Of a stretch of DNA of 43,806 nt, positions 1 through 43,806 are shown in pieces. A model generated the notes under the pieces. That model made no database searches, was not told the DNA's origin, and saw only the letters and a list, made by a program, of their open reading frames with translations. The DNA is from Chloroflexota bacterium (lineage in GTDB: Bacteria; Chloroflexota; Anaerolineae; Promineifilales; Promineifilaceae): the NCBI GenBank assembly GCA_022616275.1, contig JAKEFB010000279.1, positions 1 through 43,806 of the forward strand. The letters run 5' to 3'. Both the position numbers and the translations under genes were made by a program. How positions within the stretch are numbered: position 1 is the stretch's first letter; each line of letters opens with the position of its first letter.

Positions 1-2
1 AT

Positions 3-336
3 ACAGTTTGTCATGGCGAAGTTCTCCTTGTGCTAGCGAAAGGTATGCCACCAGCTAGCTTAGGAGAACTTTGCCTTTTATTCAACTAGCACCATTGGTT
101 ACTTAAGGTTGCTGCCGATACGAGACCTAATCAACCGTGATAATCGTGCCAGCATGTATCCTGCCATAACCGCTCAGGACATTTTACAACTTCCTATTGT
201 TTTACTGCCTCCTATTGAATCTGAATTACAGGCCAAAATTCAGCAATCGCATCAAGCTTACTACTATGCGGTTGAGTTATTCCACCGGGCCAAAGAGCAA
301 GTTGAAAGAATAGTTGAAGCGGGGATATATGGGTGA
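3..336 (+). pseudogene. Frameshifted C-terminal fragment of a type I restriction specificity (HsdS-like) protein
   Basis: The window opens inside a gene. Reading frame 3 (from base 3) gives a peptide containing GEVLLVLAKGMPPASLGEL and stops near base 89. Frame 1 then continues as a plausible protein from about base 64, through TIGYLRLLP, ITAQDILQLPIVLLPP and an ending FHRAKEQVERIVEAG, to a TGA at 334-336. The proline-rich LPPIESELQAKI segment followed by a long helix resembles the tail of HsdS and related specificity or methylase subunits. One frameshift around bases 64-88, in a T-rich stretch, would join the halves, so the gene is either broken or carries a sequencing error. A separate TTG-initiated 75-residue protein from 109 is possible but less likely. 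The region is much AT-richer than the rest of the window, which suggests transfer. The family call is from motif style only. Confidence 0.4.
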
Positions 337-526
337 TAAGGAATGGATCACCACACGGGAAGCCGCTGAGCTAGTTGGTGTATCCATTCAGCATATCAGT
401 TATTTACTCCGACAGGGCCATATCGAAGGAAAAAAATTCGGGAATTTTTGGATGGTAAGCAGGGCTTCAACAGAAGCCTATGCTACCAAAGAACGTAAGC
501 CAGGCCCTAAGTCTCAAAACTCTTGA
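329..526 (+). CDS. Small helix-turn-helix (excisionase/MerR-like) DNA-binding protein
   Basis: A 65-residue protein starting at the ATG at 329, which overlaps the TGA of the upstream fragment (334-336). An in-frame TTG at 314 is an alternative start. It is a single helix-turn-helix: EWITTREAAELVGVSIQHISYLLRQGHIEGKKFGNFWMV is the typical layout of excisionase-family domains (helix, turn, recognition helix, then a wing with a conserved Trp). The tail KERKPGPKSQNS is basic and unstructured. Such proteins direct excision of integrated elements or act as small repressors. It ends in the TTGACA box of a consensus promoter (523-551) that contains a perfect palindrome, so it could bind that site; this is inference. 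Base composition is AT-rich like the upstream fragment and unlike the GC-rich genes that follow. Confidence 0.7.
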   Translation: MGDKEWITTREAAELVGVSIQHISYLLRQGHIEGKKFGNFWMVSRASTEAYATKERKPGPKSQNS

Positions 527-551
527 CAATTATATTAACCGTTAATATAAT
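523..551 (+). promoter_or_regulatory. Consensus sigma-70 promoter with embedded palindromic operator
   Basis: TTGACA at 523-528 and TATAAT at 546-551 are both perfect consensus hexamers with the ideal 17-bp spacer. From 529 to 551, covering the whole spacer and the -10 box, the sequence is a perfect inverted repeat: ATTATATTAAC, one central C, GTTAATATAAT. A repressor bound here would block RNA polymerase completely. The -35 box overlaps the end of the HTH gene, so the transcript runs rightwards into a hairpin (562-596) and then towards the gene at 744. Confidence 0.8.
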
Positions 552-561
552 TTCGGTGAGC

Positions 562-596
562 GAAAGCTGCCAGTGATGATAGCACTGACAGCTTTC
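562..596 (+). other. Strong stem-loop in the leader after the 523-551 promoter
   Basis: GAAAGCTG (562-569) pairs with CAGCTTTC (589-596). After a C-A mismatch, CAGTG (571-575) pairs with CACTG (583-587) around the loop ATGATAG. It starts about 11 bp after the -10 box, so it would form at or close to the 5' end of the RNA. No T-run follows, so it is not a standard terminator. A second small inverted repeat (CCACTG and CAGTGG) lies just downstream near 604-622. It could be an mRNA leader structure or the start of a small RNA. The rest of 597-743 holds nothing recognisable. Confidence 0.5.
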
Positions 597-743
597 TAAC
601 CCTACCACTGAGCAGGCCAGTGGCCAGGCTGGGGGTAGTGTAGCACGGCCGCCGGGCCGGGTCACGCCTTCGGCCGGGTTCTCCGGGAACTGAACCGTTT
701 CCGGGGACCTCGTTTGCCGCGGCCGGACAAAGGAGCGTGACCC

Positions 744-1061
744 ATGACCCACGACAGCTACGATTGGGGGCCGGAGGAGCCTTACTGGCCGGAAATGGTG
801 GCGGCCCTGGTCGAGTTCGGCCTGGCCCGCAGCACGGCCATGCGGCTGGTCGGCCTGCCCCACGTCACCAAAGAGATGGTGGACCGCTGGCTGGCCTACT
901 GCAAGCTGCGCGGCCCGGCCAGCCGCCACGGCGGCAACGCCTTCCTCATCACCCGCCTCTCCCACAACGACATCCCCGCCCCGTCCTGGGGCGCGCTACG
1001 CCGCCTGGCCCAACGCCTGGAACAGGCCAACCGCCTACCCCACGAGGAGGAGACCCCATGA
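744..1061 (+). CDS. Small helical protein of unknown function, possibly replication- or mobile-element-linked
   Basis: A 105-residue protein. The start is set by AAAGGAG at 729-735, nine bases before the ATG. The sequence is mostly helical. The core ALVEFGLARSTAMRLVGLPHVTKEMVDRWLAY, with the PHVT turn followed by a V-x2-W helix, resembles a helix-turn-helix-like motif seen in replication-associated proteins of mobile elements; this is only a resemblance. Its TGA overlaps the next ATG (ATGA at 1058-1061), so the two are translationally coupled. It may be driven by the promoter at 523-551, leaving a leader of about 190 bases. GC content and codon use match the GC-rich chromosome, not the AT-rich first 600 bp. 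I do not recognise a family. Confidence 0.65.
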   Translation: MTHDSYDWGPEEPYWPEMVAALVEFGLARSTAMRLVGLPHVTKEMVDRWLAYCKLRGPASRHGGNAFLITRLSHNDIPAPSWGALRRLAQRLEQANRLPHEEETP

Positions 1062-1243
1062 GCGCTTACGACCTGGAGCAGTTAATCCACCTGTGGACGA
1101 CGGAAAAACTGACGGCCGAACAGACCATCGGCCAGCTTTTGCTGCAACTGCAACTGTTGTCCGGCCGTGTCGGCGAGCTGGAGCGGCGGCTAGAAGAACT
1201 CCGCCGGGCCGAGGCTAACGTTCCCAAGAAGCGCTCTGTTTGA
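1058..1243 (+). CDS. Small coiled-coil protein coupled to the preceding gene
   Basis: A 61-residue protein beginning at the ATG that overlaps the preceding stop codon (ATGA). It is acidic and helical, with heptad-like leucines (LLLQLQLLSGRVGELERRLEELRRAE), so it is probably a short coiled coil that dimerises or partners the 744-1061 product. It ends KKRSV. The same frame stays open beyond the TGA at 1241-1243 for another 67 codons (see 1244-1447). The gene may therefore be a truncated version of a ~129-residue protein. Function unknown. Confidence 0.55.
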   Translation: MSAYDLEQLIHLWTTEKLTAEQTIGQLLLQLQLLSGRVGELERRLEELRRAEANVPKKRSV

Positions 1244-1447
1244 CAGCAACCAATCCCCGCCATCGCCAACGCCTCCCCTGAAACCCTGGCCACCCTCTAC
1301 AACCAGGAACGCCAGATCACCGTCGCCGGCCGGGCCGTCGCTATCTCTACATCCTTGAACCCGGCGTTGGACAGAAGTGCCCCGATTCCGCCGGCGCTGG
1401 CCAGGTTAAAAGCCGCCTTCAGTGAAGGGCGTACAGGTCGCCGGTAG
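1244..1447 (+). other. In-frame open stretch after the TGA at 1241, possible lost C-terminal half
   Basis: Directly after the stop of the coiled-coil gene the same frame reads QQPIPAIANASPETLATL, YNQERQITVAGRAVAIS and PPALARLKAAFSEGRTGRR before a TAG. The composition (helical SPETLATLYNQER) looks protein-like and there is no start codon of its own. It may be the former C-terminus cut off by a nonsense change. The far end overlaps the 3' end of the minus-strand lipoprotein gene by a few codons, so some of the openness could be chance in GC-rich DNA. Confidence 0.25.
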
Positions 1448-2015
1448 TTGTGGTAAAGTACAGTACCCCATTGCCGGTGGTTGCAGGTGAAACAGGCGGC
1501 CTGTCCACTTCCTGCCAGTTGCTGCCATCCCACTCCCAGGTATCGCCGAATTGCCGGCCGCTATAGCCACCGTAGAGCACGACTCTATCCCGAACGAGGT
1601 CGTAAGCCATGCTGCCGAAGGCCCGGGCCGGTGGACCGGCCACCGGCGCTTCCGTCCAGGCTGTCCCATCCCACAGCCAGGTGTTGCCATCCCAGCCCCA
1701 CACGTCACCCGGCGCCGCTGCTGCCCGGCCAGGGTAGTTGCCGTTAACCAGCAGTACCAGGCCCAGCCCTTCGTGGTAGACCAGGTCGTGCCCGGTCAGA
1801 GGGGGCGGTTGGGCGACCGGGAATGATGGGCTGGCCGTTGGCGTTATGACCGCCGGAGGCTCGCCGGTGGTGGTCCCTGTGGGTTGCAGGCTGGCCAGCG
1901 CTGTGGCGGCCGGCGCCGGCCGGGGCGTTGCTGTCTGGTTGGCGATTGGCAGAGGACAGGCCACCAGCAAGGCCATCAGCCCCATCATAAATAGATGGAA
2001 AGTGAATCGCTTCAT
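1419..2015 (-). CDS. Kelch-like lipoprotein
   Basis: A 198-residue exported lipoprotein. MKRFTFHLFMMGLMALLVAC is a signal peptide with lipobox LVAC (Cys20). A Thr/Pro/Ala-rich linker follows to about residue 75. The folded part holds kelch-like strands: HDLVYHEGLGLVLLVNG, DVWGWDGNTWLWDGTAWTE, then GSMAYDLVRDRVVLYGG and DTWEWDGSNWQEV. That is fewer than two full blades, too few for a closed propeller. The last ~20 residues (GNGVLYFTTTTGDLYALH) resemble a PQQ-type blade end instead, so the gene looks like a shrunken or rejoined remnant of a larger propeller protein. It starts 5 bp after the anti-sigma stop, with AGGAAAG as ribosome site, and so belongs to the sigma/anti-sigma operon. It probably sits outside the membrane beside the anti-sigma sensor domain. 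Confidence 0.75.
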   Translation of the reverse strand: MKRFTFHLFMMGLMALLVACPLPIANQTATPRPAPAATALASLQPTGTTTGEPPAVITPTASPSFPVAQPPPLTGHDLVYHEGLGLVLLVNGNYPGRAAAAPGDVWGWDGNTWLWDGTAWTEAPVAGPPARAFGSMAYDLVRDRVVLYGGYSGRQFGDTWEWDGSNWQEVDRPPVSPATTGNGVLYFTTTTGDLYALH

Positions 2016-2020
2016 CTTTC

Positions 2021-4033
2021 CTACTCTTCAAAGCCCAGGTTGACCGGTCCAGGGCTGTCCAACAAGTTTGCCGTCGGCGCCTCGTCGCCGACCGCCCCCA
2101 GATGGACTTCGTCCACCCAGACCTGGCCGCTCCCCTCCAGGTACACGCCAAAGGTAATGACGTAGGCCTCTTCGGGAACGTCCAGGATCAGCTCAATCAT
2201 CGTCCAGTCCGCGTCGCCGCTGAGTCCGGCCGGACTGGCCAGGCCCAGGATGTAGTACGGCTTAATACCGTCAATGCGCAGCCAGGGAGCAGCCTGGCCG
2301 GTTACACCGGCCGTGCGCAGGACCAGCGTCAGGCTCACCCGCTGCCCCCGGTAACGGGCCGCGCTGAGCATCTGGACCAGCGTCGCCGCCCCGGCCGCCG
2401 GCTCGCGCGAGCGGAGAAAAGCGCTCAACGAATCCCCATAGCCGCTACTCTCATCGGTATCTGCTTCGTACTGTTTGGTGTCGCCGCTGACAAACCAGCC
2501 GGTGAGGGGGGTGCTGACCCAGTGGTTGGCCAGACCGTCGGGCTGCAACCGGGCCCGTAATGCCGCTTCCTGGAGACTAAAACGTTCCGGATAGGGCAGC
2601 CCGGTCGCCGGCGTCTCTTCTCCTACCACCTCCAGGCGGATGTTGTCAATCCAGGCCCGGCCCTGGCCCTGCAGCCCCAGGCCAAAGTTGGCGCCCACGC
2701 TCTCGGCCGGTATGTCGAGGACAATTTCGTAGCGGTTCCAGCCGGTCGTGCCCTGGATCATCCGCTCTTCCATGTTGTCTAATTGCAGCACCTGCCCGCG
2801 CGGCCCGCTAATCCGCAGCCACAGGTAGGCCCCCCTGGCGTCTTCGGTCTTCACGTCGGCCGAAAATCGCAGCCGCCGGCCCAGGTAGGTCTGGGGAACA
2901 AAAAACTGCCCAAGCTGGCCGTAATCGCTGTTACGGGCCGTCTCCGACCAGACCACGCCGCTCACCTGGCCGGTCGTGAAGGCGCTGCCGTCACTCTCCG
3001 CCTGGTAGGCGTCCACCCGCGAGCTACTTAACGACCACTCCTGGCCGAGGGGCTGCTCGAATTCCAGGTTGGTGGGTTCGGTGGCCAGGGCATGGGTCAC
3101 CGGCACGCTGGCGTCCACCACCTCCACCTGCCAGCCGTCCACCCACAGCAGGCCGGCGCCGAACAGCCAGGCCCCCAGCGTCAGCGTGGCGCTCTCGGCC
3201 GGCACGTCGAGCACGATTTCATAGCGGGTCCAGGCCTGGCTGCCGCTTGCAACCGCACTACTCTCCATCCCCTCGTTGATCACCCGGCCGGTGGCGTCGG
3301 CGGCCAGGGCCGCGATCCCCCATTGGCCGCTCACCTCGGCCGTTTGCAGGTAAGCAGACAGCCGCACTCGCTGGCCGCGATAAGGGCCGGCCGGGATCGT
3401 TTGCAGCAAGTAGCCGGGGTACGTCGGCTCGGCCGCCATTCCCTTGATCGTCGCGCTCTGGCGGCCTTCGTAGCTGACCTCCCGATCCAGGCCCATCCGG
3501 TACTGGGAGTCGGCCACGCCGGGAAAGACGGCGCCGGCGAGGGACGTCAGGTAAACGGTCTGGGGCGCCTGCCAGCCGAGAATGATCCGGCCGTCCCCCA
3601 GAGACAACCGGGTAGCCGGGATGGGGACCGGCTGGATGGTGGGAATTTCCACCGGCCGGGTGGCGGTGGGGGTGGCCACCGCCACCTGCTGGCGCGCGCT
3701 GTTGCTGAAGAGCCATAAGACCAGGACTAAAACAGCCAGGGCCGCCGCTCTGGACAACAGCCAGCCCGACGTTTGCCGCAACGCCGCCAGCCGCCGGGCG
3801 CGCAACAGGTGGGGGGCCAGGGCGGCAAAATGCATCTGCTTGGAAGGGCGCGCCCGCTGCAGTTCGGCCTGAAGGCTATACTGGATGCGGCGGTGCTGCG
3901 CTTCATACTCCTGCAGCGCCGCCCGGCAGACCGGGCAGGAAACCAGGTGCTGGTCAATGTGCTCCCGCTCGGCGTCGGTCAGCGTCTGCAACACGTAGCC
4001 GATCAGGTGCTCGTCTTTGATGTGGTTAGCCAT
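2021..4033 (-). CDS. Transmembrane anti-sigma factor with repeated extracytoplasmic carbohydrate-binding-like modules
   Basis: A 670-residue protein. Residues 1-45 form a zinc-finger anti-sigma domain (His25, H29-x3-C33-x2-C36), the form that holds ECF sigma factors inactive. One membrane helix follows at about 91-109. Outside the membrane are three copies of a ~170-residue beta-sandwich module. Each has a YRGQRVRLSAYL-type strand, a WTRYEIVLDVPAES strand, and an ending such as GQVWVDEVHLGAVG. This module is known from other bacterial regulators, where it resembles carbohydrate-binding domains. The protein ends NLGFEE, which matches the first residues of a new module (compare NLEFEQ opening module 2), so a fourth copy appears cut off. 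The cognate sigma gene lies upstream, separated by a 107-bp gap holding an inverted short repeat (4037-4101). No clear ribosome site precedes this ATG. The ligand is unknown; a polysaccharide or cell-wall glycan is a reasonable guess. Confidence 0.85.
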   Translation of the reverse strand: MANHIKDEHLIGYVLQTLTDAEREHIDQHLVSCPVCRAALQEYEAQHRRIQYSLQAELQRARPSKQMHFAALAPHLLRARRLAALRQTSGWLLSRAAALAVLVLVLWLFSNSARQQVAVATPTATRPVEIPTIQPVPIPATRLSLGDGRIILGWQAPQTVYLTSLAGAVFPGVADSQYRMGLDREVSYEGRQSATIKGMAAEPTYPGYLLQTIPAGPYRGQRVRLSAYLQTAEVSGQWGIAALAADATGRVINEGMESSAVASGSQAWTRYEIVLDVPAESATLTLGAWLFGAGLLWVDGWQVEVVDASVPVTHALATEPTNLEFEQPLGQEWSLSSSRVDAYQAESDGSAFTTGQVSGVVWSETARNSDYGQLGQFFVPQTYLGRRLRFSADVKTEDARGAYLWLRISGPRGQVLQLDNMEERMIQGTTGWNRYEIVLDIPAESVGANFGLGLQGQGRAWIDNIRLEVVGEETPATGLPYPERFSLQEAALRARLQPDGLANHWVSTPLTGWFVSGDTKQYEADTDESSGYGDSLSAFLRSREPAAGAATLVQMLSAARYRGQRVSLTLVLRTAGVTGQAAPWLRIDGIKPYYILGLASPAGLSGDADWTMIELILDVPEEAYVITFGVYLEGSGQVWVDEVHLGAVGDEAPTANLLDSPGPVNLGFEE

Positions 4034-4036
4034 AAT

Positions 4037-4101
4037 TAAGTGTCAAGTGTCAAGTGTCAAGTGCCAGGATTTGCCTGGCAAAGCTCTGACACATGACACG
4101 C
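4037..4101. repeat. Inverted short-tandem-repeat hairpin between sigma and anti-sigma genes
   Basis: On the plus strand AAGTGTC is repeated about three times and runs into TGCCAGG (4062-4068). A 5-base loop follows, then CCTGGCA (4074-4080), then TGACACATGACAC as the inverted counterpart of the tandem part. The result is a long imperfect hairpin. The minus-strand copies contain repeated TTGACA words, which mimic -35 boxes. It has the same plan (short tandem repeat, turn, inverted tandem repeat) as other cassettes in this window. Confidence 0.65.
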
Positions 4102-4140
4102 TAATAAATCCTCGTCGTCTCCTCGCTCGTAGAGCGACCA

Positions 4141-4719
4141 TCACACGGCCTCTTCCGACCAACTGTCGGCCGGGCGGGAAGCCAGCGTGGCCCGCAGCCG
4201 GGGATAAGCCAGCCGCACGCGGGATTGGGCCGTGGCCACCGGGCATTGGAGGATGTCGGCCATCTCCTTGAAGGTGTGGCCGGCCCAGAAACGCAAGACC
4301 ACGGCTTCTCGCAGCGTGGGCGGCAGGGCCTGGACCGCCTGCCAGAGCTGGCTATGCTGCTCCCGGGCGGCCGCCTCGTGTTCCGGCGTGGGGGTCGGGT
4401 CAGGCGCGTCACCGCCCCCTTTCAACCAGGCCAGCAGCGGCAGGTGGGGCAGCCGTTTGCGCCGCTGCCGGTCGCGGCAGCGGCTGACGGCAATGGTGTG
4501 CAGCCAGGTGGTGAAGCGAGCCCGGGCCGGGTCGTAGCGGTGAATGTTAGCCAGGGCATAGAGCAATACGTCCTGGGCCACCTCCTCGGCGTCGGCCGGC
4601 TGGCCCAGCAAGCCATAAGCCAGGCGGAAGACCCGGTCGCGGTGCCGGTTATACAGCTCCGCGGCCGCCCGCTGGTCGCCGGCCTGCCACTGTTCAATGA
4701 GCAGCGTGTCGTTCTCCAT
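4141..4719 (-). CDS. ECF-type RNA polymerase sigma factor
   Basis: A 192-residue sigma factor of the extracytoplasmic-function group. Region 2 spans about residues 8-75 (AAAELYNRHRDRVFRLAYGLLG, DAEEVAQDVLLYA, RFTTWLHTIAVSRCRD). A short acidic/proline linker (GGGDAPDPTPTPEHE) follows. Region 4 covers about 118-180 (LPPTLREAVVLRFWAGHTFKEMADIL and VATAQSRVRLAYPRLRATL, the -35 recognition helix-turn-helix). It directs polymerase to a few envelope-related promoters when released by the zinc-finger anti-sigma factor encoded next. A matching ECF-style promoter lies directly upstream (4745-4775), suggesting autoregulation. Confidence 0.93.
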   Translation of the reverse strand: MENDTLLIEQWQAGDQRAAAELYNRHRDRVFRLAYGLLGQPADAEEVAQDVLLYALANIHRYDPARARFTTWLHTIAVSRCRDRQRRKRLPHLPLLAWLKGGGDAPDPTPTPEHEAAAREQHSQLWQAVQALPPTLREAVVLRFWAGHTFKEMADILQCPVATAQSRVRLAYPRLRATLASRPADSWSEEAV

Positions 4720-4744
4720 CTCGTCCCGTACAGGTGTTGCTATG

Positions 4745-4775
4745 TTATACGCGACGAAGGCGGAAATTGGTCACA
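4745..4775 (-). promoter_or_regulatory. ECF-type promoter for the sigma/anti-sigma/lipoprotein operon
   Basis: On the minus strand TGTGACC (4769-4775) and CGTATAA (4745-4751) are separated by 17 bp. This matches the common ECF pattern of an AAC/ACC-type -35 and a CGT-type -10. The ATG of the sigma gene lies 25 bases after the -10 box, giving a short leader. The left edge of the IS110 element is only about 25-35 bp upstream. Confidence 0.55.
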
Positions 4776-4846
4776 ACCTTTTACAGATGATTGACCCCTC
4801 CTCTGAAAATAAACGGGTGGGATGGGTAGCCCCACTCGGTAAAAGG

Positions 4847-6172
4847 TCAAGTGGGCAGCGGTTCAAGCTGAACCGCATAGCCTAATTTCGTTAATTGGCG
4901 CAGTAAAGCGTCGGCTTTAGCCTCTTTGCGACGGAGGGTGAAATAGTCGGCACCCAGGTCATCATAGGGCTGACCGGTCAGGAGCATGTGATAGACGCTA
5001 ACGAAGATAGACCGGGCGACGGCCACAATGGCTCGTTTTTTGCCGCGACGGGCGGCGATACGATAGTAGAGGGCTGACAGGTAACTGCCCTTTTTGCGGC
5101 TGGCCGCATGGGCGACTTGAACAGCCAGCGTGCGAACCATGCGGTTGCCTTTGCGGGTATGGCTGGTAGACCGTTTGCCGCCGCTCTGGTTATTGCCAGG
5201 AGCCAACCCCGCCCAAGCCGTCAGATGATTGGCGCTGGGAAACTGGTTCATGTCCAGACCAATTTCGGCCAGCATGGCCTCGGCTGCTCGCCGGTCAATG
5301 CCAGGAACCGTGTCCAGCAGTTCAATGGCTTGTGACCAACTAAGGAGGACGGCTGGCGGTTGGCTGCCCGCCTCGGTTGGTTTCACTTCGCCCTGTCCTG
5401 GAGGGGGGGCTGGGGTGTCGGGCGGTTGATTCATCGCTGTGACTCGTTGACCGATTTCTTCGCCGAGTGTCTCGATTTGCTCATCCAGAAAGTCAAGGTG
5501 GGCTAACTGCTGCGCCAGCAGAAACCGATGATGCGGCCGAACGACGCCCGTCAACGCCTTTTCCAGGTTGGCCATCTTGTTCCGCAGCCGTCCTTTGGCT
5601 AACTCGGCCATCGCCTCTGGTTGGCTTGTGCCTTCCACCAGGGCTTCCAACATCAGCCGTCCCGAAATCCCTAGAATATCGGTCGCCACCGACCCCAGTT
5701 TGATGTTGGCGTTCTCCAACAACTTGGCCACCCGGTTGACCACCCGTGCCCGTTCTTGCACCAGTGTCACCCGATAGCGGGTCAAGTCGCGTAAGTCCCG
5801 CTGCGGTTGTGCCGGAATGAAGCTGGCCCTGACCAAGCCATAGCTCAACAACTCCGCCAGCCATTCCGCGTCTTTGACATCCGTCTTGCGCCCTGGCACC
5901 TGCTTGACGTGTTGGGCGTTCACCAACCACACTTCGACGGTCCCTTCCAACAGATTGAACACCGGCTTCCAATACTCGCCCGTGCTCTCCATCACCACCA
6001 CGGCCACTTCCCAGGCCAACAGCCAATCCAGCAGCGCCAACAGGTCAGCCGTCATCGTCCCGAACGTCTTGACTTCGCTTTCCCAGCCCGCTTTGGTCAA
6101 CCGTCGCCGACAGGCCACCACCGTCTTCTTATGCACATCCAACCCGCCACATCGTTGGTACATCACCCGCAT
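4847..6172 (-). CDS. IS110-family transposase (DEDD/serine recombinase)
   Basis: A 441-residue transposase. The RuvC-like DEDD domain shows Asp12 (GGLDVHKKTV), Glu62 (MESTGEYW), Asp98 and Asp101 (GRKTDVKDAEW). The C-terminal Transposase_20 domain contains the helix-hairpin-helix DTVPGIDRRAAEAMLAEIG and then GLAPGNNQSGGKRSTSH with the family's serine. A proline-rich insert (PPDTPAPPPGQG) separates the domains. The start is the ATG at 6172, because AGAGGAGGT lies a few bases upstream; a GTG at 6175 is the alternative. The gene is full length and looks active. Members of this family are guided to target and donor sites by a structured RNA from the element's non-coding end. Confidence 0.93.
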   Translation of the reverse strand: MRVMYQRCGGLDVHKKTVVACRRRLTKAGWESEVKTFGTMTADLLALLDWLLAWEVAVVVMESTGEYWKPVFNLLEGTVEVWLVNAQHVKQVPGRKTDVKDAEWLAELLSYGLVRASFIPAQPQRDLRDLTRYRVTLVQERARVVNRVAKLLENANIKLGSVATDILGISGRLMLEALVEGTSQPEAMAELAKGRLRNKMANLEKALTGVVRPHHRFLLAQQLAHLDFLDEQIETLGEEIGQRVTAMNQPPDTPAPPPGQGEVKPTEAGSQPPAVLLSWSQAIELLDTVPGIDRRAAEAMLAEIGLDMNQFPSANHLTAWAGLAPGNNQSGGKRSTSHTRKGNRMVRTLAVQVAHAASRKKGSYLSALYYRIAARRGKKRAIVAVARSIFVSVYHMLLTGQPYDDLGADYFTLRRKEAKADALLRQLTKLGYAVQLEPLPT

Positions 6173-6179
6173 CACGCAC

Positions 6180-6391
6180 CTCCTCTAGCTTCTTGTCTAC
6201 GCTGGTCAGATACCCCCGTGAGAAGATTCTCCTCTTCGTGCTCGCGGCAACAGTTGGTGGTACCTCCAGGTATCCAGGTCCGTCTCCTGTTCAGACTCGC
6301 GGTACCAGTTAATCATTCGACCTTGAGACCAGCTTGCTTAGTGTACTCATCAAGCAAGCCTATCGGCTAGTGACGTGTCCCCTTATTTTCA
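6180..6391 (-). ncRNA. Candidate bridge (seek) RNA region of the IS110 element
   Basis: The ~210 bp upstream of the transposase start are rich in inverted repeats: GCTTGCTT with AAGCAAGC (6332-6359), TGGTACC with GGTACCA (around 6268-6306), and smaller stems near 6220-6235. Established knowledge: in IS110-group elements a structured RNA of roughly 180 nt encoded before the transposase pairs with donor and target DNA. Position, length and structure fit. Loop-to-target pairing has not been worked out here, so the call is inference. Confidence 0.5.
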
Positions 6392-6434
6392 TCCGTGGTG
6401 GTGTGCCCGCTCATGTTGTCTCCTGTGAAAATAA

Positions 6435-6462
6435 TTTGACGCAAAGACGCAAAGACGCAAAG
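6435..6462 (+). repeat. Solitary 28-bp arm of the GACGCAAAG cassette
   Basis: TTTGACGCAAAGACGCAAAG followed by ACGCAAAG. It is identical to the inverted complement of the right arm at 28740-28767. There is no partner arm nearby and no GxxExxY fragment, so this is one orphan end, immediately beside the right edge of the IS110 element. Confidence 0.75.
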
Positions 6463-6578
6463 GCTGTAAAGAATTTTCATGCAGCGTGGTGCGCCCCGCG
6501 CATGTAAACTCCTCAGGCTAACTTTATACTTTCACTATGACTGCCAGGGACGTTATTCGTGAAAGGTAAAGGCAACCC

Positions 6579-6635
6579 TGATATACTGGCTGTGGCCGGT
6601 CTCCGACTATGGCTGGCTTCCAGCCACGGCCACCT
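6579..6635 (+). promoter_or_regulatory. Possible extended -10 promoter followed by a leader hairpin, upstream of xisI-like gene
   Basis: TGATATACT (6579-6587) fits an extended -10 box (TGnTATAnT); no good -35 is seen. The next bases form nested stems: GTGGCCG (from 6592) with CGGCCAC, and TGGCTGG, CTT, CCAGCCA inside. The opening GCTGTGGCCGG-CTCCGAC also occurs, inverted, in the hairpin at 14279-14333, so this is a dispersed repeat. The remainder of 6463-6654 shows nothing else. Confidence 0.35.
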
Positions 6636-6675
6636 CTAGTCAAAACGACAGTTTATGACCGTTACCAGTATAGAG

Positions 6676-7110
6676 ATGGATAAACTTGTTGATTATCGAA
6701 ACCTGATAAAGAGGAGCTTAAGCAAATACGCTGAGTTGGCAAACCGGCCGCCAACGGATAGCCTAGAAACGCACATTATTTTTGACGAAGAACGTGACCG
6801 GTATCTGTTATTGAGAACAGGTTGGTGGGGCAAGAAGCGGATTCGCTCAGTTGTCGTCTACGCGCGTCTGTACGAGGGAAAAATCTGGATTGAAGAAGAC
6901 TGGGCTGAGGACGGCGTCGCCACCGAGTTAATGGCGGCCGGCGTGCCGAAAGACGATATTGTCCTGGCTTTTCGCCATCCAGAAATGCAGCCCCTTGAAG
7001 CGTTAGACGCGGCCGGTTATGCCCGCATTCCGGCCCAACTGGAAGAAACTGAAGTCTGGTTGCCAGAACAGGACTGGGGAGACGAATGGGACGTGGGAAA
7101 GGCTGGATGA
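6676..7110 (+). CDS. xisI: XisI-like protein
   Basis: A 144-residue protein from the ATG at 6676, chosen because family members begin MDK-x3-YR; an in-frame ATG at 6655 is the alternative. Family features are YRNLIKRSLSKYAEL, the strand DRYLLLRTGWWGKKRIRSVVVYARL, the block KIWIEEDWAEDGVATELMAAGVPKDDIVLAFRHPE. XisI family proteins are named for excision of the fdxN element in heterocyst-forming cyanobacteria and normally pair with XisH. No xisH is visible here, unlike the usual pair. The normal ending after FRHPE is a few residues (TEFAVA-like); here it is replaced by a ~35-residue acidic tail (LEALDAAGYARIP to the end). Its role is uncertain: the family is widespread outside cyanobacteria, and the ATPase pair at 7306-10898 follows in the same direction. 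Confidence 0.8.
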   Translation: MDKLVDYRNLIKRSLSKYAELANRPPTDSLETHIIFDEERDRYLLLRTGWWGKKRIRSVVVYARLYEGKIWIEEDWAEDGVATELMAAGVPKDDIVLAFRHPEMQPLEALDAAGYARIPAQLEETEVWLPEQDWGDEWDVGKAG

Positions 7111-7305
7111 ACTACTCACTCTACGCCTGGTAGTAGTTGCCTCGTGCCCACTTTCTGTTAACATCAAGGGTGAGCCATACGTGGCTGAGCCACATGTGGC
7201 TGAGCCAGATCGTGTTTTCTGTTGCTGGCCCTTCAAGGGTAAAGCATTCAGAGATGGATGAGGAGCGTGCAGTGGTAAGGGGTTGCTTCGCCCCCGCGGT
7301 GTTAT
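7111..7305 (+). other. Gap with GTGGCTGAGCCA repeats and a leader hairpin
   Basis: No gene is seen. Around 7171-7206 the word GTGGCTGAGCCA occurs twice, plus a partial copy (TGAGCCA) before them; it is nearly self-complementary. Just before the next gene, GGGG (7278) can pair with CCCC across TTGCTTCG. No good ribosome site precedes the ATG at 7306. Confidence 0.4.
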
Positions 7306-8400
7306 ATGCCTGATCCATTTTATTGCTGTAATCGTATCACCGATCCCCAGTATTTCGTCGGCCGCCAGGCAGAACTGGCCCGCATCTTCACCGCCCTGGA
7401 AACGGCCCACGCCGGCCAGCTCCAGAGCGTCTCCATTGTTGGGCCGCGCCGCACCGGCCGCTCCTCCCTGCTCTACCATCTCACCCAGAGCTATCCGCAG
7501 CGCCTGCAACAGCCGGAGCGTTACGTTTTTTGCTGCGTTGACCTGCTGAGCGGCCGCTATATGACCCGCCACGCCCTGCTGCAAGGGCTGCTGGCCGGCC
7601 TATGCCAGGCTTTACCGCCCTCCGCCCGCCGGCTTGAGGCTCAGTGGCAGGAAGCAGGACGGCAGCAGGATTTGACTCTAGACGCGTTCGAGGAGGCCAT
7701 CCGCCTGGCGGCCGGCCAGGAGGGCTTCTACCCGGTCCTTTGCCTGGACGAGTTTGAGCAATTGGTCAAATACCCCGAAGCCTTTCCCCGCCAGCTTTTC
7801 GACTCCTGGCGCAGCCTGATTAACGGCGGCCAGGCCGCCTTCGTCATTACCTCCACCCGGCCGCTCTACGAGCTGGCCGAGGAAGAAAAGGTGACGTCGC
7901 CATTCTTCAACATCTTCTCCGAGTTTATTCCCCTGGGGGAGTTGACCGAAGCCGAGGCCTACCGGCTGGTGGAGCGGGGCCGCCACTGCGACCGGCCGTT
8001 TAACGACGAAGACATCCAACGGGCCCTCAAGTGGGCCGGCCGCCACCCCCTGAAGCTGCAGCAGGCCGGCCGGGCCATTTACAACGCCAAGCAGCAGCCG
8101 GCCGCCAACTGGCGGCGCGTCCACCGCGCTTACCAGGCCACGCTCCGCCAGACCTTCGGCCGGCGCACCCGGCGCGAGCAGGCCGGCCGCTTCCTCCGCC
8201 ACCTGCCCGACCACGTGGGCCGGCTGGCCCTTTTCTGGAAAGGGGAAGCGGCCACCGATCCGCTCACCCGCCGCACAGTCGGCTGGGCTTTACTACTGCT
8301 CCTTGTAGTGATTTTTCTTCTCATGATGTTTTCACCAGGCTTCCGTGGCCTGGTGGCTACTCGCTTCCTACCCACGCCGCCTCTTACCCCCACACCCTGA
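7306..8400 (+). CDS. Membrane-anchored STAND/AAA-type ATPase with altered Walker A
   Basis: A 364-residue protein. The P-loop region SVSIVGPRRTGRSSLLYHL lies at about 41-59, but the position normally held by the Walker A lysine is Arg52 (GRSS instead of GKS/T). Walker B is VLCLDEFEQ (Asp148, Glu149), and a sensor-like TSTRP follows near 190. The opening YFVGRQAELARIF is the usual entry to STAND-type ATPase domains. A single hydrophobic helix (WALLLLLVVIFLLMMF, about 326-342) is near the C-terminus, so the ATPase would face the cytoplasm on a membrane anchor. The stop overlaps the next start (TGATG at 8398-8402), so the two proteins are made together and probably act as a complex. The Lys-to-Arg change suggests weak or no hydrolysis, with the partner being the active ATPase. 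Related ATPases often serve in defence or programmed death; here that is inference. Confidence 0.75.
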   Translation: MPDPFYCCNRITDPQYFVGRQAELARIFTALETAHAGQLQSVSIVGPRRTGRSSLLYHLTQSYPQRLQQPERYVFCCVDLLSGRYMTRHALLQGLLAGLCQALPPSARRLEAQWQEAGRQQDLTLDAFEEAIRLAAGQEGFYPVLCLDEFEQLVKYPEAFPRQLFDSWRSLINGGQAAFVITSTRPLYELAEEEKVTSPFFNIFSEFIPLGELTEAEAYRLVERGRHCDRPFNDEDIQRALKWAGRHPLKLQQAGRAIYNAKQQPAANWRRVHRAYQATLRQTFGRRTRREQAGRFLRHLPDHVGRLALFWKGEAATDPLTRRTVGWALLLLLVVIFLLMMFSPGFRGLVATRFLPTPPLTPTP

Positions 8401-10898
8401 TGGCTATCGAAGGACAAGGCACGACCCCCAATACCCTCCTTCACTTTCCCCGGGATCTGTCCCGCCTGCTGTACTGGCTTTACTTCAAACCATTTACCTT
8501 GCGCCGCTACGTCCAGGCCATTGATTCCCGCCTGAATGAGCGGCTGCTGCTGTGGGAAGCCGCTGACCGGCTGGCCGGCGCGCCCGCGCTACACCATCTG
8601 CACCGCCTGGTATTGGCTCTGTTAGTAGTAGGTCCATTGTCCGGCGCGTTGCTTTGGGGCCTGACCCTCCGGTTAACCCTCCTTCCCCTGCTGGGCGAGG
8701 CACTGGACTGGGTGATCTTGCTGGCTACTGCTGGCGGCTACAGCGCCGGCGCCCTGGCCAGCTACCTGCTGCACTGGCGCGTTCGCCGGGGCGATCTGGC
8801 CGGTTACCTGCTGGCGCTGCCGGCGGCCATCCTGGCTTGGCTGCTGCTGGCTATGGCGGGCGTCCCCTCAGACGTGGCGGTTGGCGTGGCGGTTGGCGTG
8901 GCGGGGGGCGTGGCGGGGGGCGTGGCGGGGGGCGTGGCGGGGGGCGTGGCGGGGGGCGTGGCGTTGGGCGTGGCGGTTGGCGTGGCGGGGGGCGTGGCGG
9001 TTGGCGTGGCGGTTGGCGTGGCGTTTGGCGTGGCGGTTGGCGTGGCGGTTGGCGTGGCGTTTGGCGTGGCGGTTGGCGTGGCGTTGGGCGTGGCGTTGGG
9101 CGTGGCGTTGGGCGTGGCGGTTGGCGTGGCGGTTGGCGTGGCGGTTGGCGTGGCGGTTGGCGTGGCGTTTGGCGTGGCGTTGGGCGTGGCGTTGGGCGTG
9201 GCCTATTTTCGCCTTTTTCCATTCTTTTGCCAACTGCCTTACCAATGGCTGCTGGCCCGCTCCGGGCGCGGCCGCCCGGGGGAGGCGCTGGCGACGCTGC
9301 CCCGCTCGCCCGTCTTTTGGGACGAGCTGGTCTGGCTGCCGCTGGCCGGGCTGGATGCCCACCTGGTCGCCGCCGCCCAGGCCGACCGGGCGGCGGCCGC
9401 CCGGGCCATCGGCCAGGTGGCCGCCTCTTTTCGCCAGGGCTGGGCGGCCCGCCGCGCCTTGTTGGAAATCACCGCCCGCGACCTGGAGCAGGCCAATAGC
9501 CTGGCCGGCATTGCCGGCGTGGCCGAGACGCTGGCCTGGCTGCCGCCCGACTTGCCGGCCGGGCTGGAAAACGCCCTGCCCGCCCTGCGCCAGGTCGCCG
9601 AGCGGGTCCGGGCTGCTGAGGAAAGCGAAGAAGACGCCAACCGTTTGGACCAACTGGAACGCGCCCAGGCCGAGGTAATCCAGTTGCAGCAGGCCCAGGC
9701 CTGGGCCGCCGGCCAGGCCGGGGCGCGCCTGGCCGCCGCCCTGCTCACCTGGCGGCGTCTCCTGGATCAGGCTCTGGCCGATTTGCGCCGCCGCTCGGCT
9801 GAATTGCCCGTGCCCAACTATTACGTCGTCGGCAACCCTCTGGCCGACAAGAGCCGGGTCTTTAAGGGCCGCCGCGATTTGTTCCTGATGTTGGAGCGGG
9901 AACTAGCTGCCCAGCCGGAAGCCCGCCCGACGCTGCTGCTCTATGGCCCGCGCCGCAGCGGCAAGACCTCCGTTCTCCGCCAGTTGCCCTCCCGCCTCGG
10001 CCCTGACTTTGTGCCGGTGGAAGTGGATTTACAATCGGCCATCACCGGCGAAAGCGCCGCCGGCCTCTTGGGCAGCCTGGCCCGCCAGGTCCAGAACAGC
10101 GCCCTCCACTCCCGCCGCCTGAAGCTCCCGCCCCTCTCCCGCGAGTGGCTGGCCGACGACCCCTATACCGCCTTTTTTGACTGGGCCGGGCAGCTCCCCC
10201 CTTTGCTGGACGGCCGACTCATTTTACTCAACCTGGACGAGTACGAACGGCTGGAAGAAATGATCGCCGCCGGCCGGCTGGACGAGCGTGTCTTCCACTG
10301 GCTGCGCGGCTTGATCCAGCACCATCCTCACCTGGTTATTCTCCTGGCCGGTTCGCACACGGCCGAAGAACTGCCGTCCCGCTGGGGCGACGCCCTGGTC
10401 AACGTTCGCCTGCTGCCCATCGGCCCACTGCAGCCAGGCGAAGCCCGCGAATTAATTACGGCACCCGTCCCCGATTTTCCCCTGCATTACGAACCGGAAG
10501 CCGTGGAAGCGATTCTGGCTGCCAGCGGCGGCCAGCCCTACCTGGTCCAGGCCATTTGCCGCGACCTGGTCAATCACGTCAACGAGAACCATCAACGCCA
10601 GGCCACCCTGGCCGACGTAACCACCGCCCTGAACACGACGTTGCAGACGACGGCCGCTTACTTCACCGAGTGGTGGACCAGCCGCGACACCGACGACGCC
10701 CAGCGGGCCGTTGCGCGCCTCCTGGCCCGCGCCCGGCTGGAGCCGCTGTCCGAAAGCGAGTTACTAGGGCAGGCCCAGGCCACCCCGGCCGCCCTGCGCG
10801 GTCTCCTCTGGCGCCAGGTGGTCGAAGAGGCCAACGGCGGCTACCGCCTGCGCGCCGGCCTGGCCGCCCGCTGGATCAACGAACGCGCTCCAGCCTGA
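8400..10898 (+). CDS. STAND NTPase with membrane domain containing 27 GVAx repeats
   Basis: An 832-residue protein starting at the ATG overlapping the previous TGA. The reading frame is open further upstream, but that part is shadow. Residues 1-55 are a helical region ([20 protein letters not shown]). Hydrophobic helices cover about 70-155. Residues 159-266 are 27 uninterrupted tetrapeptides VA[V/G/L/F]G, giving a Gly at every fourth position and an Ala between. Helical, linker-like residues follow to ~470. A complete P-loop ATPase comes next: Walker A GPRRSGKT at 516-523, Walker [10 protein letters not shown] with Asp613/Glu614, and [12 protein letters not shown] further on. The C-terminus looks like a winged helix ([26 protein letters not shown]). 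The Gly-every-fourth pattern suits tightly packed membrane helices, so a pore or membrane-disrupting effector switched by the ATPase is possible. Such repeats are known in other bacterial ATPases, but I know of no established function. Confidence 0.8.
8874..9197 (+). repeat. 27 x 12-bp coding tandem repeat (GTGGCGnnnGGC)
   Basis: Every unit is GTGGCG, one variable codon, GGC. The variable codon is only GTT, GGG, TTG or TTT, so it contains only G and T. The plus strand has no A at all across the 324 bp. Five successive GGG units create runs of six G. The array is in frame, and a 28th half unit (GTGGCC) ends it. Confidence 0.95.
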
Positions 10899-10966
10899 GA
10901 CCCTCTTTTAAAAGCGATTCGCGCCATTCGCCCATTCGCCCCATTGGCGATAAACATAGAGCGTCT
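10899..10966. other. Short convergent gap with CGCCATTCGCCCATT repeats
   Basis: Between two convergent genes the sequence repeats CGCCATTCGCCCATTCGCCC and ends CATTGGCG. This is another short-tandem-repeat spacer. No T-tailed hairpin is visible. Confidence 0.4.
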
Positions 10967-12013
10967 CTAGACCGACGACGCCGGCAACACGCTCTTCAAG
11001 GCCTCCAGTTCCGGCTCGCCCGGGCCGAGGGGCAGCATGACTTTGCCCCGCTGCACGGCCGAACGGCAGGCGGCCATCATAATCTCAAACCCTTTCAGCG
11101 CGCTCTCCCCGTTGCAGGGGTGGACCCTGGCCGGGTCGTCCAGCCAATCAGCGATCTCCTGAATGTAGGGTGGCATATCCTGGCCGTAGTCCATGCAGCC
11201 CGGCCCGGAAATTACCCCATGCGAGTCGCGGGTGACGGCCCGCCAGCCGCCACCCGTCAAGACCTCGGCAAAGCCCTCCGTCCCCTGAGCGCCAATGCGG
11301 CACTTGCGCCACCAGTACTCCACTTCGGGCACGTCCGGCGCGCCGGCGCCGCACTCGACGATGCCGCGCACGCCGTTGTCAAACTGAATGAGCGCGGCCA
11401 TGTAGTCCGGCGACGGATGGGCGTCGGCAAATTTCTCCAGACCGGCCGCCTGCCCGACTACCCACTCCGCTTCGGCATAGTTGTTGTACCAGCGGACGTA
11501 CTCGATCAGGTGCGTCATCATGTGCAGCATCCACCCAGTGGCATGGCCATAGACGGTGTGAACGCGACCAATCGCCCCGCTGGCGATCATTTCCTTGACC
11601 TTCTGGTAGTGCTGGCCGTAACGGTGCTGGTGGCTGACGACCGACTTGACCCCGGCCTCGCGCAGCAGTTCATTGATCTCCAGGGCTTCGTTGGTCGAGG
11701 TAGCCATTGGTTTTTCGTAGGCGATCAACCTGACCCCGGCTTCGACGCCGGCCCGAATGAGCGGCAGCCGGAGCTGGGGCGGTGTGCAAAAAGCAAAGAC
11801 GTCCGGCCTGGTCCGGGCCAGCATCTCGACCACGTCCGTGCTGGCGTACGCTTCGCCCAACTTCTCCTGGGCCGCCTCTAAGCGCGCCGGCGTCCGGTTG
11901 GACAGCCCCACGAGGCGGAAGCGAGGATTGGCGGCAAAGGCCTCGGCGTGGTGCAGGCCACGCCTGCCCAGGCCAGCCACGGCGACGGTGTAGGTGGGTA
12001 AGGCCGCGCTCAC
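10967..12013 (-). CDS. Gfo/Idh/MocA-family NAD(P)-dependent oxidoreductase
   Basis: A 348-residue enzyme. The N-terminal Rossmann fold has VAVAGLGRRGLHHAEAF (dinucleotide-binding glycines) and the family's EKPMA motif near residue 100, whose Lys takes part in catalysis. The C-terminal alpha/beta domain starts near 125 (SHQHRYGQHYQKVKEMIASGAIG). Members oxidise or reduce sugars, inositols and nucleotide-sugar derivatives. Its start overlaps the stop of the aminotransferase gene upstream (12010-12013). The pairing of oxidoreductase and DegT-type aminotransferase is typical of amino-sugar production: oxidise a hydroxyl to a ketone, then aminate it. The substrate cannot be read from sequence. Confidence 0.88.
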   Translation of the reverse strand: MSAALPTYTVAVAGLGRRGLHHAEAFAANPRFRLVGLSNRTPARLEAAQEKLGEAYASTDVVEMLARTRPDVFAFCTPPQLRLPLIRAGVEAGVRLIAYEKPMATSTNEALEINELLREAGVKSVVSHQHRYGQHYQKVKEMIASGAIGRVHTVYGHATGWMLHMMTHLIEYVRWYNNYAEAEWVVGQAAGLEKFADAHPSPDYMAALIQFDNGVRGIVECGAGAPDVPEVEYWWRKCRIGAQGTEGFAEVLTGGGWRAVTRDSHGVISGPGCMDYGQDMPPYIQEIADWLDDPARVHPCNGESALKGFEIMMAACRSAVQRGKVMLPLGPGEPELEALKSVLPASSV

Positions 12014-13116
12014 CGGTCCTCCCAGGCCCGGCAGGTATCAATGACGTAATCTATCTCGGCCTGCTCCAGTTCCGGGAACATGGGCAGAGAGATCACGCTG
12101 GCGGCCGATTTCTCGGTCAGCGGCAGTTGGACGTTCAGGTCGGCCGCCTTGCCCCAGGGATACCCTGCCTGCTGGTGAATGGCAATCGGGTAATGGAGCT
12201 TGGCGTCAACGCCCGCGCCGTTGAGGTATGGCAGTATGGCGTCCCGCTCCAGCGTCTCAATGACGTAGAGGTGATAGACGTGCCGGTAGCCCGGCCGCTC
12301 GCAGGGCAGCTTGAGGCTCGTTCGCTTCAGGCCGTCGTTGTACATGGCGGCAATCTCTCGCCGCCGGTCGCTCCAGGCCGTGATCCGCTTCAGCTTCACA
12401 CTGAGAATGGCGGCGTGCAGGTCGTCCAGGCGGCTGTTGTAGCCCATGCTGTGGTAGGAGCGCTTCAAGGAGCCGTGGTTGCGCAAGGCGCGGATGGCCG
12501 GCACAATGTCATCCCGGTTGGTAATAATCGCCCCACCGTCGCCAAAGGCGCCCAGGTTCTTTTGAATGATGAAGCTGGTGCAGACGGCGTCGCTCAACTC
12601 GCCAACGGCAAAGCCGTCGCCGTGGGCGTCAATGGCCTGGGCGCAGTCTTCGACTACAAACAGACCATGGCGCCTGGCGATCTCAGCGACCGCCCGCATG
12701 TCGGCCGTCTGGCCGTACAGATGCACGGGCACGATGGCCTTGGTGTTAGGCGTAATCGCCGCCTCGATTTGGGCTGGATCAATATTGCAGGTGTCCGGCT
12801 CAATGTCCACAAAGACTGCTTTCGCGCCCGTAAACCAGATGGCCTCGGCCGTGGCAAAGAAGGTGTTGGCCGTGGTAATGACCTCGTCGCCGGGGCCGAT
12901 GCCCAGGGCCAGGAAGACCAGCCACAGGGCGTCCGTACCGGAGTTAACGCCAATGGCGTTCTTCATCTGGAAGTAAGCGGCCAGCTCCTTCTCAAACCGG
13001 GCCAGCGCCGGACCCAAGACGTACTCCCCACTCTCCAACACCTCCTGAATGGCAGCATCCAATTCTTCTTTTAGAGCGTGATACTGCCGAACATGACCAT
13101 AAAACCCGACTTTCAT
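12010..13116 (-). CDS. DegT/DnrJ/EryC1/StrS-family PLP aminotransferase
   Basis: A 368-residue PLP-dependent sugar aminotransferase. Lys186 in SFIIQKNLGAFGDGG is the expected PLP lysine, and Asp157 in VVEDCAQA holds the pyridine nitrogen. GVNSGTDALWL near 56-66 binds the phosphate. It transfers an amino group, usually from glutamate, to a keto-sugar nucleotide. The start is well supported: AGAAGGAGGT lies directly before the ATG. The gene is coupled to the oxidoreductase by a 4-bp overlap. Together they suggest synthesis of an amino sugar for surface glycans, which fits the NagA/ROK genes upstream on the same strand. Confidence 0.92.
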   Translation of the reverse strand: MKVGFYGHVRQYHALKEELDAAIQEVLESGEYVLGPALARFEKELAAYFQMKNAIGVNSGTDALWLVFLALGIGPGDEVITTANTFFATAEAIWFTGAKAVFVDIEPDTCNIDPAQIEAAITPNTKAIVPVHLYGQTADMRAVAEIARRHGLFVVEDCAQAIDAHGDGFAVGELSDAVCTSFIIQKNLGAFGDGGAIITNRDDIVPAIRALRNHGSLKRSYHSMGYNSRLDDLHAAILSVKLKRITAWSDRRREIAAMYNDGLKRTSLKLPCERPGYRHVYHLYVIETLERDAILPYLNGAGVDAKLHYPIAIHQQAGYPWGKAADLNVQLPLTEKSAASVISLPMFPELEQAEIDYVIDTCRAWEDR

Positions 13117-13132
13117 TGTTACCTCCTTCTAA

Positions 13133-13197
13133 TTTGACGACGGACGACAGACGATAGGCCAACTGAAGTCGTCCGCCGTCCGTGGTCCGTCGTCTGC
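13133..13197. repeat. Inverted GACGACGGAC short-tandem-repeat hairpin
   Basis: TTGACGACGGACGACAGACG (13133-13152) faces CGTCCGCCGTCCGTGG and TCCGTCGTCTGC (ending 13197) across a short turn. The arms are imperfect inverted tandem repeats. It fills the gap between the SIS and aminotransferase genes and looks like an empty version of the cassettes at 28592 and 36781. Confidence 0.7.
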
Positions 13198-13198
13198 T

Positions 13199-14251
13199 TT
13201 ATCTCGTCTCTGTCACTTTGCGAATCCCGCGCGGCGCATCCACGTCGTAGCCTCGGGTGTGGGCCTGGTGCAGGGCAAAAAGCTGGCCGGGCACGATGGC
13301 GGCCAGGGGCGAGAGCCACTCCGGCACGCCCGGGGGCATGGCCAGCGGCGTCCGGGCCAGGGCCAGCATCTCCGGCTCGTCGCTAATGGCAATGATCTCG
13401 GCCTGGTAGCGGTGCAGCGTCTCCATAAAGGCCCGCAGCTCCGCCTGGAGCAGACCGGCCGGGGCAATGACCACGGCCGGAAAGCCAGGCTCAATCATGG
13501 CCAGCGGCCCGTGCAGGAAATCGGCGCTGCTGTAGGGCTCGGCCACGACGTAGGTCAGCTCCTTGAGCTTGAGGGCCAGCTCAAAGGCGGTGGCATAGTT
13601 GTAGCCCCGGCCGATGACGACGCAGCGCTCCATGTAGCGGTAGCGGGGCGCGACCTGGGCGATGGCGTCATTCATGGCCAGGATACGGCCCACGGCGGCC
13701 GGCATCGCCTCCAGGCTGGCCAGCATCTGCCCATCCCCGGCCAGCGTGGCGCTGAGCAGGGCAATAGCCGCCAGCTCGGCCGTGTACGTCTTCGTCGCCG
13801 CCACGGCCTTCTCCTCCCCGGCCCGCAGGTCTACCACCACATCCCCCTGCTGGGCCAGGTCTGAGTCCGGCTCGTTGGTCATCACCGCCGTCAGCGCCCC
13901 CTGCCGCCGCGCCTCGGCCAGCACGGCGACAATGTCCGGGCTGCGGCCGCTCTGGCTGATGCCCAGCACCAGCGTGTCCGCCAGGCGGGGCGGCCGCTGG
14001 TAAATGGTAAAGAGGCTGGGCGCGGCCAGCGAGACGACCAGGCCGTTCATCGCCCCCAGGACGTACTTGGCGTAGCGACCGGCGTTATCGCTCGTGCCCC
14101 GCGCAGCAATCATGACGTGCCGGATAGCCCGCTGCTGGATAGCCTCGGCCAGCCGACGGACGCTGGCCCGCTCTTGCGCCAGAAAGCGCTCCAGCGTCTC
14201 CGGCTGCTGGTGAATCTCGCGATACAAATGCGTCTTACTCACTTCAATCAT
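13199..14251 (-). CDS. Double SIS-domain sugar isomerase/deaminase (GlmS isomerase-like, NagB-II type)
   Basis: A 350-residue protein equal to the isomerase half of glucosamine-6-phosphate synthase without the glutaminase domain. Two SIS domains are visible: [27 protein letters not shown] and [14 protein letters not shown] in the first; [19 protein letters not shown] and [13 protein letters not shown] in the second. Stand-alone proteins of this type include glucosamine-6-phosphate deaminase (NagB-II) and related fructosamine or tagatose enzymes. The neighbouring nagA makes the deaminase role most likely: NagA yields glucosamine-6-phosphate, which this enzyme would turn into fructose-6-phosphate and ammonia. 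The order kinase, NagA, SIS enzyme fits a GlcNAc degradation operon. Confidence 0.82.
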
Positions 14252-14278
14252 AGGTCTACACCCAACACGAATAACTGC

Positions 14279-14333
14279 TCCGGCCGGTCTCCTGACCGCG
14301 CCGGTGGCACGGTCGGAGGCCGGCCACAGCTAG
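14279..14333. repeat. GC-rich imperfect hairpin shared with 6589-6635
   Basis: CCGGCCGGTCTCCTGACCG is opposed by CGGTCGGAGGCCGGCC with mismatches, enclosing CGCCGGTGGCA. Read on the minus strand it begins AGCTGTGGCCGGCCTCCGAC, matching the hairpin before the xisI-like gene. It fills the gap between nagA and the SIS gene. Confidence 0.5.
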
Positions 14334-15475
14334 AGAGAGTAAGCCACCTGCCCGGCCACAATCGTCACGGCCACCTGGTGTTCAGGCGTCAACAGGACCA
14401 GGTCGGCATCGTAACCGGGGGCAATCCGGCCCTTGCGCTGCCCCAGGCCCAGCAGGGCGGCCGGTGTCGTCGTTACGCCCGGCAGGGCCTCGGCCAGCGA
14501 GCAGCCGGTAAAGGCCATCAAGTTCCGCATGGCCGCGTCCAGGGATAGAACACTGCCGGCCAGCGTGCCGTCGTCCAGCCGCGATTCCTGCTCGGTGACG
14601 GTTACAGTAAACGTCCCCAGCTCGTAGCGGCCGGGCGGCATGCCCAGGGCGGCCATGGCGTCAGTCACCAGGTTCAGCCGGCCGCCGGCCGCCCGCCAGG
14701 CCAGCTTCACCAGGGCCGGGTGGACGTGGACGCCGTCGGCAATCAACCCCACCGTCACCCGCTCGTCGTCCAGCAGCGCTCCCGGCAGGCCAATCTCGCG
14801 GTGGTGCAGCGCCGGCATGGCGTTAAACAGGTGCGTGCCGTAGCGCACCCCGGCATCAAACGCCGCCTGGGCCTCTTCGTAGCTGGCCAGCGAATGGCCG
14901 GCGCTGGCGACCACCCCCCGCGCCACCAGGGCGGCCACCAGTTCCAGCGCCCCCGGCAGCTCCGGGGCCAGCGTCACCAGCCGCACTTCCTGCCCGGCCG
15001 ACCAGCCGGCGACGGCGGCCAGCGCCGGCGGCCGCAGGTGGATGGGGTTGTGGGCCCCCTTTTTGGCCGGGTTCAGGAATGGGCCTTCCAGGTGGAGTCC
15101 CAGCGGCCAGGCCCCAACCAGACCGGCCGGCGGCCCCTGGGCCAGGATGGCCTGGGCCTGGACAATGGTCGCCAGGGGGGAGGTAATAATCGTCGGCAGG
15201 AAGGCCGTGACCCCATACTGGGGCAGCCGGGCCGACACCGGCCAGATAGTCGCCGGGTCGTGGGTAAAATCGTGGCCGAAGCCGCCGTTGCACTGCAAAT
15301 CAATAAACCCGGGGACCACAGTCAGGCCGGCCGCGTCCACCACCTGCGCTCCGGCCGGGGGCCGGATCGTGTGGCGGGGGCCGGCGGCCCGGATACGGCC
15401 GGCCTCGACCAGCACCGCCCCGTCGGCTATGGTCTCTTCCGGGGTGATGAGCGTGGCTCTTTCCAGGTACAGCAT
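14330..15475 (-). CDS. nagA: N-acetylglucosamine-6-phosphate deacetylase
   Basis: A ~381-residue amidohydrolase that removes acetate from GlcNAc-6-phosphate in cell-wall and chitin sugar recycling. The TIM-barrel metal and substrate motifs are in order: [31 protein letters not shown] (metal Glu), [13 protein letters not shown] (His), [15 protein letters not shown] (His), ADGVHVHP, and [14 protein letters not shown] with the catalytic Asp. The ATG at 15475 ([10 protein letters not shown]) is preferred because the family begins there; in-frame ATGs up to 15490 lie in a short repeat. It lies downstream of the ROK kinase and upstream of the SIS deaminase, so the three give GlcNAc to fructose-6-phosphate. 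Confidence 0.92.
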
Positions 15476-15479
15476 CGCT

Positions 15480-15536
15480 TCAACCATCAACCACCAACCA
15501 CCAACTATCCACCATCAACTACCAACTATCCTCCAA
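15480..15536. repeat. CAACYACCAACTATC short tandem repeat
   Basis: A degenerate run of CAACCATCAACCACCAACC and ACCAACTATCC words. On the minus strand it encodes the last residues (EDSW) and the TAG of the ROK kinase, then runs up to the start of nagA. No inverted partner is seen. Confidence 0.65.
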
Positions 15537-16502
15537 CCTTTGTTGGGCAACAATAACGGCCCCCCAGGGACCGGCCGGGTAATCGGGCGGGACCAGCTCC
15601 AGGATAGCCGGGTTCAGCATCGCCTCGGCCAGGACAGAGTGGCGGCGCTGGTTTTCCCACTCCCGCAAGATCGGCTGGAGAAAAGCCTGGCCGGCGCGTG
15701 ACACCCCGCCGCCCAGCAAGATTTTGCTCACGTCCAGGGTCATGACCAGGTTTTGCAACGCCCGTCCCAGATAATGGCCGGCCCGATCGGCGACGGCCAG
15801 GGCCAGCCTGTCCCCGGCCTGGGCCGCCTGGTAGACGTCCTGGGCCGTCACCCCTTCGCCCAGCGCCACCAGCGCGCTCTCCTCGCCCCTGGCTACGGCC
15901 GTCCGGGCCTGTTCGGCAATAGCCGGCCCGGCGGCCATCGCTTCCAGGCAACCCCAATTGCCGCACTGGCAGCGCCGGCCGTTGGCCTCGACGACCATGT
16001 GCCCAACTTCGCCGGCCACGCCCCGCTCGCCCCGGTATAGCCGGCCGTTCAAAATCAGGCCGGCGGCAATCCCGGTGCCGATACTGACAAAGAGCATATT
16101 GTTCAGCGCTTGGCGCTGCTTTAACCGCCAGTACCCCCCTACAGTGGCCATGCGCACATCGTTATCCAGGAAAACCGGCCGCCGGAAGGCCGCGGCCAGC
16201 GCCTCTCCCAGGGGGAATTCATGTATATTGAGGTTGACCGCCAGGCGGACCACCCCTGTCGCCGGGTCCACGTGGCCGGGCGCCCCCACCCCCACCGCCG
16301 CCACCTGTTCCAGCGTCGCCCCGGCCTGGCCCAGCGCTTGCCGGGCCGCCCGATCAATGCTGGCCACTACCCGCTCCGGCGAGGCGCTATCCGTCTCCTG
16401 CACCGCCCGGCCGCGCGCCTCGTGCCTCTGGTCGGCCAGCAGCGCCTCGACCTTCGTCCCTCCCACGTCAATTCCCAGCCACAACCGCGCCGCATCACTC
16501 AT
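15519..16502 (-). CDS. ROK-family sugar kinase
   Basis: A 327-residue kinase of the ROK family. The phosphate-binding LGIDVGGTKVEALL is at the N-terminus. FLDNDVRMAT (near 105) carries the catalytic Asp. GTGIAAGLILNG binds nucleotide, and GEVGHMVVEANGRRCQCGNWGCLE is the zinc-binding signature. There is no HTH domain, so it is an enzyme rather than a repressor. With nagA and the SIS enzyme downstream, GlcNAc or glucosamine is the likely substrate; glucose or ManNAc kinases look alike. The final residues come from the CAAC repeat (15480-15536), so the C-terminus may have been reset. Its ATG follows a TGAG-rich repeat (16503-16541). Confidence 0.88.
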   Translation of the reverse strand: MSDAARLWLGIDVGGTKVEALLADQRHEARGRAVQETDSASPERVVASIDRAARQALGQAGATLEQVAAVGVGAPGHVDPATGVVRLAVNLNIHEFPLGEALAAAFRRPVFLDNDVRMATVGGYWRLKQRQALNNMLFVSIGTGIAAGLILNGRLYRGERGVAGEVGHMVVEANGRRCQCGNWGCLEAMAAGPAIAEQARTAVARGEESALVALGEGVTAQDVYQAAQAGDRLALAVADRAGHYLGRALQNLVMTLDVSKILLGGGVSRAGQAFLQPILREWENQRRHSVLAEAMLNPAILELVPPDYPAGPWGAVIVAQQRLEDSW

Positions 16503-16541
16503 TGCTCGTCACTCAGCCCTCAGTCCTCAGCCCTCAGTCCT
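16503..16541. repeat. CAGTCCTCAGCCCT short tandem repeat
   Basis: CACTCAGCCCTCAGTCCTCA then GCCCTCAGTCCTCTA. It is the entire spacer between the ROK repressor and the ROK kinase and touches the stop of one and the start of the other. The same words recur inside purL at 27076-27102. Confidence 0.7.
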
Positions 16542-17687
16542 CTAAATAATTCCCAACTCCCCCTGCAAGACCATCGCCGAACTACCCAGGATGACCAAAT
16601 CGTCGTCGGCCGTGGCGTAGCTCAGGCGTGTTCCGGCCGCCAGCGACGGCAGCACCCGCCGCTCCAGCTCCGACCGGGCCGCCGCCAGGTAGAGGTCGCC
16701 AAATTGAGCGACCCGGCCGGCAACGACCAGGTGATGGACGTTGAAGCTGCCCACCAGCGCCGCCAGGCCCAGGCCCAAACAGCGCCCGGCCTGGACAACC
16801 ATCGCCTGCAACGCCTCATCCCCAGCCTGCACTGCCTTGACAATAGCTTCCCACTTCATTTCCCGCCCGGCGATCTGCTGCGCCTGGCGCAGGATGGCCC
16901 GCGTGCTGGCCACCGTCTCCAGGCAGCCGAAATTGCCGCAGGTACATAGCTCCCGGCCGTTGGCCACCACCAGGTGGCCGATTTCCCCGGCCCCAAAGCC
17001 GTCGCCATAGTACGGCTGGCCGTTGAGGACGATCCCGGCCCCAATCCCCTGGCCAACCTTGACCACGATCAGGTGGCTGCTGTCGCGCGGCTGGCCAAAA
17101 GTATACTCGGCCAGGGCGGCCATGTGGCTGTCGTTGGCCAGGTAAACCGGCTTCTGGTAACGGCCGGCCAGCAGGTCGCGCAGGGGCAGCTCATTCCAGC
17201 CCAGATTCACCGCCTGGCGGACGATGCCCTGGTGGGGATTGACCAGCCCCGGCGTGCCGAGGCCGAGGCCCAGCAGCGGGGCCGAGGCCACCTGGAGCAG
17301 GGCGTCTACCAATTGGTAGACCAGTTCTACGGCCGCCTGGCCCTTCCGCTGCTTAAGCGGATAATTGCGCCGCTCCACAATCTCCCCCCGCAAATTGACC
17401 AGCGCCCCGCGAAACGTCTGGCTGCCCAGGTCAACGGCCAGCAACTGGTGGGCGTCGTGGGCTACGTTCAGCAGCGTCGGCCGCTTCCCCCCGGCCGACG
17501 GCCCCGGCCCGCTCTCGACTACAAAGGCGGCGTCCAGCAGCCCGGTCACAATGGCGGAGACTGTCGGCCGGGCCAGCCGCGTCGCCCGGGCCACGTCCGC
17601 CCGGCTGATATTCCCCCTCTCGTAAATGGTCTTCAAGACCAGGCGGGTATTATGCTCTTTCGTCTGCTGGCGGGTAGCTTTTTTCAT
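16542..17687 (-). CDS. ROK-family transcriptional repressor (NagC/XylR type)
   Basis: A 381-residue regulator. An N-terminal winged helix (about 8-75: NTRLVLKTIYERGNISRADVARATRLARPTVSAIVTGLL) binds DNA. A ROK sugar-binding domain follows (LLAVDLGSQTFRGALV, LANDSHMAAL, GQGIGAGIVLNG) with the zinc motif GEIGHLVVANGRELCTCGNFGCLE. Known relatives release DNA on binding a sugar or sugar phosphate. It heads the minus-strand block of kinase, nagA and SIS enzyme, so it likely represses that operon and itself. A 29-bp palindrome (17691-17719) three bases before the start codon is the probable operator. No ribosome site is visible before the ATG, as the palindrome occupies that space. Confidence 0.9.
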   Translation of the reverse strand: MKKATRQQTKEHNTRLVLKTIYERGNISRADVARATRLARPTVSAIVTGLLDAAFVVESGPGPSAGGKRPTLLNVAHDAHQLLAVDLGSQTFRGALVNLRGEIVERRNYPLKQRKGQAAVELVYQLVDALLQVASAPLLGLGLGTPGLVNPHQGIVRQAVNLGWNELPLRDLLAGRYQKPVYLANDSHMAALAEYTFGQPRDSSHLIVVKVGQGIGAGIVLNGQPYYGDGFGAGEIGHLVVANGRELCTCGNFGCLETVASTRAILRQAQQIAGREMKWEAIVKAVQAGDEALQAMVVQAGRCLGLGLAALVGSFNVHHLVVAGRVAQFGDLYLAAARSELERRVLPSLAAGTRLSYATADDDLVILGSSAMVLQGELGII

Positions 17688-17690
17688 GGC

Positions 17691-17719
17691 GCTTAGTAAG
17701 TTAATCTAACTTACTAAGC
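17691..17719 (-). promoter_or_regulatory. ROK-repressor operator, perfect 13+3+13 palindrome
   Basis: GCTTAGTAAGTTA, ATC, TAACTTACTAAGC: both arms are perfect. The TTAGTAAGTT core resembles operators of ROK repressors. It lies between the -10 box of the minus-strand promoter (17720-17725) and the start codon, so it covers the expected transcription start. The cupin gene on the other strand begins 93 bp away and could also be affected. Confidence 0.85.
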
Positions 17720-17748
17720 AGTGTACACAAGCGGTTATTGGCTGTCAA
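17720..17748 (-). promoter_or_regulatory. Sigma-70 promoter of the ROK repressor / amino-sugar operon
   Basis: On the minus strand TTGACA (17743-17748) is followed after exactly 17 bp by TACACT (17720-17725). Transcription would begin about seven bases further on, inside the operator. The resulting leader is only ~25 nt. Confidence 0.65.
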
Positions 17749-17811
17749 TCGGAGACTTTGATGATCTTTTTTTGGTCCCTGTGCTACACTATGCCTAAAA
17801 GGAGAAAGAAG

Positions 17812-18510
17812 ATGCCAACAATCACCACAGGACGCACCCTTGATCAGAATAGACATCCCATCAATGGCACCGGGTTCGACTATGACAGCGACGACCGCCT
17901 TGCACAGCTTCTCAACCAACGAATATCGCCGCTCTTTTCTCAGCCGATAACGGGGGAATGGATTTTCGCCCTCATCCTGTCAAAAGACACCCAAGGGGAA
18001 TTTGAACGGGGCGTGGTTGTCTTCAGACCCGGAAACTCAGGCCCACCCGAACACTTTCATCCCACCTACGACGAGCATTTCGACATCGTGCAGGGCGAAT
18101 TTATCTTCAAGCTTGACGGCAAAGAGCGACGCGCCGGCGCCGGGGAACAACTGGTTGTCAAGAAAGGGACGCCCCACACTTTTCGTTGCATAGGTGATCG
18201 GTATGGCGTCGTGATCGGGGAGACACGGCCAGCAGCCCGAACCGGCGAAGTCATTCCAACGCTCTTTGGCATGGCGCACGAAGGCGCGCTCACTCCCCAA
18301 GGGCAACCGAAGTTCCTGCAGGCGATGGTCATAGGGAGTGAGTACGCCAACGACACTGTTTTTACCAACCCGCCACCGAGGATCGCCATCCCTGTTGCCA
18401 AAGCGCTGGCTCCCCTCGGCCGTATGCGGGGATACCGTCCGACCTATGCCAAATACGCTGAGGAAACCTGGTGGAGCGCCCATGTAGAACAACCCCTGAG
18501 ACACCAATGA
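17812..18510 (+). CDS. Cupin-domain protein
   Basis: A 232-residue protein. The ATG at 17812 is chosen because AAAGGAGAAAG lies directly upstream; the frame is open to 17758. The conserved cupin barrel is in the middle: motif 1 GPPEHFHPTYDEHFDIVQGEF supplies two His and a Glu for metal binding, and motif 2 is KKGTPHTFRCIG with a third His. The family ranges from sugar isomerases to dioxygenases and binding proteins, so the reaction is not known. Its TGA overlaps the next ATG (ATGA at 18507), making it co-translated with the crotonase. It is divergent from the ROK repressor and may share its operator. Confidence 0.8.
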   Translation: MPTITTGRTLDQNRHPINGTGFDYDSDDRLAQLLNQRISPLFSQPITGEWIFALILSKDTQGEFERGVVVFRPGNSGPPEHFHPTYDEHFDIVQGEFIFKLDGKERRAGAGEQLVVKKGTPHTFRCIGDRYGVVIGETRPAARTGEVIPTLFGMAHEGALTPQGQPKFLQAMVIGSEYANDTVFTNPPPRIAIPVAKALAPLGRMRGYRPTYAKYAEETWWSAHVEQPLRHQ

Positions 18511-19295
18511 GCGCCGGAAACGTCACCACCGAGCGGCGGGGGCACGTTCTTTTAATGGGCCTGGACCGGGCGGCCAAGCGCAACGCTTTTGACCTGGCGA
18601 TGTACCACGCCCTGGCGGCCGCCTATGGCGAGCTGGAGCGGGACGGCGAGCTGCGCTGCGGGCTCTTGTTTGCCCACGGCGACCACTTTACGGCCGGCCT
18701 CGACCTCGTCGCCTGGGCGCCCTATTTCCAGAGCGGCCAATACCCGCCACTACCGGCCGGCGCCGTGGACCCGCTCGGCCTGGAGGAGAGTAACCGCGTC
18801 GCCAAGCCGGTCGTCATGGCCGTCCAGGGCATTTGCCTGACCCTGGGCATCGAACTCCTGTTGGCCAGCGACGTCCGCGTCGCCGCCAGCGACACCCGTT
18901 TTGCCCAGATTGAAATCAAGCGCGGCATTTATCCCGTCGGCGGAGCTACCGTCCGTTTCATCCAGGAAGCCGGCTGGGGCAACGCCATGCGCTACCTGTT
19001 GACCGGCGACGAGTTCGACGCGGCCGAGGCTTACCGCATCGGCCTGATCCAGCAGGTCGTCGAACCCGGCCGGCAGCTCGAAGCAGCCCTTCAAATAGCC
19101 GAGAGTATCGCTGCCCAGGCTCCCCTGGGCGTCTACGCCAGCCTCAAATCTGCCCGCCTGGCCCGCGCCCGGGGCGAGCCGGCCGCCCTGGCCCGCCTGT
19201 TGCCCGACCTGGCGCCGCTGATGGGCAGCGAAGACGTGCAGGAGGGCCTCCAATCTTTCATCGAGCGCCGCCCGGCCGCTTTCAAAGGGCGATAA
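18507..19295 (+). CDS. Crotonase-family (enoyl-CoA hydratase/isomerase) protein
   Basis: A 262-residue enzyme starting at the ATG that overlaps the cupin stop. Crotonase signatures: RAAKRNAFDLAMYHALAAAY, the oxyanion segment GDHFTAGLDLV, VQGICLTLGIELLLASDVRVA with the first catalytic Glu, and FAQIEIKRGIYPVGGATVRF with the second. The C-terminus ends in the typical FIERRPAAFKGR helix. Both glutamates point to a hydratase, although family members also isomerise or hydrolyse CoA esters. It converges on the S9 peptidase with only a few bases between stops. Confidence 0.88.
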   Translation: MSAGNVTTERRGHVLLMGLDRAAKRNAFDLAMYHALAAAYGELERDGELRCGLLFAHGDHFTAGLDLVAWAPYFQSGQYPPLPAGAVDPLGLEESNRVAKPVVMAVQGICLTLGIELLLASDVRVAASDTRFAQIEIKRGIYPVGGATVRFIQEAGWGNAMRYLLTGDEFDAAEAYRIGLIQQVVEPGRQLEAALQIAESIAAQAPLGVYASLKSARLARARGEPAALARLLPDLAPLMGSEDVQEGLQSFIERRPAAFKGR

Positions 19296-19299
19296 CGCT

Positions 19300-21135
19300 C
19301 TAAACGTACCGCTTGAGAAAGGCCACCACGGCCGGATAAGCCACCAGCTTATTGGCCAACTTCACCAGCCCGTGCCCTTCGTCTTCAAAGAGCAAATACT
19401 CGACCGGCACGTCCCGCTGCCGCAGCGCGGCCACGATTTGCGCCGCCTCGCCGGCCGGCACGCGCGGGTCGTTAGCCCCGTGAATGACCATCAGTGGCGC
19501 GGTAATTTTGTCCACCTGGTGGATGGGCGAGATGCCGGCCAGGAACTCCCGGTCCCGTTCCAGGCTGCCGTACTCCTTCTCCCGGTGGGCGCGGCGATAG
19601 CTGCTGGTGTTCTCCAGGAAAGTGACAAAATTGCTGATCCCTACCAGGCAGACCCCGGCCGCCCACAAGTCGGGATACGTCGTCAGGGCAGCCAGGACCA
19701 TGAACCCGCCGTAACTGCCGCCGTAGACGGCCAGGCGGCGGCCGTCTATCTCCGGCCGGGCCTGGAGCCAGGCGGCGGCGTGGGCCAGGTCGGCCACCGA
19801 CTCCATCCGCCTTTCCACGTCGTCCAGGTGGCTGTAAGCCTTGCCGTAGCCGGTCGAGCCGCGCACGTTGGGGGCCAGGACGGCGTAGCCGTGGCCGGCC
19901 AGGTACTGGATCAGAAAATTGAAGGCGGCCAAGCTCTGCCCTTCCGGCCCGCCGTGGACGACGATCACCGCCGGCGCCGGGCCATTTTGCCCGGCCGGCC
20001 GGTAAAACCAGGCCGGGATAGTCCGGCCGTCGAAGGTCGGATAGCGGACCAGCTCTGGGGCGGCGAAGGCGGCCCGGGGCAAGCCACCGTGCGAGGAGCG
20101 CGTCACCGGCCAGGACTGGTTGGCGGCCATATCCCAGATAAACACGTCCGCCGTCCGGGTCGGACTGGTGAAGGAAAAGGCCAGCCGGCGCGAATCGGGG
20201 GCAAAGACCGGCCGGTCGAGGAGCGCGCTCATTACGCCGGGCGTGCCGTCCAGAACCGGCGCGGCCCACTGCTGCCCGGTTGCCAGGTCCAGGGCTTGCA
20301 GCTCGCCCACGCCGTCCACGTTGACGACAAGGGCCAGCTTTCGCCCGTCCGGCGACAGGGCAAACGTCTCAATGTCCCATTCCCGGCTGGCCAGCGGCCG
20401 CAGCCCCAGGTCGTTCAGCTCCAGGTGGGCCAGAACCATGAAATCAGAGACCTTGTCGGTATTCACCAGCAGCGACCGGCCGCCGGGCAGGTAACGCACC
20501 GGGCCGTAACGCGCCTCCTCGCCGGCCGGGCTTAACGGCCGGACTACACCCGTATTCAGCTCTATCTCGAATAAATCGTGCTGGAAGGAAGCCGCTGCCC
20601 GGACAAACGCGGCCCGCCGGCCGTTCGGGGCCAGGGCTACGTGCCACAGGAAGCCAGGCTGGTCGTTCGGCCACAGCAAACGCGCCGGGCCGTCCAGTGG
20701 TTGCAAGTAAAGGTCAAACAGCATCGGGTCGCGGCGGTTGGCGGCAAAGAGGAAGGAATGGCCGTCGGCCGACCACTCGCCAAAGAGGTGCATGGCCTCT
20801 TCGTAACCGGCGGTGAGCGCCGTTTCCGTCGCCCCGTCGGCCGAAAGGAGGAACAACTGGGCCTTTTCGTTGCCCCCGACGTCGCGGGCGTACAGCAGCC
20901 GGCCGTCGCCGGCGGCCGGCGAAAACCAGGCCCCCATGACCCGGTCGCCGGCAAAAGACAGTTGTTCCGGCCAGGGCAAGGGCTCGCCGGCCGAGGCCAG
21001 CCGGTCCCCTTCCACCTGCCAGACCTGCGGCAGGCCGGTGATATTGCTCAAAAAAGCCAGCCGCCGGCCGTCGCCGGAAAAGACCGGCCCATAGGCCTGG
21101 CGGATATTCAGATAGCGGGAGATAGCATAGTTCAT
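19300..21135 (-). CDS. S9-family serine peptidase (acylaminoacyl-peptidase/prolyl-oligopeptidase-like)
   Basis: A 611-residue enzyme. Residues 1-~340 form a beta-propeller with repeats such as GPVFSGDGRRLAFLSN, ALSPDGRKLALVVN and VFAPDSRRLAFSF. The C-terminal alpha/beta-hydrolase carries the catalytic triad: Ser474 in YGGSYGGFMV, Asp556 in HGANDPRVP and His588 in EDEGHGL. HGGPEGQ forms the oxyanion hole. There is no signal peptide, so it acts in the cytoplasm on short or acylated peptides. The gap 21136-21280 separates it from the divergent purH; it contains AT-rich promoter-like sequence for both genes. Confidence 0.93.
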   Translation of the reverse strand: MNYAISRYLNIRQAYGPVFSGDGRRLAFLSNITGLPQVWQVEGDRLASAGEPLPWPEQLSFAGDRVMGAWFSPAAGDGRLLYARDVGGNEKAQLFLLSADGATETALTAGYEEAMHLFGEWSADGHSFLFAANRRDPMLFDLYLQPLDGPARLLWPNDQPGFLWHVALAPNGRRAAFVRAAASFQHDLFEIELNTGVVRPLSPAGEEARYGPVRYLPGGRSLLVNTDKVSDFMVLAHLELNDLGLRPLASREWDIETFALSPDGRKLALVVNVDGVGELQALDLATGQQWAAPVLDGTPGVMSALLDRPVFAPDSRRLAFSFTSPTRTADVFIWDMAANQSWPVTRSSHGGLPRAAFAAPELVRYPTFDGRTIPAWFYRPAGQNGPAPAVIVVHGGPEGQSLAAFNFLIQYLAGHGYAVLAPNVRGSTGYGKAYSHLDDVERRMESVADLAHAAAWLQARPEIDGRRLAVYGGSYGGFMVLAALTTYPDLWAAGVCLVGISNFVTFLENTSSYRRAHREKEYGSLERDREFLAGISPIHQVDKITAPLMVIHGANDPRVPAGEAAQIVAALRQRDVPVEYLLFEDEGHGLVKLANKLVAYPAVVAFLKRYV

Positions 21136-21280
21136 AATTTTCTTTGTGGACTCATCAACAACGGTAAGTGGCTCTTCTTCGTATAATTTTGCCTATTGTA
21201 CAACAACATCGTGTTGGCAATAATTGGGGCAACTACCCAATTACTTGTTCCCCCTGCTTGATTTTGGTAACTTCCTCGCT
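21136..21280. promoter_or_regulatory. Divergent promoter region of the S9 peptidase and purH
   Basis: An AT-rich stretch. On the plus strand TTGTAC, 17 bp, AATAAT (about 21197-21225) could serve purH. On the minus strand TTATAC is a candidate -10 for the peptidase. TTGCC and GGCAA (21189-21217) are inverted around CAACA-TCG-TGTTG, a possible operator. None of the boxes is strong. Confidence 0.35.
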
Positions 21281-22807
21281 ATGATAAAACGCGCCATTCT
21301 TTCCGTACACGACAAAAACGGCCTGGTCTCCCTGGCCCAGGCCCTGGTGGAAATGGAGTGGGAAGTGGTAGCCAGCGGCGGCACGGCCCAGGCCCTGCGC
21401 GCGGCCGACCTGGCCGTGTTGGACGTGGCCGAAGTGACCGGCGCGCCGGAAATGCTCGGCGGCCGGGTCAAGACCCTCCATCCGGCCGTCCACGGCGGCA
21501 TCCTGGCTCGCGATACGGCCGAGGACCGGGCCGACCTGGCTGCCCAGGGCATCGCCCTCGTTGACCTGGTCGTCTGCAACCTCTACCCCTTCCAGGAAAC
21601 GGTCGCCAGGCCGGACGTCAGCCTGGCCGAGGCGGTCGAGCAAATTGACATCGGCGGCGTCACCCTGTTGCGGGCCGCCGCTAAGAACTTCGACCGCGTC
21701 ACCGTCTTGTGCGACCCGGCCGATTACGGCGTTGTGCTGGCCGAGCTGGGCCAGGCCGGTGGGGTCAGCAGTGATACTCGCCACCGGCTGGCCGTCAAAG
21801 CCTTTGCCCACACCGCCGCCTACGACGCCGCCATCGTCACCTGGTTCAACCGCGATACCTCCCTCCCCCCAACCCTCCACCTGGCCCTGGAGCGCGCCCA
21901 GGAGCTTCGCTACGGCGAAAACCCCCACCAGGCCGGCGCGCGCTACCGGGAAACAGGGGCCACCGGCTGGTGGGATTCCGTTGTCCAGCACTCCGGCATG
22001 GCCCTCAGCTACCTCAACCTCTACGACGCCGAGGCCGCCTGGCGGCTCGTCCATGACCTGGGGAGTGAGCCGGCGGCCGTCATCATCAAGCACGCCAACC
22101 CTTGCGGCGTCGCCGTCGCCGCCGATATTTCGGCCGCCTACCACCTGGCCTTCGAGTGCGACCCCAAGTCAGCCTTCGGCGGCATCGTCGCCCTCAACCG
22201 GCCGGTGAGCGAAGCGCTGGCCACCGAAATTGCCGCCAACCCCAAAGCCGACGTCCTCATCGCCCCCGCCTTCGACCCGGCCGCCCGTGAGCTGTTGGCC
22301 GCTAAACGGAAGAATATGCGCGTGTTGGAGGCTCAACCTCCCGGCCGGCCGGGCATGGTCTTCAGTCGGGTAGACGCCGGCTTCCTGGTCCAGCAGCCGG
22401 ATAGTATCAACCTGGACCGCTCCACCTGGCGCGTCGCCAGCCAGGCCCGGCCGAGCGAGGCCCAATGGGGCGACATCGAGCTGGCCTGGATTATCTGCGC
22501 CTATACCAAGTCCAACGCCATCGTCCTGGTCGCCAACGGCGTGGCCTGGGGTGTTGGCGCCGGCCAGCAAAGCCGGGTGGACGCCGGCGAGTTAGCCGCC
22601 AGGAAAGCGGCCGGGCGGGCGGCCGGCGGCGCCTGCGCCAGCGACGCCTTCTACCCCTTCCGCGACGGCATTGACGCCGCCGCGGCCGCCGGGGCCAGCG
22701 CCGTCATCCAGCCCGGCGGCTCCATCCGCGACGAAGAAATCATCCAGGCGGCCGACGAGCATGGCCTGGTCATGGTCTTCACCGGCGAGCGCCATTTCCG
22801 GCACTAA
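21281..22807 (+). CDS. purH: Bifunctional AICAR transformylase / IMP cyclohydrolase
   Basis: A 508-residue enzyme for the last two steps of IMP synthesis: formylation of AICAR and closure to IMP. The N-terminal MGS-like cyclohydrolase domain begins [22 protein letters not shown] with [17 protein letters not shown] and [10 protein letters not shown]. The C-terminal transformylase has [21 protein letters not shown] (catalytic Lys-His), [17 protein letters not shown] and the ending [30 protein letters not shown]. The ATG at 21281 matches the family start; the frame is open further upstream. No clear ribosome site is seen. Its stop lies exactly where the antisense toxin remnant breaks off (22808). 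Confidence 0.96.
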
Positions 22808-22957
22808 TTGGTTGTTAGCCGCATACAACAGTTGCTGCTCATCTGTCAAGCCTAAATTACCTGAGTCACGAGCGCAGGTGATAGAGACACCACGGCGCTG
22901 CAAGCCGGTTACTATCGGCAATGGAACGCTTTCGTTGGCGTAGATTCTAATGACCAC
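22808..22957 (-). pseudogene. Truncated DUF5615 (PIN-like) toxin
   Basis: The minus strand reads [52 protein letters not shown], the standard N-terminal third of DUF5615 proteins. The homology stops at the purH stop codon; beyond it the frame is only purH antisense. The Asp/Glu-containing core and the C-terminus are gone. The start overlaps the DUF433 antitoxin gene by 11 bp, as in intact pairs. It is therefore a toxin cut off next to or by the purH 3' end. Confidence 0.75.
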
Positions 22958-23255
22958 GAACTGGGCTTATTCTGGAAGGATACTGGTCTCGAAGTTCTGA
23001 AACAAGTTGCTCGCCGGCTATTATTTCGGCATCCAGCTCAGCTTGATTCTCATAATAATAGGAAAGTGCATCATGTATCTGAGCTAACGTGAGATGAGGG
23101 TGGGCTTCGATAATTTGATCAGGTGTCCAACCAAGGCGCTCATATTCAGTGGCAACTTGGGTCACTTTTATGCGAGTACCCGTAATGACCGCCTTACCGT
23201 CACATATGGCTGGGTTACGCTCAATATAACGGTGCTGCGTAGCTGTTTTCTCCAT
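22947..23255 (-). CDS. DUF433 antitoxin-like protein
   Basis: A 102-residue protein from the ATG at 23255 (MEKTATQHRYIERNPAICDG). DUF433 features: RNPAICDGKAVITGTRIKVTQVATEY, then LGWTPDQIIEAHPHLTLAQIHDALSYYYENQAELD. These form a winged-helix antitoxin usually paired with a DUF5615 PIN-like nuclease, as seen here. With the toxin truncated, the antitoxin is an orphan. It is transcribed against the purine genes, between purH and purL. Confidence 0.85.
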   Translation of the reverse strand: MEKTATQHRYIERNPAICDGKAVITGTRIKVTQVATEYERLGWTPDQIIEAHPHLTLAQIHDALSYYYENQAELDAEIIAGEQLVSELRDQYPSRISPVRGH

Positions 23256-23395
23256 ACCAAGAGTATAGCACAAATTTACCTATCCTTTCTTTACTTTCTG
23301 TGTTAAACTGGCGCAGTCTGCAACCCGGCCGTAGGGACAGACACGCGGAAGAGCAGCACCGTTACCAGGAACGACTTGACAAATGAGAAAGGCAA

Positions 23396-23428
23396 CGCAG
23401 GCGGGAAGCGTCCTTCCCTGTCCGCCTG
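23396..23428 (+). other. Two-tier stem-loop in the purL leader
   Basis: CAGGCG (23398-23403) pairs with CGCCTG (23423-23428). Inside, GGGAAG pairs with CTTCCC around the loop CGTC. It ends 21 bases before the ribosome site of purL, so it could affect translation. No known riboswitch was recognised. A TTGACA at 23375 has no matching -10. The rest of 23256-23460 shows nothing convincing. Confidence 0.4.
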
Positions 23429-23460
23429 TTAGAACTTGCCTGCCTTGCCGGAGAGTTATT

Positions 23461-26400
23461 ATGGAGCAGACCGAAACACAAACGATAGCGCCCGCCACCA
23501 CCGGGGAGCAAATTTATCGTATCGAGGTGGGGCCGGCCGCCGACCAGACAGACACCACCAACCACCCCCTCCTTCAAGCCGCCCATCAATTGGGCCTCAC
23601 CACCCTCACCCACTGCCACACCACCCGTCTCATCTTCCTCCAGGGCCACCTCACCCCAACCGAAGCCCACCGCCTGGCCCAGGAACTCCTGGCCGACCCC
23701 GTTACGGAGAGAGCGGAGATTGGAGATTGGAGATTCGCGAATCTCCAATCTCCAATCTCTAATCTCCAATCAGTTGAAGTTACCCTCCTTCCCGGCGTCA
23801 CCGACCCTCCGGCCGAAAACCTGGTCCGCGCCGCCCATCTGCTGGGCATGGCCGGCGTCCGGCGGGCGGCCACCGGGCAGCGCTACCTGCTGGCCGGCGA
23901 GCTGGACGAAGCCGGGCTGCACCGCCTGGCTACCGAGCTGCTGGCCAACCCTGTCATCCAGCGCTTTACCATCAATGAGCCGATTACCCCGCCCTTCTTC
24001 GCCTACCAGGAAGCCGACGGCCGGGTAGAAACTATCTCCCTGCGCGAAGCCGGGGACGAAGAGCTGCTGGCTATCAGCCGGGAGCGCCGGCTGGCCCTCA
24101 ACCTGGCCGAAATGCAGGCCATTCGCGACTATTACCGGGAGGAAGGGCGCGACCCTACCGACGTCGAGCTGGAGATGCTGGCCCAGACCTGGAGCGAGCA
24201 TTGTATCCACAAAACGTTCAGAGCGACCATTGAGTACACCGGCCCCGACGGCCGGACCGAAATCATCCCCGGCCTGCTCAAGACCACCATCCGCGCCGCC
24301 ACTGAAAAAGTCAACAAGCCCTGGGTCCGCTCCGCCTTCGTGGACAACGCCGGCATCGTCGCCTTCGACGACCACTTCGACCTGGCCTTCAAGGTCGAGA
24401 CCCACAACCACCCTTCGGCCCTGGAGCCGTTCGGCGGGGCCAACACCGGCGTTGGCGGCGTCGTCCGCGACGTACTAGGCGTCAGCGCCCGGCCGATTGC
24501 CAACACCGACGTCCTTTGCTTCGGCCCGCCCGACCCGCCCCCCGACGCCGTGCCGGCCGGCACGCTCCACCCCCGCCGCGTGGCCAGCGGCGTCGTCCAT
24601 GGCATCGAAGATTACGGCAACAAAATGGGCATCCCCACCGTCAATGGGGCCATCCTCTACCACCCCGGTTACACCGCCAATCCGCTGGTCTACTGCGGCT
24701 GCCTGGGCCTGTTGCCGCGCGGCGCCCACCGCACCCAGGCCCAGCCCGGCGACCTCATCGTGGCTATTGGCGGCCGCACCGGCCGGGACGGGCTGCGGGG
24801 GGCCACCTTTTCCAGCATGGAAATGGATACGACCACCGGCGAGATTGCCGGCACGGCCGTCCAAATTGGCCACCCCATCCAGGAAAAACAGGTGCTGGAA
24901 GTCGTCCTGCGCGCCCGCGACGAGCGGCTCTACAACGCCATCACCGATTGCGGCGCGGGTGGTTTCTCCTCGGCCGTCGGCGAAATGGGGGAAAAACTGG
25001 GTGCTCACGTCCAACTGCAAAACGCCCCCCTCAAATACCCCGGCCTGCGGCCGTGGGAAATCTGGCTCAGCGAGGCCCAGGAACGGATGATCCTGGCCGT
25101 GCCCCCTGACAACTGGCCCCGCTTGCAGCAACTCTGCACCGGCCAGGACGTCGAAGCCATCGTCCTTGGCCACTTCGAGTCCACCGGCCGGCTGCGCCTC
25201 TTCTACGGCGACCGCCTCGCCGGCGACCTGTCCATGCCCTTCCTCCACAACGGCCTCCCTCCCCGCCATCTGAAGGCGGTCTGGGGACAAGGAGAGGGGG
25301 AGACAAGGAGAGGGGGAGACAAGGAGAGGGGGAGACCAGGGGACATCCCCACACCTCCTCAGTCGTCAGTCCTTGGAGTTGGCGAGGCCAACTCTGCTCA
25401 TTCCTCACTACTGGCTTTGCTGGCTCACCCTAACATCTGCAGCAAGGAAGAAATCATCCGCCGCTACGACCACGAAGTCCAGGGCGGCGCGGCCGTCAAA
25501 CCCCTCGTCGGCGCCGCCAACCACGGCCCCAGCGATGCCACGGTGCTCGTTCCACTAGACACGTTATTAGAGATGAGAGATTGGAGACTTCGTCCTGAGA
25601 CTCAGTCCGAAGGATTAGAGATTAACCAATCTCCAATCTCTAATCTCCAATCTCCAAAAGGCGTTGCCCTCGCCGCCGGCCTCTGCCCCGCTTACGGCGA
25701 ACTCGACCCCTACGCCATGGCCTGGGCGGCCGTAGATGAAGCCATGCGCAACGCCGTCGCCGTGGGCGCCGACCCCGATCAGGTGGCCCTGCTGGACAAC
25801 TTCTGCTGGGGCAACCCCAACCTGCCAAACCGGCTGGGGGCGCTGGTCCGCTGCGCCCAGGGCTGCTACGACGCGGCCGTCGCCTACAATGCCCCCTTCA
25901 TCTCCGGCAAGGACAGCCTCAACAACGAATACACCGGGGCCGACGGCCAGAAACAGGCCATCCCCGGCACCCTGCTCATCTCCGCCCTGGCCATCGTCCC
26001 CCAGGTTGATCGAACCGTAACAATGGACCTCAAGCAGCCAGATAATATCCTTTATATCATCGGCGATACACGAGACGAACCAGGTGGAAACCTTTACAAC
26101 CCACAATCCAAAATCCAGACGAATGCTTCGCATTCGCATCTAAAATCCAAACTCCAAACTCCTCCCCAGCCGGTAGCCAACCCTTTGCACCGTCTTCGGG
26201 CACTGCACCGAGCCATCGCTGGCGGGCTGGTCCAGGCCTGCCACGACTGCTCCGAGGGTGGCCTGGCCGTGGCCGTGGCGGAGATGTGTCTGGCCGGCCG
26301 GCTGGGCGCCGAAGTCGAGCTGGCCGCCGTCCCAGGTGACCCGGCCGGCCTACCGGATGAGGTCCTCCTCTTCTCCGAATCACTGACCCGTTTCATCGTC

Positions 26401-27603
26401 GAGGTCCGGCCGGCAGACGCCGCCGCCTTTGAACAAACCCTGGCCGACGTCCCCCACGGCCGCTTCGGCCGGGTCACCGGCAGCGGCGAACTCCTCGTCC
26501 ACGGCCACACCGCCCCCATTATCCAGCTCACCGTCGCCGACCTGGAAACAGCCTGGCGCGGCCATCTTGGAGAAGGTGACAAGGAGACAAGGAGACAAGG
26601 AGACAAGGAGAGGGGAAGACAAGGGAACAAGGAAACTCCCCCTCTCCCCCTCTCCCCCTCTCCCCCTCTTCACAAACGCGTCCTCATCCTCCACGCCAAG
26701 GGCAGCAACCGCGACCGGGAAGCGGCCCTGGCCTGCCAACTGGCCGGCGGCGACTCCGAAATCGTCCACGTCAACCAACTGCTGGCCGGCGAGCGCCGCC
26801 TGGCCGACTACCATATGCTCGTCATCCCTGGTGGCTTCTCCTACGGCGACGACCTGGGGGCCGGCGTCCTCTGGGCGCTCGACCTGCGCCACCGCCTCGG
26901 CCGGGACATCCACGATTTCGTCACCAGCGGCCGCCCTGTCCTGGGCATCTGCAACGGCTTCCAGGCCCTCGTCAAGGCTGGCCTGTTGCCAGGCAGGGGA
27001 GACAAGGAGACAAGGAGACAAGGAGACAAGGAGACAAGGAGACAAGGAGACTGCTCCCCCTCTCTCCCCCTCTCCTCCTCAGCCCTCAGTCCTCAGTCCT
27101 CTATCACTTTAACTTATAACGCCTCGGCCCACTTTGAGTGCCGGTGGGTCTACCTCCAGCCTAATCCGAACAGCCCCTGTCTCTTCACCCGGGGGCTGGA
27201 CGAACCGATCTACTGCCCCGTCGCCCACGGGGAAGGCCGCCTGGCCGTCCACGACGAAGCCACCCTGGCCACCCTGCAAAGCCAAAACCTCATCGCCCTC
27301 TCCTACACCGACCCAATCTCCAATCTCCAATCTCCAATCCTTCGGACTGAGCACTTCGGCAGCCTCAGTGCAAGTTCTCAGGACGAAGTCTCCAATTTCC
27401 AATTACCAATTACCAATTACCCCTATAACCCCAACGGCTCGATATTAAATATCGCCGGCCTCTGCAACCCGGCCGGCAACGTCCTCGGCCTCATGCCCCA
27501 CCCCGAAGACCACGTCTTCCCCTGGCAGCACCCCCGCTGGCATCGCGGCGAACAGGGGATGGTCGGGCTGCGGCTGTTTGAAAATGGCATCAGGCAGGCC
27601 TGA
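23461..27603 (+). CDS. purL: Phosphoribosylformylglycinamidine synthase, PurS-PurL-PurQ fusion with seven repeat-derived insertions
   Basis: A 1380-residue enzyme that converts FGAR, glutamine and ATP to FGAM. The start is ATG 23461, with GGAGAG five bases upstream. Residues 1-~180 look like two PurS-like units (EQIYRIEVGPAAD and VEVTLLPGVTDPPAENLVRAAHLLG). The PurL part runs to about 1035 (LAQTWSEHCIHKTF, KVETHNHPSALEPFGGANTGVGG, DCGAGGFSSAVGEMG, CHDCSEGGLAVAVAEMC). PurQ occupies the rest: RVLILHAKGSNRDREAA, GGFSYGDDLGAG, GICNGFQALVKAG with the Cys nucleophile, and MPHPEDHVFPWQHP with His and Glu. Seven low-complexity segments interrupt it, at about residues 85-103, 608-655, 702-734, 877-902, 1038-1071, 1179-1214 and 1284-1321. 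They are encoded by the short repeats common between genes here. All keep the reading frame and lie between conserved blocks, so the enzyme is probably functional. Confidence 0.95.
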   Translation: MEQTETQTIAPATTGEQIYRIEVGPAADQTDTTNHPLLQAAHQLGLTTLTHCHTTRLIFLQGHLTPTEAHRLAQELLADPVTERAEIGDWRFANLQSPISNLQSVEVTLLPGVTDPPAENLVRAAHLLGMAGVRRAATGQRYLLAGELDEAGLHRLATELLANPVIQRFTINEPITPPFFAYQEADGRVETISLREAGDEELLAISRERRLALNLAEMQAIRDYYREEGRDPTDVELEMLAQTWSEHCIHKTFRATIEYTGPDGRTEIIPGLLKTTIRAATEKVNKPWVRSAFVDNAGIVAFDDHFDLAFKVETHNHPSALEPFGGANTGVGGVVRDVLGVSARPIANTDVLCFGPPDPPPDAVPAGTLHPRRVASGVVHGIEDYGNKMGIPTVNGAILYHPGYTANPLVYCGCLGLLPRGAHRTQAQPGDLIVAIGGRTGRDGLRGATFSSMEMDTTTGEIAGTAVQIGHPIQEKQVLEVVLRARDERLYNAITDCGAGGFSSAVGEMGEKLGAHVQLQNAPLKYPGLRPWEIWLSEAQERMILAVPPDNWPRLQQLCTGQDVEAIVLGHFESTGRLRLFYGDRLAGDLSMPFLHNGLPPRHLKAVWGQGEGETRRGGDKERGRPGDIPTPPQSSVLGVGEANSAHSSLLALLAHPNICSKEEIIRRYDHEVQGGAAVKPLVGAANHGPSDATVLVPLDTLLEMRDWRLRPETQSEGLEINQSPISNLQSPKGVALAAGLCPAYGELDPYAMAWAAVDEAMRNAVAVGADPDQVALLDNFCWGNPNLPNRLGALVRCAQGCYDAAVAYNAPFISGKDSLNNEYTGADGQKQAIPGTLLISALAIVPQVDRTVTMDLKQPDNILYIIGDTRDEPGGNLYNPQSKIQTNASHSHLKSKLQTPPQPVANPLHRLRALHRAIAGGLVQACHDCSEGGLAVAVAEMCLAGRLGAEVELAAVPGDPAGLPDEVLLFSESLTRFIVEVRPADAAAFEQTLADVPHGRFGRVTGSGELLVHGHTAPIIQLTVADLETAWRGHLGEGDKETRRQGDKERGRQGNKETPPLPLSPSPPLHKRVLILHAKGSNRDREAALACQLAGGDSEIVHVNQLLAGERRLADYHMLVIPGGFSYGDDLGAGVLWALDLRHRLGRDIHDFVTSGRPVLGICNGFQALVKAGLLPGRGDKETRRQGDKETRRQGDCSPSLPLSSSALSPQSSITLTYNASAHFECRWVYLQPNPNSPCLFTRGLDEPIYCPVAHGEGRLAVHDEATLATLQSQNLIALSYTDPISNLQSPILRTEHFGSLSASSQDEVSNFQLPITNYPYNPNGSILNIAGLCNPAGNVLGLMPHPEDHVFPWQHPRWHRGEQGMVGLRLFENGIRQA
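23713..23771 (+). repeat. purL insertion 1: GATTGGA palindrome
   Basis: A perfect 44-bp palindrome with no loop (arms 23716-23737 and 23738-23759; centre TTCG-CGAA), made of GATTGGA units. A further partial copy follows. It encodes EIGDWRFANLQSPISNLQS between the two PurS-like units. Confidence 0.9.
25283..25425 (+). repeat. purL insertion 2: GGGGGAGACAAGGAGA tandem repeat and hairpin
   Basis: About three copies of a 16-bp GA-rich unit, then CAGTCGTCAGTCC words and a hairpin GAGTTGGC-GAG-GCCAACTC near 25377-25395. It encodes GEGETRRGGDKERGRPGD and continues to about LLALLAHP before PurL homology resumes at NICSKEEII. Confidence 0.8.
25564..25661 (+). repeat. purL insertion 3: AGAGATTGGAGA arms around a CTTCGTCCTGAG core
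   Basis: GAGATGAGAGATTGGAGA on the left and CCAATCTCCAATCTCTAATC on the right are inverted around a core, CTTCGTCCTGAG to CTCAGTCCGAAGG. It encodes EMRDWRLRPETQSEGLEINQ and then SPISNLQSPKG. The core is the inverse of the ends of the core in insertion 7. Confidence 0.8.
26092..26166 (+). repeat. purL insertion 4: CAATCCAAAATCCA repeat with CGAATGC hairpin
   Basis: AATCCAAAATCCAGA, a hairpin CGAATGC-TTC-GCATTCG, then TAAAATCCAAACTCCAAACT. It encodes NPQSKIQTNASHSHLKSKLQ and a few more residues, just after the conserved GDTRDEPGGNLY. Confidence 0.75.
26573..26673 (+). repeat. purL insertion 5: GACAAGGAGA / CTCCCCCT repeat between PurL and PurQ
   Basis: Four copies of GACAAGGAGA-like units, then about four TCTCCCCC units as a loose inverted counterpart. 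It encodes EGDKETRRQGDKERGRQGNK and PPLPLSPSPPL and forms the linker between the synthase and glutaminase parts. Confidence 0.8.
26995..27108 (+). repeat. purL insertion 6: GACAAGGAGACAAGGAG repeat inside PurQ
   Basis: Six GACAAGGA copies, then CTCCCCCTCTCTCC, then CAGCCCTCAGTCCTCAGTCC. The last words are the same as in the spacer at 16503-16541. It encodes RGDKETRRQGDKETRRQGD and SPSLPLSSSALSPQSS, soon after the catalytic Cys loop. Confidence 0.8.
27310..27424 (+). repeat. purL insertion 7: CAATCTC repeat with CCTTCGGACTGAG core
   Basis: CCAATCTCCAATCTCCAATC, a core running CCTTCGGACTGAG to CTCAGGACGAAG with a GCACTTCGGCAGCCTCAGTG centre, then CAATTACCAATTACCAATTA. It encodes PISNLQSPILRTEHFGSLSA and onward to the conserved NPNGS of PurQ. 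Confidence 0.8.
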
Positions 27604-27639
27604 GCGCCGCCTGGCAAAGAAAGAGCGGCAAAAAAGCGT

Positions 27640-28596
27640 ATGTTGACTCAGGAAGAACTGTTACAGGCCATCCCCCAGGCCCTCGACTCGGTCGAGCTGC
27701 CCGGCTGGGGTGAAAAAATAGAAGGCAAGGTCCGCGACAGTTACCAGCGCGACGGCCGGCGCGTGCTCGTCACCACCGACCGCGTCTCGGCCTTTGACCG
27801 GGTGTTGGGCCTCATCCCCTACAAGGGCCAGGTCCTCAACCAGTTGAGCGCCTGGTGGTTCGAGCAAACGGCCGGCATCGCCGGCAACCATCTTATCAGT
27901 GTGCCCGACCCCAACGTGACCATCGCCCATGAGGCCCGATCGCTGCCAGTCGAGGTCATCGTGCGCGGCTACATCACCGGCGTCACCAAGACCTCGCTCT
28001 GGTATCTGTACGAGCAGGGCGACCGCCGGCCGTACGGCATTCCCCTGCCCGATGGCCTGCTCAAGAACGATCCCCTCCCCCGGCCGATCATCACCCCGAC
28101 CACCAAGGCTGAAAAAGGCGGCCACGACGAGCGGCTGACGCGGGAAGAGATTTTAGAGCGCGGCCTGGTCCCGGCCGCTCTGTGGGACGAAGTCGAGCAG
28201 GCCGCCCTGGCCGTCTTCGCCCGCGGCCAGGAAGTGGCCCGCCAGGCCGGCCTTATCCTGGTAGACACCAAGTACGAGTTTGGCCTGGTAGACGGCCGGC
28301 TGGTGCTCATTGACGAAGTCCACACCCCCGACTCCAGCCGCTACTGGGTGGCCGAAAGCTACCGGCCGGGCGGCGAGGAGCCGGAAAACTTCGACAAGGA
28401 ATTTCTACGCAAGTGGTTCGCCGCCCAGGGCTACCGGGGCGACGGCCCCCCGCCTACCATGCCGGCCGGCTTCGTGGCCCAGGTTGCCGCCCGCTACATC
28501 GCCGCCTACGAGCGCCTCACCGGCCGGCCTTTCCTCCCCGCCCCCTACCCGGCCGCCTCCCGCATCCTCACCAACTTGGCCCAGTATGAAATTTGA
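27640..28596 (+). CDS. purC: SAICAR synthase
   Basis: A 318-residue enzyme joining CAIR and aspartate with ATP to give SAICAR. Signatures: [88 protein letters not shown], and [13 protein letters not shown]. It has the longer form (about 300 residues) seen in yeast and many bacteria. It follows purL by 36 bp. The TGA stop (28594-28596) lies inside the first unit of the repeat cassette TTTGACGC (28592), so the cassette has set the end of this gene. Confidence 0.95.
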
Positions 28597-28767
28597 CGCA
28601 AAGACGCAAAGGCGCAAAGTTTTATGAAATGACAGATCTTCGCTTGTTAGACCTGAAATTGGCCCTCGTCATCAACTTCGGCGCGCGTTACGTCAAACAC
28701 GGCATCCACCGCGTCGTCAATGGCCTATAAATAAAAATCCTTTGCGTCTTTGCGTCTTTGCGTCAAA
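28592..28767. mobile_element. Miniature cassette: 28-bp inverted short-repeat arms around a GxxExxY remnant
   Basis: The left arm, TTTGACGCAAAGACGCAAAG then GCGCAAAG (28592-28619), and the right arm, CTTTGCGTCTTTGCGTC then TTTGCGTCAAA (28740-28767), are inverted copies differing at one base. Between them lies a 33-residue C-terminal fragment of a GxxExxY protein. The whole unit is 176 bp and looks like a MITE-type derivative. Confidence 0.75.
28629..28730 (+). pseudogene. C-terminal remnant of a GxxExxY (PDDEXK_3) protein
   Basis: An ATG-initiated 33-codon frame: MTDLRLLDLKLALVINFGAR then YVKHGIHRVVNGL. GxxExxY proteins end with LLINFNV-x3-KDGI-RVVN, which this matches. The nuclease-like core and N-terminus are missing. 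It lies exactly inside the cassette arms. Confidence 0.7.
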
Positions 28768-28778
28768 AAAGAGTGATT

Positions 28779-29261
28779 ATGAAACCAATCATCCCAATTT
28801 TGATGGGTTCCCGCACTGACGTGGACCATGCCCAAAAGATTGCCAACGCGCTGACCGAACTGGGCATTGAGAGCGAGCTGCGTGTTGGTTCGGCCCACAA
28901 GACGCCGGCCCACGTGCTGGAGATGTTGCGCGCCTACGAAGCTGACCCCCGGCCGAAACTCTACATCACCATTGCCGGCCGCTCCAACGCCCTCAGCGGC
29001 TTTGTGGACGCCCAGGTGACGGCTCCGGTCATTGCCTGCCCGCCTATCTCCGGGAATTTCGGCGAGGTAGACATCTTCTCCTCGCTGCGCATGCCCGGCG
29101 GCGTCGCCCCGGCCGTCGTCCTCGATCCGGCTGGGGCCGCCCTGTTAGCCGCCAAAATCCTGGGCCTGGCCAACGAGGAGATCCGGCAGCGCGTCGCCAC
29201 CCGGCAAAAAGAAAACGTGGACAAAATCATAACCGACGACGCCGGACTGAAGCAGAGCTAG
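28779..29261 (+). CDS. purE: Class II AIR carboxylase (PurE)
   Basis: A 160-residue enzyme carboxylating AIR to CAIR. GSRTDVDHAQKIANAL opens the fold, and RVGSAHKTPAHVLEML carries the catalytic His. The next block, YITIAGRSNALSGFVDAQV and APVIACPP, with SSLRMPGG, matches the animal/Treponema-type (class II) enzyme rather than the bacterial class I GAGGAAHLPGM. Class II enzymes use CO2 directly and need no PurK; none is seen here. The ATG at 28779 is used because the family starts there. The TAG stop sits at the start of an AGCTAGAGCTAGAGG repeat. Confidence 0.9.
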   Translation: MKPIIPILMGSRTDVDHAQKIANALTELGIESELRVGSAHKTPAHVLEMLRAYEADPRPKLYITIAGRSNALSGFVDAQVTAPVIACPPISGNFGEVDIFSSLRMPGGVAPAVVLDPAGAALLAAKILGLANEEIRQRVATRQKENVDKIITDDAGLKQS

Positions 29262-29344
29262 AGCTAGAGGTAGAGGTAGAGGTAGAATGAGGAGATTAGA
29301 GATTGGAGATTGATTGGTCATATCCAAAATCCAATATCCCATGC
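29256..29344. repeat. AGAGGT and GATTAGAGATTGGAGATT repeats between purE and purF
   Basis: AGCTAGAGCTAGAGGTAGAG, more AGAGGT units, then GAGATTAGAGATTGGAGATT and ATCCAAAATCCAATATCC. The latter words equal those inserted in purL (insertions 1, 3, 4). The purE stop codon is part of the first unit. Confidence 0.7.
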
Positions 29345-29355
29345 GGGAGAATCCG

Positions 29356-30858
29356 ATGAACGATTATTTTGACGACAAACCCCACGACGAATGCGGCGTC
29401 TTTGGCATTTACGCCCCCGGCCGGGAAGTAGCCCGGCTGACCTTCTTCGGCCTCTACGCCCTGCAGCACCGTGGTCAGGAAAGCGCCGGCATTGCTAGCA
29501 GCGACGGCCAGATGGCTTATTCCCACAAAGGCATGGGGCTGGTCGCCCAGGTCTTCAACGAAGACAATCTCCGGCCGCTCCAGGGCCACCTGGCCATTGG
29601 CCACAACCGTTATTCCACCACCGGCTCCTCTCACCTGCGCAACGTCCAGCCCTATCTGATTGAGACGATCTACGGCCCCCTGGGCGTCTCCCACAACGGC
29701 AACCTGACCAACGCCCTTCACCTGCGCCACCAGTTGCTCAAGCGCGGCGTGGGCCTCTCCTCCACCAGCGACAGCGAGGTCATCACCCAGATCCTGGCCG
29801 CCCCGGCCGGCGTGTGGACTACCCCGGAACAGAACGGCCAGGAGAGCGACCGCTGGGTCGCCCGGCTCCAGGCCTTCATGCAGGTCGCCGAAGGCGCTTA
29901 CTCCCTGGCCATCCTCGCCCGCCACGCCATTTACGCCATCCGCGACCCGCTGGGGCTGCGGCCGCTCTGCCTGGGCCGGTTAGAAGGCGGTGGCTACGTC
30001 GTCGCCTCCGAATCGTGCGCCCTCCACACCGTCGGGGCCGACTACCTGCGCGAAGTCGAGCCAGGTGAGATCATCCGCCTGGACGAGGCCGGGCTGGCCT
30101 CTTTCACCGGCCGCCGTTCCGAACGGCGCGCCCTGTGCATCTTTGAATACGTCTACTTTGCCCGCCCCGACTCCCTCCTGGAGGGCCAGACCATCCACGG
30201 CGTCCGCCAGCGGCTGGGGCGGCAACTGGCCCGAGAGGCCCCGGCCGAGGCCGACATCGTCGTCGGCGTGCCCGACTCAGCCACCCCGGCCGCCATCGGC
30301 TACAGCCTGGAATCCGGCCTGCCCTTCACCGAGGGGCTGACGAAAAACCGCTACATCGGCCGGACCTTCATCCAGCCCGACGATCAGCTCCGCAAAGAAG
30401 GCGTGCGCATCAAGTACAACCCCCTCTCGGCCAACCTGCGCGGCAAGCGCGTCGTCCTGGTAGACGACTCCATCATCCGGGGCAACACGGCCGGCCCGCT
30501 AGTCCAACTGCTGCGCGAAGGGGGCGCGAGCGAAGTCCACGTCCGCGTCTCCTCCCCACCGGTCCGCCACCCCTGCTTCATGGGCGTAGACATGGCCACC
30601 TACCAACAGCTTATTGCCCACCGGCTGGACGTCGAAGGAATTCGCCAGCGTATCGGCGCCGAGAGCCTGGCCTACCTGAGCCTGCCGGGCATGGAGCAGG
30701 CCGTCCGCGAAGCCGTTGCCGAGGCTAATCACCCGGCCGGCAGCCCTGAAACTGGCCACTGCACCGCCTGCTTCTCCGGCCGCTACCCTATCACCATCCC
30801 TGACTGGCTCTTCAGCGACGAGCGCGACAAGCTGATTTTTGAGGATATGTGGGGCTGA
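29356..30858 (+). CDS. purF: Amidophosphoribosyltransferase
   Basis: A 500-residue enzyme for the first committed step, PRPP plus glutamine to phosphoribosylamine. The ATG at 29356 follows GGGAGA. A 12-residue propeptide (MNDYFDDKPHDE) precedes the nucleophile Cys13 (CGVFGIY), as in B. subtilis-type enzymes processed at that point. The glutaminase half has LQHRGQESAGIA, GHNRYSTTG and SHNGNL. The transferase half has VVLVDDSIIRGNT, the PRPP loop. Cysteines at CIFEYVYFARPDS, RHPCFMG and HCTACFSG match the 4Fe-4S ligands of the iron-sulfur form, which would make it oxygen sensitive. Confidence 0.96.
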   Translation: MNDYFDDKPHDECGVFGIYAPGREVARLTFFGLYALQHRGQESAGIASSDGQMAYSHKGMGLVAQVFNEDNLRPLQGHLAIGHNRYSTTGSSHLRNVQPYLIETIYGPLGVSHNGNLTNALHLRHQLLKRGVGLSSTSDSEVITQILAAPAGVWTTPEQNGQESDRWVARLQAFMQVAEGAYSLAILARHAIYAIRDPLGLRPLCLGRLEGGGYVVASESCALHTVGADYLREVEPGEIIRLDEAGLASFTGRRSERRALCIFEYVYFARPDSLLEGQTIHGVRQRLGRQLAREAPAEADIVVGVPDSATPAAIGYSLESGLPFTEGLTKNRYIGRTFIQPDDQLRKEGVRIKYNPLSANLRGKRVVLVDDSIIRGNTAGPLVQLLREGGASEVHVRVSSPPVRHPCFMGVDMATYQQLIAHRLDVEGIRQRIGAESLAYLSLPGMEQAVREAVAEANHPAGSPETGHCTACFSGRYPITIPDWLFSDERDKLIFEDMWG

Positions 30859-30860
30859 GC

Positions 30861-30933
30861 AAGGGGCAAGTAGGCAAGTGGGCGAGTATGTTAGCGGCAG
30901 TTACTCGCAAACTTGCAGACTTGCAAACTGCTG
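30861..30933. repeat. Inverted GCAAGT short-tandem-repeat hairpin between purF and purD
   Basis: GGGGCAAGTAGGCAAGTGGG with CGAGTA on the left faces TACTCGCAAACTTGCAGACT with TGCAAACTGC on the right, across about 12 bases. It has the same inverted plan as the other cassettes and no cargo. Confidence 0.7.
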
Positions 30934-30946
30934 AAGGAAACGCTTT

Positions 30947-32227
30947 ATGACCAACGTATCTATACTTGTCGTCGGCTCCGGCGGCCGGGAACATGCCCTG
31001 GCCTGGGCATTGGCCCGCTCGCCCCGGGTAGGACAGATTTACGTCGCCCCCGGCAACGCCGGCACGGCCGAAGTTGCCGGCAACGTCCCCATTGGCAGCG
31101 AAGACATTCCCGCCCTGCTCACCTTTGCCAGGGAAAAAGCCATCGGCCTGACCGTCGTCGGGCCGGAAGCGCCCCTGGCCGCCGGCATTGTAGATGCCTT
31201 CCAGGCTGCCGGCCTGCCCATCTTTGGCCCCGGCCGCGCCGCCGCCCAAGTGGAAGCGTCCAAAGCCTTTGCCAAAGCCTTCATGCGCCGGCAGGGCATC
31301 CCCACCGCCGCTTACGCCACTTTCAGCGACTACGCCGAGGCCCGCGACTACCTGGGTAACCAGTCGCTACCCAACGGCGTCGTCGTCAAGGCCAGCGGCC
31401 TGGCCGCCGGCAAGGGCGTCATTATTTGCGACGACCTGGCCGAAGCTGAGGCTGCCCTACAGCAAATCATGGTCACCCGCGAATTTGGCCCGGCCGGCGA
31501 CGAAGTCGTGATTGAAGAACGATTGAGCGGTCCAGAGCTGTCCCTGCTGGCCTTCAGCGACGGCCGGCGCGTCGTTCCCATGCTCCCGGCCCGCGATCAT
31601 AAGCGTATCTATGATGGCGACCAGGGGCCGAACACCGGCGGTATGGGCGCTTACGCCCCTCCACCTGACGTGGACCAGGCCGTGGTAGATGATATTGTCG
31701 CCACCGTGCTCCAGCCGGCCATCACCGGCCTGGCCGAACAGGGCACGCCCTACGTCGGCGTCCTCTACGCCGGCCTGATGCTGACCGCCGACGGTCCTAA
31801 GGTGCTGGAGTTCAACTGCCGCTTCGGCGACCCGGAAACGCAGGCCATTCTGCCCATGTTGGAAAGCGACCTGGCCGAAATCATGCTCGCCTGCCTGGAC
31901 GGCCAGCTCCGGCCAGATCTCGTCCGCTGCCGGCCGGGCGCCTGCGCCACCGTCGTCCTGGCCGCCCCCGGTTATCCCGGCCACTATCCGAAGGGATTGC
32001 CCATCAGCGGCGTGGCCGAGGCGGCCCAACTGGAACATATTACCGTCTTCCACGCCGGCGCGGCCTGGGACGACGGCCAACTGATCACCAGCGGCGGCCG
32101 GGTGCTGGCCGTCAGCGCCTGGGGCGAAGAGCTGCCGGCGGCCGCGGCCCGCGCCTATGCCGCCGTCGCCCACATCCACTTTGAAGGCGCCCACTATCGC
32201 CGCGACATCGCCGGCTCGTGGAGATAA
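30947..32227 (+). CDS. purD: Phosphoribosylamine-glycine ligase
   Basis: A 426-residue ATP-grasp ligase making GAR from phosphoribosylamine and glycine. Motifs: ILVVGSGGREHALAWAL at the N-terminus, VVGPEAPLAAGIVDAF, VVKASGLAAGKGV (ATP-binding Lys), RDHKRIYDGDQGPNTGGMGAY, and VLEFNCRFGDPETQ with metal ligands Glu and Asn. Length is normal. The TAA is a few bases before purM, whose ribosome site GGAGAT overlaps the end of this gene, so the two are tightly coupled. Confidence 0.96.
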   Translation: MTNVSILVVGSGGREHALAWALARSPRVGQIYVAPGNAGTAEVAGNVPIGSEDIPALLTFAREKAIGLTVVGPEAPLAAGIVDAFQAAGLPIFGPGRAAAQVEASKAFAKAFMRRQGIPTAAYATFSDYAEARDYLGNQSLPNGVVVKASGLAAGKGVIICDDLAEAEAALQQIMVTREFGPAGDEVVIEERLSGPELSLLAFSDGRRVVPMLPARDHKRIYDGDQGPNTGGMGAYAPPPDVDQAVVDDIVATVLQPAITGLAEQGTPYVGVLYAGLMLTADGPKVLEFNCRFGDPETQAILPMLESDLAEIMLACLDGQLRPDLVRCRPGACATVVLAAPGYPGHYPKGLPISGVAEAAQLEHITVFHAGAAWDDGQLITSGGRVLAVSAWGEELPAAAARAYAAVAHIHFEGAHYRRDIAGSWR

Positions 32228-32229
32228 GT

Positions 32230-33273
32230 ATGACCGACGAAACCGCCTACGCCCGCGCCGGCGTCAACATTGCCGCCGGGCAAAAAGCCACCGAACTCAT
32301 GGCCGCGGCCGTCCAGGCCACTTTTGGCCCGGAGGTGCTGTCCAACATCGGCGCCTTTGGCGGCCTCTACGACGCCAGGGGCTTCAAGAAAATGAAAGCC
32401 CCCGTCCTGGTCGCCTCTACCGACGGCGTGGGTACGAAGACCAAAGTCGCTGCCCAGATGGGCCGCTGGGATACCATCGGCCAGGACCTGGTCAACCACT
32501 GCGTCAACGACATCCTCGTCCAGGGCGCCCGGCCGCTCTTCTTCCTTGACTACGTTGCCTCGTCCCAACTGGACCCTATCCAGGTTGCCACCATCGTCGG
32601 CGGGGCAGCCCTGGCCTGCGACGAAGCCGGCTGCGCCCTCCTGGGCGGGGAAACGGCCGAAATGCCCGGCGTTTACCAGCCCGGTGAGATAGACCTGGTC
32701 GGCACGATCATTGGCGTCGTCGAGCGCGAAAAAATCATAGACGGCCGGCGCATCCAGCCCGGCGACGCTATCTTGGGGCTGCCCTCCTACGGCCTGCACA
32801 CCAACGGCTACTCGCTGGCCCGCCAGGCCCTGGCTGAATCGGACTGGCACTCCCCCCTGGAAGAATTGGGGGGCTCACTCGGCGCAGCCCTATTGGCCAT
32901 TCATCGCTCTTACCTGGAGCCGGTGCGGCACCTGCTGGCTGCCGGGGTAGACGTGCGCGGCCTGGCCCACATTACTGGGGGTGGGTTGATTGACAACCCA
33001 CCACGCATCTTCCCGCCGGGCGTGGGCGCGGTCCTGCGGCGTGGCGCCTGGCCCGAACCAGCCATTTTCGGCCTCATCCAACGCCTGGGCCAGGTCTCCG
33101 ACGACGAAATGTTCCACGTCTTCAACATGGGTCTGGGCATGCTGGCTATTGTTCCCTCAGAACACGTCGCCCTGGCCCAGACAACGCTGGCCGGCGATAT
33201 CTACGTGGTCGGAAAAATGGTCGCCGGCCGCGCTGGCGTCCAAATTAAAAAAGCGACCTCAGCCCGTAGCTAA
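32230..33273 (+). CDS. purM: Phosphoribosylformylglycinamidine cyclo-ligase (AIR synthase)
   Basis: A 347-residue enzyme closing FGAM to AIR with ATP. The start is ATG 32230 after GGAGATAAGT; an in-frame ATG at 32218 lies in purD. Family blocks: YARAGVNIAAGQKATELM, LVASTDGVGTKTKVA, DLVNHCVNDILVQGARPLFFLDY, LLGGETAEMPG, LGLPSYGLHTNGYSLAR, HITGGGLIDNPPRIFP and FNMGLGMLAIV. It is homologous to the PurL core fold. Confidence 0.96.
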   Translation: MTDETAYARAGVNIAAGQKATELMAAAVQATFGPEVLSNIGAFGGLYDARGFKKMKAPVLVASTDGVGTKTKVAAQMGRWDTIGQDLVNHCVNDILVQGARPLFFLDYVASSQLDPIQVATIVGGAALACDEAGCALLGGETAEMPGVYQPGEIDLVGTIIGVVEREKIIDGRRIQPGDAILGLPSYGLHTNGYSLARQALAESDWHSPLEELGGSLGAALLAIHRSYLEPVRHLLAAGVDVRGLAHITGGGLIDNPPRIFPPGVGAVLRRGAWPEPAIFGLIQRLGQVSDDEMFHVFNMGLGMLAIVPSEHVALAQTTLAGDIYVVGKMVAGRAGVQIKKATSARS

Positions 33274-33342
33274 AGCCATAAATTCGTGTGAATTCGCGTT
33301 AACGCAATTTTGCGTCATTCGATGCAATTTACCCAGGAATGA
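33274..33342. repeat. AATTCGTGTGAATTCGCG short repeats between purM and purN
   Basis: AATTCGTGTGAATTCGCGTT, AACGCAATTTTGCGTC and ATTCGATGCAATTT are related words with inverted halves (AACGCAA and TTGCGT). The same AATTCGTG words precede the ABC ATPase at 36089-36105 and follow purN (33950-34010). Confidence 0.5.
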
Positions 33343-33951
33343 ATGAACGTATTGCCTAATCTAGTCGTCATGATCTCCGGTTCCGGCAGCAATTTGCAGG
33401 CCATCCTCGACGCCACGGCCGGCGGCCGGTTGCCGGCCGAGGTTGTGCTGGTCGTCTCCAATCGCCAGGCCGCCTACGGTCTGGTCCGGGCCGAGCGGGC
33501 CGGCGTCCCTACCCTCTACTTCCCCCTCAAACCATACACCGCAGCCGACCGCAGCCGGGAAGAATACGACGCCGACCTGGCCGGCCACATTGCCCCTTAC
33601 CGGCCGGACCTCGTCGTCCTGGCCGGCTGGATGCACGTCCTCAGCCCGGCCTTTCTCAACCAATTCCCCAACCGGGTCATCAACCTCCACCCGGCGCTGC
33701 CCGGCGCTTTTCCCGGCACCCAGGCCATCGAGCGGGCCTTTGCCGCCTACCGGCGCGGCGAAATTAGCCACGGCGGCTGCATGGTCCACTACGCCATCCC
33801 CGAAGTAGACGCCGGCCCCGTCGTCGCCCAAGCCGTGGTGCCCGTCGAGCCGGACGATACCCTGGAAAGTTTTGCAGCCCGCCTGCACGCCGCCGAGCAC
33901 CGCCTGATCGTCGAAGCCATTGGCCTGGCCCTGGATCGCCAAGAACAATGA
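33343..33951 (+). CDS. purN: Phosphoribosylglycinamide formyltransferase
   Basis: A 202-residue enzyme moving a formyl group from 10-formyl-THF to GAR. LVVMISGSGSNLQAILDA binds the phosphate. VVLAGWMHVLSPAFLNQFPNRVINLHPALPGAFPGTQAIERAF contains the catalytic Asn and His, and HYAIPEVDAGPVVAQA contains the catalytic Asp. It closes the purine cluster. After it come AT-rich repeat words and no clear terminator. Confidence 0.95.
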   Translation: MNVLPNLVVMISGSGSNLQAILDATAGGRLPAEVVLVVSNRQAAYGLVRAERAGVPTLYFPLKPYTAADRSREEYDADLAGHIAPYRPDLVVLAGWMHVLSPAFLNQFPNRVINLHPALPGAFPGTQAIERAFAAYRRGEISHGGCMVHYAIPEVDAGPVVAQAVVPVEPDDTLESFAARLHAAEHRLIVEAIGLALDRQEQ

Positions 33952-34182
33952 AGAAATTTATATGGGCAACGGCCACATAAATTTGTACAATTTGTGCAAT
34001 TCGTGTCAAGATTTTTATAGGGGTTTATATGGGTGAGGCTACCGCCTCGCCCACCATGAACGAAAAAGCTTATAGCCGATGGCTATTTACTAAAGAGCCA
34101 TCTCTCTGGCGACTGCGGAGCTACAAGGGGAAGCCGGCCGCCAATAATCGGTCCCCAATAACCAACAGGAGGAATCTCCACC
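33952..34182 (+). other. Gap of short repeats upstream of the lipoprotein gene
   Basis: No gene is seen. It contains AAATTTATATGGGCAACGGC, the AATTTGTGCAATTCGTGTC words, and a hairpin GGGTGAGGC-TACC-GCCTCGCCC (34031-34052, one mismatch). From 34051 to 34095 a segment CCACCATGAACGAAAAAGCT plus TATAGCCGATGGCTATTTAC is repeated, diverged, at 41962-42008. AGGAGGAATC near 34169 is the ribosome site of the next gene. Confidence 0.5.
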
Positions 34183-34944
34183 ATGAAGTACCGTTCTTTT
34201 TCCCAGGTCCTGGCCCTGCTTGGCCTAATCTTTCTCCTGGCTGCTTGCCGCAATCAGGAAGAGGCCACGCCAACGACGGCCGCCACAGAAGCTGTCGCGC
34301 AGGCGACCGAGACGCCGGAGCCGACCGACACGCCCGTACCCCCCACCGACACGCCTGTGCCGCCGACTGAGACGCCCACAGATACCGCCACACCCACGGA
34401 TACGCCAACCAGCACCCCTACCCGGACGCCCCGGCCGACCAATACTCCTCGCCCCACCAACACCCCCCAACCAACCAATACGGCAGGACCGACCAACACG
34501 CCCCGGCCGACGCTGCCGCCACCTACCGCGACTCTGCCACCCACTGCCCCGACGTTCCCGGAGACCCCCATCCGGCCCTGGGACGCCAACTCCTTCCGCA
34601 GCTACCTGGGGCAGTTCCGCGATTCGCTGCGCAGCTTCAAGAGCGAAATGGACCTCTTCCAGCAAACGGGTAAATACGGCGACTGCGGCACTTTCAACGG
34701 CTGGACACGGCTATGGATCGTCGAGTCGCCCGGCTTCACCGACGTGCCGGCCGAGTGGTGGCCGCTCTACTACGAGTGGCGCTCGTTGATCTCCCAGGTC
34801 GTCAGCCTGACGGCCGAAATCCGGGCCATCTGCGGCGGCAGCAACCCCGACAACAGCGTGCCCGCCCAACCGATCATTGACTTCCTGAGCTGGGCTTACC
34901 CCCGCTCTGAAGAAATGGTGGCCCAGGCCAACTCGATGCCTTAA
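34183..34944 (+). CDS. Lipoprotein with long Thr/Pro linker
   Basis: A 253-residue exported protein. The signal peptide ends in lipobox LAAC (Cys22). From about 28 to 130 it is a repetitive linker of TPxPTxT units (TDTPVPPTDTPVPPTETPTD and similar), probably extended and perhaps glycosylated. The C-terminal ~120 residues are a compact, Trp-rich helical domain (SYLGQFRDSLRSFKSEMDLF, WTRLWIVESPGF, EWWPLYYEWRSLISQVVSL) with two cysteines (CGTF and AICGG) that could form a disulfide. I do not recognise the domain. A strong AGGAGGAAT site precedes the ATG. It stands alone between purN and the convergent crotonase gene. Confidence 0.8.
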   Translation: MKYRSFSQVLALLGLIFLLAACRNQEEATPTTAATEAVAQATETPEPTDTPVPPTDTPVPPTETPTDTATPTDTPTSTPTRTPRPTNTPRPTNTPQPTNTAGPTNTPRPTLPPPTATLPPTAPTFPETPIRPWDANSFRSYLGQFRDSLRSFKSEMDLFQQTGKYGDCGTFNGWTRLWIVESPGFTDVPAEWWPLYYEWRSLISQVVSLTAEIRAICGGSNPDNSVPAQPIIDFLSWAYPRSEEMVAQANSMP

Positions 34945-35026
34945 AGCCGGGCTTTTGAGCTGGGGGCCGGTCTTCCGGCTGGCCCCCCTCTGCAAAGGAT
35001 CAGCGCGTCACCGATACGGGCTTTGC

Positions 35027-35812
35027 TTATTCGATTGCCTCAACCCAGAGTGGCTGCCGCCGTTGGCTAAAGGCCAACATCCCCTCCCTCGTTTCCGGGT
35101 TCGTCTGGAATTGCTGCAGAAAAGCCTGGCGATGTTCGGCCGTATCTGCAACTCTCTCCTCCAAGGCATTCATGATCAACACCTTGCACGCAGCCAGGGC
35201 CGAAGGAGCGCCTTTAAGCACGTCGTTGATCACCTGGGTCGCGCAGGCCATCTCCTCTGGTGGGCAAACGATGTCAATCAGGCCTGTCTCAATGGCGGCT
35301 GTCCCTTTCAGTTGCTTACCAGTCAGGAACAACTGCCGCGCCTTTACCGGCCCGGTACGCGAGATGACATAGGGGAAAATAATGGATGGATCCAGTCCCC
35401 AACGAACCTCCGGCAGGCTAAAGGTAGATTCCGGACTGGCTACTGAAATATCGGCCACTGAAACAAGACCCACGCCGGCTCCGATCACCGCACCATGAAC
35501 GTCGGCAATAACCACCTGGGGTGTTTCTTTGATCGCGTTGAGCACATCGTCATATCTTTTTAACAGGTGCGCTTGCTCGTCCCCGCTCTCATTGCCGGTG
35601 GCTGTCAGTTCAGCCAGGTCTATACCGGCGCAAAAAGTGCGGCCGTTGGCCCCAAGGACAATCACCCGAACCTGGCGATCATCGCGAACGGTTGTAAAGT
35701 AGTGGTATAGTTCGTCCAACAATTGCTGGTTCAAAGCGTTGTGCTTGTCCGGCCGGTTCAAATAAACGCGGGCTACGCTACCAATCTGTTCTACAGTCAA
35801 TAGTGTGTACAT
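35027..35812 (-). CDS. Enoyl-CoA hydratase family protein (methylglutaconyl/geranyl-CoA hydratase-like)
   Basis: A 261-residue crotonase. The ATG at 35812 (MYTLLTVEQIG) matches the family start; the frame opens further to 35866. Signatures: VARVYLNRPDKHNALNQQLL, GRTFCAGIDLAEL (oxyanion hole), VHGAVIGAGVGLVSVADI and FSLPEVRWGLDPSIIFPYVI. The second catalytic Glu (PEV) is present, but the position of the first is Gly (GAGVGL), as in methylglutaconyl-CoA hydratases and relatives of leucine/isoprenoid degradation. It is only distantly similar to the crotonase at 18507. It stands alone. Confidence 0.85.
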   Translation of the reverse strand: MYTLLTVEQIGSVARVYLNRPDKHNALNQQLLDELYHYFTTVRDDRQVRVIVLGANGRTFCAGIDLAELTATGNESGDEQAHLLKRYDDVLNAIKETPQVVIADVHGAVIGAGVGLVSVADISVASPESTFSLPEVRWGLDPSIIFPYVISRTGPVKARQLFLTGKQLKGTAAIETGLIDIVCPPEEMACATQVINDVLKGAPSALAACKVLIMNALEERVADTAEHRQAFLQQFQTNPETREGMLAFSQRRQPLWVEAIE

Positions 35813-35866
35813 GTTCTGGCTACGCCTCTTTATAGTAAGGAGTCTACGTGGGCCAAAGCCCATCAA

Positions 35867-36115
35867 AGAAATGTTGTCTAGGAGGGCATTGTAATTCTTT
35901 GTCGTCCGCCGGCCGTCCAGAGACCATCCAAAAACCGTCCAGGCCCTCCAGCAAAGCCTGACCAGCTATGTGGCGCTTTTACAGCAGATTACAACCATTT
36001 ACCGGTCTGCAACGTACAGTATCGGGGCCTTGGACGACAAATTTCTTAGTAGTTGATATGGGCAACCGCCCATCATGAAGTATATAAATTCGTGCAATTC
36101 GTGTCGGAATTCCCT
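35867..36115. other. Gap with 10-bp inverted repeat and possible coding relic
   Basis: TTTGTCGTCC (35899-35908) and GGACGACAAA (36032-36041) are perfect inverted copies 123 bp apart. The interval is open in two plus-strand frames (one reads ALQQSLTSYVALLQQIT, another SIGALDDKFLSS before TGA at 36056), but neither has a start or a recognisable family. Then come GGGC-AACC-GCCC and AATTCGTGCAATTCGTG repeats before the ABC ATPase. Confidence 0.35.
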
Positions 36116-36850
36116 ATGACCGAACCAATTATCATTGTAGATAACGTCCACAAATCCTACCTGATGGGCAAAGAAGCGGTGCCGGCCTTGCGGGGCGTCT
36201 CACTGGAAATTCAGCGGGGCGAATTTGTCTGCCTCATGGGACCAAGCGGCTCCGGCAAGACCACCCTCCTCAACATCATCGGCGGCCTGGACGAGCCCAG
36301 CCGCGGCCACCTGGTTGTCGAAGGGGAAAACCTTGTCGCCCTGCCGGAGAACCAGTTAGCCCGCCTGCGGCTGGAAAAGATGGGTTTTATCTTCCAGAAT
36401 TACAATTTGCTTGGCAACTTCACCGCCCAGGAAAACGTCGAAGCGCCGATGGTCCTGGCCCGCGCCGGCCGTAAAGAGCGCAAACAGCGCGCCCGGGCCT
36501 TGTTAGAGAAGGTCGGGCTGGGCGACCGCGCCCACCACTACCCCAGCGAACTCTCCGGCGGCCAGCAGCAGCGAGTGGCCATCGCCCGCGCCCTGGCTAA
36601 CAACCCACCTATCCTCATCGCCGACGAAATGACCGGCGACCTGGACTCCGAGACCGGCTTTGCCATCATGGAGCTGGCCTCCCAGCTCAACCGGGACGGC
36701 ATGACCATCGTCTTCGTCACCCACGACCCGCGCATGGCCGCCTTCGCCCAGCGGGTGGTGGAGTTGAGAGATGGTCGGATTTTAGGGAACGCAGAGGGCA
36801 CAGAGGAGACACGGAGAAACACAGAGAAAGCAGAGAAAGAAGGAGGATAG
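36116..36850 (+). CDS. ABC transporter ATPase (MacB/LolD family)
   Basis: A 244-residue ATPase that powers a FtsX-type permease. The ATG at 36116 gives the family start (MTEPIIIVDNVHKSYLMG). Walker A is GPSGSGKTT at 42-50; the Q-loop is in GFIFQNYNLL; the signature is ELSGGQQQRVAIARAL; Walker B/D-loop is ILIADEMTGDLDS (EMTGD in place of the usual EPTGN); and the H-loop is FVTHDPRM. The natural end is near ELRDGRIL. The last ~21 residues (GNAEGTEETRRNTEKAEKEG) are encoded by the left arm of the repeat cassette starting at 36781, so the C-terminus was extended by insertion. The permease and adaptor follow on the same strand. Confidence 0.92.
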   Translation: MTEPIIIVDNVHKSYLMGKEAVPALRGVSLEIQRGEFVCLMGPSGSGKTTLLNIIGGLDEPSRGHLVVEGENLVALPENQLARLRLEKMGFIFQNYNLLGNFTAQENVEAPMVLARAGRKERKQRARALLEKVGLGDRAHHYPSELSGGQQQRVAIARALANNPPILIADEMTGDLDSETGFAIMELASQLNRDGMTIVFVTHDPRMAAFAQRVVELRDGRILGNAEGTEETRRNTEKAEKEGG

Positions 36851-37122
36851 CTTAAGTGAACCGGCGTGATCTGAACAGGTTGACGGAGAAAGTGATCGGA
36901 GCCGCTATCGAAGTGCATCGGCACCTGGGGCCTGGTTTGTTGGAATCTACAGGCCGCCCCGTCGGCCTCCTCCTCAACTTTAACGTCAAACTCCTGAAGG
37001 ACGGCATCCGCCGCTTCATTACCACCTGAACTCAATCCCGGAACCAATAAACACCTTGCCCACTTTCCTCTGTTTCCTCTCCGTGTTCTCTGTGTCTTCT
37101 CCGTGCTCTCTGTGTTCCTAAA
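36781..37122. mobile_element. Miniature cassette: inverted CACAGAGG-type arms around a collapsed GxxExxY gene
   Basis: The left arm (36781-36840) is TTTAGGGAACGCAGAGGGCA, then CACGGAGAAACACAGAG and similar. The right arm (37063-37122), read inverted, is TTTAGGAACACAGAGAGCAC, then GGAGAAGACACAGAG. The arms match imperfectly over ~60 bp with the same terminal TTTAGG. Inside is a 57-residue GxxExxY derivative. The unit separates an ABC ATPase from its permease and supplies the ATPase tail. Confidence 0.7.
36856..37029 (+). pseudogene. Internally deleted GxxExxY (PDDEXK_3) protein
   Basis: A GTG-initiated 57-residue frame. [20 protein letters not shown] and [11 protein letters not shown] are the N-terminus of GxxExxY proteins; [20 protein letters not shown] and RRFITT are their C-terminus. 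Family members have about 120-130 residues. The middle, with the Glu-x-x-Tyr of the name motif and the nuclease-like core, is missing, yet the joint keeps the reading frame. It is probably non-functional. Confidence 0.75.
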
Positions 37123-37128
37123 TTAACC

Positions 37129-39918
37129 ATGATCCTCAAGTACGTCTGGAAGAGCTTTAGCCGCCGCAAGGTCCGCACCGTTTTGATGATTTTGTCCCTG
37201 CTGGTCAGCATGGGCCTCATCATCACCATGAGCGCTACCGTCGAGACCATCCGCCGCTCCAACGTGGACCTGATCGCCAGCGAAGTCGGCCGCTACGACC
37301 TGACCATCGCCAAAAAAGACACCAGCTCCGACCCCTTCATTGACATCGCCGAAATCGCGCCGCTCGTCCTGGCTGCCGACGAGCGCATCACCGCTGTCTA
37401 TCCCCGCCTCCAGTCCGAAGTCGAGTTCAACATCGGGGCCGAGGTCGCCCAGGGCTGGCTGCTGGCCCTCGATCCGGCCGTAGACCACATCGGCTTCATA
37501 GACGTCGTTTCAGGCACCTATACGCTGGGCAACAACCAGGCCGCCGTCCTGGCCGACACCGCCACCACTTACGGCCTCCAGGTCGGCGACGCCATTGACG
37601 TGGCTTACAGCTTCCCTCTGCCCCGCGAAGAAGGCCAGCCCGACCCGGCCGGGACCAGCCAGCGCCGCGCCGTCCAGCGCTTCACCATCAGCGCCATCGT
37701 CCGCCAGGACGGCGTCACCAGCGGCGACGTCCGCGAAGGCGTCATCATTCACCTGGCTGACGCCCAGGCCTGGTTGCAACTCCCCGGCCGGGCCCAGCGA
37801 CTGCTCGTCACCGTCAACCCCGCCCTCTACGAGACGAACAACGCCGAAATCGCCGCCCTGCGCATGCGGGACATCGCTCGCGCCGTCCAGGCCGCCCTGG
37901 GCGACGACTACCATTTCACCGTAGACAAAGCCGCCGCTCTCGACCAGGCCGCCGAAGCCTTCCTGGCCATCCAGGCCCTCATCAACGTCTACGGCCTGAC
38001 CGCCCTGGGCGTCGTCGGCCTGCTCGTCCACACCCTGGTCATGACCAACGTCCAGGAACAGCGGCGCGACATGGCCATCCTGCGCATCCTGGGCAGCCAG
38101 CGCAGCTACCTCTTCCGCATCGTCATTGCCGAAATCCTGGTCATTGGCGCCATCGGCATCAGCCTGGGCATCGTCCTGGGCCAGGCCCTCACCCAATACG
38201 TCGTCGTCCCCCTCATCGAAAACGAGCTGCAACGCTCCGGCATCACCCCCACCCTCGCCCCCCAGGTCACCCTGACCGCCATCCTGCCGCCGGTGATCTC
38301 CGGCTTTGCCGTCCTCATCTTCAGCACCCTCAAGCCGGCCCAGGAAGCCTCCCGCACCCGGGTCATGTACGCCATCAACCCCAGCGTGGCCGACAACATC
38401 CAGCTTGAAGACCTGGCCCGGCTGCGCGAGCGCCGCCCCGACGGCAAGCTATTCCTGGCCGGCTTTATTCTCCTGCTCATCTTCGGTCTCATTGCCGGCT
38501 TTCAAATTGTCGGCGCTTTCGGCAGCCCCACCCTCCAGGTCATCTTCATCCTCACCGCCCTCGGCGTCCTCATCCTGGGGGTGGGCTTTCTCTTCTTCAT
38601 CACTACCGTGCCCTTCGAGCGGCTGGTCCTGCTGGCCACCGGCCTCGTCGCTCCGCGCCTGACCTACTTCGCCCGGCGCAACGTCGGCCGCGGCCAGTTG
38701 CGCAACACCCTCATTTCGCTATTAGTCCTCTTTAGCGGCGTGCTGCCCAGCTTCCTGGCCACCCAGGTGGCCCTGGAGCGAGCCAACCTGGAAGGGACCG
38801 TCCGGCTGCGCTGGGGCGCGCCAGTGGGCATCGAGGTCTTTGGCTGGTGGCTGCCGGAGGAAGAAGCCGCCCAATACCGCCTCAGCCCCACTTTTTTGAC
38901 TGAGGAGCTGCCCACCGTACCCGGCATCAGCCGCGCCGCCGGCTTCTCCTACCAATACCCCTCCAGCGCGGCCGACACCATCGGCTTGCGGATGGCCAAC
39001 GTCAGCGTCGTCGGGATTGACGGCCGGCTGGGCGACGTCCTCTTCCTCGACCTGGTCGAATTCGTCGCCGGCGGCCCCGAAGCGCTGGACGCCATGCTGG
39101 CCGATCCCAACGCCGTCATCATCGGTGAGGGGCTGGCCGAACACCTGGCCGTCTCCCTGGGCAGCGTCGTCCGGCTGCAAGGGGAAGGGCGCGACCACGT
39201 CGTCAACGCCCGCGTCGTCGCCATTGCGCGGCGCATCCCCGGCGTTGACGGCATCGGCCGCAGCCGCAGCCAGGCCCGCGACGGCAGCACCGTCTTGATG
39301 TCTCTCGACGGCTTCCGCGCCCTCAAAACCCGGCCCGATTTACCCCTACCTCCGGCCGACGACCCGGTCTTGATTCGCGTCCTGGCCACCACCACCCCCG
39401 GCGCGGTGGCCCAGGACGTGCTCGACGAATTGGTCGAGCGCTACGCCAATCGGGAACGCTTTTGGGTCAGCCTGATGGAGGTTGACCTGGAAGAGAGCGA
39501 GCGGCAGCAGGCAACCCAACAGATTTTCCTGGTCGTGTTAACGATGATCTCCTTCACTACGGCCGTTTTCGGCGTCTTTGCCGTCATTTACGTCACCATT
39601 TACGCCCGGCGGATCGAGATTGGCATGTTGAAAGCCATGGGCATGCGCCGCCGCGAGCTGACTGGCATGTTGGTCGTCGAGGCCATCACCATGACCCTGG
39701 GCGCGGCCCTGGCCGGCATTGCCGCCGGGGCGACGATGGGCTACATCTCCACCTACGGCAATTACGCCCTGCAGGAGCGCCCCCTACAGCTTGCCGTAGA
39801 CACCACCGTCATGCCCTTCATCGTCGTTATGGTCGTCCTGGCCAGCGTCATCGGCGCCGCCTTCTCCGCCCGCCGCATCGTCCGCCGCCGGGCGGTGGAG
39901 ATTTTACGAATGCAATAA
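37129..39918 (+). CDS. Large FtsX-family ABC transporter permease
   Basis: A 929-residue permease made of two FtsX-type halves. The first membrane helix is near 15-37 (VRTVLMILSLLVSMGLIITM). A large outside domain follows (SNVDLIASEVGRYD to about 280), then helices around 285-310, 325-350 and 385-400. The second half repeats this plan: helices near 445-500, NTLISLLVLFSGVLPSFLAT, another outside domain (to ~790), and a final three-helix FtsX core with RIEIGMLKAMGMRRRELTGMLVVEA. Such transporters move lipoproteins, lipids or peptides out of the membrane by mechanical motion rather than through a channel. The partner ATPase is just upstream and the adaptor downstream. No ribosome site is visible; the bases before the ATG belong to the repeat cassette. 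Confidence 0.9.
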   Translation: MILKYVWKSFSRRKVRTVLMILSLLVSMGLIITMSATVETIRRSNVDLIASEVGRYDLTIAKKDTSSDPFIDIAEIAPLVLAADERITAVYPRLQSEVEFNIGAEVAQGWLLALDPAVDHIGFIDVVSGTYTLGNNQAAVLADTATTYGLQVGDAIDVAYSFPLPREEGQPDPAGTSQRRAVQRFTISAIVRQDGVTSGDVREGVIIHLADAQAWLQLPGRAQRLLVTVNPALYETNNAEIAALRMRDIARAVQAALGDDYHFTVDKAAALDQAAEAFLAIQALINVYGLTALGVVGLLVHTLVMTNVQEQRRDMAILRILGSQRSYLFRIVIAEILVIGAIGISLGIVLGQALTQYVVVPLIENELQRSGITPTLAPQVTLTAILPPVISGFAVLIFSTLKPAQEASRTRVMYAINPSVADNIQLEDLARLRERRPDGKLFLAGFILLLIFGLIAGFQIVGAFGSPTLQVIFILTALGVLILGVGFLFFITTVPFERLVLLATGLVAPRLTYFARRNVGRGQLRNTLISLLVLFSGVLPSFLATQVALERANLEGTVRLRWGAPVGIEVFGWWLPEEEAAQYRLSPTFLTEELPTVPGISRAAGFSYQYPSSAADTIGLRMANVSVVGIDGRLGDVLFLDLVEFVAGGPEALDAMLADPNAVIIGEGLAEHLAVSLGSVVRLQGEGRDHVVNARVVAIARRIPGVDGIGRSRSQARDGSTVLMSLDGFRALKTRPDLPLPPADDPVLIRVLATTTPGAVAQDVLDELVERYANRERFWVSLMEVDLEESERQQATQQIFLVVLTMISFTTAVFGVFAVIYVTIYARRIEIGMLKAMGMRRRELTGMLVVEAITMTLGAALAGIAAGATMGYISTYGNYALQERPLQLAVDTTVMPFIVVMVVLASVIGAAFSARRIVRRRAVEILRMQ

Positions 39919-39921
39919 AGA

Positions 39922-39990
39922 GGAAGACAGAGGACACGGAGGAGGGCAACCTACGGTTGCACAGAGATACACAGAGAGGGCACAAAGTTT
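39922..39990. repeat. ACAGAGGACACGGAGG repeat between permease and adaptor
   Basis: AGACAGAGGACACGGAGGAG, a hairpin GCAACC-TAC-GGTTGC, then CACAGAGATACACAGAGAGG. The words match the arms of the 36781-37122 cassette, but both sides run in the same direction, so it is not an inverted pair. Confidence 0.6.
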
Positions 39991-40017
39991 TTTAGTTAGA
40001 AGCAGGTGTAGAGAGTG

Positions 40018-41289
40018 ATGAAGCAATATAGATTGGCTGGTTTCCTTTTTTTGCTGTTGGTAACGGTGGCGTTGTGGGGCTGCGGGCAGCGACCGGGCAC
40101 GACGGCCGCTACGACCACCCCCGGCGGCGCGACGGCTACTCCCCGGCCGACGCGGCCGGCGCAGGAAGGTGTCACCATTCTGGCCGAAGGCCAACTGGTG
40201 GCGGTGAATCCGGTCTTGCCGCTGGCTTTTGAAGTCAGCGGCCGGCTGCTGAGTGTTTCTGTCCGGCCGGGCGACGCCGTCGCCGCCGGCGAGGCCATCG
40301 CCACACTGGACGACGGCGCGCTACAAGACGCCGTCACCAGCGCCGAGCTACAGGTCGCCCTGGCCGAAAACAGCCTGGCTCAGGCCCAGGCGGCGCTGGA
40401 TGAACTGCTCAATTGGCAGCCGGACGAGCTGGCCGTGGCCCTGGCCGAAGCCAACCTGGAGGCCGCCCAGGCCAGCCTGGAAAATGCTCAGGCCCAGGAC
40501 GCGGCCGCCGGCAACAGCGTGACTTCGGCCCGGGTCAACCTCGACCAGGCCGAACGGGCCGTGACCGACGCCCAGGAAGCCTACGACACCGCCTGGGAGC
40601 CGGCCCGCGATTGGGAACTGGGCGACCCTTTCCGCTCCCAACTGTTGGAGAACGAGCGTGAAGCCACCACCCGCAACCTGGAGTTTGCCCAGGAAAACCT
40701 GGAAGTTGCCCGGGCCCAATACAACCTGGCCCTGGCCGGCCTGAACAACGACAGCGCCGTCAACGCCGAAGCGACCGTCGTCAGTGCCCAACAGGCGTTA
40801 GACCAGGCCCAAAACGGCCCGGCCGAGACGGAAATTGCCGCCGCCCGGCTCCAGGTAGACCAGGCCGGCATCTCCCTGGCCCAGAGCCAGTTTAGTCTGG
40901 AACAGGCCCAGGAAGCCCTGGCCCAGGCCCAGTTGCTGGCCCCCTGGTCCGGCGCGGTCCTGTCGGTCGAGGTCGCTCCCGGGGCCATTGCCGGCGCGGG
41001 CACGCCCATCGTGACCCTGCTCGACACCGCCCACCTCCAATTCCACACGACCAACCTCAGCGAGCGCGACCTGGCCCAAATCACTCCTGGCCAGCCGGTC
41101 GAGATTGTCCTCAAAGCCTACCCCGACCAGCCCATCACCGGCGCCGTGGCCGGCATCGCCCCCCAGGCCGCCGGCGCCATCGGCGACGCGGCCGTCTTTA
41201 CCATCATGATTGACCTGGCAGAAACCGACCTGACCCTCCGCCCCGGCATGACCGGCCGGGCCGAAATCACCGGCGTAGGGCAATTTTAA
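40018..41289 (+). CDS. MacA/HlyD-type periplasmic adaptor lipoprotein
   Basis: A 423-residue membrane-fusion adaptor. The signal peptide ends in LWGC (Cys22), so it is lipid-anchored. Residues 50-100 hold the first lipoyl half (VLPLAFEVSGRLLSVSVRPG, DAVAAGEAIATLDD). A long coiled-coil hairpin rich in AQA and EQA heptads covers ~105-305. The second lipoyl half is LAPWSGAVLSVEVAPGAIAG, followed by a beta-barrel (LSERDLAQITPGQPVEIVLKAYPDQPITGAV). The coiled coil is longer than in standard MacA. It serves the ATPase/permease encoded upstream as a MacAB-like exporter. GTG at 40015 is a less likely start. Confidence 0.88.
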   Translation: MKQYRLAGFLFLLLVTVALWGCGQRPGTTAATTTPGGATATPRPTRPAQEGVTILAEGQLVAVNPVLPLAFEVSGRLLSVSVRPGDAVAAGEAIATLDDGALQDAVTSAELQVALAENSLAQAQAALDELLNWQPDELAVALAEANLEAAQASLENAQAQDAAAGNSVTSARVNLDQAERAVTDAQEAYDTAWEPARDWELGDPFRSQLLENEREATTRNLEFAQENLEVARAQYNLALAGLNNDSAVNAEATVVSAQQALDQAQNGPAETEIAAARLQVDQAGISLAQSQFSLEQAQEALAQAQLLAPWSGAVLSVEVAPGAIAGAGTPIVTLLDTAHLQFHTTNLSERDLAQITPGQPVEIVLKAYPDQPITGAVAGIAPQAAGAIGDAAVFTIMIDLAETDLTLRPGMTGRAEITGVGQF

Positions 41290-41334
41290 AAAATTGTCCT
41301 ACTTCGCCAACGCTTCCAGTCAACAATTGCACCC

Positions 41335-41778
41335 TCAAGCCACGGTGATGCTGTCCAGCCCTTTTTCGGCCAGTATCTCCTGGTAATGCTCCTCCAGCTC
41401 AAATAGCTTTCCCAGCCGTTCCTCTAGGGATAGTTGTCGAACCTTTTCCTCGCCGCCTACCTGCCGGGCCAGGTCTCGCCAGGCCAGGCGGTTGGTTAAC
41501 TCCGACCAGAAGGTCTCGTCGTCGTACTCGTCAATGATATCGTGAACGCCCGACTCTTCGAGTCCCCGAGTGGGAAAATACAGACCGTCTTCCGGGTAAT
41601 ATTCGATCAGGTTTTCCAGACCCGCCTCTTTGGCGTAAGCGTAGAGCTTCTGCTCCAACCGGTCATACGGCCTGGTTGTGGGGTCGTCTTCGACCTTGAA
41701 CGAGTTCAGCACCCACTCGGCGATATATAGCATGTCAATCAGCAGGCGATACTCTTTTCGTGACAGCTCAATCTTCAT
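41335..41778 (-). CDS. Conserved acidic protein of unknown function
   Basis: A 147-residue protein. The ATG at 41778 is chosen because GAGGAAGAGGAAA precedes it. It is helical and acidic, with no signal peptide or membrane segment: KIELSRKEYRLLIDMLYIAEWVLNSF opens it, and GVHDIIDEYDDETFWSELTNRLAWRDL is a striking central block with clustered Asp/Glu. I do not recognise a family with confidence, although similar small proteins occur in other bacteria. The short gene 41790-41897 lies directly upstream on the same strand, and both share the promoter at 41920-41928. Confidence 0.7.
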   Translation of the reverse strand: MKIELSRKEYRLLIDMLYIAEWVLNSFKVEDDPTTRPYDRLEQKLYAYAKEAGLENLIEYYPEDGLYFPTRGLEESGVHDIIDEYDDETFWSELTNRLAWRDLARQVGGEEKVRQLSLEERLGKLFELEEHYQEILAEKGLDSITVA

Positions 41779-41789
41779 TTTCCTCTTCC

Positions 41790-41897
41790 TCACTCCTTGG
41801 CGGACAACTCTCCCTGCGCCAGTTTCTCCATGAACGGCTCACCCCACCTTTCCATCACCGCCTCCCGGCGTACGGCAGAGACTGCTGGCGCGAGCAT
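41790..41897 (-). CDS. Small protein (35 residues) upstream of the 41335-41778 gene
   Basis: MLAPAVSAVRREAVMERWGE then PFMEKLAQGELSAKE, ending in TGA 11 bp before the next ATG. Ribosome site AAGGAAG lies five to six bases before its ATG, and an extended -10 promoter sits just beyond. The peptide is an amphipathic helix with mixed charge. Good signals at both ends suggest it is made, either as a small protein or as a leader that couples translation of the following gene. It was found by reading the minus strand directly and has no family match I know. Confidence 0.45.
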   Translation of the reverse strand: MLAPAVSAVRREAVMERWGEPFMEKLAQGELSAKE

Positions 41898-41919
41898 TCT
41901 TGACTTCCTTACATTGAGA

Positions 41920-41928
41920 ATTATATCA
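41920..41928 (-). promoter_or_regulatory. Extended -10 promoter for the minus-strand small-protein pair
   Basis: On the minus strand TGATATAAT is TG, one base, then the consensus TATAAT. No -35 of note is present, as is usual for extended -10 promoters. The ATG of the 35-residue gene lies 22 bases downstream of the -10. Confidence 0.6.
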
Positions 41929-41960
41929 GATGACGATAGAATAGAGTGGCCTAAGCAGCC

Positions 41961-42010
41961 TACCACTATGAATGAAAAGCTTACAGCTTATAGCTGACAG
42001 CTACTTACTC
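41961..42010. repeat. Dispersed repeat CCACTATGAATGAAAAGCTT, second copy
   Basis: CCACTATGAATGAAAAGCTT, then ACAGCTTATAGCTGACAGCT and ACTTACT. It is a diverged copy of 34051-34095 and lies in the same position, just before the ribosome site of a plus-strand gene. The AGCTTATAGCT and AGCTGACAGCT parts are near-palindromic. Confidence 0.55.
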
Positions 42011-42024
42011 AGGAGAGACAGAAA

Positions 42025-42513
42025 ATGGCAGAAGACCGAACCACGCTGGAGATATTTTACGGCGAATGGAGGAAAAACCAGGATAATTTGAAAGCTGCGC
42101 TGGCGCCACTCACCCCGGAGCAACTCCGATTGCGGCCGGCGGCGGACCTGCTCTCCGTGGGCCAGTTAGCCCAACACATCGTCGCCGTGCGCGTCTACTG
42201 GTTTCATGGCTTGCTGGGCGAAGGGGGCCCGGATGTCGCCGATTATGCCCTCTGGGATGAACCGGATGCGCCTCCACGGACGGCGGCCGAGCTACTGGCC
42301 GGACTTGACGCCAGTTGGCAGTTGATGGCCAGGGCGCTGGCTCGCTGGACTCCGGCCGACAGGCAGCAGACGTTCCCCTATGAACGGGACGGAAACATTG
42401 AGCAACTCTCCCGGAGTTGGGTGATCTGGCACGTGCTTGAGCAGAACTTACACCACGTCGGCGAGATAACCGTCACGCTCAGGACGTACAACCTCCCGGC
42501 GCCCGACCTCTAA
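42025..42513 (+). CDS. DinB-family metal-binding four-helix protein
   Basis: A 162-residue protein with the DinB/YfiT fold. The first metal His is in LSVGQLAQHIVAVRVYWF, and the second and third are in SWVIWHVLEQNLHHVGEI. Members are putative thiol-dependent transferases or hydrolases; the substrate is unknown. GGAGAGA sits before the ATG. A probable terminator for the opposite gene begins at its stop codon. Confidence 0.88.
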   Translation: MAEDRTTLEIFYGEWRKNQDNLKAALAPLTPEQLRLRPAADLLSVGQLAQHIVAVRVYWFHGLLGEGGPDVADYALWDEPDAPPRTAAELLAGLDASWQLMARALARWTPADRQQTFPYERDGNIEQLSRSWVIWHVLEQNLHHVGEITVTLRTYNLPAPDL

Positions 42514-42536
42514 AAAAGAAGGGGCCGGTACGGCCG
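42512..42536 (-). terminator. Probable intrinsic terminator for the DUF4870 gene
   Basis: On the minus strand GGCCG-TAC-CGGCC forms a GC stem (42523-42535), followed by CCCC and then TTCTTTTTTA. It overlaps the DinB stop codon on the other strand and lies ~55 bp beyond the stop of the minus-strand gene. Confidence 0.45.
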
Positions 42537-42591
42537 GCGCCAATGGTGCATTATCTCGTCGCCATTATCCTGCATCGATCACTCTGAACCG

Positions 42592-43035
42592 TTATTGCCC
42601 GTCCAGGTACTTTTCCACCAACCCGCCAACCACAGGGTATCGGAACGTCGCGCCCTGCAACACCCGCACGGCCGCCACAATCCCAAAGACGATAAACACA
42701 AACATGGCCAGGAACACCAGGCCCATCGCGCTAAAAGGAAGAAAAATCGCCGCCGGTGGCTCTCCACTCGGACTGCCGTCCATAGCAATCACCGCTCCTA
42801 TAATCAGAAAAACGGTGCTCATATAACAGGCCATCCCCAGGAACAGGGCGCCAATTTGCGCTACCTGCCAGGCCACCGCCTGAATGGCCTGCCGGCGCAC
42901 GTACTCCGACTTTTCTCGTTGCGTCAGCCAGACGATGGTTGCCAGAATAATCCCCCACGTCGGCAGAACAATCGCCCCGTGAGACAACGCCGCCATAATC
43001 CGTTCGTCTTGTGTAGGTCGCTTCAACTCGTCCAT
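42592..43035 (-). CDS. DUF4870-like membrane protein
   Basis: A 147-residue membrane protein starting at the ATG at 43035, because GAGG lies eight bases upstream. DUF4870 features: RIMAALSHGAIVLPTWGIILATIVWLTQREKSEYVRRQAIQAVAWQ, in which the YVRRQAIQA block after the first helices is conserved. Hydrophobic helices are at about 20-40, 57-88, and 100-130, then VRVLQGATFRYPVVGGLVEKYL. Function unknown; it often occurs as a stand-alone small membrane protein. Confidence 0.85.
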   Translation of the reverse strand: MDELKRPTQDERIMAALSHGAIVLPTWGIILATIVWLTQREKSEYVRRQAIQAVAWQVAQIGALFLGMACYMSTVFLIIGAVIAMDGSPSGEPPAAIFLPFSAMGLVFLAMFVFIVFGIVAAVRVLQGATFRYPVVGGLVEKYLDGQ

Positions 43036-43064
43036 TGTCATCCTCAGAAACCGCATCTAATCGA

Positions 43065-43123
43065 GTGACTGGCACTTTTCAGGGAACCGTCGCCCTAAAA
43101 TAGCCTCCAGAAGTGCCAGTCAC
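43065..43123. repeat. Perfect 13-bp inverted repeat hairpin (AGTGACTGGCACTT)
   Basis: GTGACTGGCACTT (43065-43077) and AAGTGCCAGTCAC (43111-43123) are perfect inverted copies. Inside the loop AGGG and CCCT also pair. It lies 30 bp upstream of the DUF4870 start. The self-contained shape suggests a dispersed palindromic element. Confidence 0.75.
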
Positions 43124-43347
43124 CTGGCGGTCATAACTATTACACAATACGACCTAACACTAAAAACGTTTCAAACCCCGTCACCTCCTCTCCCCCTCCC
43201 CTTGTCACCCTTCTAACTCTAACTCGTGCTCTCGCTCTCGCTCTTTCCTTGAAGACGCCGGCGCCGTCTTCTCCTTAGCCCCCTACGACAGCTTTCTGCA
43301 AATACCCCGCCGCGCCGCCAACCTGCCTCCCCGCCGCCGGCCGGTAA
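43124..43347. other. Gap with TC-rich repeats and possible coding relic
   Basis: CACCTCCTCTCCCCCTCCCC resembles the inverse of the GGGGAG repeats in purL. CTAACTCTAACTCGTGCTCT and CGCTCTCGCTC follow. From about 43248 the plus strand reads LEDAGAVFSLAPYDSFLQIP, then RRAANLPPRRRPVIS, with no start; it may be a gene scrap. GAAGACG and CGTCTTC form a small inverted repeat there. Confidence 0.35.
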
Positions 43348-43782
43348 TCAGCCGTTGTCAGCTTTTGCTTCGAGGGGCGCAGCCAGCCGGCGCGCCCAGG
43401 GCGTCTCCGTCAGCCCGCACAAAGCGCCGCCTGGCGTGAGCAGCCGGCTCGTCGTCTGGCCCCACGATTCCTGTTTTTCCGGCTGGGCCACCGGCCAGCC
43501 CTTCTCCTCGAACTGGCGCTGGCTTTCGGCCACCCTGTCCACCTCAAACTCGACGAAGAAGCCCAGTGGAATGCGCGCCGCTGCGTTGGCGTCGCCGAAG
43601 AGCGTCTCGGCCGCCGCTGGCCGCGTCCAGAGGCCAAAATGCAACACCCCTGGCGCACTCACCACCGCGTAGGCGCTGCCCGGCTCGTACTCCACGGCCA
43701 GCCCCAGCCCATCCCGGTAGAACCGCACGCTGGCCTCAATATCCTCGACAATCTCCGCAATACTCGAAATATGCCGGACCAT
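43348..43782 (-). CDS. VOC (glyoxalase/bleomycin-resistance) superfamily protein
   Basis: A 144-residue protein starting at the ATG at 43782, with AAAAGGAG a few bases upstream. The fold has two beta-alpha-beta-beta-beta units: MVRHISSIAEIVEDIEASVRFYRDGLGLAVEYE with a metal His in the first, and FFVEFEVDRVAESQRQFEEKGW to RLLTPGGALCGLTETPWARRL in the second. Members include glyoxalase I, dioxygenases and antibiotic-binding proteins; the reaction is not clear. It lies at the edge of the window, with its promoter mostly outside. Confidence 0.85.
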   Translation of the reverse strand: MVRHISSIAEIVEDIEASVRFYRDGLGLAVEYEPGSAYAVVSAPGVLHFGLWTRPAAAETLFGDANAAARIPLGFFVEFEVDRVAESQRQFEEKGWPVAQPEKQESWGQTTSRLLTPGGALCGLTETPWARRLAAPLEAKADNG

Positions 43783-43806
43783 CACACACTCCTTTTTACG
43801 TAGCTG

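Follow-up and report, generated by a model that had tools for sequence, protein, structure and literature searches.

In-frame 7- and 8-nt tandem repeat segments in the linkers of a fused purL gene of a Chloroflexota bacterium

We observed that the purL gene of a Chloroflexota (Anaerolineae-type) bacterium carries seven in-frame segments (S1 to S7, Table 1) composed of short repeat words that recur elsewhere in its genome. Period 7 or 8 dominates, the words are lineage-specific, and the arrays cluster in variable-length loops and interdomain linkers of purL. The gene lies in a window of 43,806 nt within an 8.5-Mb draft genome (G000; 309 contigs, completeness 98.25, contamination 5.5). The best explanation, to which we assign a probability of roughly 0.7, is that slippage, fold-back copying and inter-locus copying generate the repeats, and that selection leaves the in-frame copies in permissive linkers.

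Table 1. Features of the window. Similar places were counted in a 1.44-Mb sample of the genome, which is non-random, part of it having been picked for repeats or repeat-like hits; z refers to RNA folding; linker lengths are in aa.
Feature	Position	Strand	Composition and location	Similar places	Fold z	Linker	Linker in relatives	Relatives as long
purL	23461..27603	+	Fused PurS-like/PurL/PurQ phosphoribosylformylglycinamidine synthase, 1380 aa; one uninterrupted ORF					
S1	23709..23772	+	(GGAGATT)n - loop - (AATCTCC)n hairpin; about aa 83-104, within N-terminal PurS-like part	44	-8.1	31	29.5	35/80
S2	25285..25400	+	(GACAAGGAGAGGGGGA)n, CAGTCCT words and small hairpin; linker behind first AIRS_C domain	13	-0.4	68	median 47	2/90
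S3	25562..25660	+	GGAGATT/CCAATCT heptads flanking CTTCGTCCTGAG...CTCAGTCCGAAG core; linker, conserved blocks at aa 698 / 734	45	-4.5	51	median 28.5	1/90
S4	26095..26165	+	AAAATCC-type words flanking GAATGC-TTC-GCATTC hairpin; loop aa 880-899	1	-6.2	48	median 37	1/90
S5	26570..26675	+	(GACAAGGA)n then (CTCCCCCT)n; PurL/PurQ junction	13	-0.8	51	median 42	10/89
S6	26995..27105	+	(GGAGACAA)n, (CTCCCCCTCT)n, (TCCTCAG)n; loop within PurQ/GATase part	16	+0.4	56	median 29.5	1/86
S7	27310..27425	+	(CCAATCT)n, CTTCGGACTGAG...CTCAGGACGAAG core, (CCAATTA)n; loop within PurQ/GATase part	35	-3.0	64	median 36	1/84
Octad arrays	28592..28767		GACGCAAA arrays, large hairpin; 3' end of purC (SAICAR synthetase) and just beyond					
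Heptad array	4038..4063		AAGTGTC array; outside called genes					
Heptad array	15480..15528		AACCATC array; gene boundary					

Profile matching revealed that the PurS, PurL and PurQ models together span the whole purL product, and the gene is the sole full-length match in the genome among 10 scored of 76 candidates. The frame stays open through all seven segments, as the preliminary description of this DNA had stated, and a second in-frame ATG is located upstream at 23383. The product scored below the curated cut-offs of both PurL models (529 vs 648 bits for NF002290, 524 vs 525.75 for TIGR01736) and of both PurQ models (223 vs 298 for NF002252, 170 vs 178 for TIGR01737), likely because of the inserts; automatic annotation can overlook or misname purL genes that carry such inserts. 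The segments are predicted to encode low-complexity peptides, for instance around NLQSPISNLQS and GDKETRRQGDKE. In an AlphaFold2 model of aa 560-1380, S2 to S7 each overlap a stretch with a pLDDT below 50 (6 of the 14 such stretches); the model of aa 1-706, containing S1, was poor (mean pLDDT 62). The added peptides are probably disordered, and the repeats probably near-neutral for the enzyme.

S1, S5, S6 and S7 each contain perfect 7- or 8-nt arrays; the 7-nt array of S3 is imperfect, and that of S2 consists of two 8-nt units (16 nt). S4 is the weakest segment: array scans were empty, its AAAATCC-type words around a small hairpin were recognized by eye only, and it has a single similar place in the sample compared to 13 to 45 for the other six. 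The earlier claim that all seven segments are built from the genome's own repeat words was confirmed, weakly for S4. S3 matches a second place (L137, 1576-1659) with 87% identity over 85 nt, and the core is common to S3, S7 and that place. S1, S3, S4 and S7 fold strongly; S2, S5 and S6 fold no better than shuffles. The S1 linker is near the usual length, indicating that the S1 repeat fills the linker rather than lengthening it, and the position of S5 corresponds to the intergenic gap of relatives in which purL and purQ are separate genes. The segments lie between conserved blocks, as the preliminary description had proposed. The alignments A1 and A2 comprise 21 of the 24 relatives, with L037 and L062 left out for stretches with a stop, and L055 also left out. 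The segments vary among relatives, even within a genus, and exhibit no residue-level conservation.

Tandem arrays in the 1.44-Mb sample are nearly all of period 7 or 8. Period 7 accounts for 83 perfect arrays and period 8 for 50, whereas a second-order Markov control yielded 0 at any period from 4 to 15. According to a home-made gene caller, 143 of 215 arrays lie outside genes, 40 partly overlap a gene and 32 are inside genes. Eight of these 32 belong to purL, which is the extreme of the sample, though other genes carry repeats too; outside purL, 8 of the 24 in-gene arrays lie within the last 76 nt of the gene. Divergent gaps are about half as dense in arrays (3.9 per 10 kb) as tandem (7.8) and convergent (7.7) gaps. 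An inverted partner was found near 54 of the 143 intergenic arrays versus 12 of 200 control places, and in only 5 of the 32 in-gene arrays. The word is stop-free in the coding direction in 28 of the 32 in-gene arrays. A stop-free bias was nevertheless set aside: neither strand of the word contains a stop for 23 of the 32 in-gene and 79 of the 143 intergenic arrays, an apparently modest difference. The octad hairpin at the 3' end of purC illustrates the same process in a neighbouring gene. A spread from each element to nearby places on the chromosome was rejected, as elements less than 5 kb apart were no likelier to share words (4 of 126 pairs) than distant ones (676 of 16,884).

Arrays were detected in 22 of 91 PurL rows, with 74 arrays clustered in eight sites, and 69 rows had none. 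These rows exclude matches shorter than 900 residues, including fragments from G004 and G023, and contain three genomes twice, all array-free. The sites were drawn around the arrays, so the inclusion of every array holds by construction; the independent point is that the eight sites coincide with variable linkers. In 54 array-free full-length PurL proteins, the seven most length-variable intervals were S5, S3, S6, S1b, S7, S2 and S1. The S4 site holds arrays yet ranks twelfth, and the variable intervals at aa 954-970, 1011-1028 and 179-186 are array-free. Real purL genes contained 63 period-7 and 11 period-8 arrays, versus 0 of either after codon shuffling, and other words occupy the same linkers in other genomes. 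Among other large genes, we found 1 array in 70 kb of carB, 2 in 89 kb of ileS and 9 in 114 kb of dnaE, 8 of the latter in two genes (best 22, 26 and 30 loci, respectively, related at family to class level).

Genome-wide searches with two words showed amplification in genomes that bear the word in purL. G000, G025 and G035, all with CAATCTC arrays in their purL rows, have 37, 67 and 39 occurrences of GGAGATT x3; G014 and G033 have 0. Conversely, GTCAATC x3 occurs 52 times in G033, including 5 within its purL, and 0 times in G000. G001, G014 and G023 are exceptions, with an amplified word missing from the purL sequence examined. Furthermore, pairs from the same genus expose single steps of repeat change: site differences were 42, 6 and 48 nt for G001/G023 and 39, 21, 45, 9 and 18 nt for G033/G018, all in-frame steps, and G004 and G025 have differing words at one S1 place; L115/L090, a pair from different genera, was left out of this comparison. 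One nearly clean filled/empty pair was found (48 nt, G001 vs G023); the difference lies inside an array, which makes its ends ambiguous.

We propose that the purL segments are local copies of 7- and 8-nt tandem repeats that populate the whole genome. Judging from the anatomy of the arrays, DNA polymerase slippage would create and extend the units and fold-back copying would yield the inverted second arm, while occasional inter-locus copying may spread a word through the genome until the lineage has its favourite words. Neither unit length, 7 or 8, is divisible by 3, so every frame of an array yields the same cycling peptide, and a word that is stop-free is safe whichever frame is read. The net length change in purL must remain a multiple of 3, and genomes of the same genus differ by such steps. 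Selection would clear copies that are out of frame or in non-permitted places, and PurL, a long fused enzyme with eight permissive sites, would accumulate arrays. Such a gene offers a replicated natural experiment in the conversion of noncoding repeat DNA into protein, in which a single enzyme has eight permissive sites and the words differ among 22 PurL rows. It makes testable both the tolerance of metabolic-enzyme linkers to arbitrary peptide and the spread of 7- and 8-nt repeats.

Tolerance alone predicts that linkers hold no more arrays than intergenic DNA. We found the linkers to be richer, which is evidence against a tolerance-only view. In the loci of relatives, coding purL/purQ contained 57 arrays in about 35.4 kb of linkers (16 per 10 kb), compared to 1.3 to 2.4 per 10 kb outside long ORFs, depending on the ORF cut, and to an upper value of 4.3 per 10 kb if all 35 arrays outside purL are assigned to the 82 kb of non-ORF DNA. 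Per base, the linkers exceed nearby non-ORF DNA 4- to 12-fold in arrays, again depending on the cut. With the first cut, other ORFs of 450 nt or more (569 kb) enclosed 12 arrays completely and the remaining 99 kb had 24; with the second, based on majority overlap, 24 were in 586 kb of other ORFs and 11 in the remaining 82 kb. Where purL and purQ are split, the intergenic gap was counted in the purL span for the linker-length total and the first cut, and separated in the second. The 61 loci without purL arrays are less dense everywhere, hence the contrast is partly one between genomes. In G000 itself, 8 arrays in 0.79 kb of purL linkers versus 183 in 281 kb of noncoding DNA make the linkers about fifteen times denser, a contrast biased by the selection of purL for its repeats. 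These densities tentatively raise the possibility that purL linkers are a preferred store of heptad arrays, kept by something beyond tolerance, and that short-repeat growth is a recurrent source of new peptides in one enzyme across the group. Frame-bound arrays, for instance, might be harder to delete than intergenic ones, copying might be directed from linker to linker, or the number of units might switch purine synthesis.

The excess in linkers over non-ORF DNA, and in purL over carB, ileS and dnaE, would also be expected if arrays were kept for a function, whether as contingency tracts whose frame shifts turn purine synthesis off and on, as mRNA hairpins or as useful linkers. The strong folding of four segments and the frame shift that a one-unit change would cause fit this explanation as well, as does word sharing within the purL of G000, where a word is common to both members in 4 of 10 element pairs versus 0.42 expected (p 0.005 after hand correction of the S1 word; 2 of 10, p 0.053, before it). 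However, most rows lack arrays altogether, neither words nor lengths are conserved, the positions of the sites track length tolerance, and other genes carry arrays too, a third of them at the very 3' end of the gene. A search of Rfam at gathering level over 23000-28700 returned no match, leaving a structured-RNA role unsupported. We consider maintenance for function unlikely.

Equally improbable, in our view, is the entry into purL of true mobile elements, i.e., small palindromic units (RPE-, REP/RAYT- or MITE-like) moved by a transposase and selected when in frame. The dispersed hairpin to which S1 belongs, the core shared by S3, S7 and L137, the genome-wide words that neighbours share no more than distant elements do, and six Y1_Tnp matches in the genome are compatible with such elements. 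Yet the 215 arrays comprise 82 words, 44 of them occurring once, a diversity of words and copy numbers at odds with a single unit, the arms are themselves arrays without fixed termini, and three of the seven segments fold no better than shuffles. Moreover, none of the six Y1_Tnp places has an array closer than 800 nt (the surrounding 98 kb contain 8 arrays in total, the nearest at about 900 nt, and one place lies 385 nt from a contig end), and a RAYT/Y1 transposase was rejected as the mover. The preliminary description had suggested a mobile repeat process that tolerates or even uses coding DNA. Tolerance is supported; mobility, if it means a discrete transposable element, and use of the coding DNA are conjectural. 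An assembly or binning artefact is highly improbable: the genome is a repeat-containing draft with the contig number, completeness and contamination given above, but the segments measure just 64-116 nt, the frame is open throughout, and 21 further rows, derived from separate assemblies, have these sites filled as well.

Rickettsia palindromic elements (RPE) had been put forward as the closest analogue. From their description in excerpts of PMC3767692 and PMC3733652, these are dispersed 100-150 bp palindromic repeats in numbered families, inserted in frame within probably functional genes. In-frame insertion in ORFs is common to both, and here the open frame and conserved blocks suggest a working enzyme. 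Going by that description, we rejected RPE as the kind on make-up, since the purL segments are short arrays of variable 7/8-nt words, partly hairpins, that differ between segments and genomes, and S2, S5 and S6 fold like shuffles.

A closer counterpart is found in the heptameric repeats dispersed in Xanthomonas (GGGAATC) and in Nostoc/Anabaena (GGGGA[C/T]T). As described in excerpts of PMC4692102, one word per lineage is amplified genome-wide there, mostly between aligned ORFs, with under-representation in coding DNA and between divergent ORFs. Shared features are 7-nt tandem units, a lineage word, a mainly intergenic location and poorer divergent gaps. Conversely, many words per genome, 8-nt units, inverted partners and the repeated filling of one enzyme's linkers across many genomes set the present arrays apart. 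They fall within the heptameric long-unit SSR class, having 7-nt tandem units (class 5-11 nt) above chance that are mostly intergenic and poor in divergent gaps and coding DNA. The TAACTGA direct repeats of Beggiatoaceae and Cyanobacteria, scattered across phyla with no evident exchange mechanism in the portion of PMC4679880 that describes them, are likewise intergenic heptamers. Unlike the present words, most of which lack stops on one strand or both and which also occupy linkers, TAACTGA contains stops and in one genome lies mostly directly 5' of start codons.

Intragenic GTAG/CGTC REPs, according to excerpts of PMC3733652, occur within ORFs, many of them in genes for the synthesis or repair of DNA, and recB of two Xanthomonas carries different REPs at about one site. 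They resemble the purL segments as small repeats within ORFs, with differing repeats at one site. REPs are palindromes of 20-40 bp that bear a tetranucleotide tag and are discussed alongside RAYT transposases; by eye, S1 has neither tag, and the S3/S7 core has CGTC on one strand, its ends being undefined. In REP/BIME systems with RAYT, the repeats flank Y1-type transposase genes, whereas no array of G000 came closer than 800 nt to its six Y1_Tnp matches. The coding palindromes of Nematomorpha mitochondria are also inverted repeats in working enzyme genes, but their arms encode conserved residues (excerpts of PMC6649704), whereas those of purL are confined to poorly conserved linkers. Among the matches listed from the openly licensed literature, none reported heptads in Anaerolineae genes or in purL. 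A megablast search with the gene for plasmid carriage gave no match, and the 23-nt GGAGATT pattern was found in 6 stretches of a viral collection.

The purL gene, a PurS-PurL-PurQ fusion, is a single open frame whose 1380-aa product matches the PurS, FGAR-AT linker, AIRS, AIRS_C and GATase_5 profile models along its length. Of 76 candidates in its own genome, G000, ten were scored, and it is the sole full-length PurL match among them. G000 is a draft assembly that comprises 309 contigs and 8,530,591 bases. The organism is of Anaerolineae type: named relatives are mainly Anaerolineae and other Chloroflexota bins. Among the 59 relatives listed, none is of the same genus, and the nearest full-length PurL (G025) is 71% identical over the best stretch and 66% over the whole. 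The seven repeat-built segments of the gene, S1 to S7, consist of GGAGATT and its complement, GACAAGGA, CTCCCCCT, TCCTCAG and CCAATTA. As the preliminary description had proposed for comparison with relatives, the segments fall in poorly conserved stretches that vary in length and word across 91 aligned PurL rows. S2, S3, S4, S6 and S7 are each longer than in all relatives except one or two, and S5 exceeds the length found in 79 of 89. S1 has no such excess length, and the repeat has therefore taken over an existing linker there.

Positions of purL, its neighbours and the array sites (genes in nt of the window, sites in aa of the own PurL), with low-confidence stretches of the structure model
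Feature	Position	Strand	Stretch with pLDDT <50 (aa)
purH (neighbour of purL)	21281-22807		
purL	23461-27603	+	
purC (neighbour of purL)	27640-28596		
Site S1	83-107		
Site S1b	263-269		
Site S2	610-651		592-643
Site S3	696-734		715-728
Site S4	880-899		880-895
Site S5	1035-1073		1038-1069
Site S6	1177-1215		1180-1211
Site S7	1283-1321		1290-1316

Arrays, that is, tandem runs of a 7-nt (heptad) or 8-nt (octad) word, were present in 22 of the 91 PurL rows and lacking in 69. All 74 cluster in eight sites, drawn round the arrays, which together make up less than one fifth of the protein. The peptides at these sites vary by row (WSMVNGQWPMVNG in L097, NRQSSIVNRQSSI in L012, SSEQLAVSSDQS in L069, TEYRAQSTEY in L018). 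Array presence changes at least 10 times on a FastTree phylogeny of conserved columns, so the array state has been gained or lost often. When intervals are ranked by length variability in 54 full-length array-free PurL, S5, S3, S6, S1b, S7, S2 and S1 take the first seven places, with S4 only twelfth; the variable intervals 954-970, 1011-1028 and 179-186 hold no array. S5 is the PurL-PurQ join, which in relatives with two genes is an intergenic gap that is likewise array-rich. The purL match of G059 (L097) has three stops (two TGA, one TAG) in this join and probably represents two genes; L037 and L062 have one stop apiece in the aligned stretch. An AlphaFold2 model of aa 560-1380 built on 22 rows (mean pLDDT 68, pTM 0.51) contains 14 stretches with pLDDT below 50, six of them covering parts of S2 to S7 and eight lying elsewhere. 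The model of aa 1-706, which holds S1, has a mean pLDDT of 62 and is low in conserved parts too.

The purL segments belong to a genome-wide population. Perfect arrays, of no less than 2.5 units and 20 nt, were counted in a 1.44-Mb sample of G000: 83 of period 7, 50 of period 8 and 23 of the remaining periods from 4 to 15 together; a Markov control sequence gave none. Counting imperfect ones, there were 215 period-7/8 arrays (143 outside genes, 40 part-overlapping, 32 inside) using 82 words, 44 of which occur once; the commonest, AATCTCC (the GGAGATT word), accounts for 29. Density per 10 kb was 7.8 in tandem, 7.7 in convergent and 3.9 in divergent gaps. An inverted partner within 80 nt accompanied 54 of the 143 intergenic arrays, compared with 12 of 200 control places, and was rarer for part-overlapping (12/40) and in-gene arrays (5/32). 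Nearby elements share a word no more often than distant ones (4/126 vs 676/16,884 pairs); spread is therefore in general not local. Within the own purL, a shared word links 4 of 10 element pairs, against an expectation of 0.42 (p 0.005), when the S1 word is set by hand, the scan having merged the S1 arms; uncorrected, the count is 2 of 10 (p 0.053).

That the same repeats also lie between genes was borne out, as 29 of 44 S1-like places in this sample are outside genes, 13 part-overlap a gene and two are within genes. Similar places numbered 45 for S3, 35 for S7, 16 for S6, 13 each for S2 and S5, and only one for S4; the sets of S1, S3 and S7 overlap because one word is common to all three. S3 and S7 have a common core, with a further copy at L137 1576-1659, and S7, read by eye, contains the halves of the S3 core in reverse-complement form. 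Predicted RNA folds were better than shuffles for S1 (z -8.1), S4 (z -6.2), S3 (z -4.5) and S7 (z -3.0), and no better for S2 (z -0.4), S5 (z -0.8) and S6 (z +0.4).

Other genes harbour arrays of the same type, a point that the preliminary description had proposed to check. Ten of the 22 host genes in the 1.44 Mb were named, among them TrmD, three PMT_2 membrane proteins and an AddB-like protein, and 8 of the 24 non-purL arrays lie within the last 76 nt of the host gene. The TrmD gene (tRNA (guanine-1)-methyltransferase; L134 11185-11979) carries a GACAAGGA/CTCCCCCT composite mid-gene, as in purL. Eight of the 32 in-gene arrays are in the own purL; each of the other 1018 called genes in the sample holds at most two. 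Across 80 relatives' loci, array density per 10 kb is 1.97 in purL/purQ coding DNA (57 arrays, 289.7 kb), 0.41 in other ORFs of 450 nt or more (24 arrays, 586 kb) and 1.34 in the remaining DNA (11 arrays, 82 kb); where purL and purQ are separate, the 7.2 kb between them contain 5 arrays. An alternative count places 12 arrays wholly inside other ORFs (569 kb) and 24 in the remaining 99 kb (2.42 per 10 kb), a value close to that of purL genes taken whole. Same-family purL, own excluded, has 43 arrays in 53.8 kb (15 genes or fragments, five without arrays), compared with 1 in 70 kb for carB (22 loci), 2 in 89 kb for ileS (26 loci) and 9 in 114 kb for dnaE (30 loci), eight of these nine in two genes. 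purL is thus an outlier against the large conserved genes scanned; given the dnaE arrays, it is not unique. Two dnaE-family genes (L264 3768-4181 and L259 2195-2559, in G005 and G014) have four period-7/8 arrays apiece, making DNA polymerase III alpha a second enzyme with repeat-filled stretches. G057, from another family, gave eight query matches on several contigs; most fall on the linker peptides, several lie within long open frames, and the genome may be another repeat-rich case.

Words belong to genomes, as seen in genome-wide searches for three copies each of two words. GGAGATT gave 37 hits in G000 (31 distinct places after merging overlaps) and was present in 13 of 59 relatives (G023 134, G025 67, G015 60, G035 39, G001 24) and absent from G014, G018 and G033. 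GTCAATC gave none in G000 and was present in six of 59 (including G033 with 52, five inside its purL, G014 with 10 and G001 with 6). Correspondingly, the GTCAATC peptide occurs at several purL sites in G033 (L012) and one in G001 (L015), and CAATCTC arrays occur in purL of G000, G025 and G035 (L074). The fit is poor for G001 and G023, whose examined purL sequences show other words despite their GGAGATT hits, for G014, whose purL (L069) has none of its GTCAATC hits, and for G018 (L013), whose purL has a variant GCCAATC array with no perfect GTCAATC triple in the genome.

Three same-genus pairs revealed length steps. G001 and G023 (90% identity over the common purL part) show steps at three sites: 42 nt (six heptads) in S1, 6 nt in S2 and 48 nt in S3. 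At S3, G001 possesses a second hairpin half built from its own heptad. One more gap, of 1 nt, accompanies a frame change in the G023 fragment (aa ~784-799), outside the sites and near a contig end. G033 and G018 (82% identity) differ by 39 nt at S1, 3 + 3 at S2, 9 + 18 at S3, 21 at S5 and 45 at S7, with gaps of 13 and 4 on opposite sides (net 9) at S6. G004 and G025 have different words at S1, with gaps of 17 and 4 (net 21). Judged from these alignments, such steps would be the expected traces of slippage and fold-back copying. In the probable scheme, units of 7 or 8 nt would originate and lengthen by slippage, the nascent end would fold back and copy an inverted arm, and occasional copying of a word to another locus would yield lineage favourites. 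As neither 7 nor 8 is divisible by 3, an array encodes an identical cycling peptide in all frames; a stop-free word would be tolerable in any frame, provided that net length is a multiple of three. Beyond the observed periods, lineage words, sites and in-frame steps, we infer that the repeats are probably close to neutral.

Plain tolerance predicts at most equal array density in linkers and non-ORF DNA, yet linkers exceed it. In relatives' loci, the 57 arrays fall in ~35.4 kb of purL/purQ linkers (16 per 10 kb), compared with 1.3 to 2.4 per 10 kb outside long ORFs, depending on the ORF cut, or 4.3 if all 35 non-purL arrays are assigned to the 82 kb of non-ORF DNA. The own genome has 8 in 0.79 kb of linkers and 183 in 281 kb of non-coding DNA. 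This excess may reflect slower loss of frame-bound arrays, the crude ORF cut, overweighting of repeat-rich genomes or directed copying.

Heptad repeats are familiar from the cyanobacterial STRR and the heptad stem in the tRNA-Leu intron. The dispersed 7-nt heptameric repeats of Xanthomonas and Nostoc share with the present arrays the size of the unit, the dispersal and the context among genes (PMC4692102, which mentions Calothrix heptanucleotides in passing), and an older idea is cited that 7 nt, as the polymerase contact, favours slippage (PMC4692102, PMC4679880). The closest analogue originally proposed, the Rickettsia palindromic elements, holds in that repeats become peptide, as in intragenic REPs; both differ from the purL segments in make-up (PMC3767692, PMC3733652). 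The case instead belongs with the heptameric repeats, and what is new is the recurrent filling of one enzyme's linkers by lineage-specific 7/8-nt words.

Two further repeats were observed in the window. One, lying where purC ends (28592-28767), consists of GACGCAAA octads and is a predicted 28-nt hairpin, 96% complementary, with a 120-nt interior. Within ORF 8400-10898, an AAA/STAND-like ATPase by matches all below cut-off, a 12-nt unit is repeated about 27 times (8873-9202) and encodes a repeated peptide; in contrast to the 7/8-nt arrays, its period preserves the frame.
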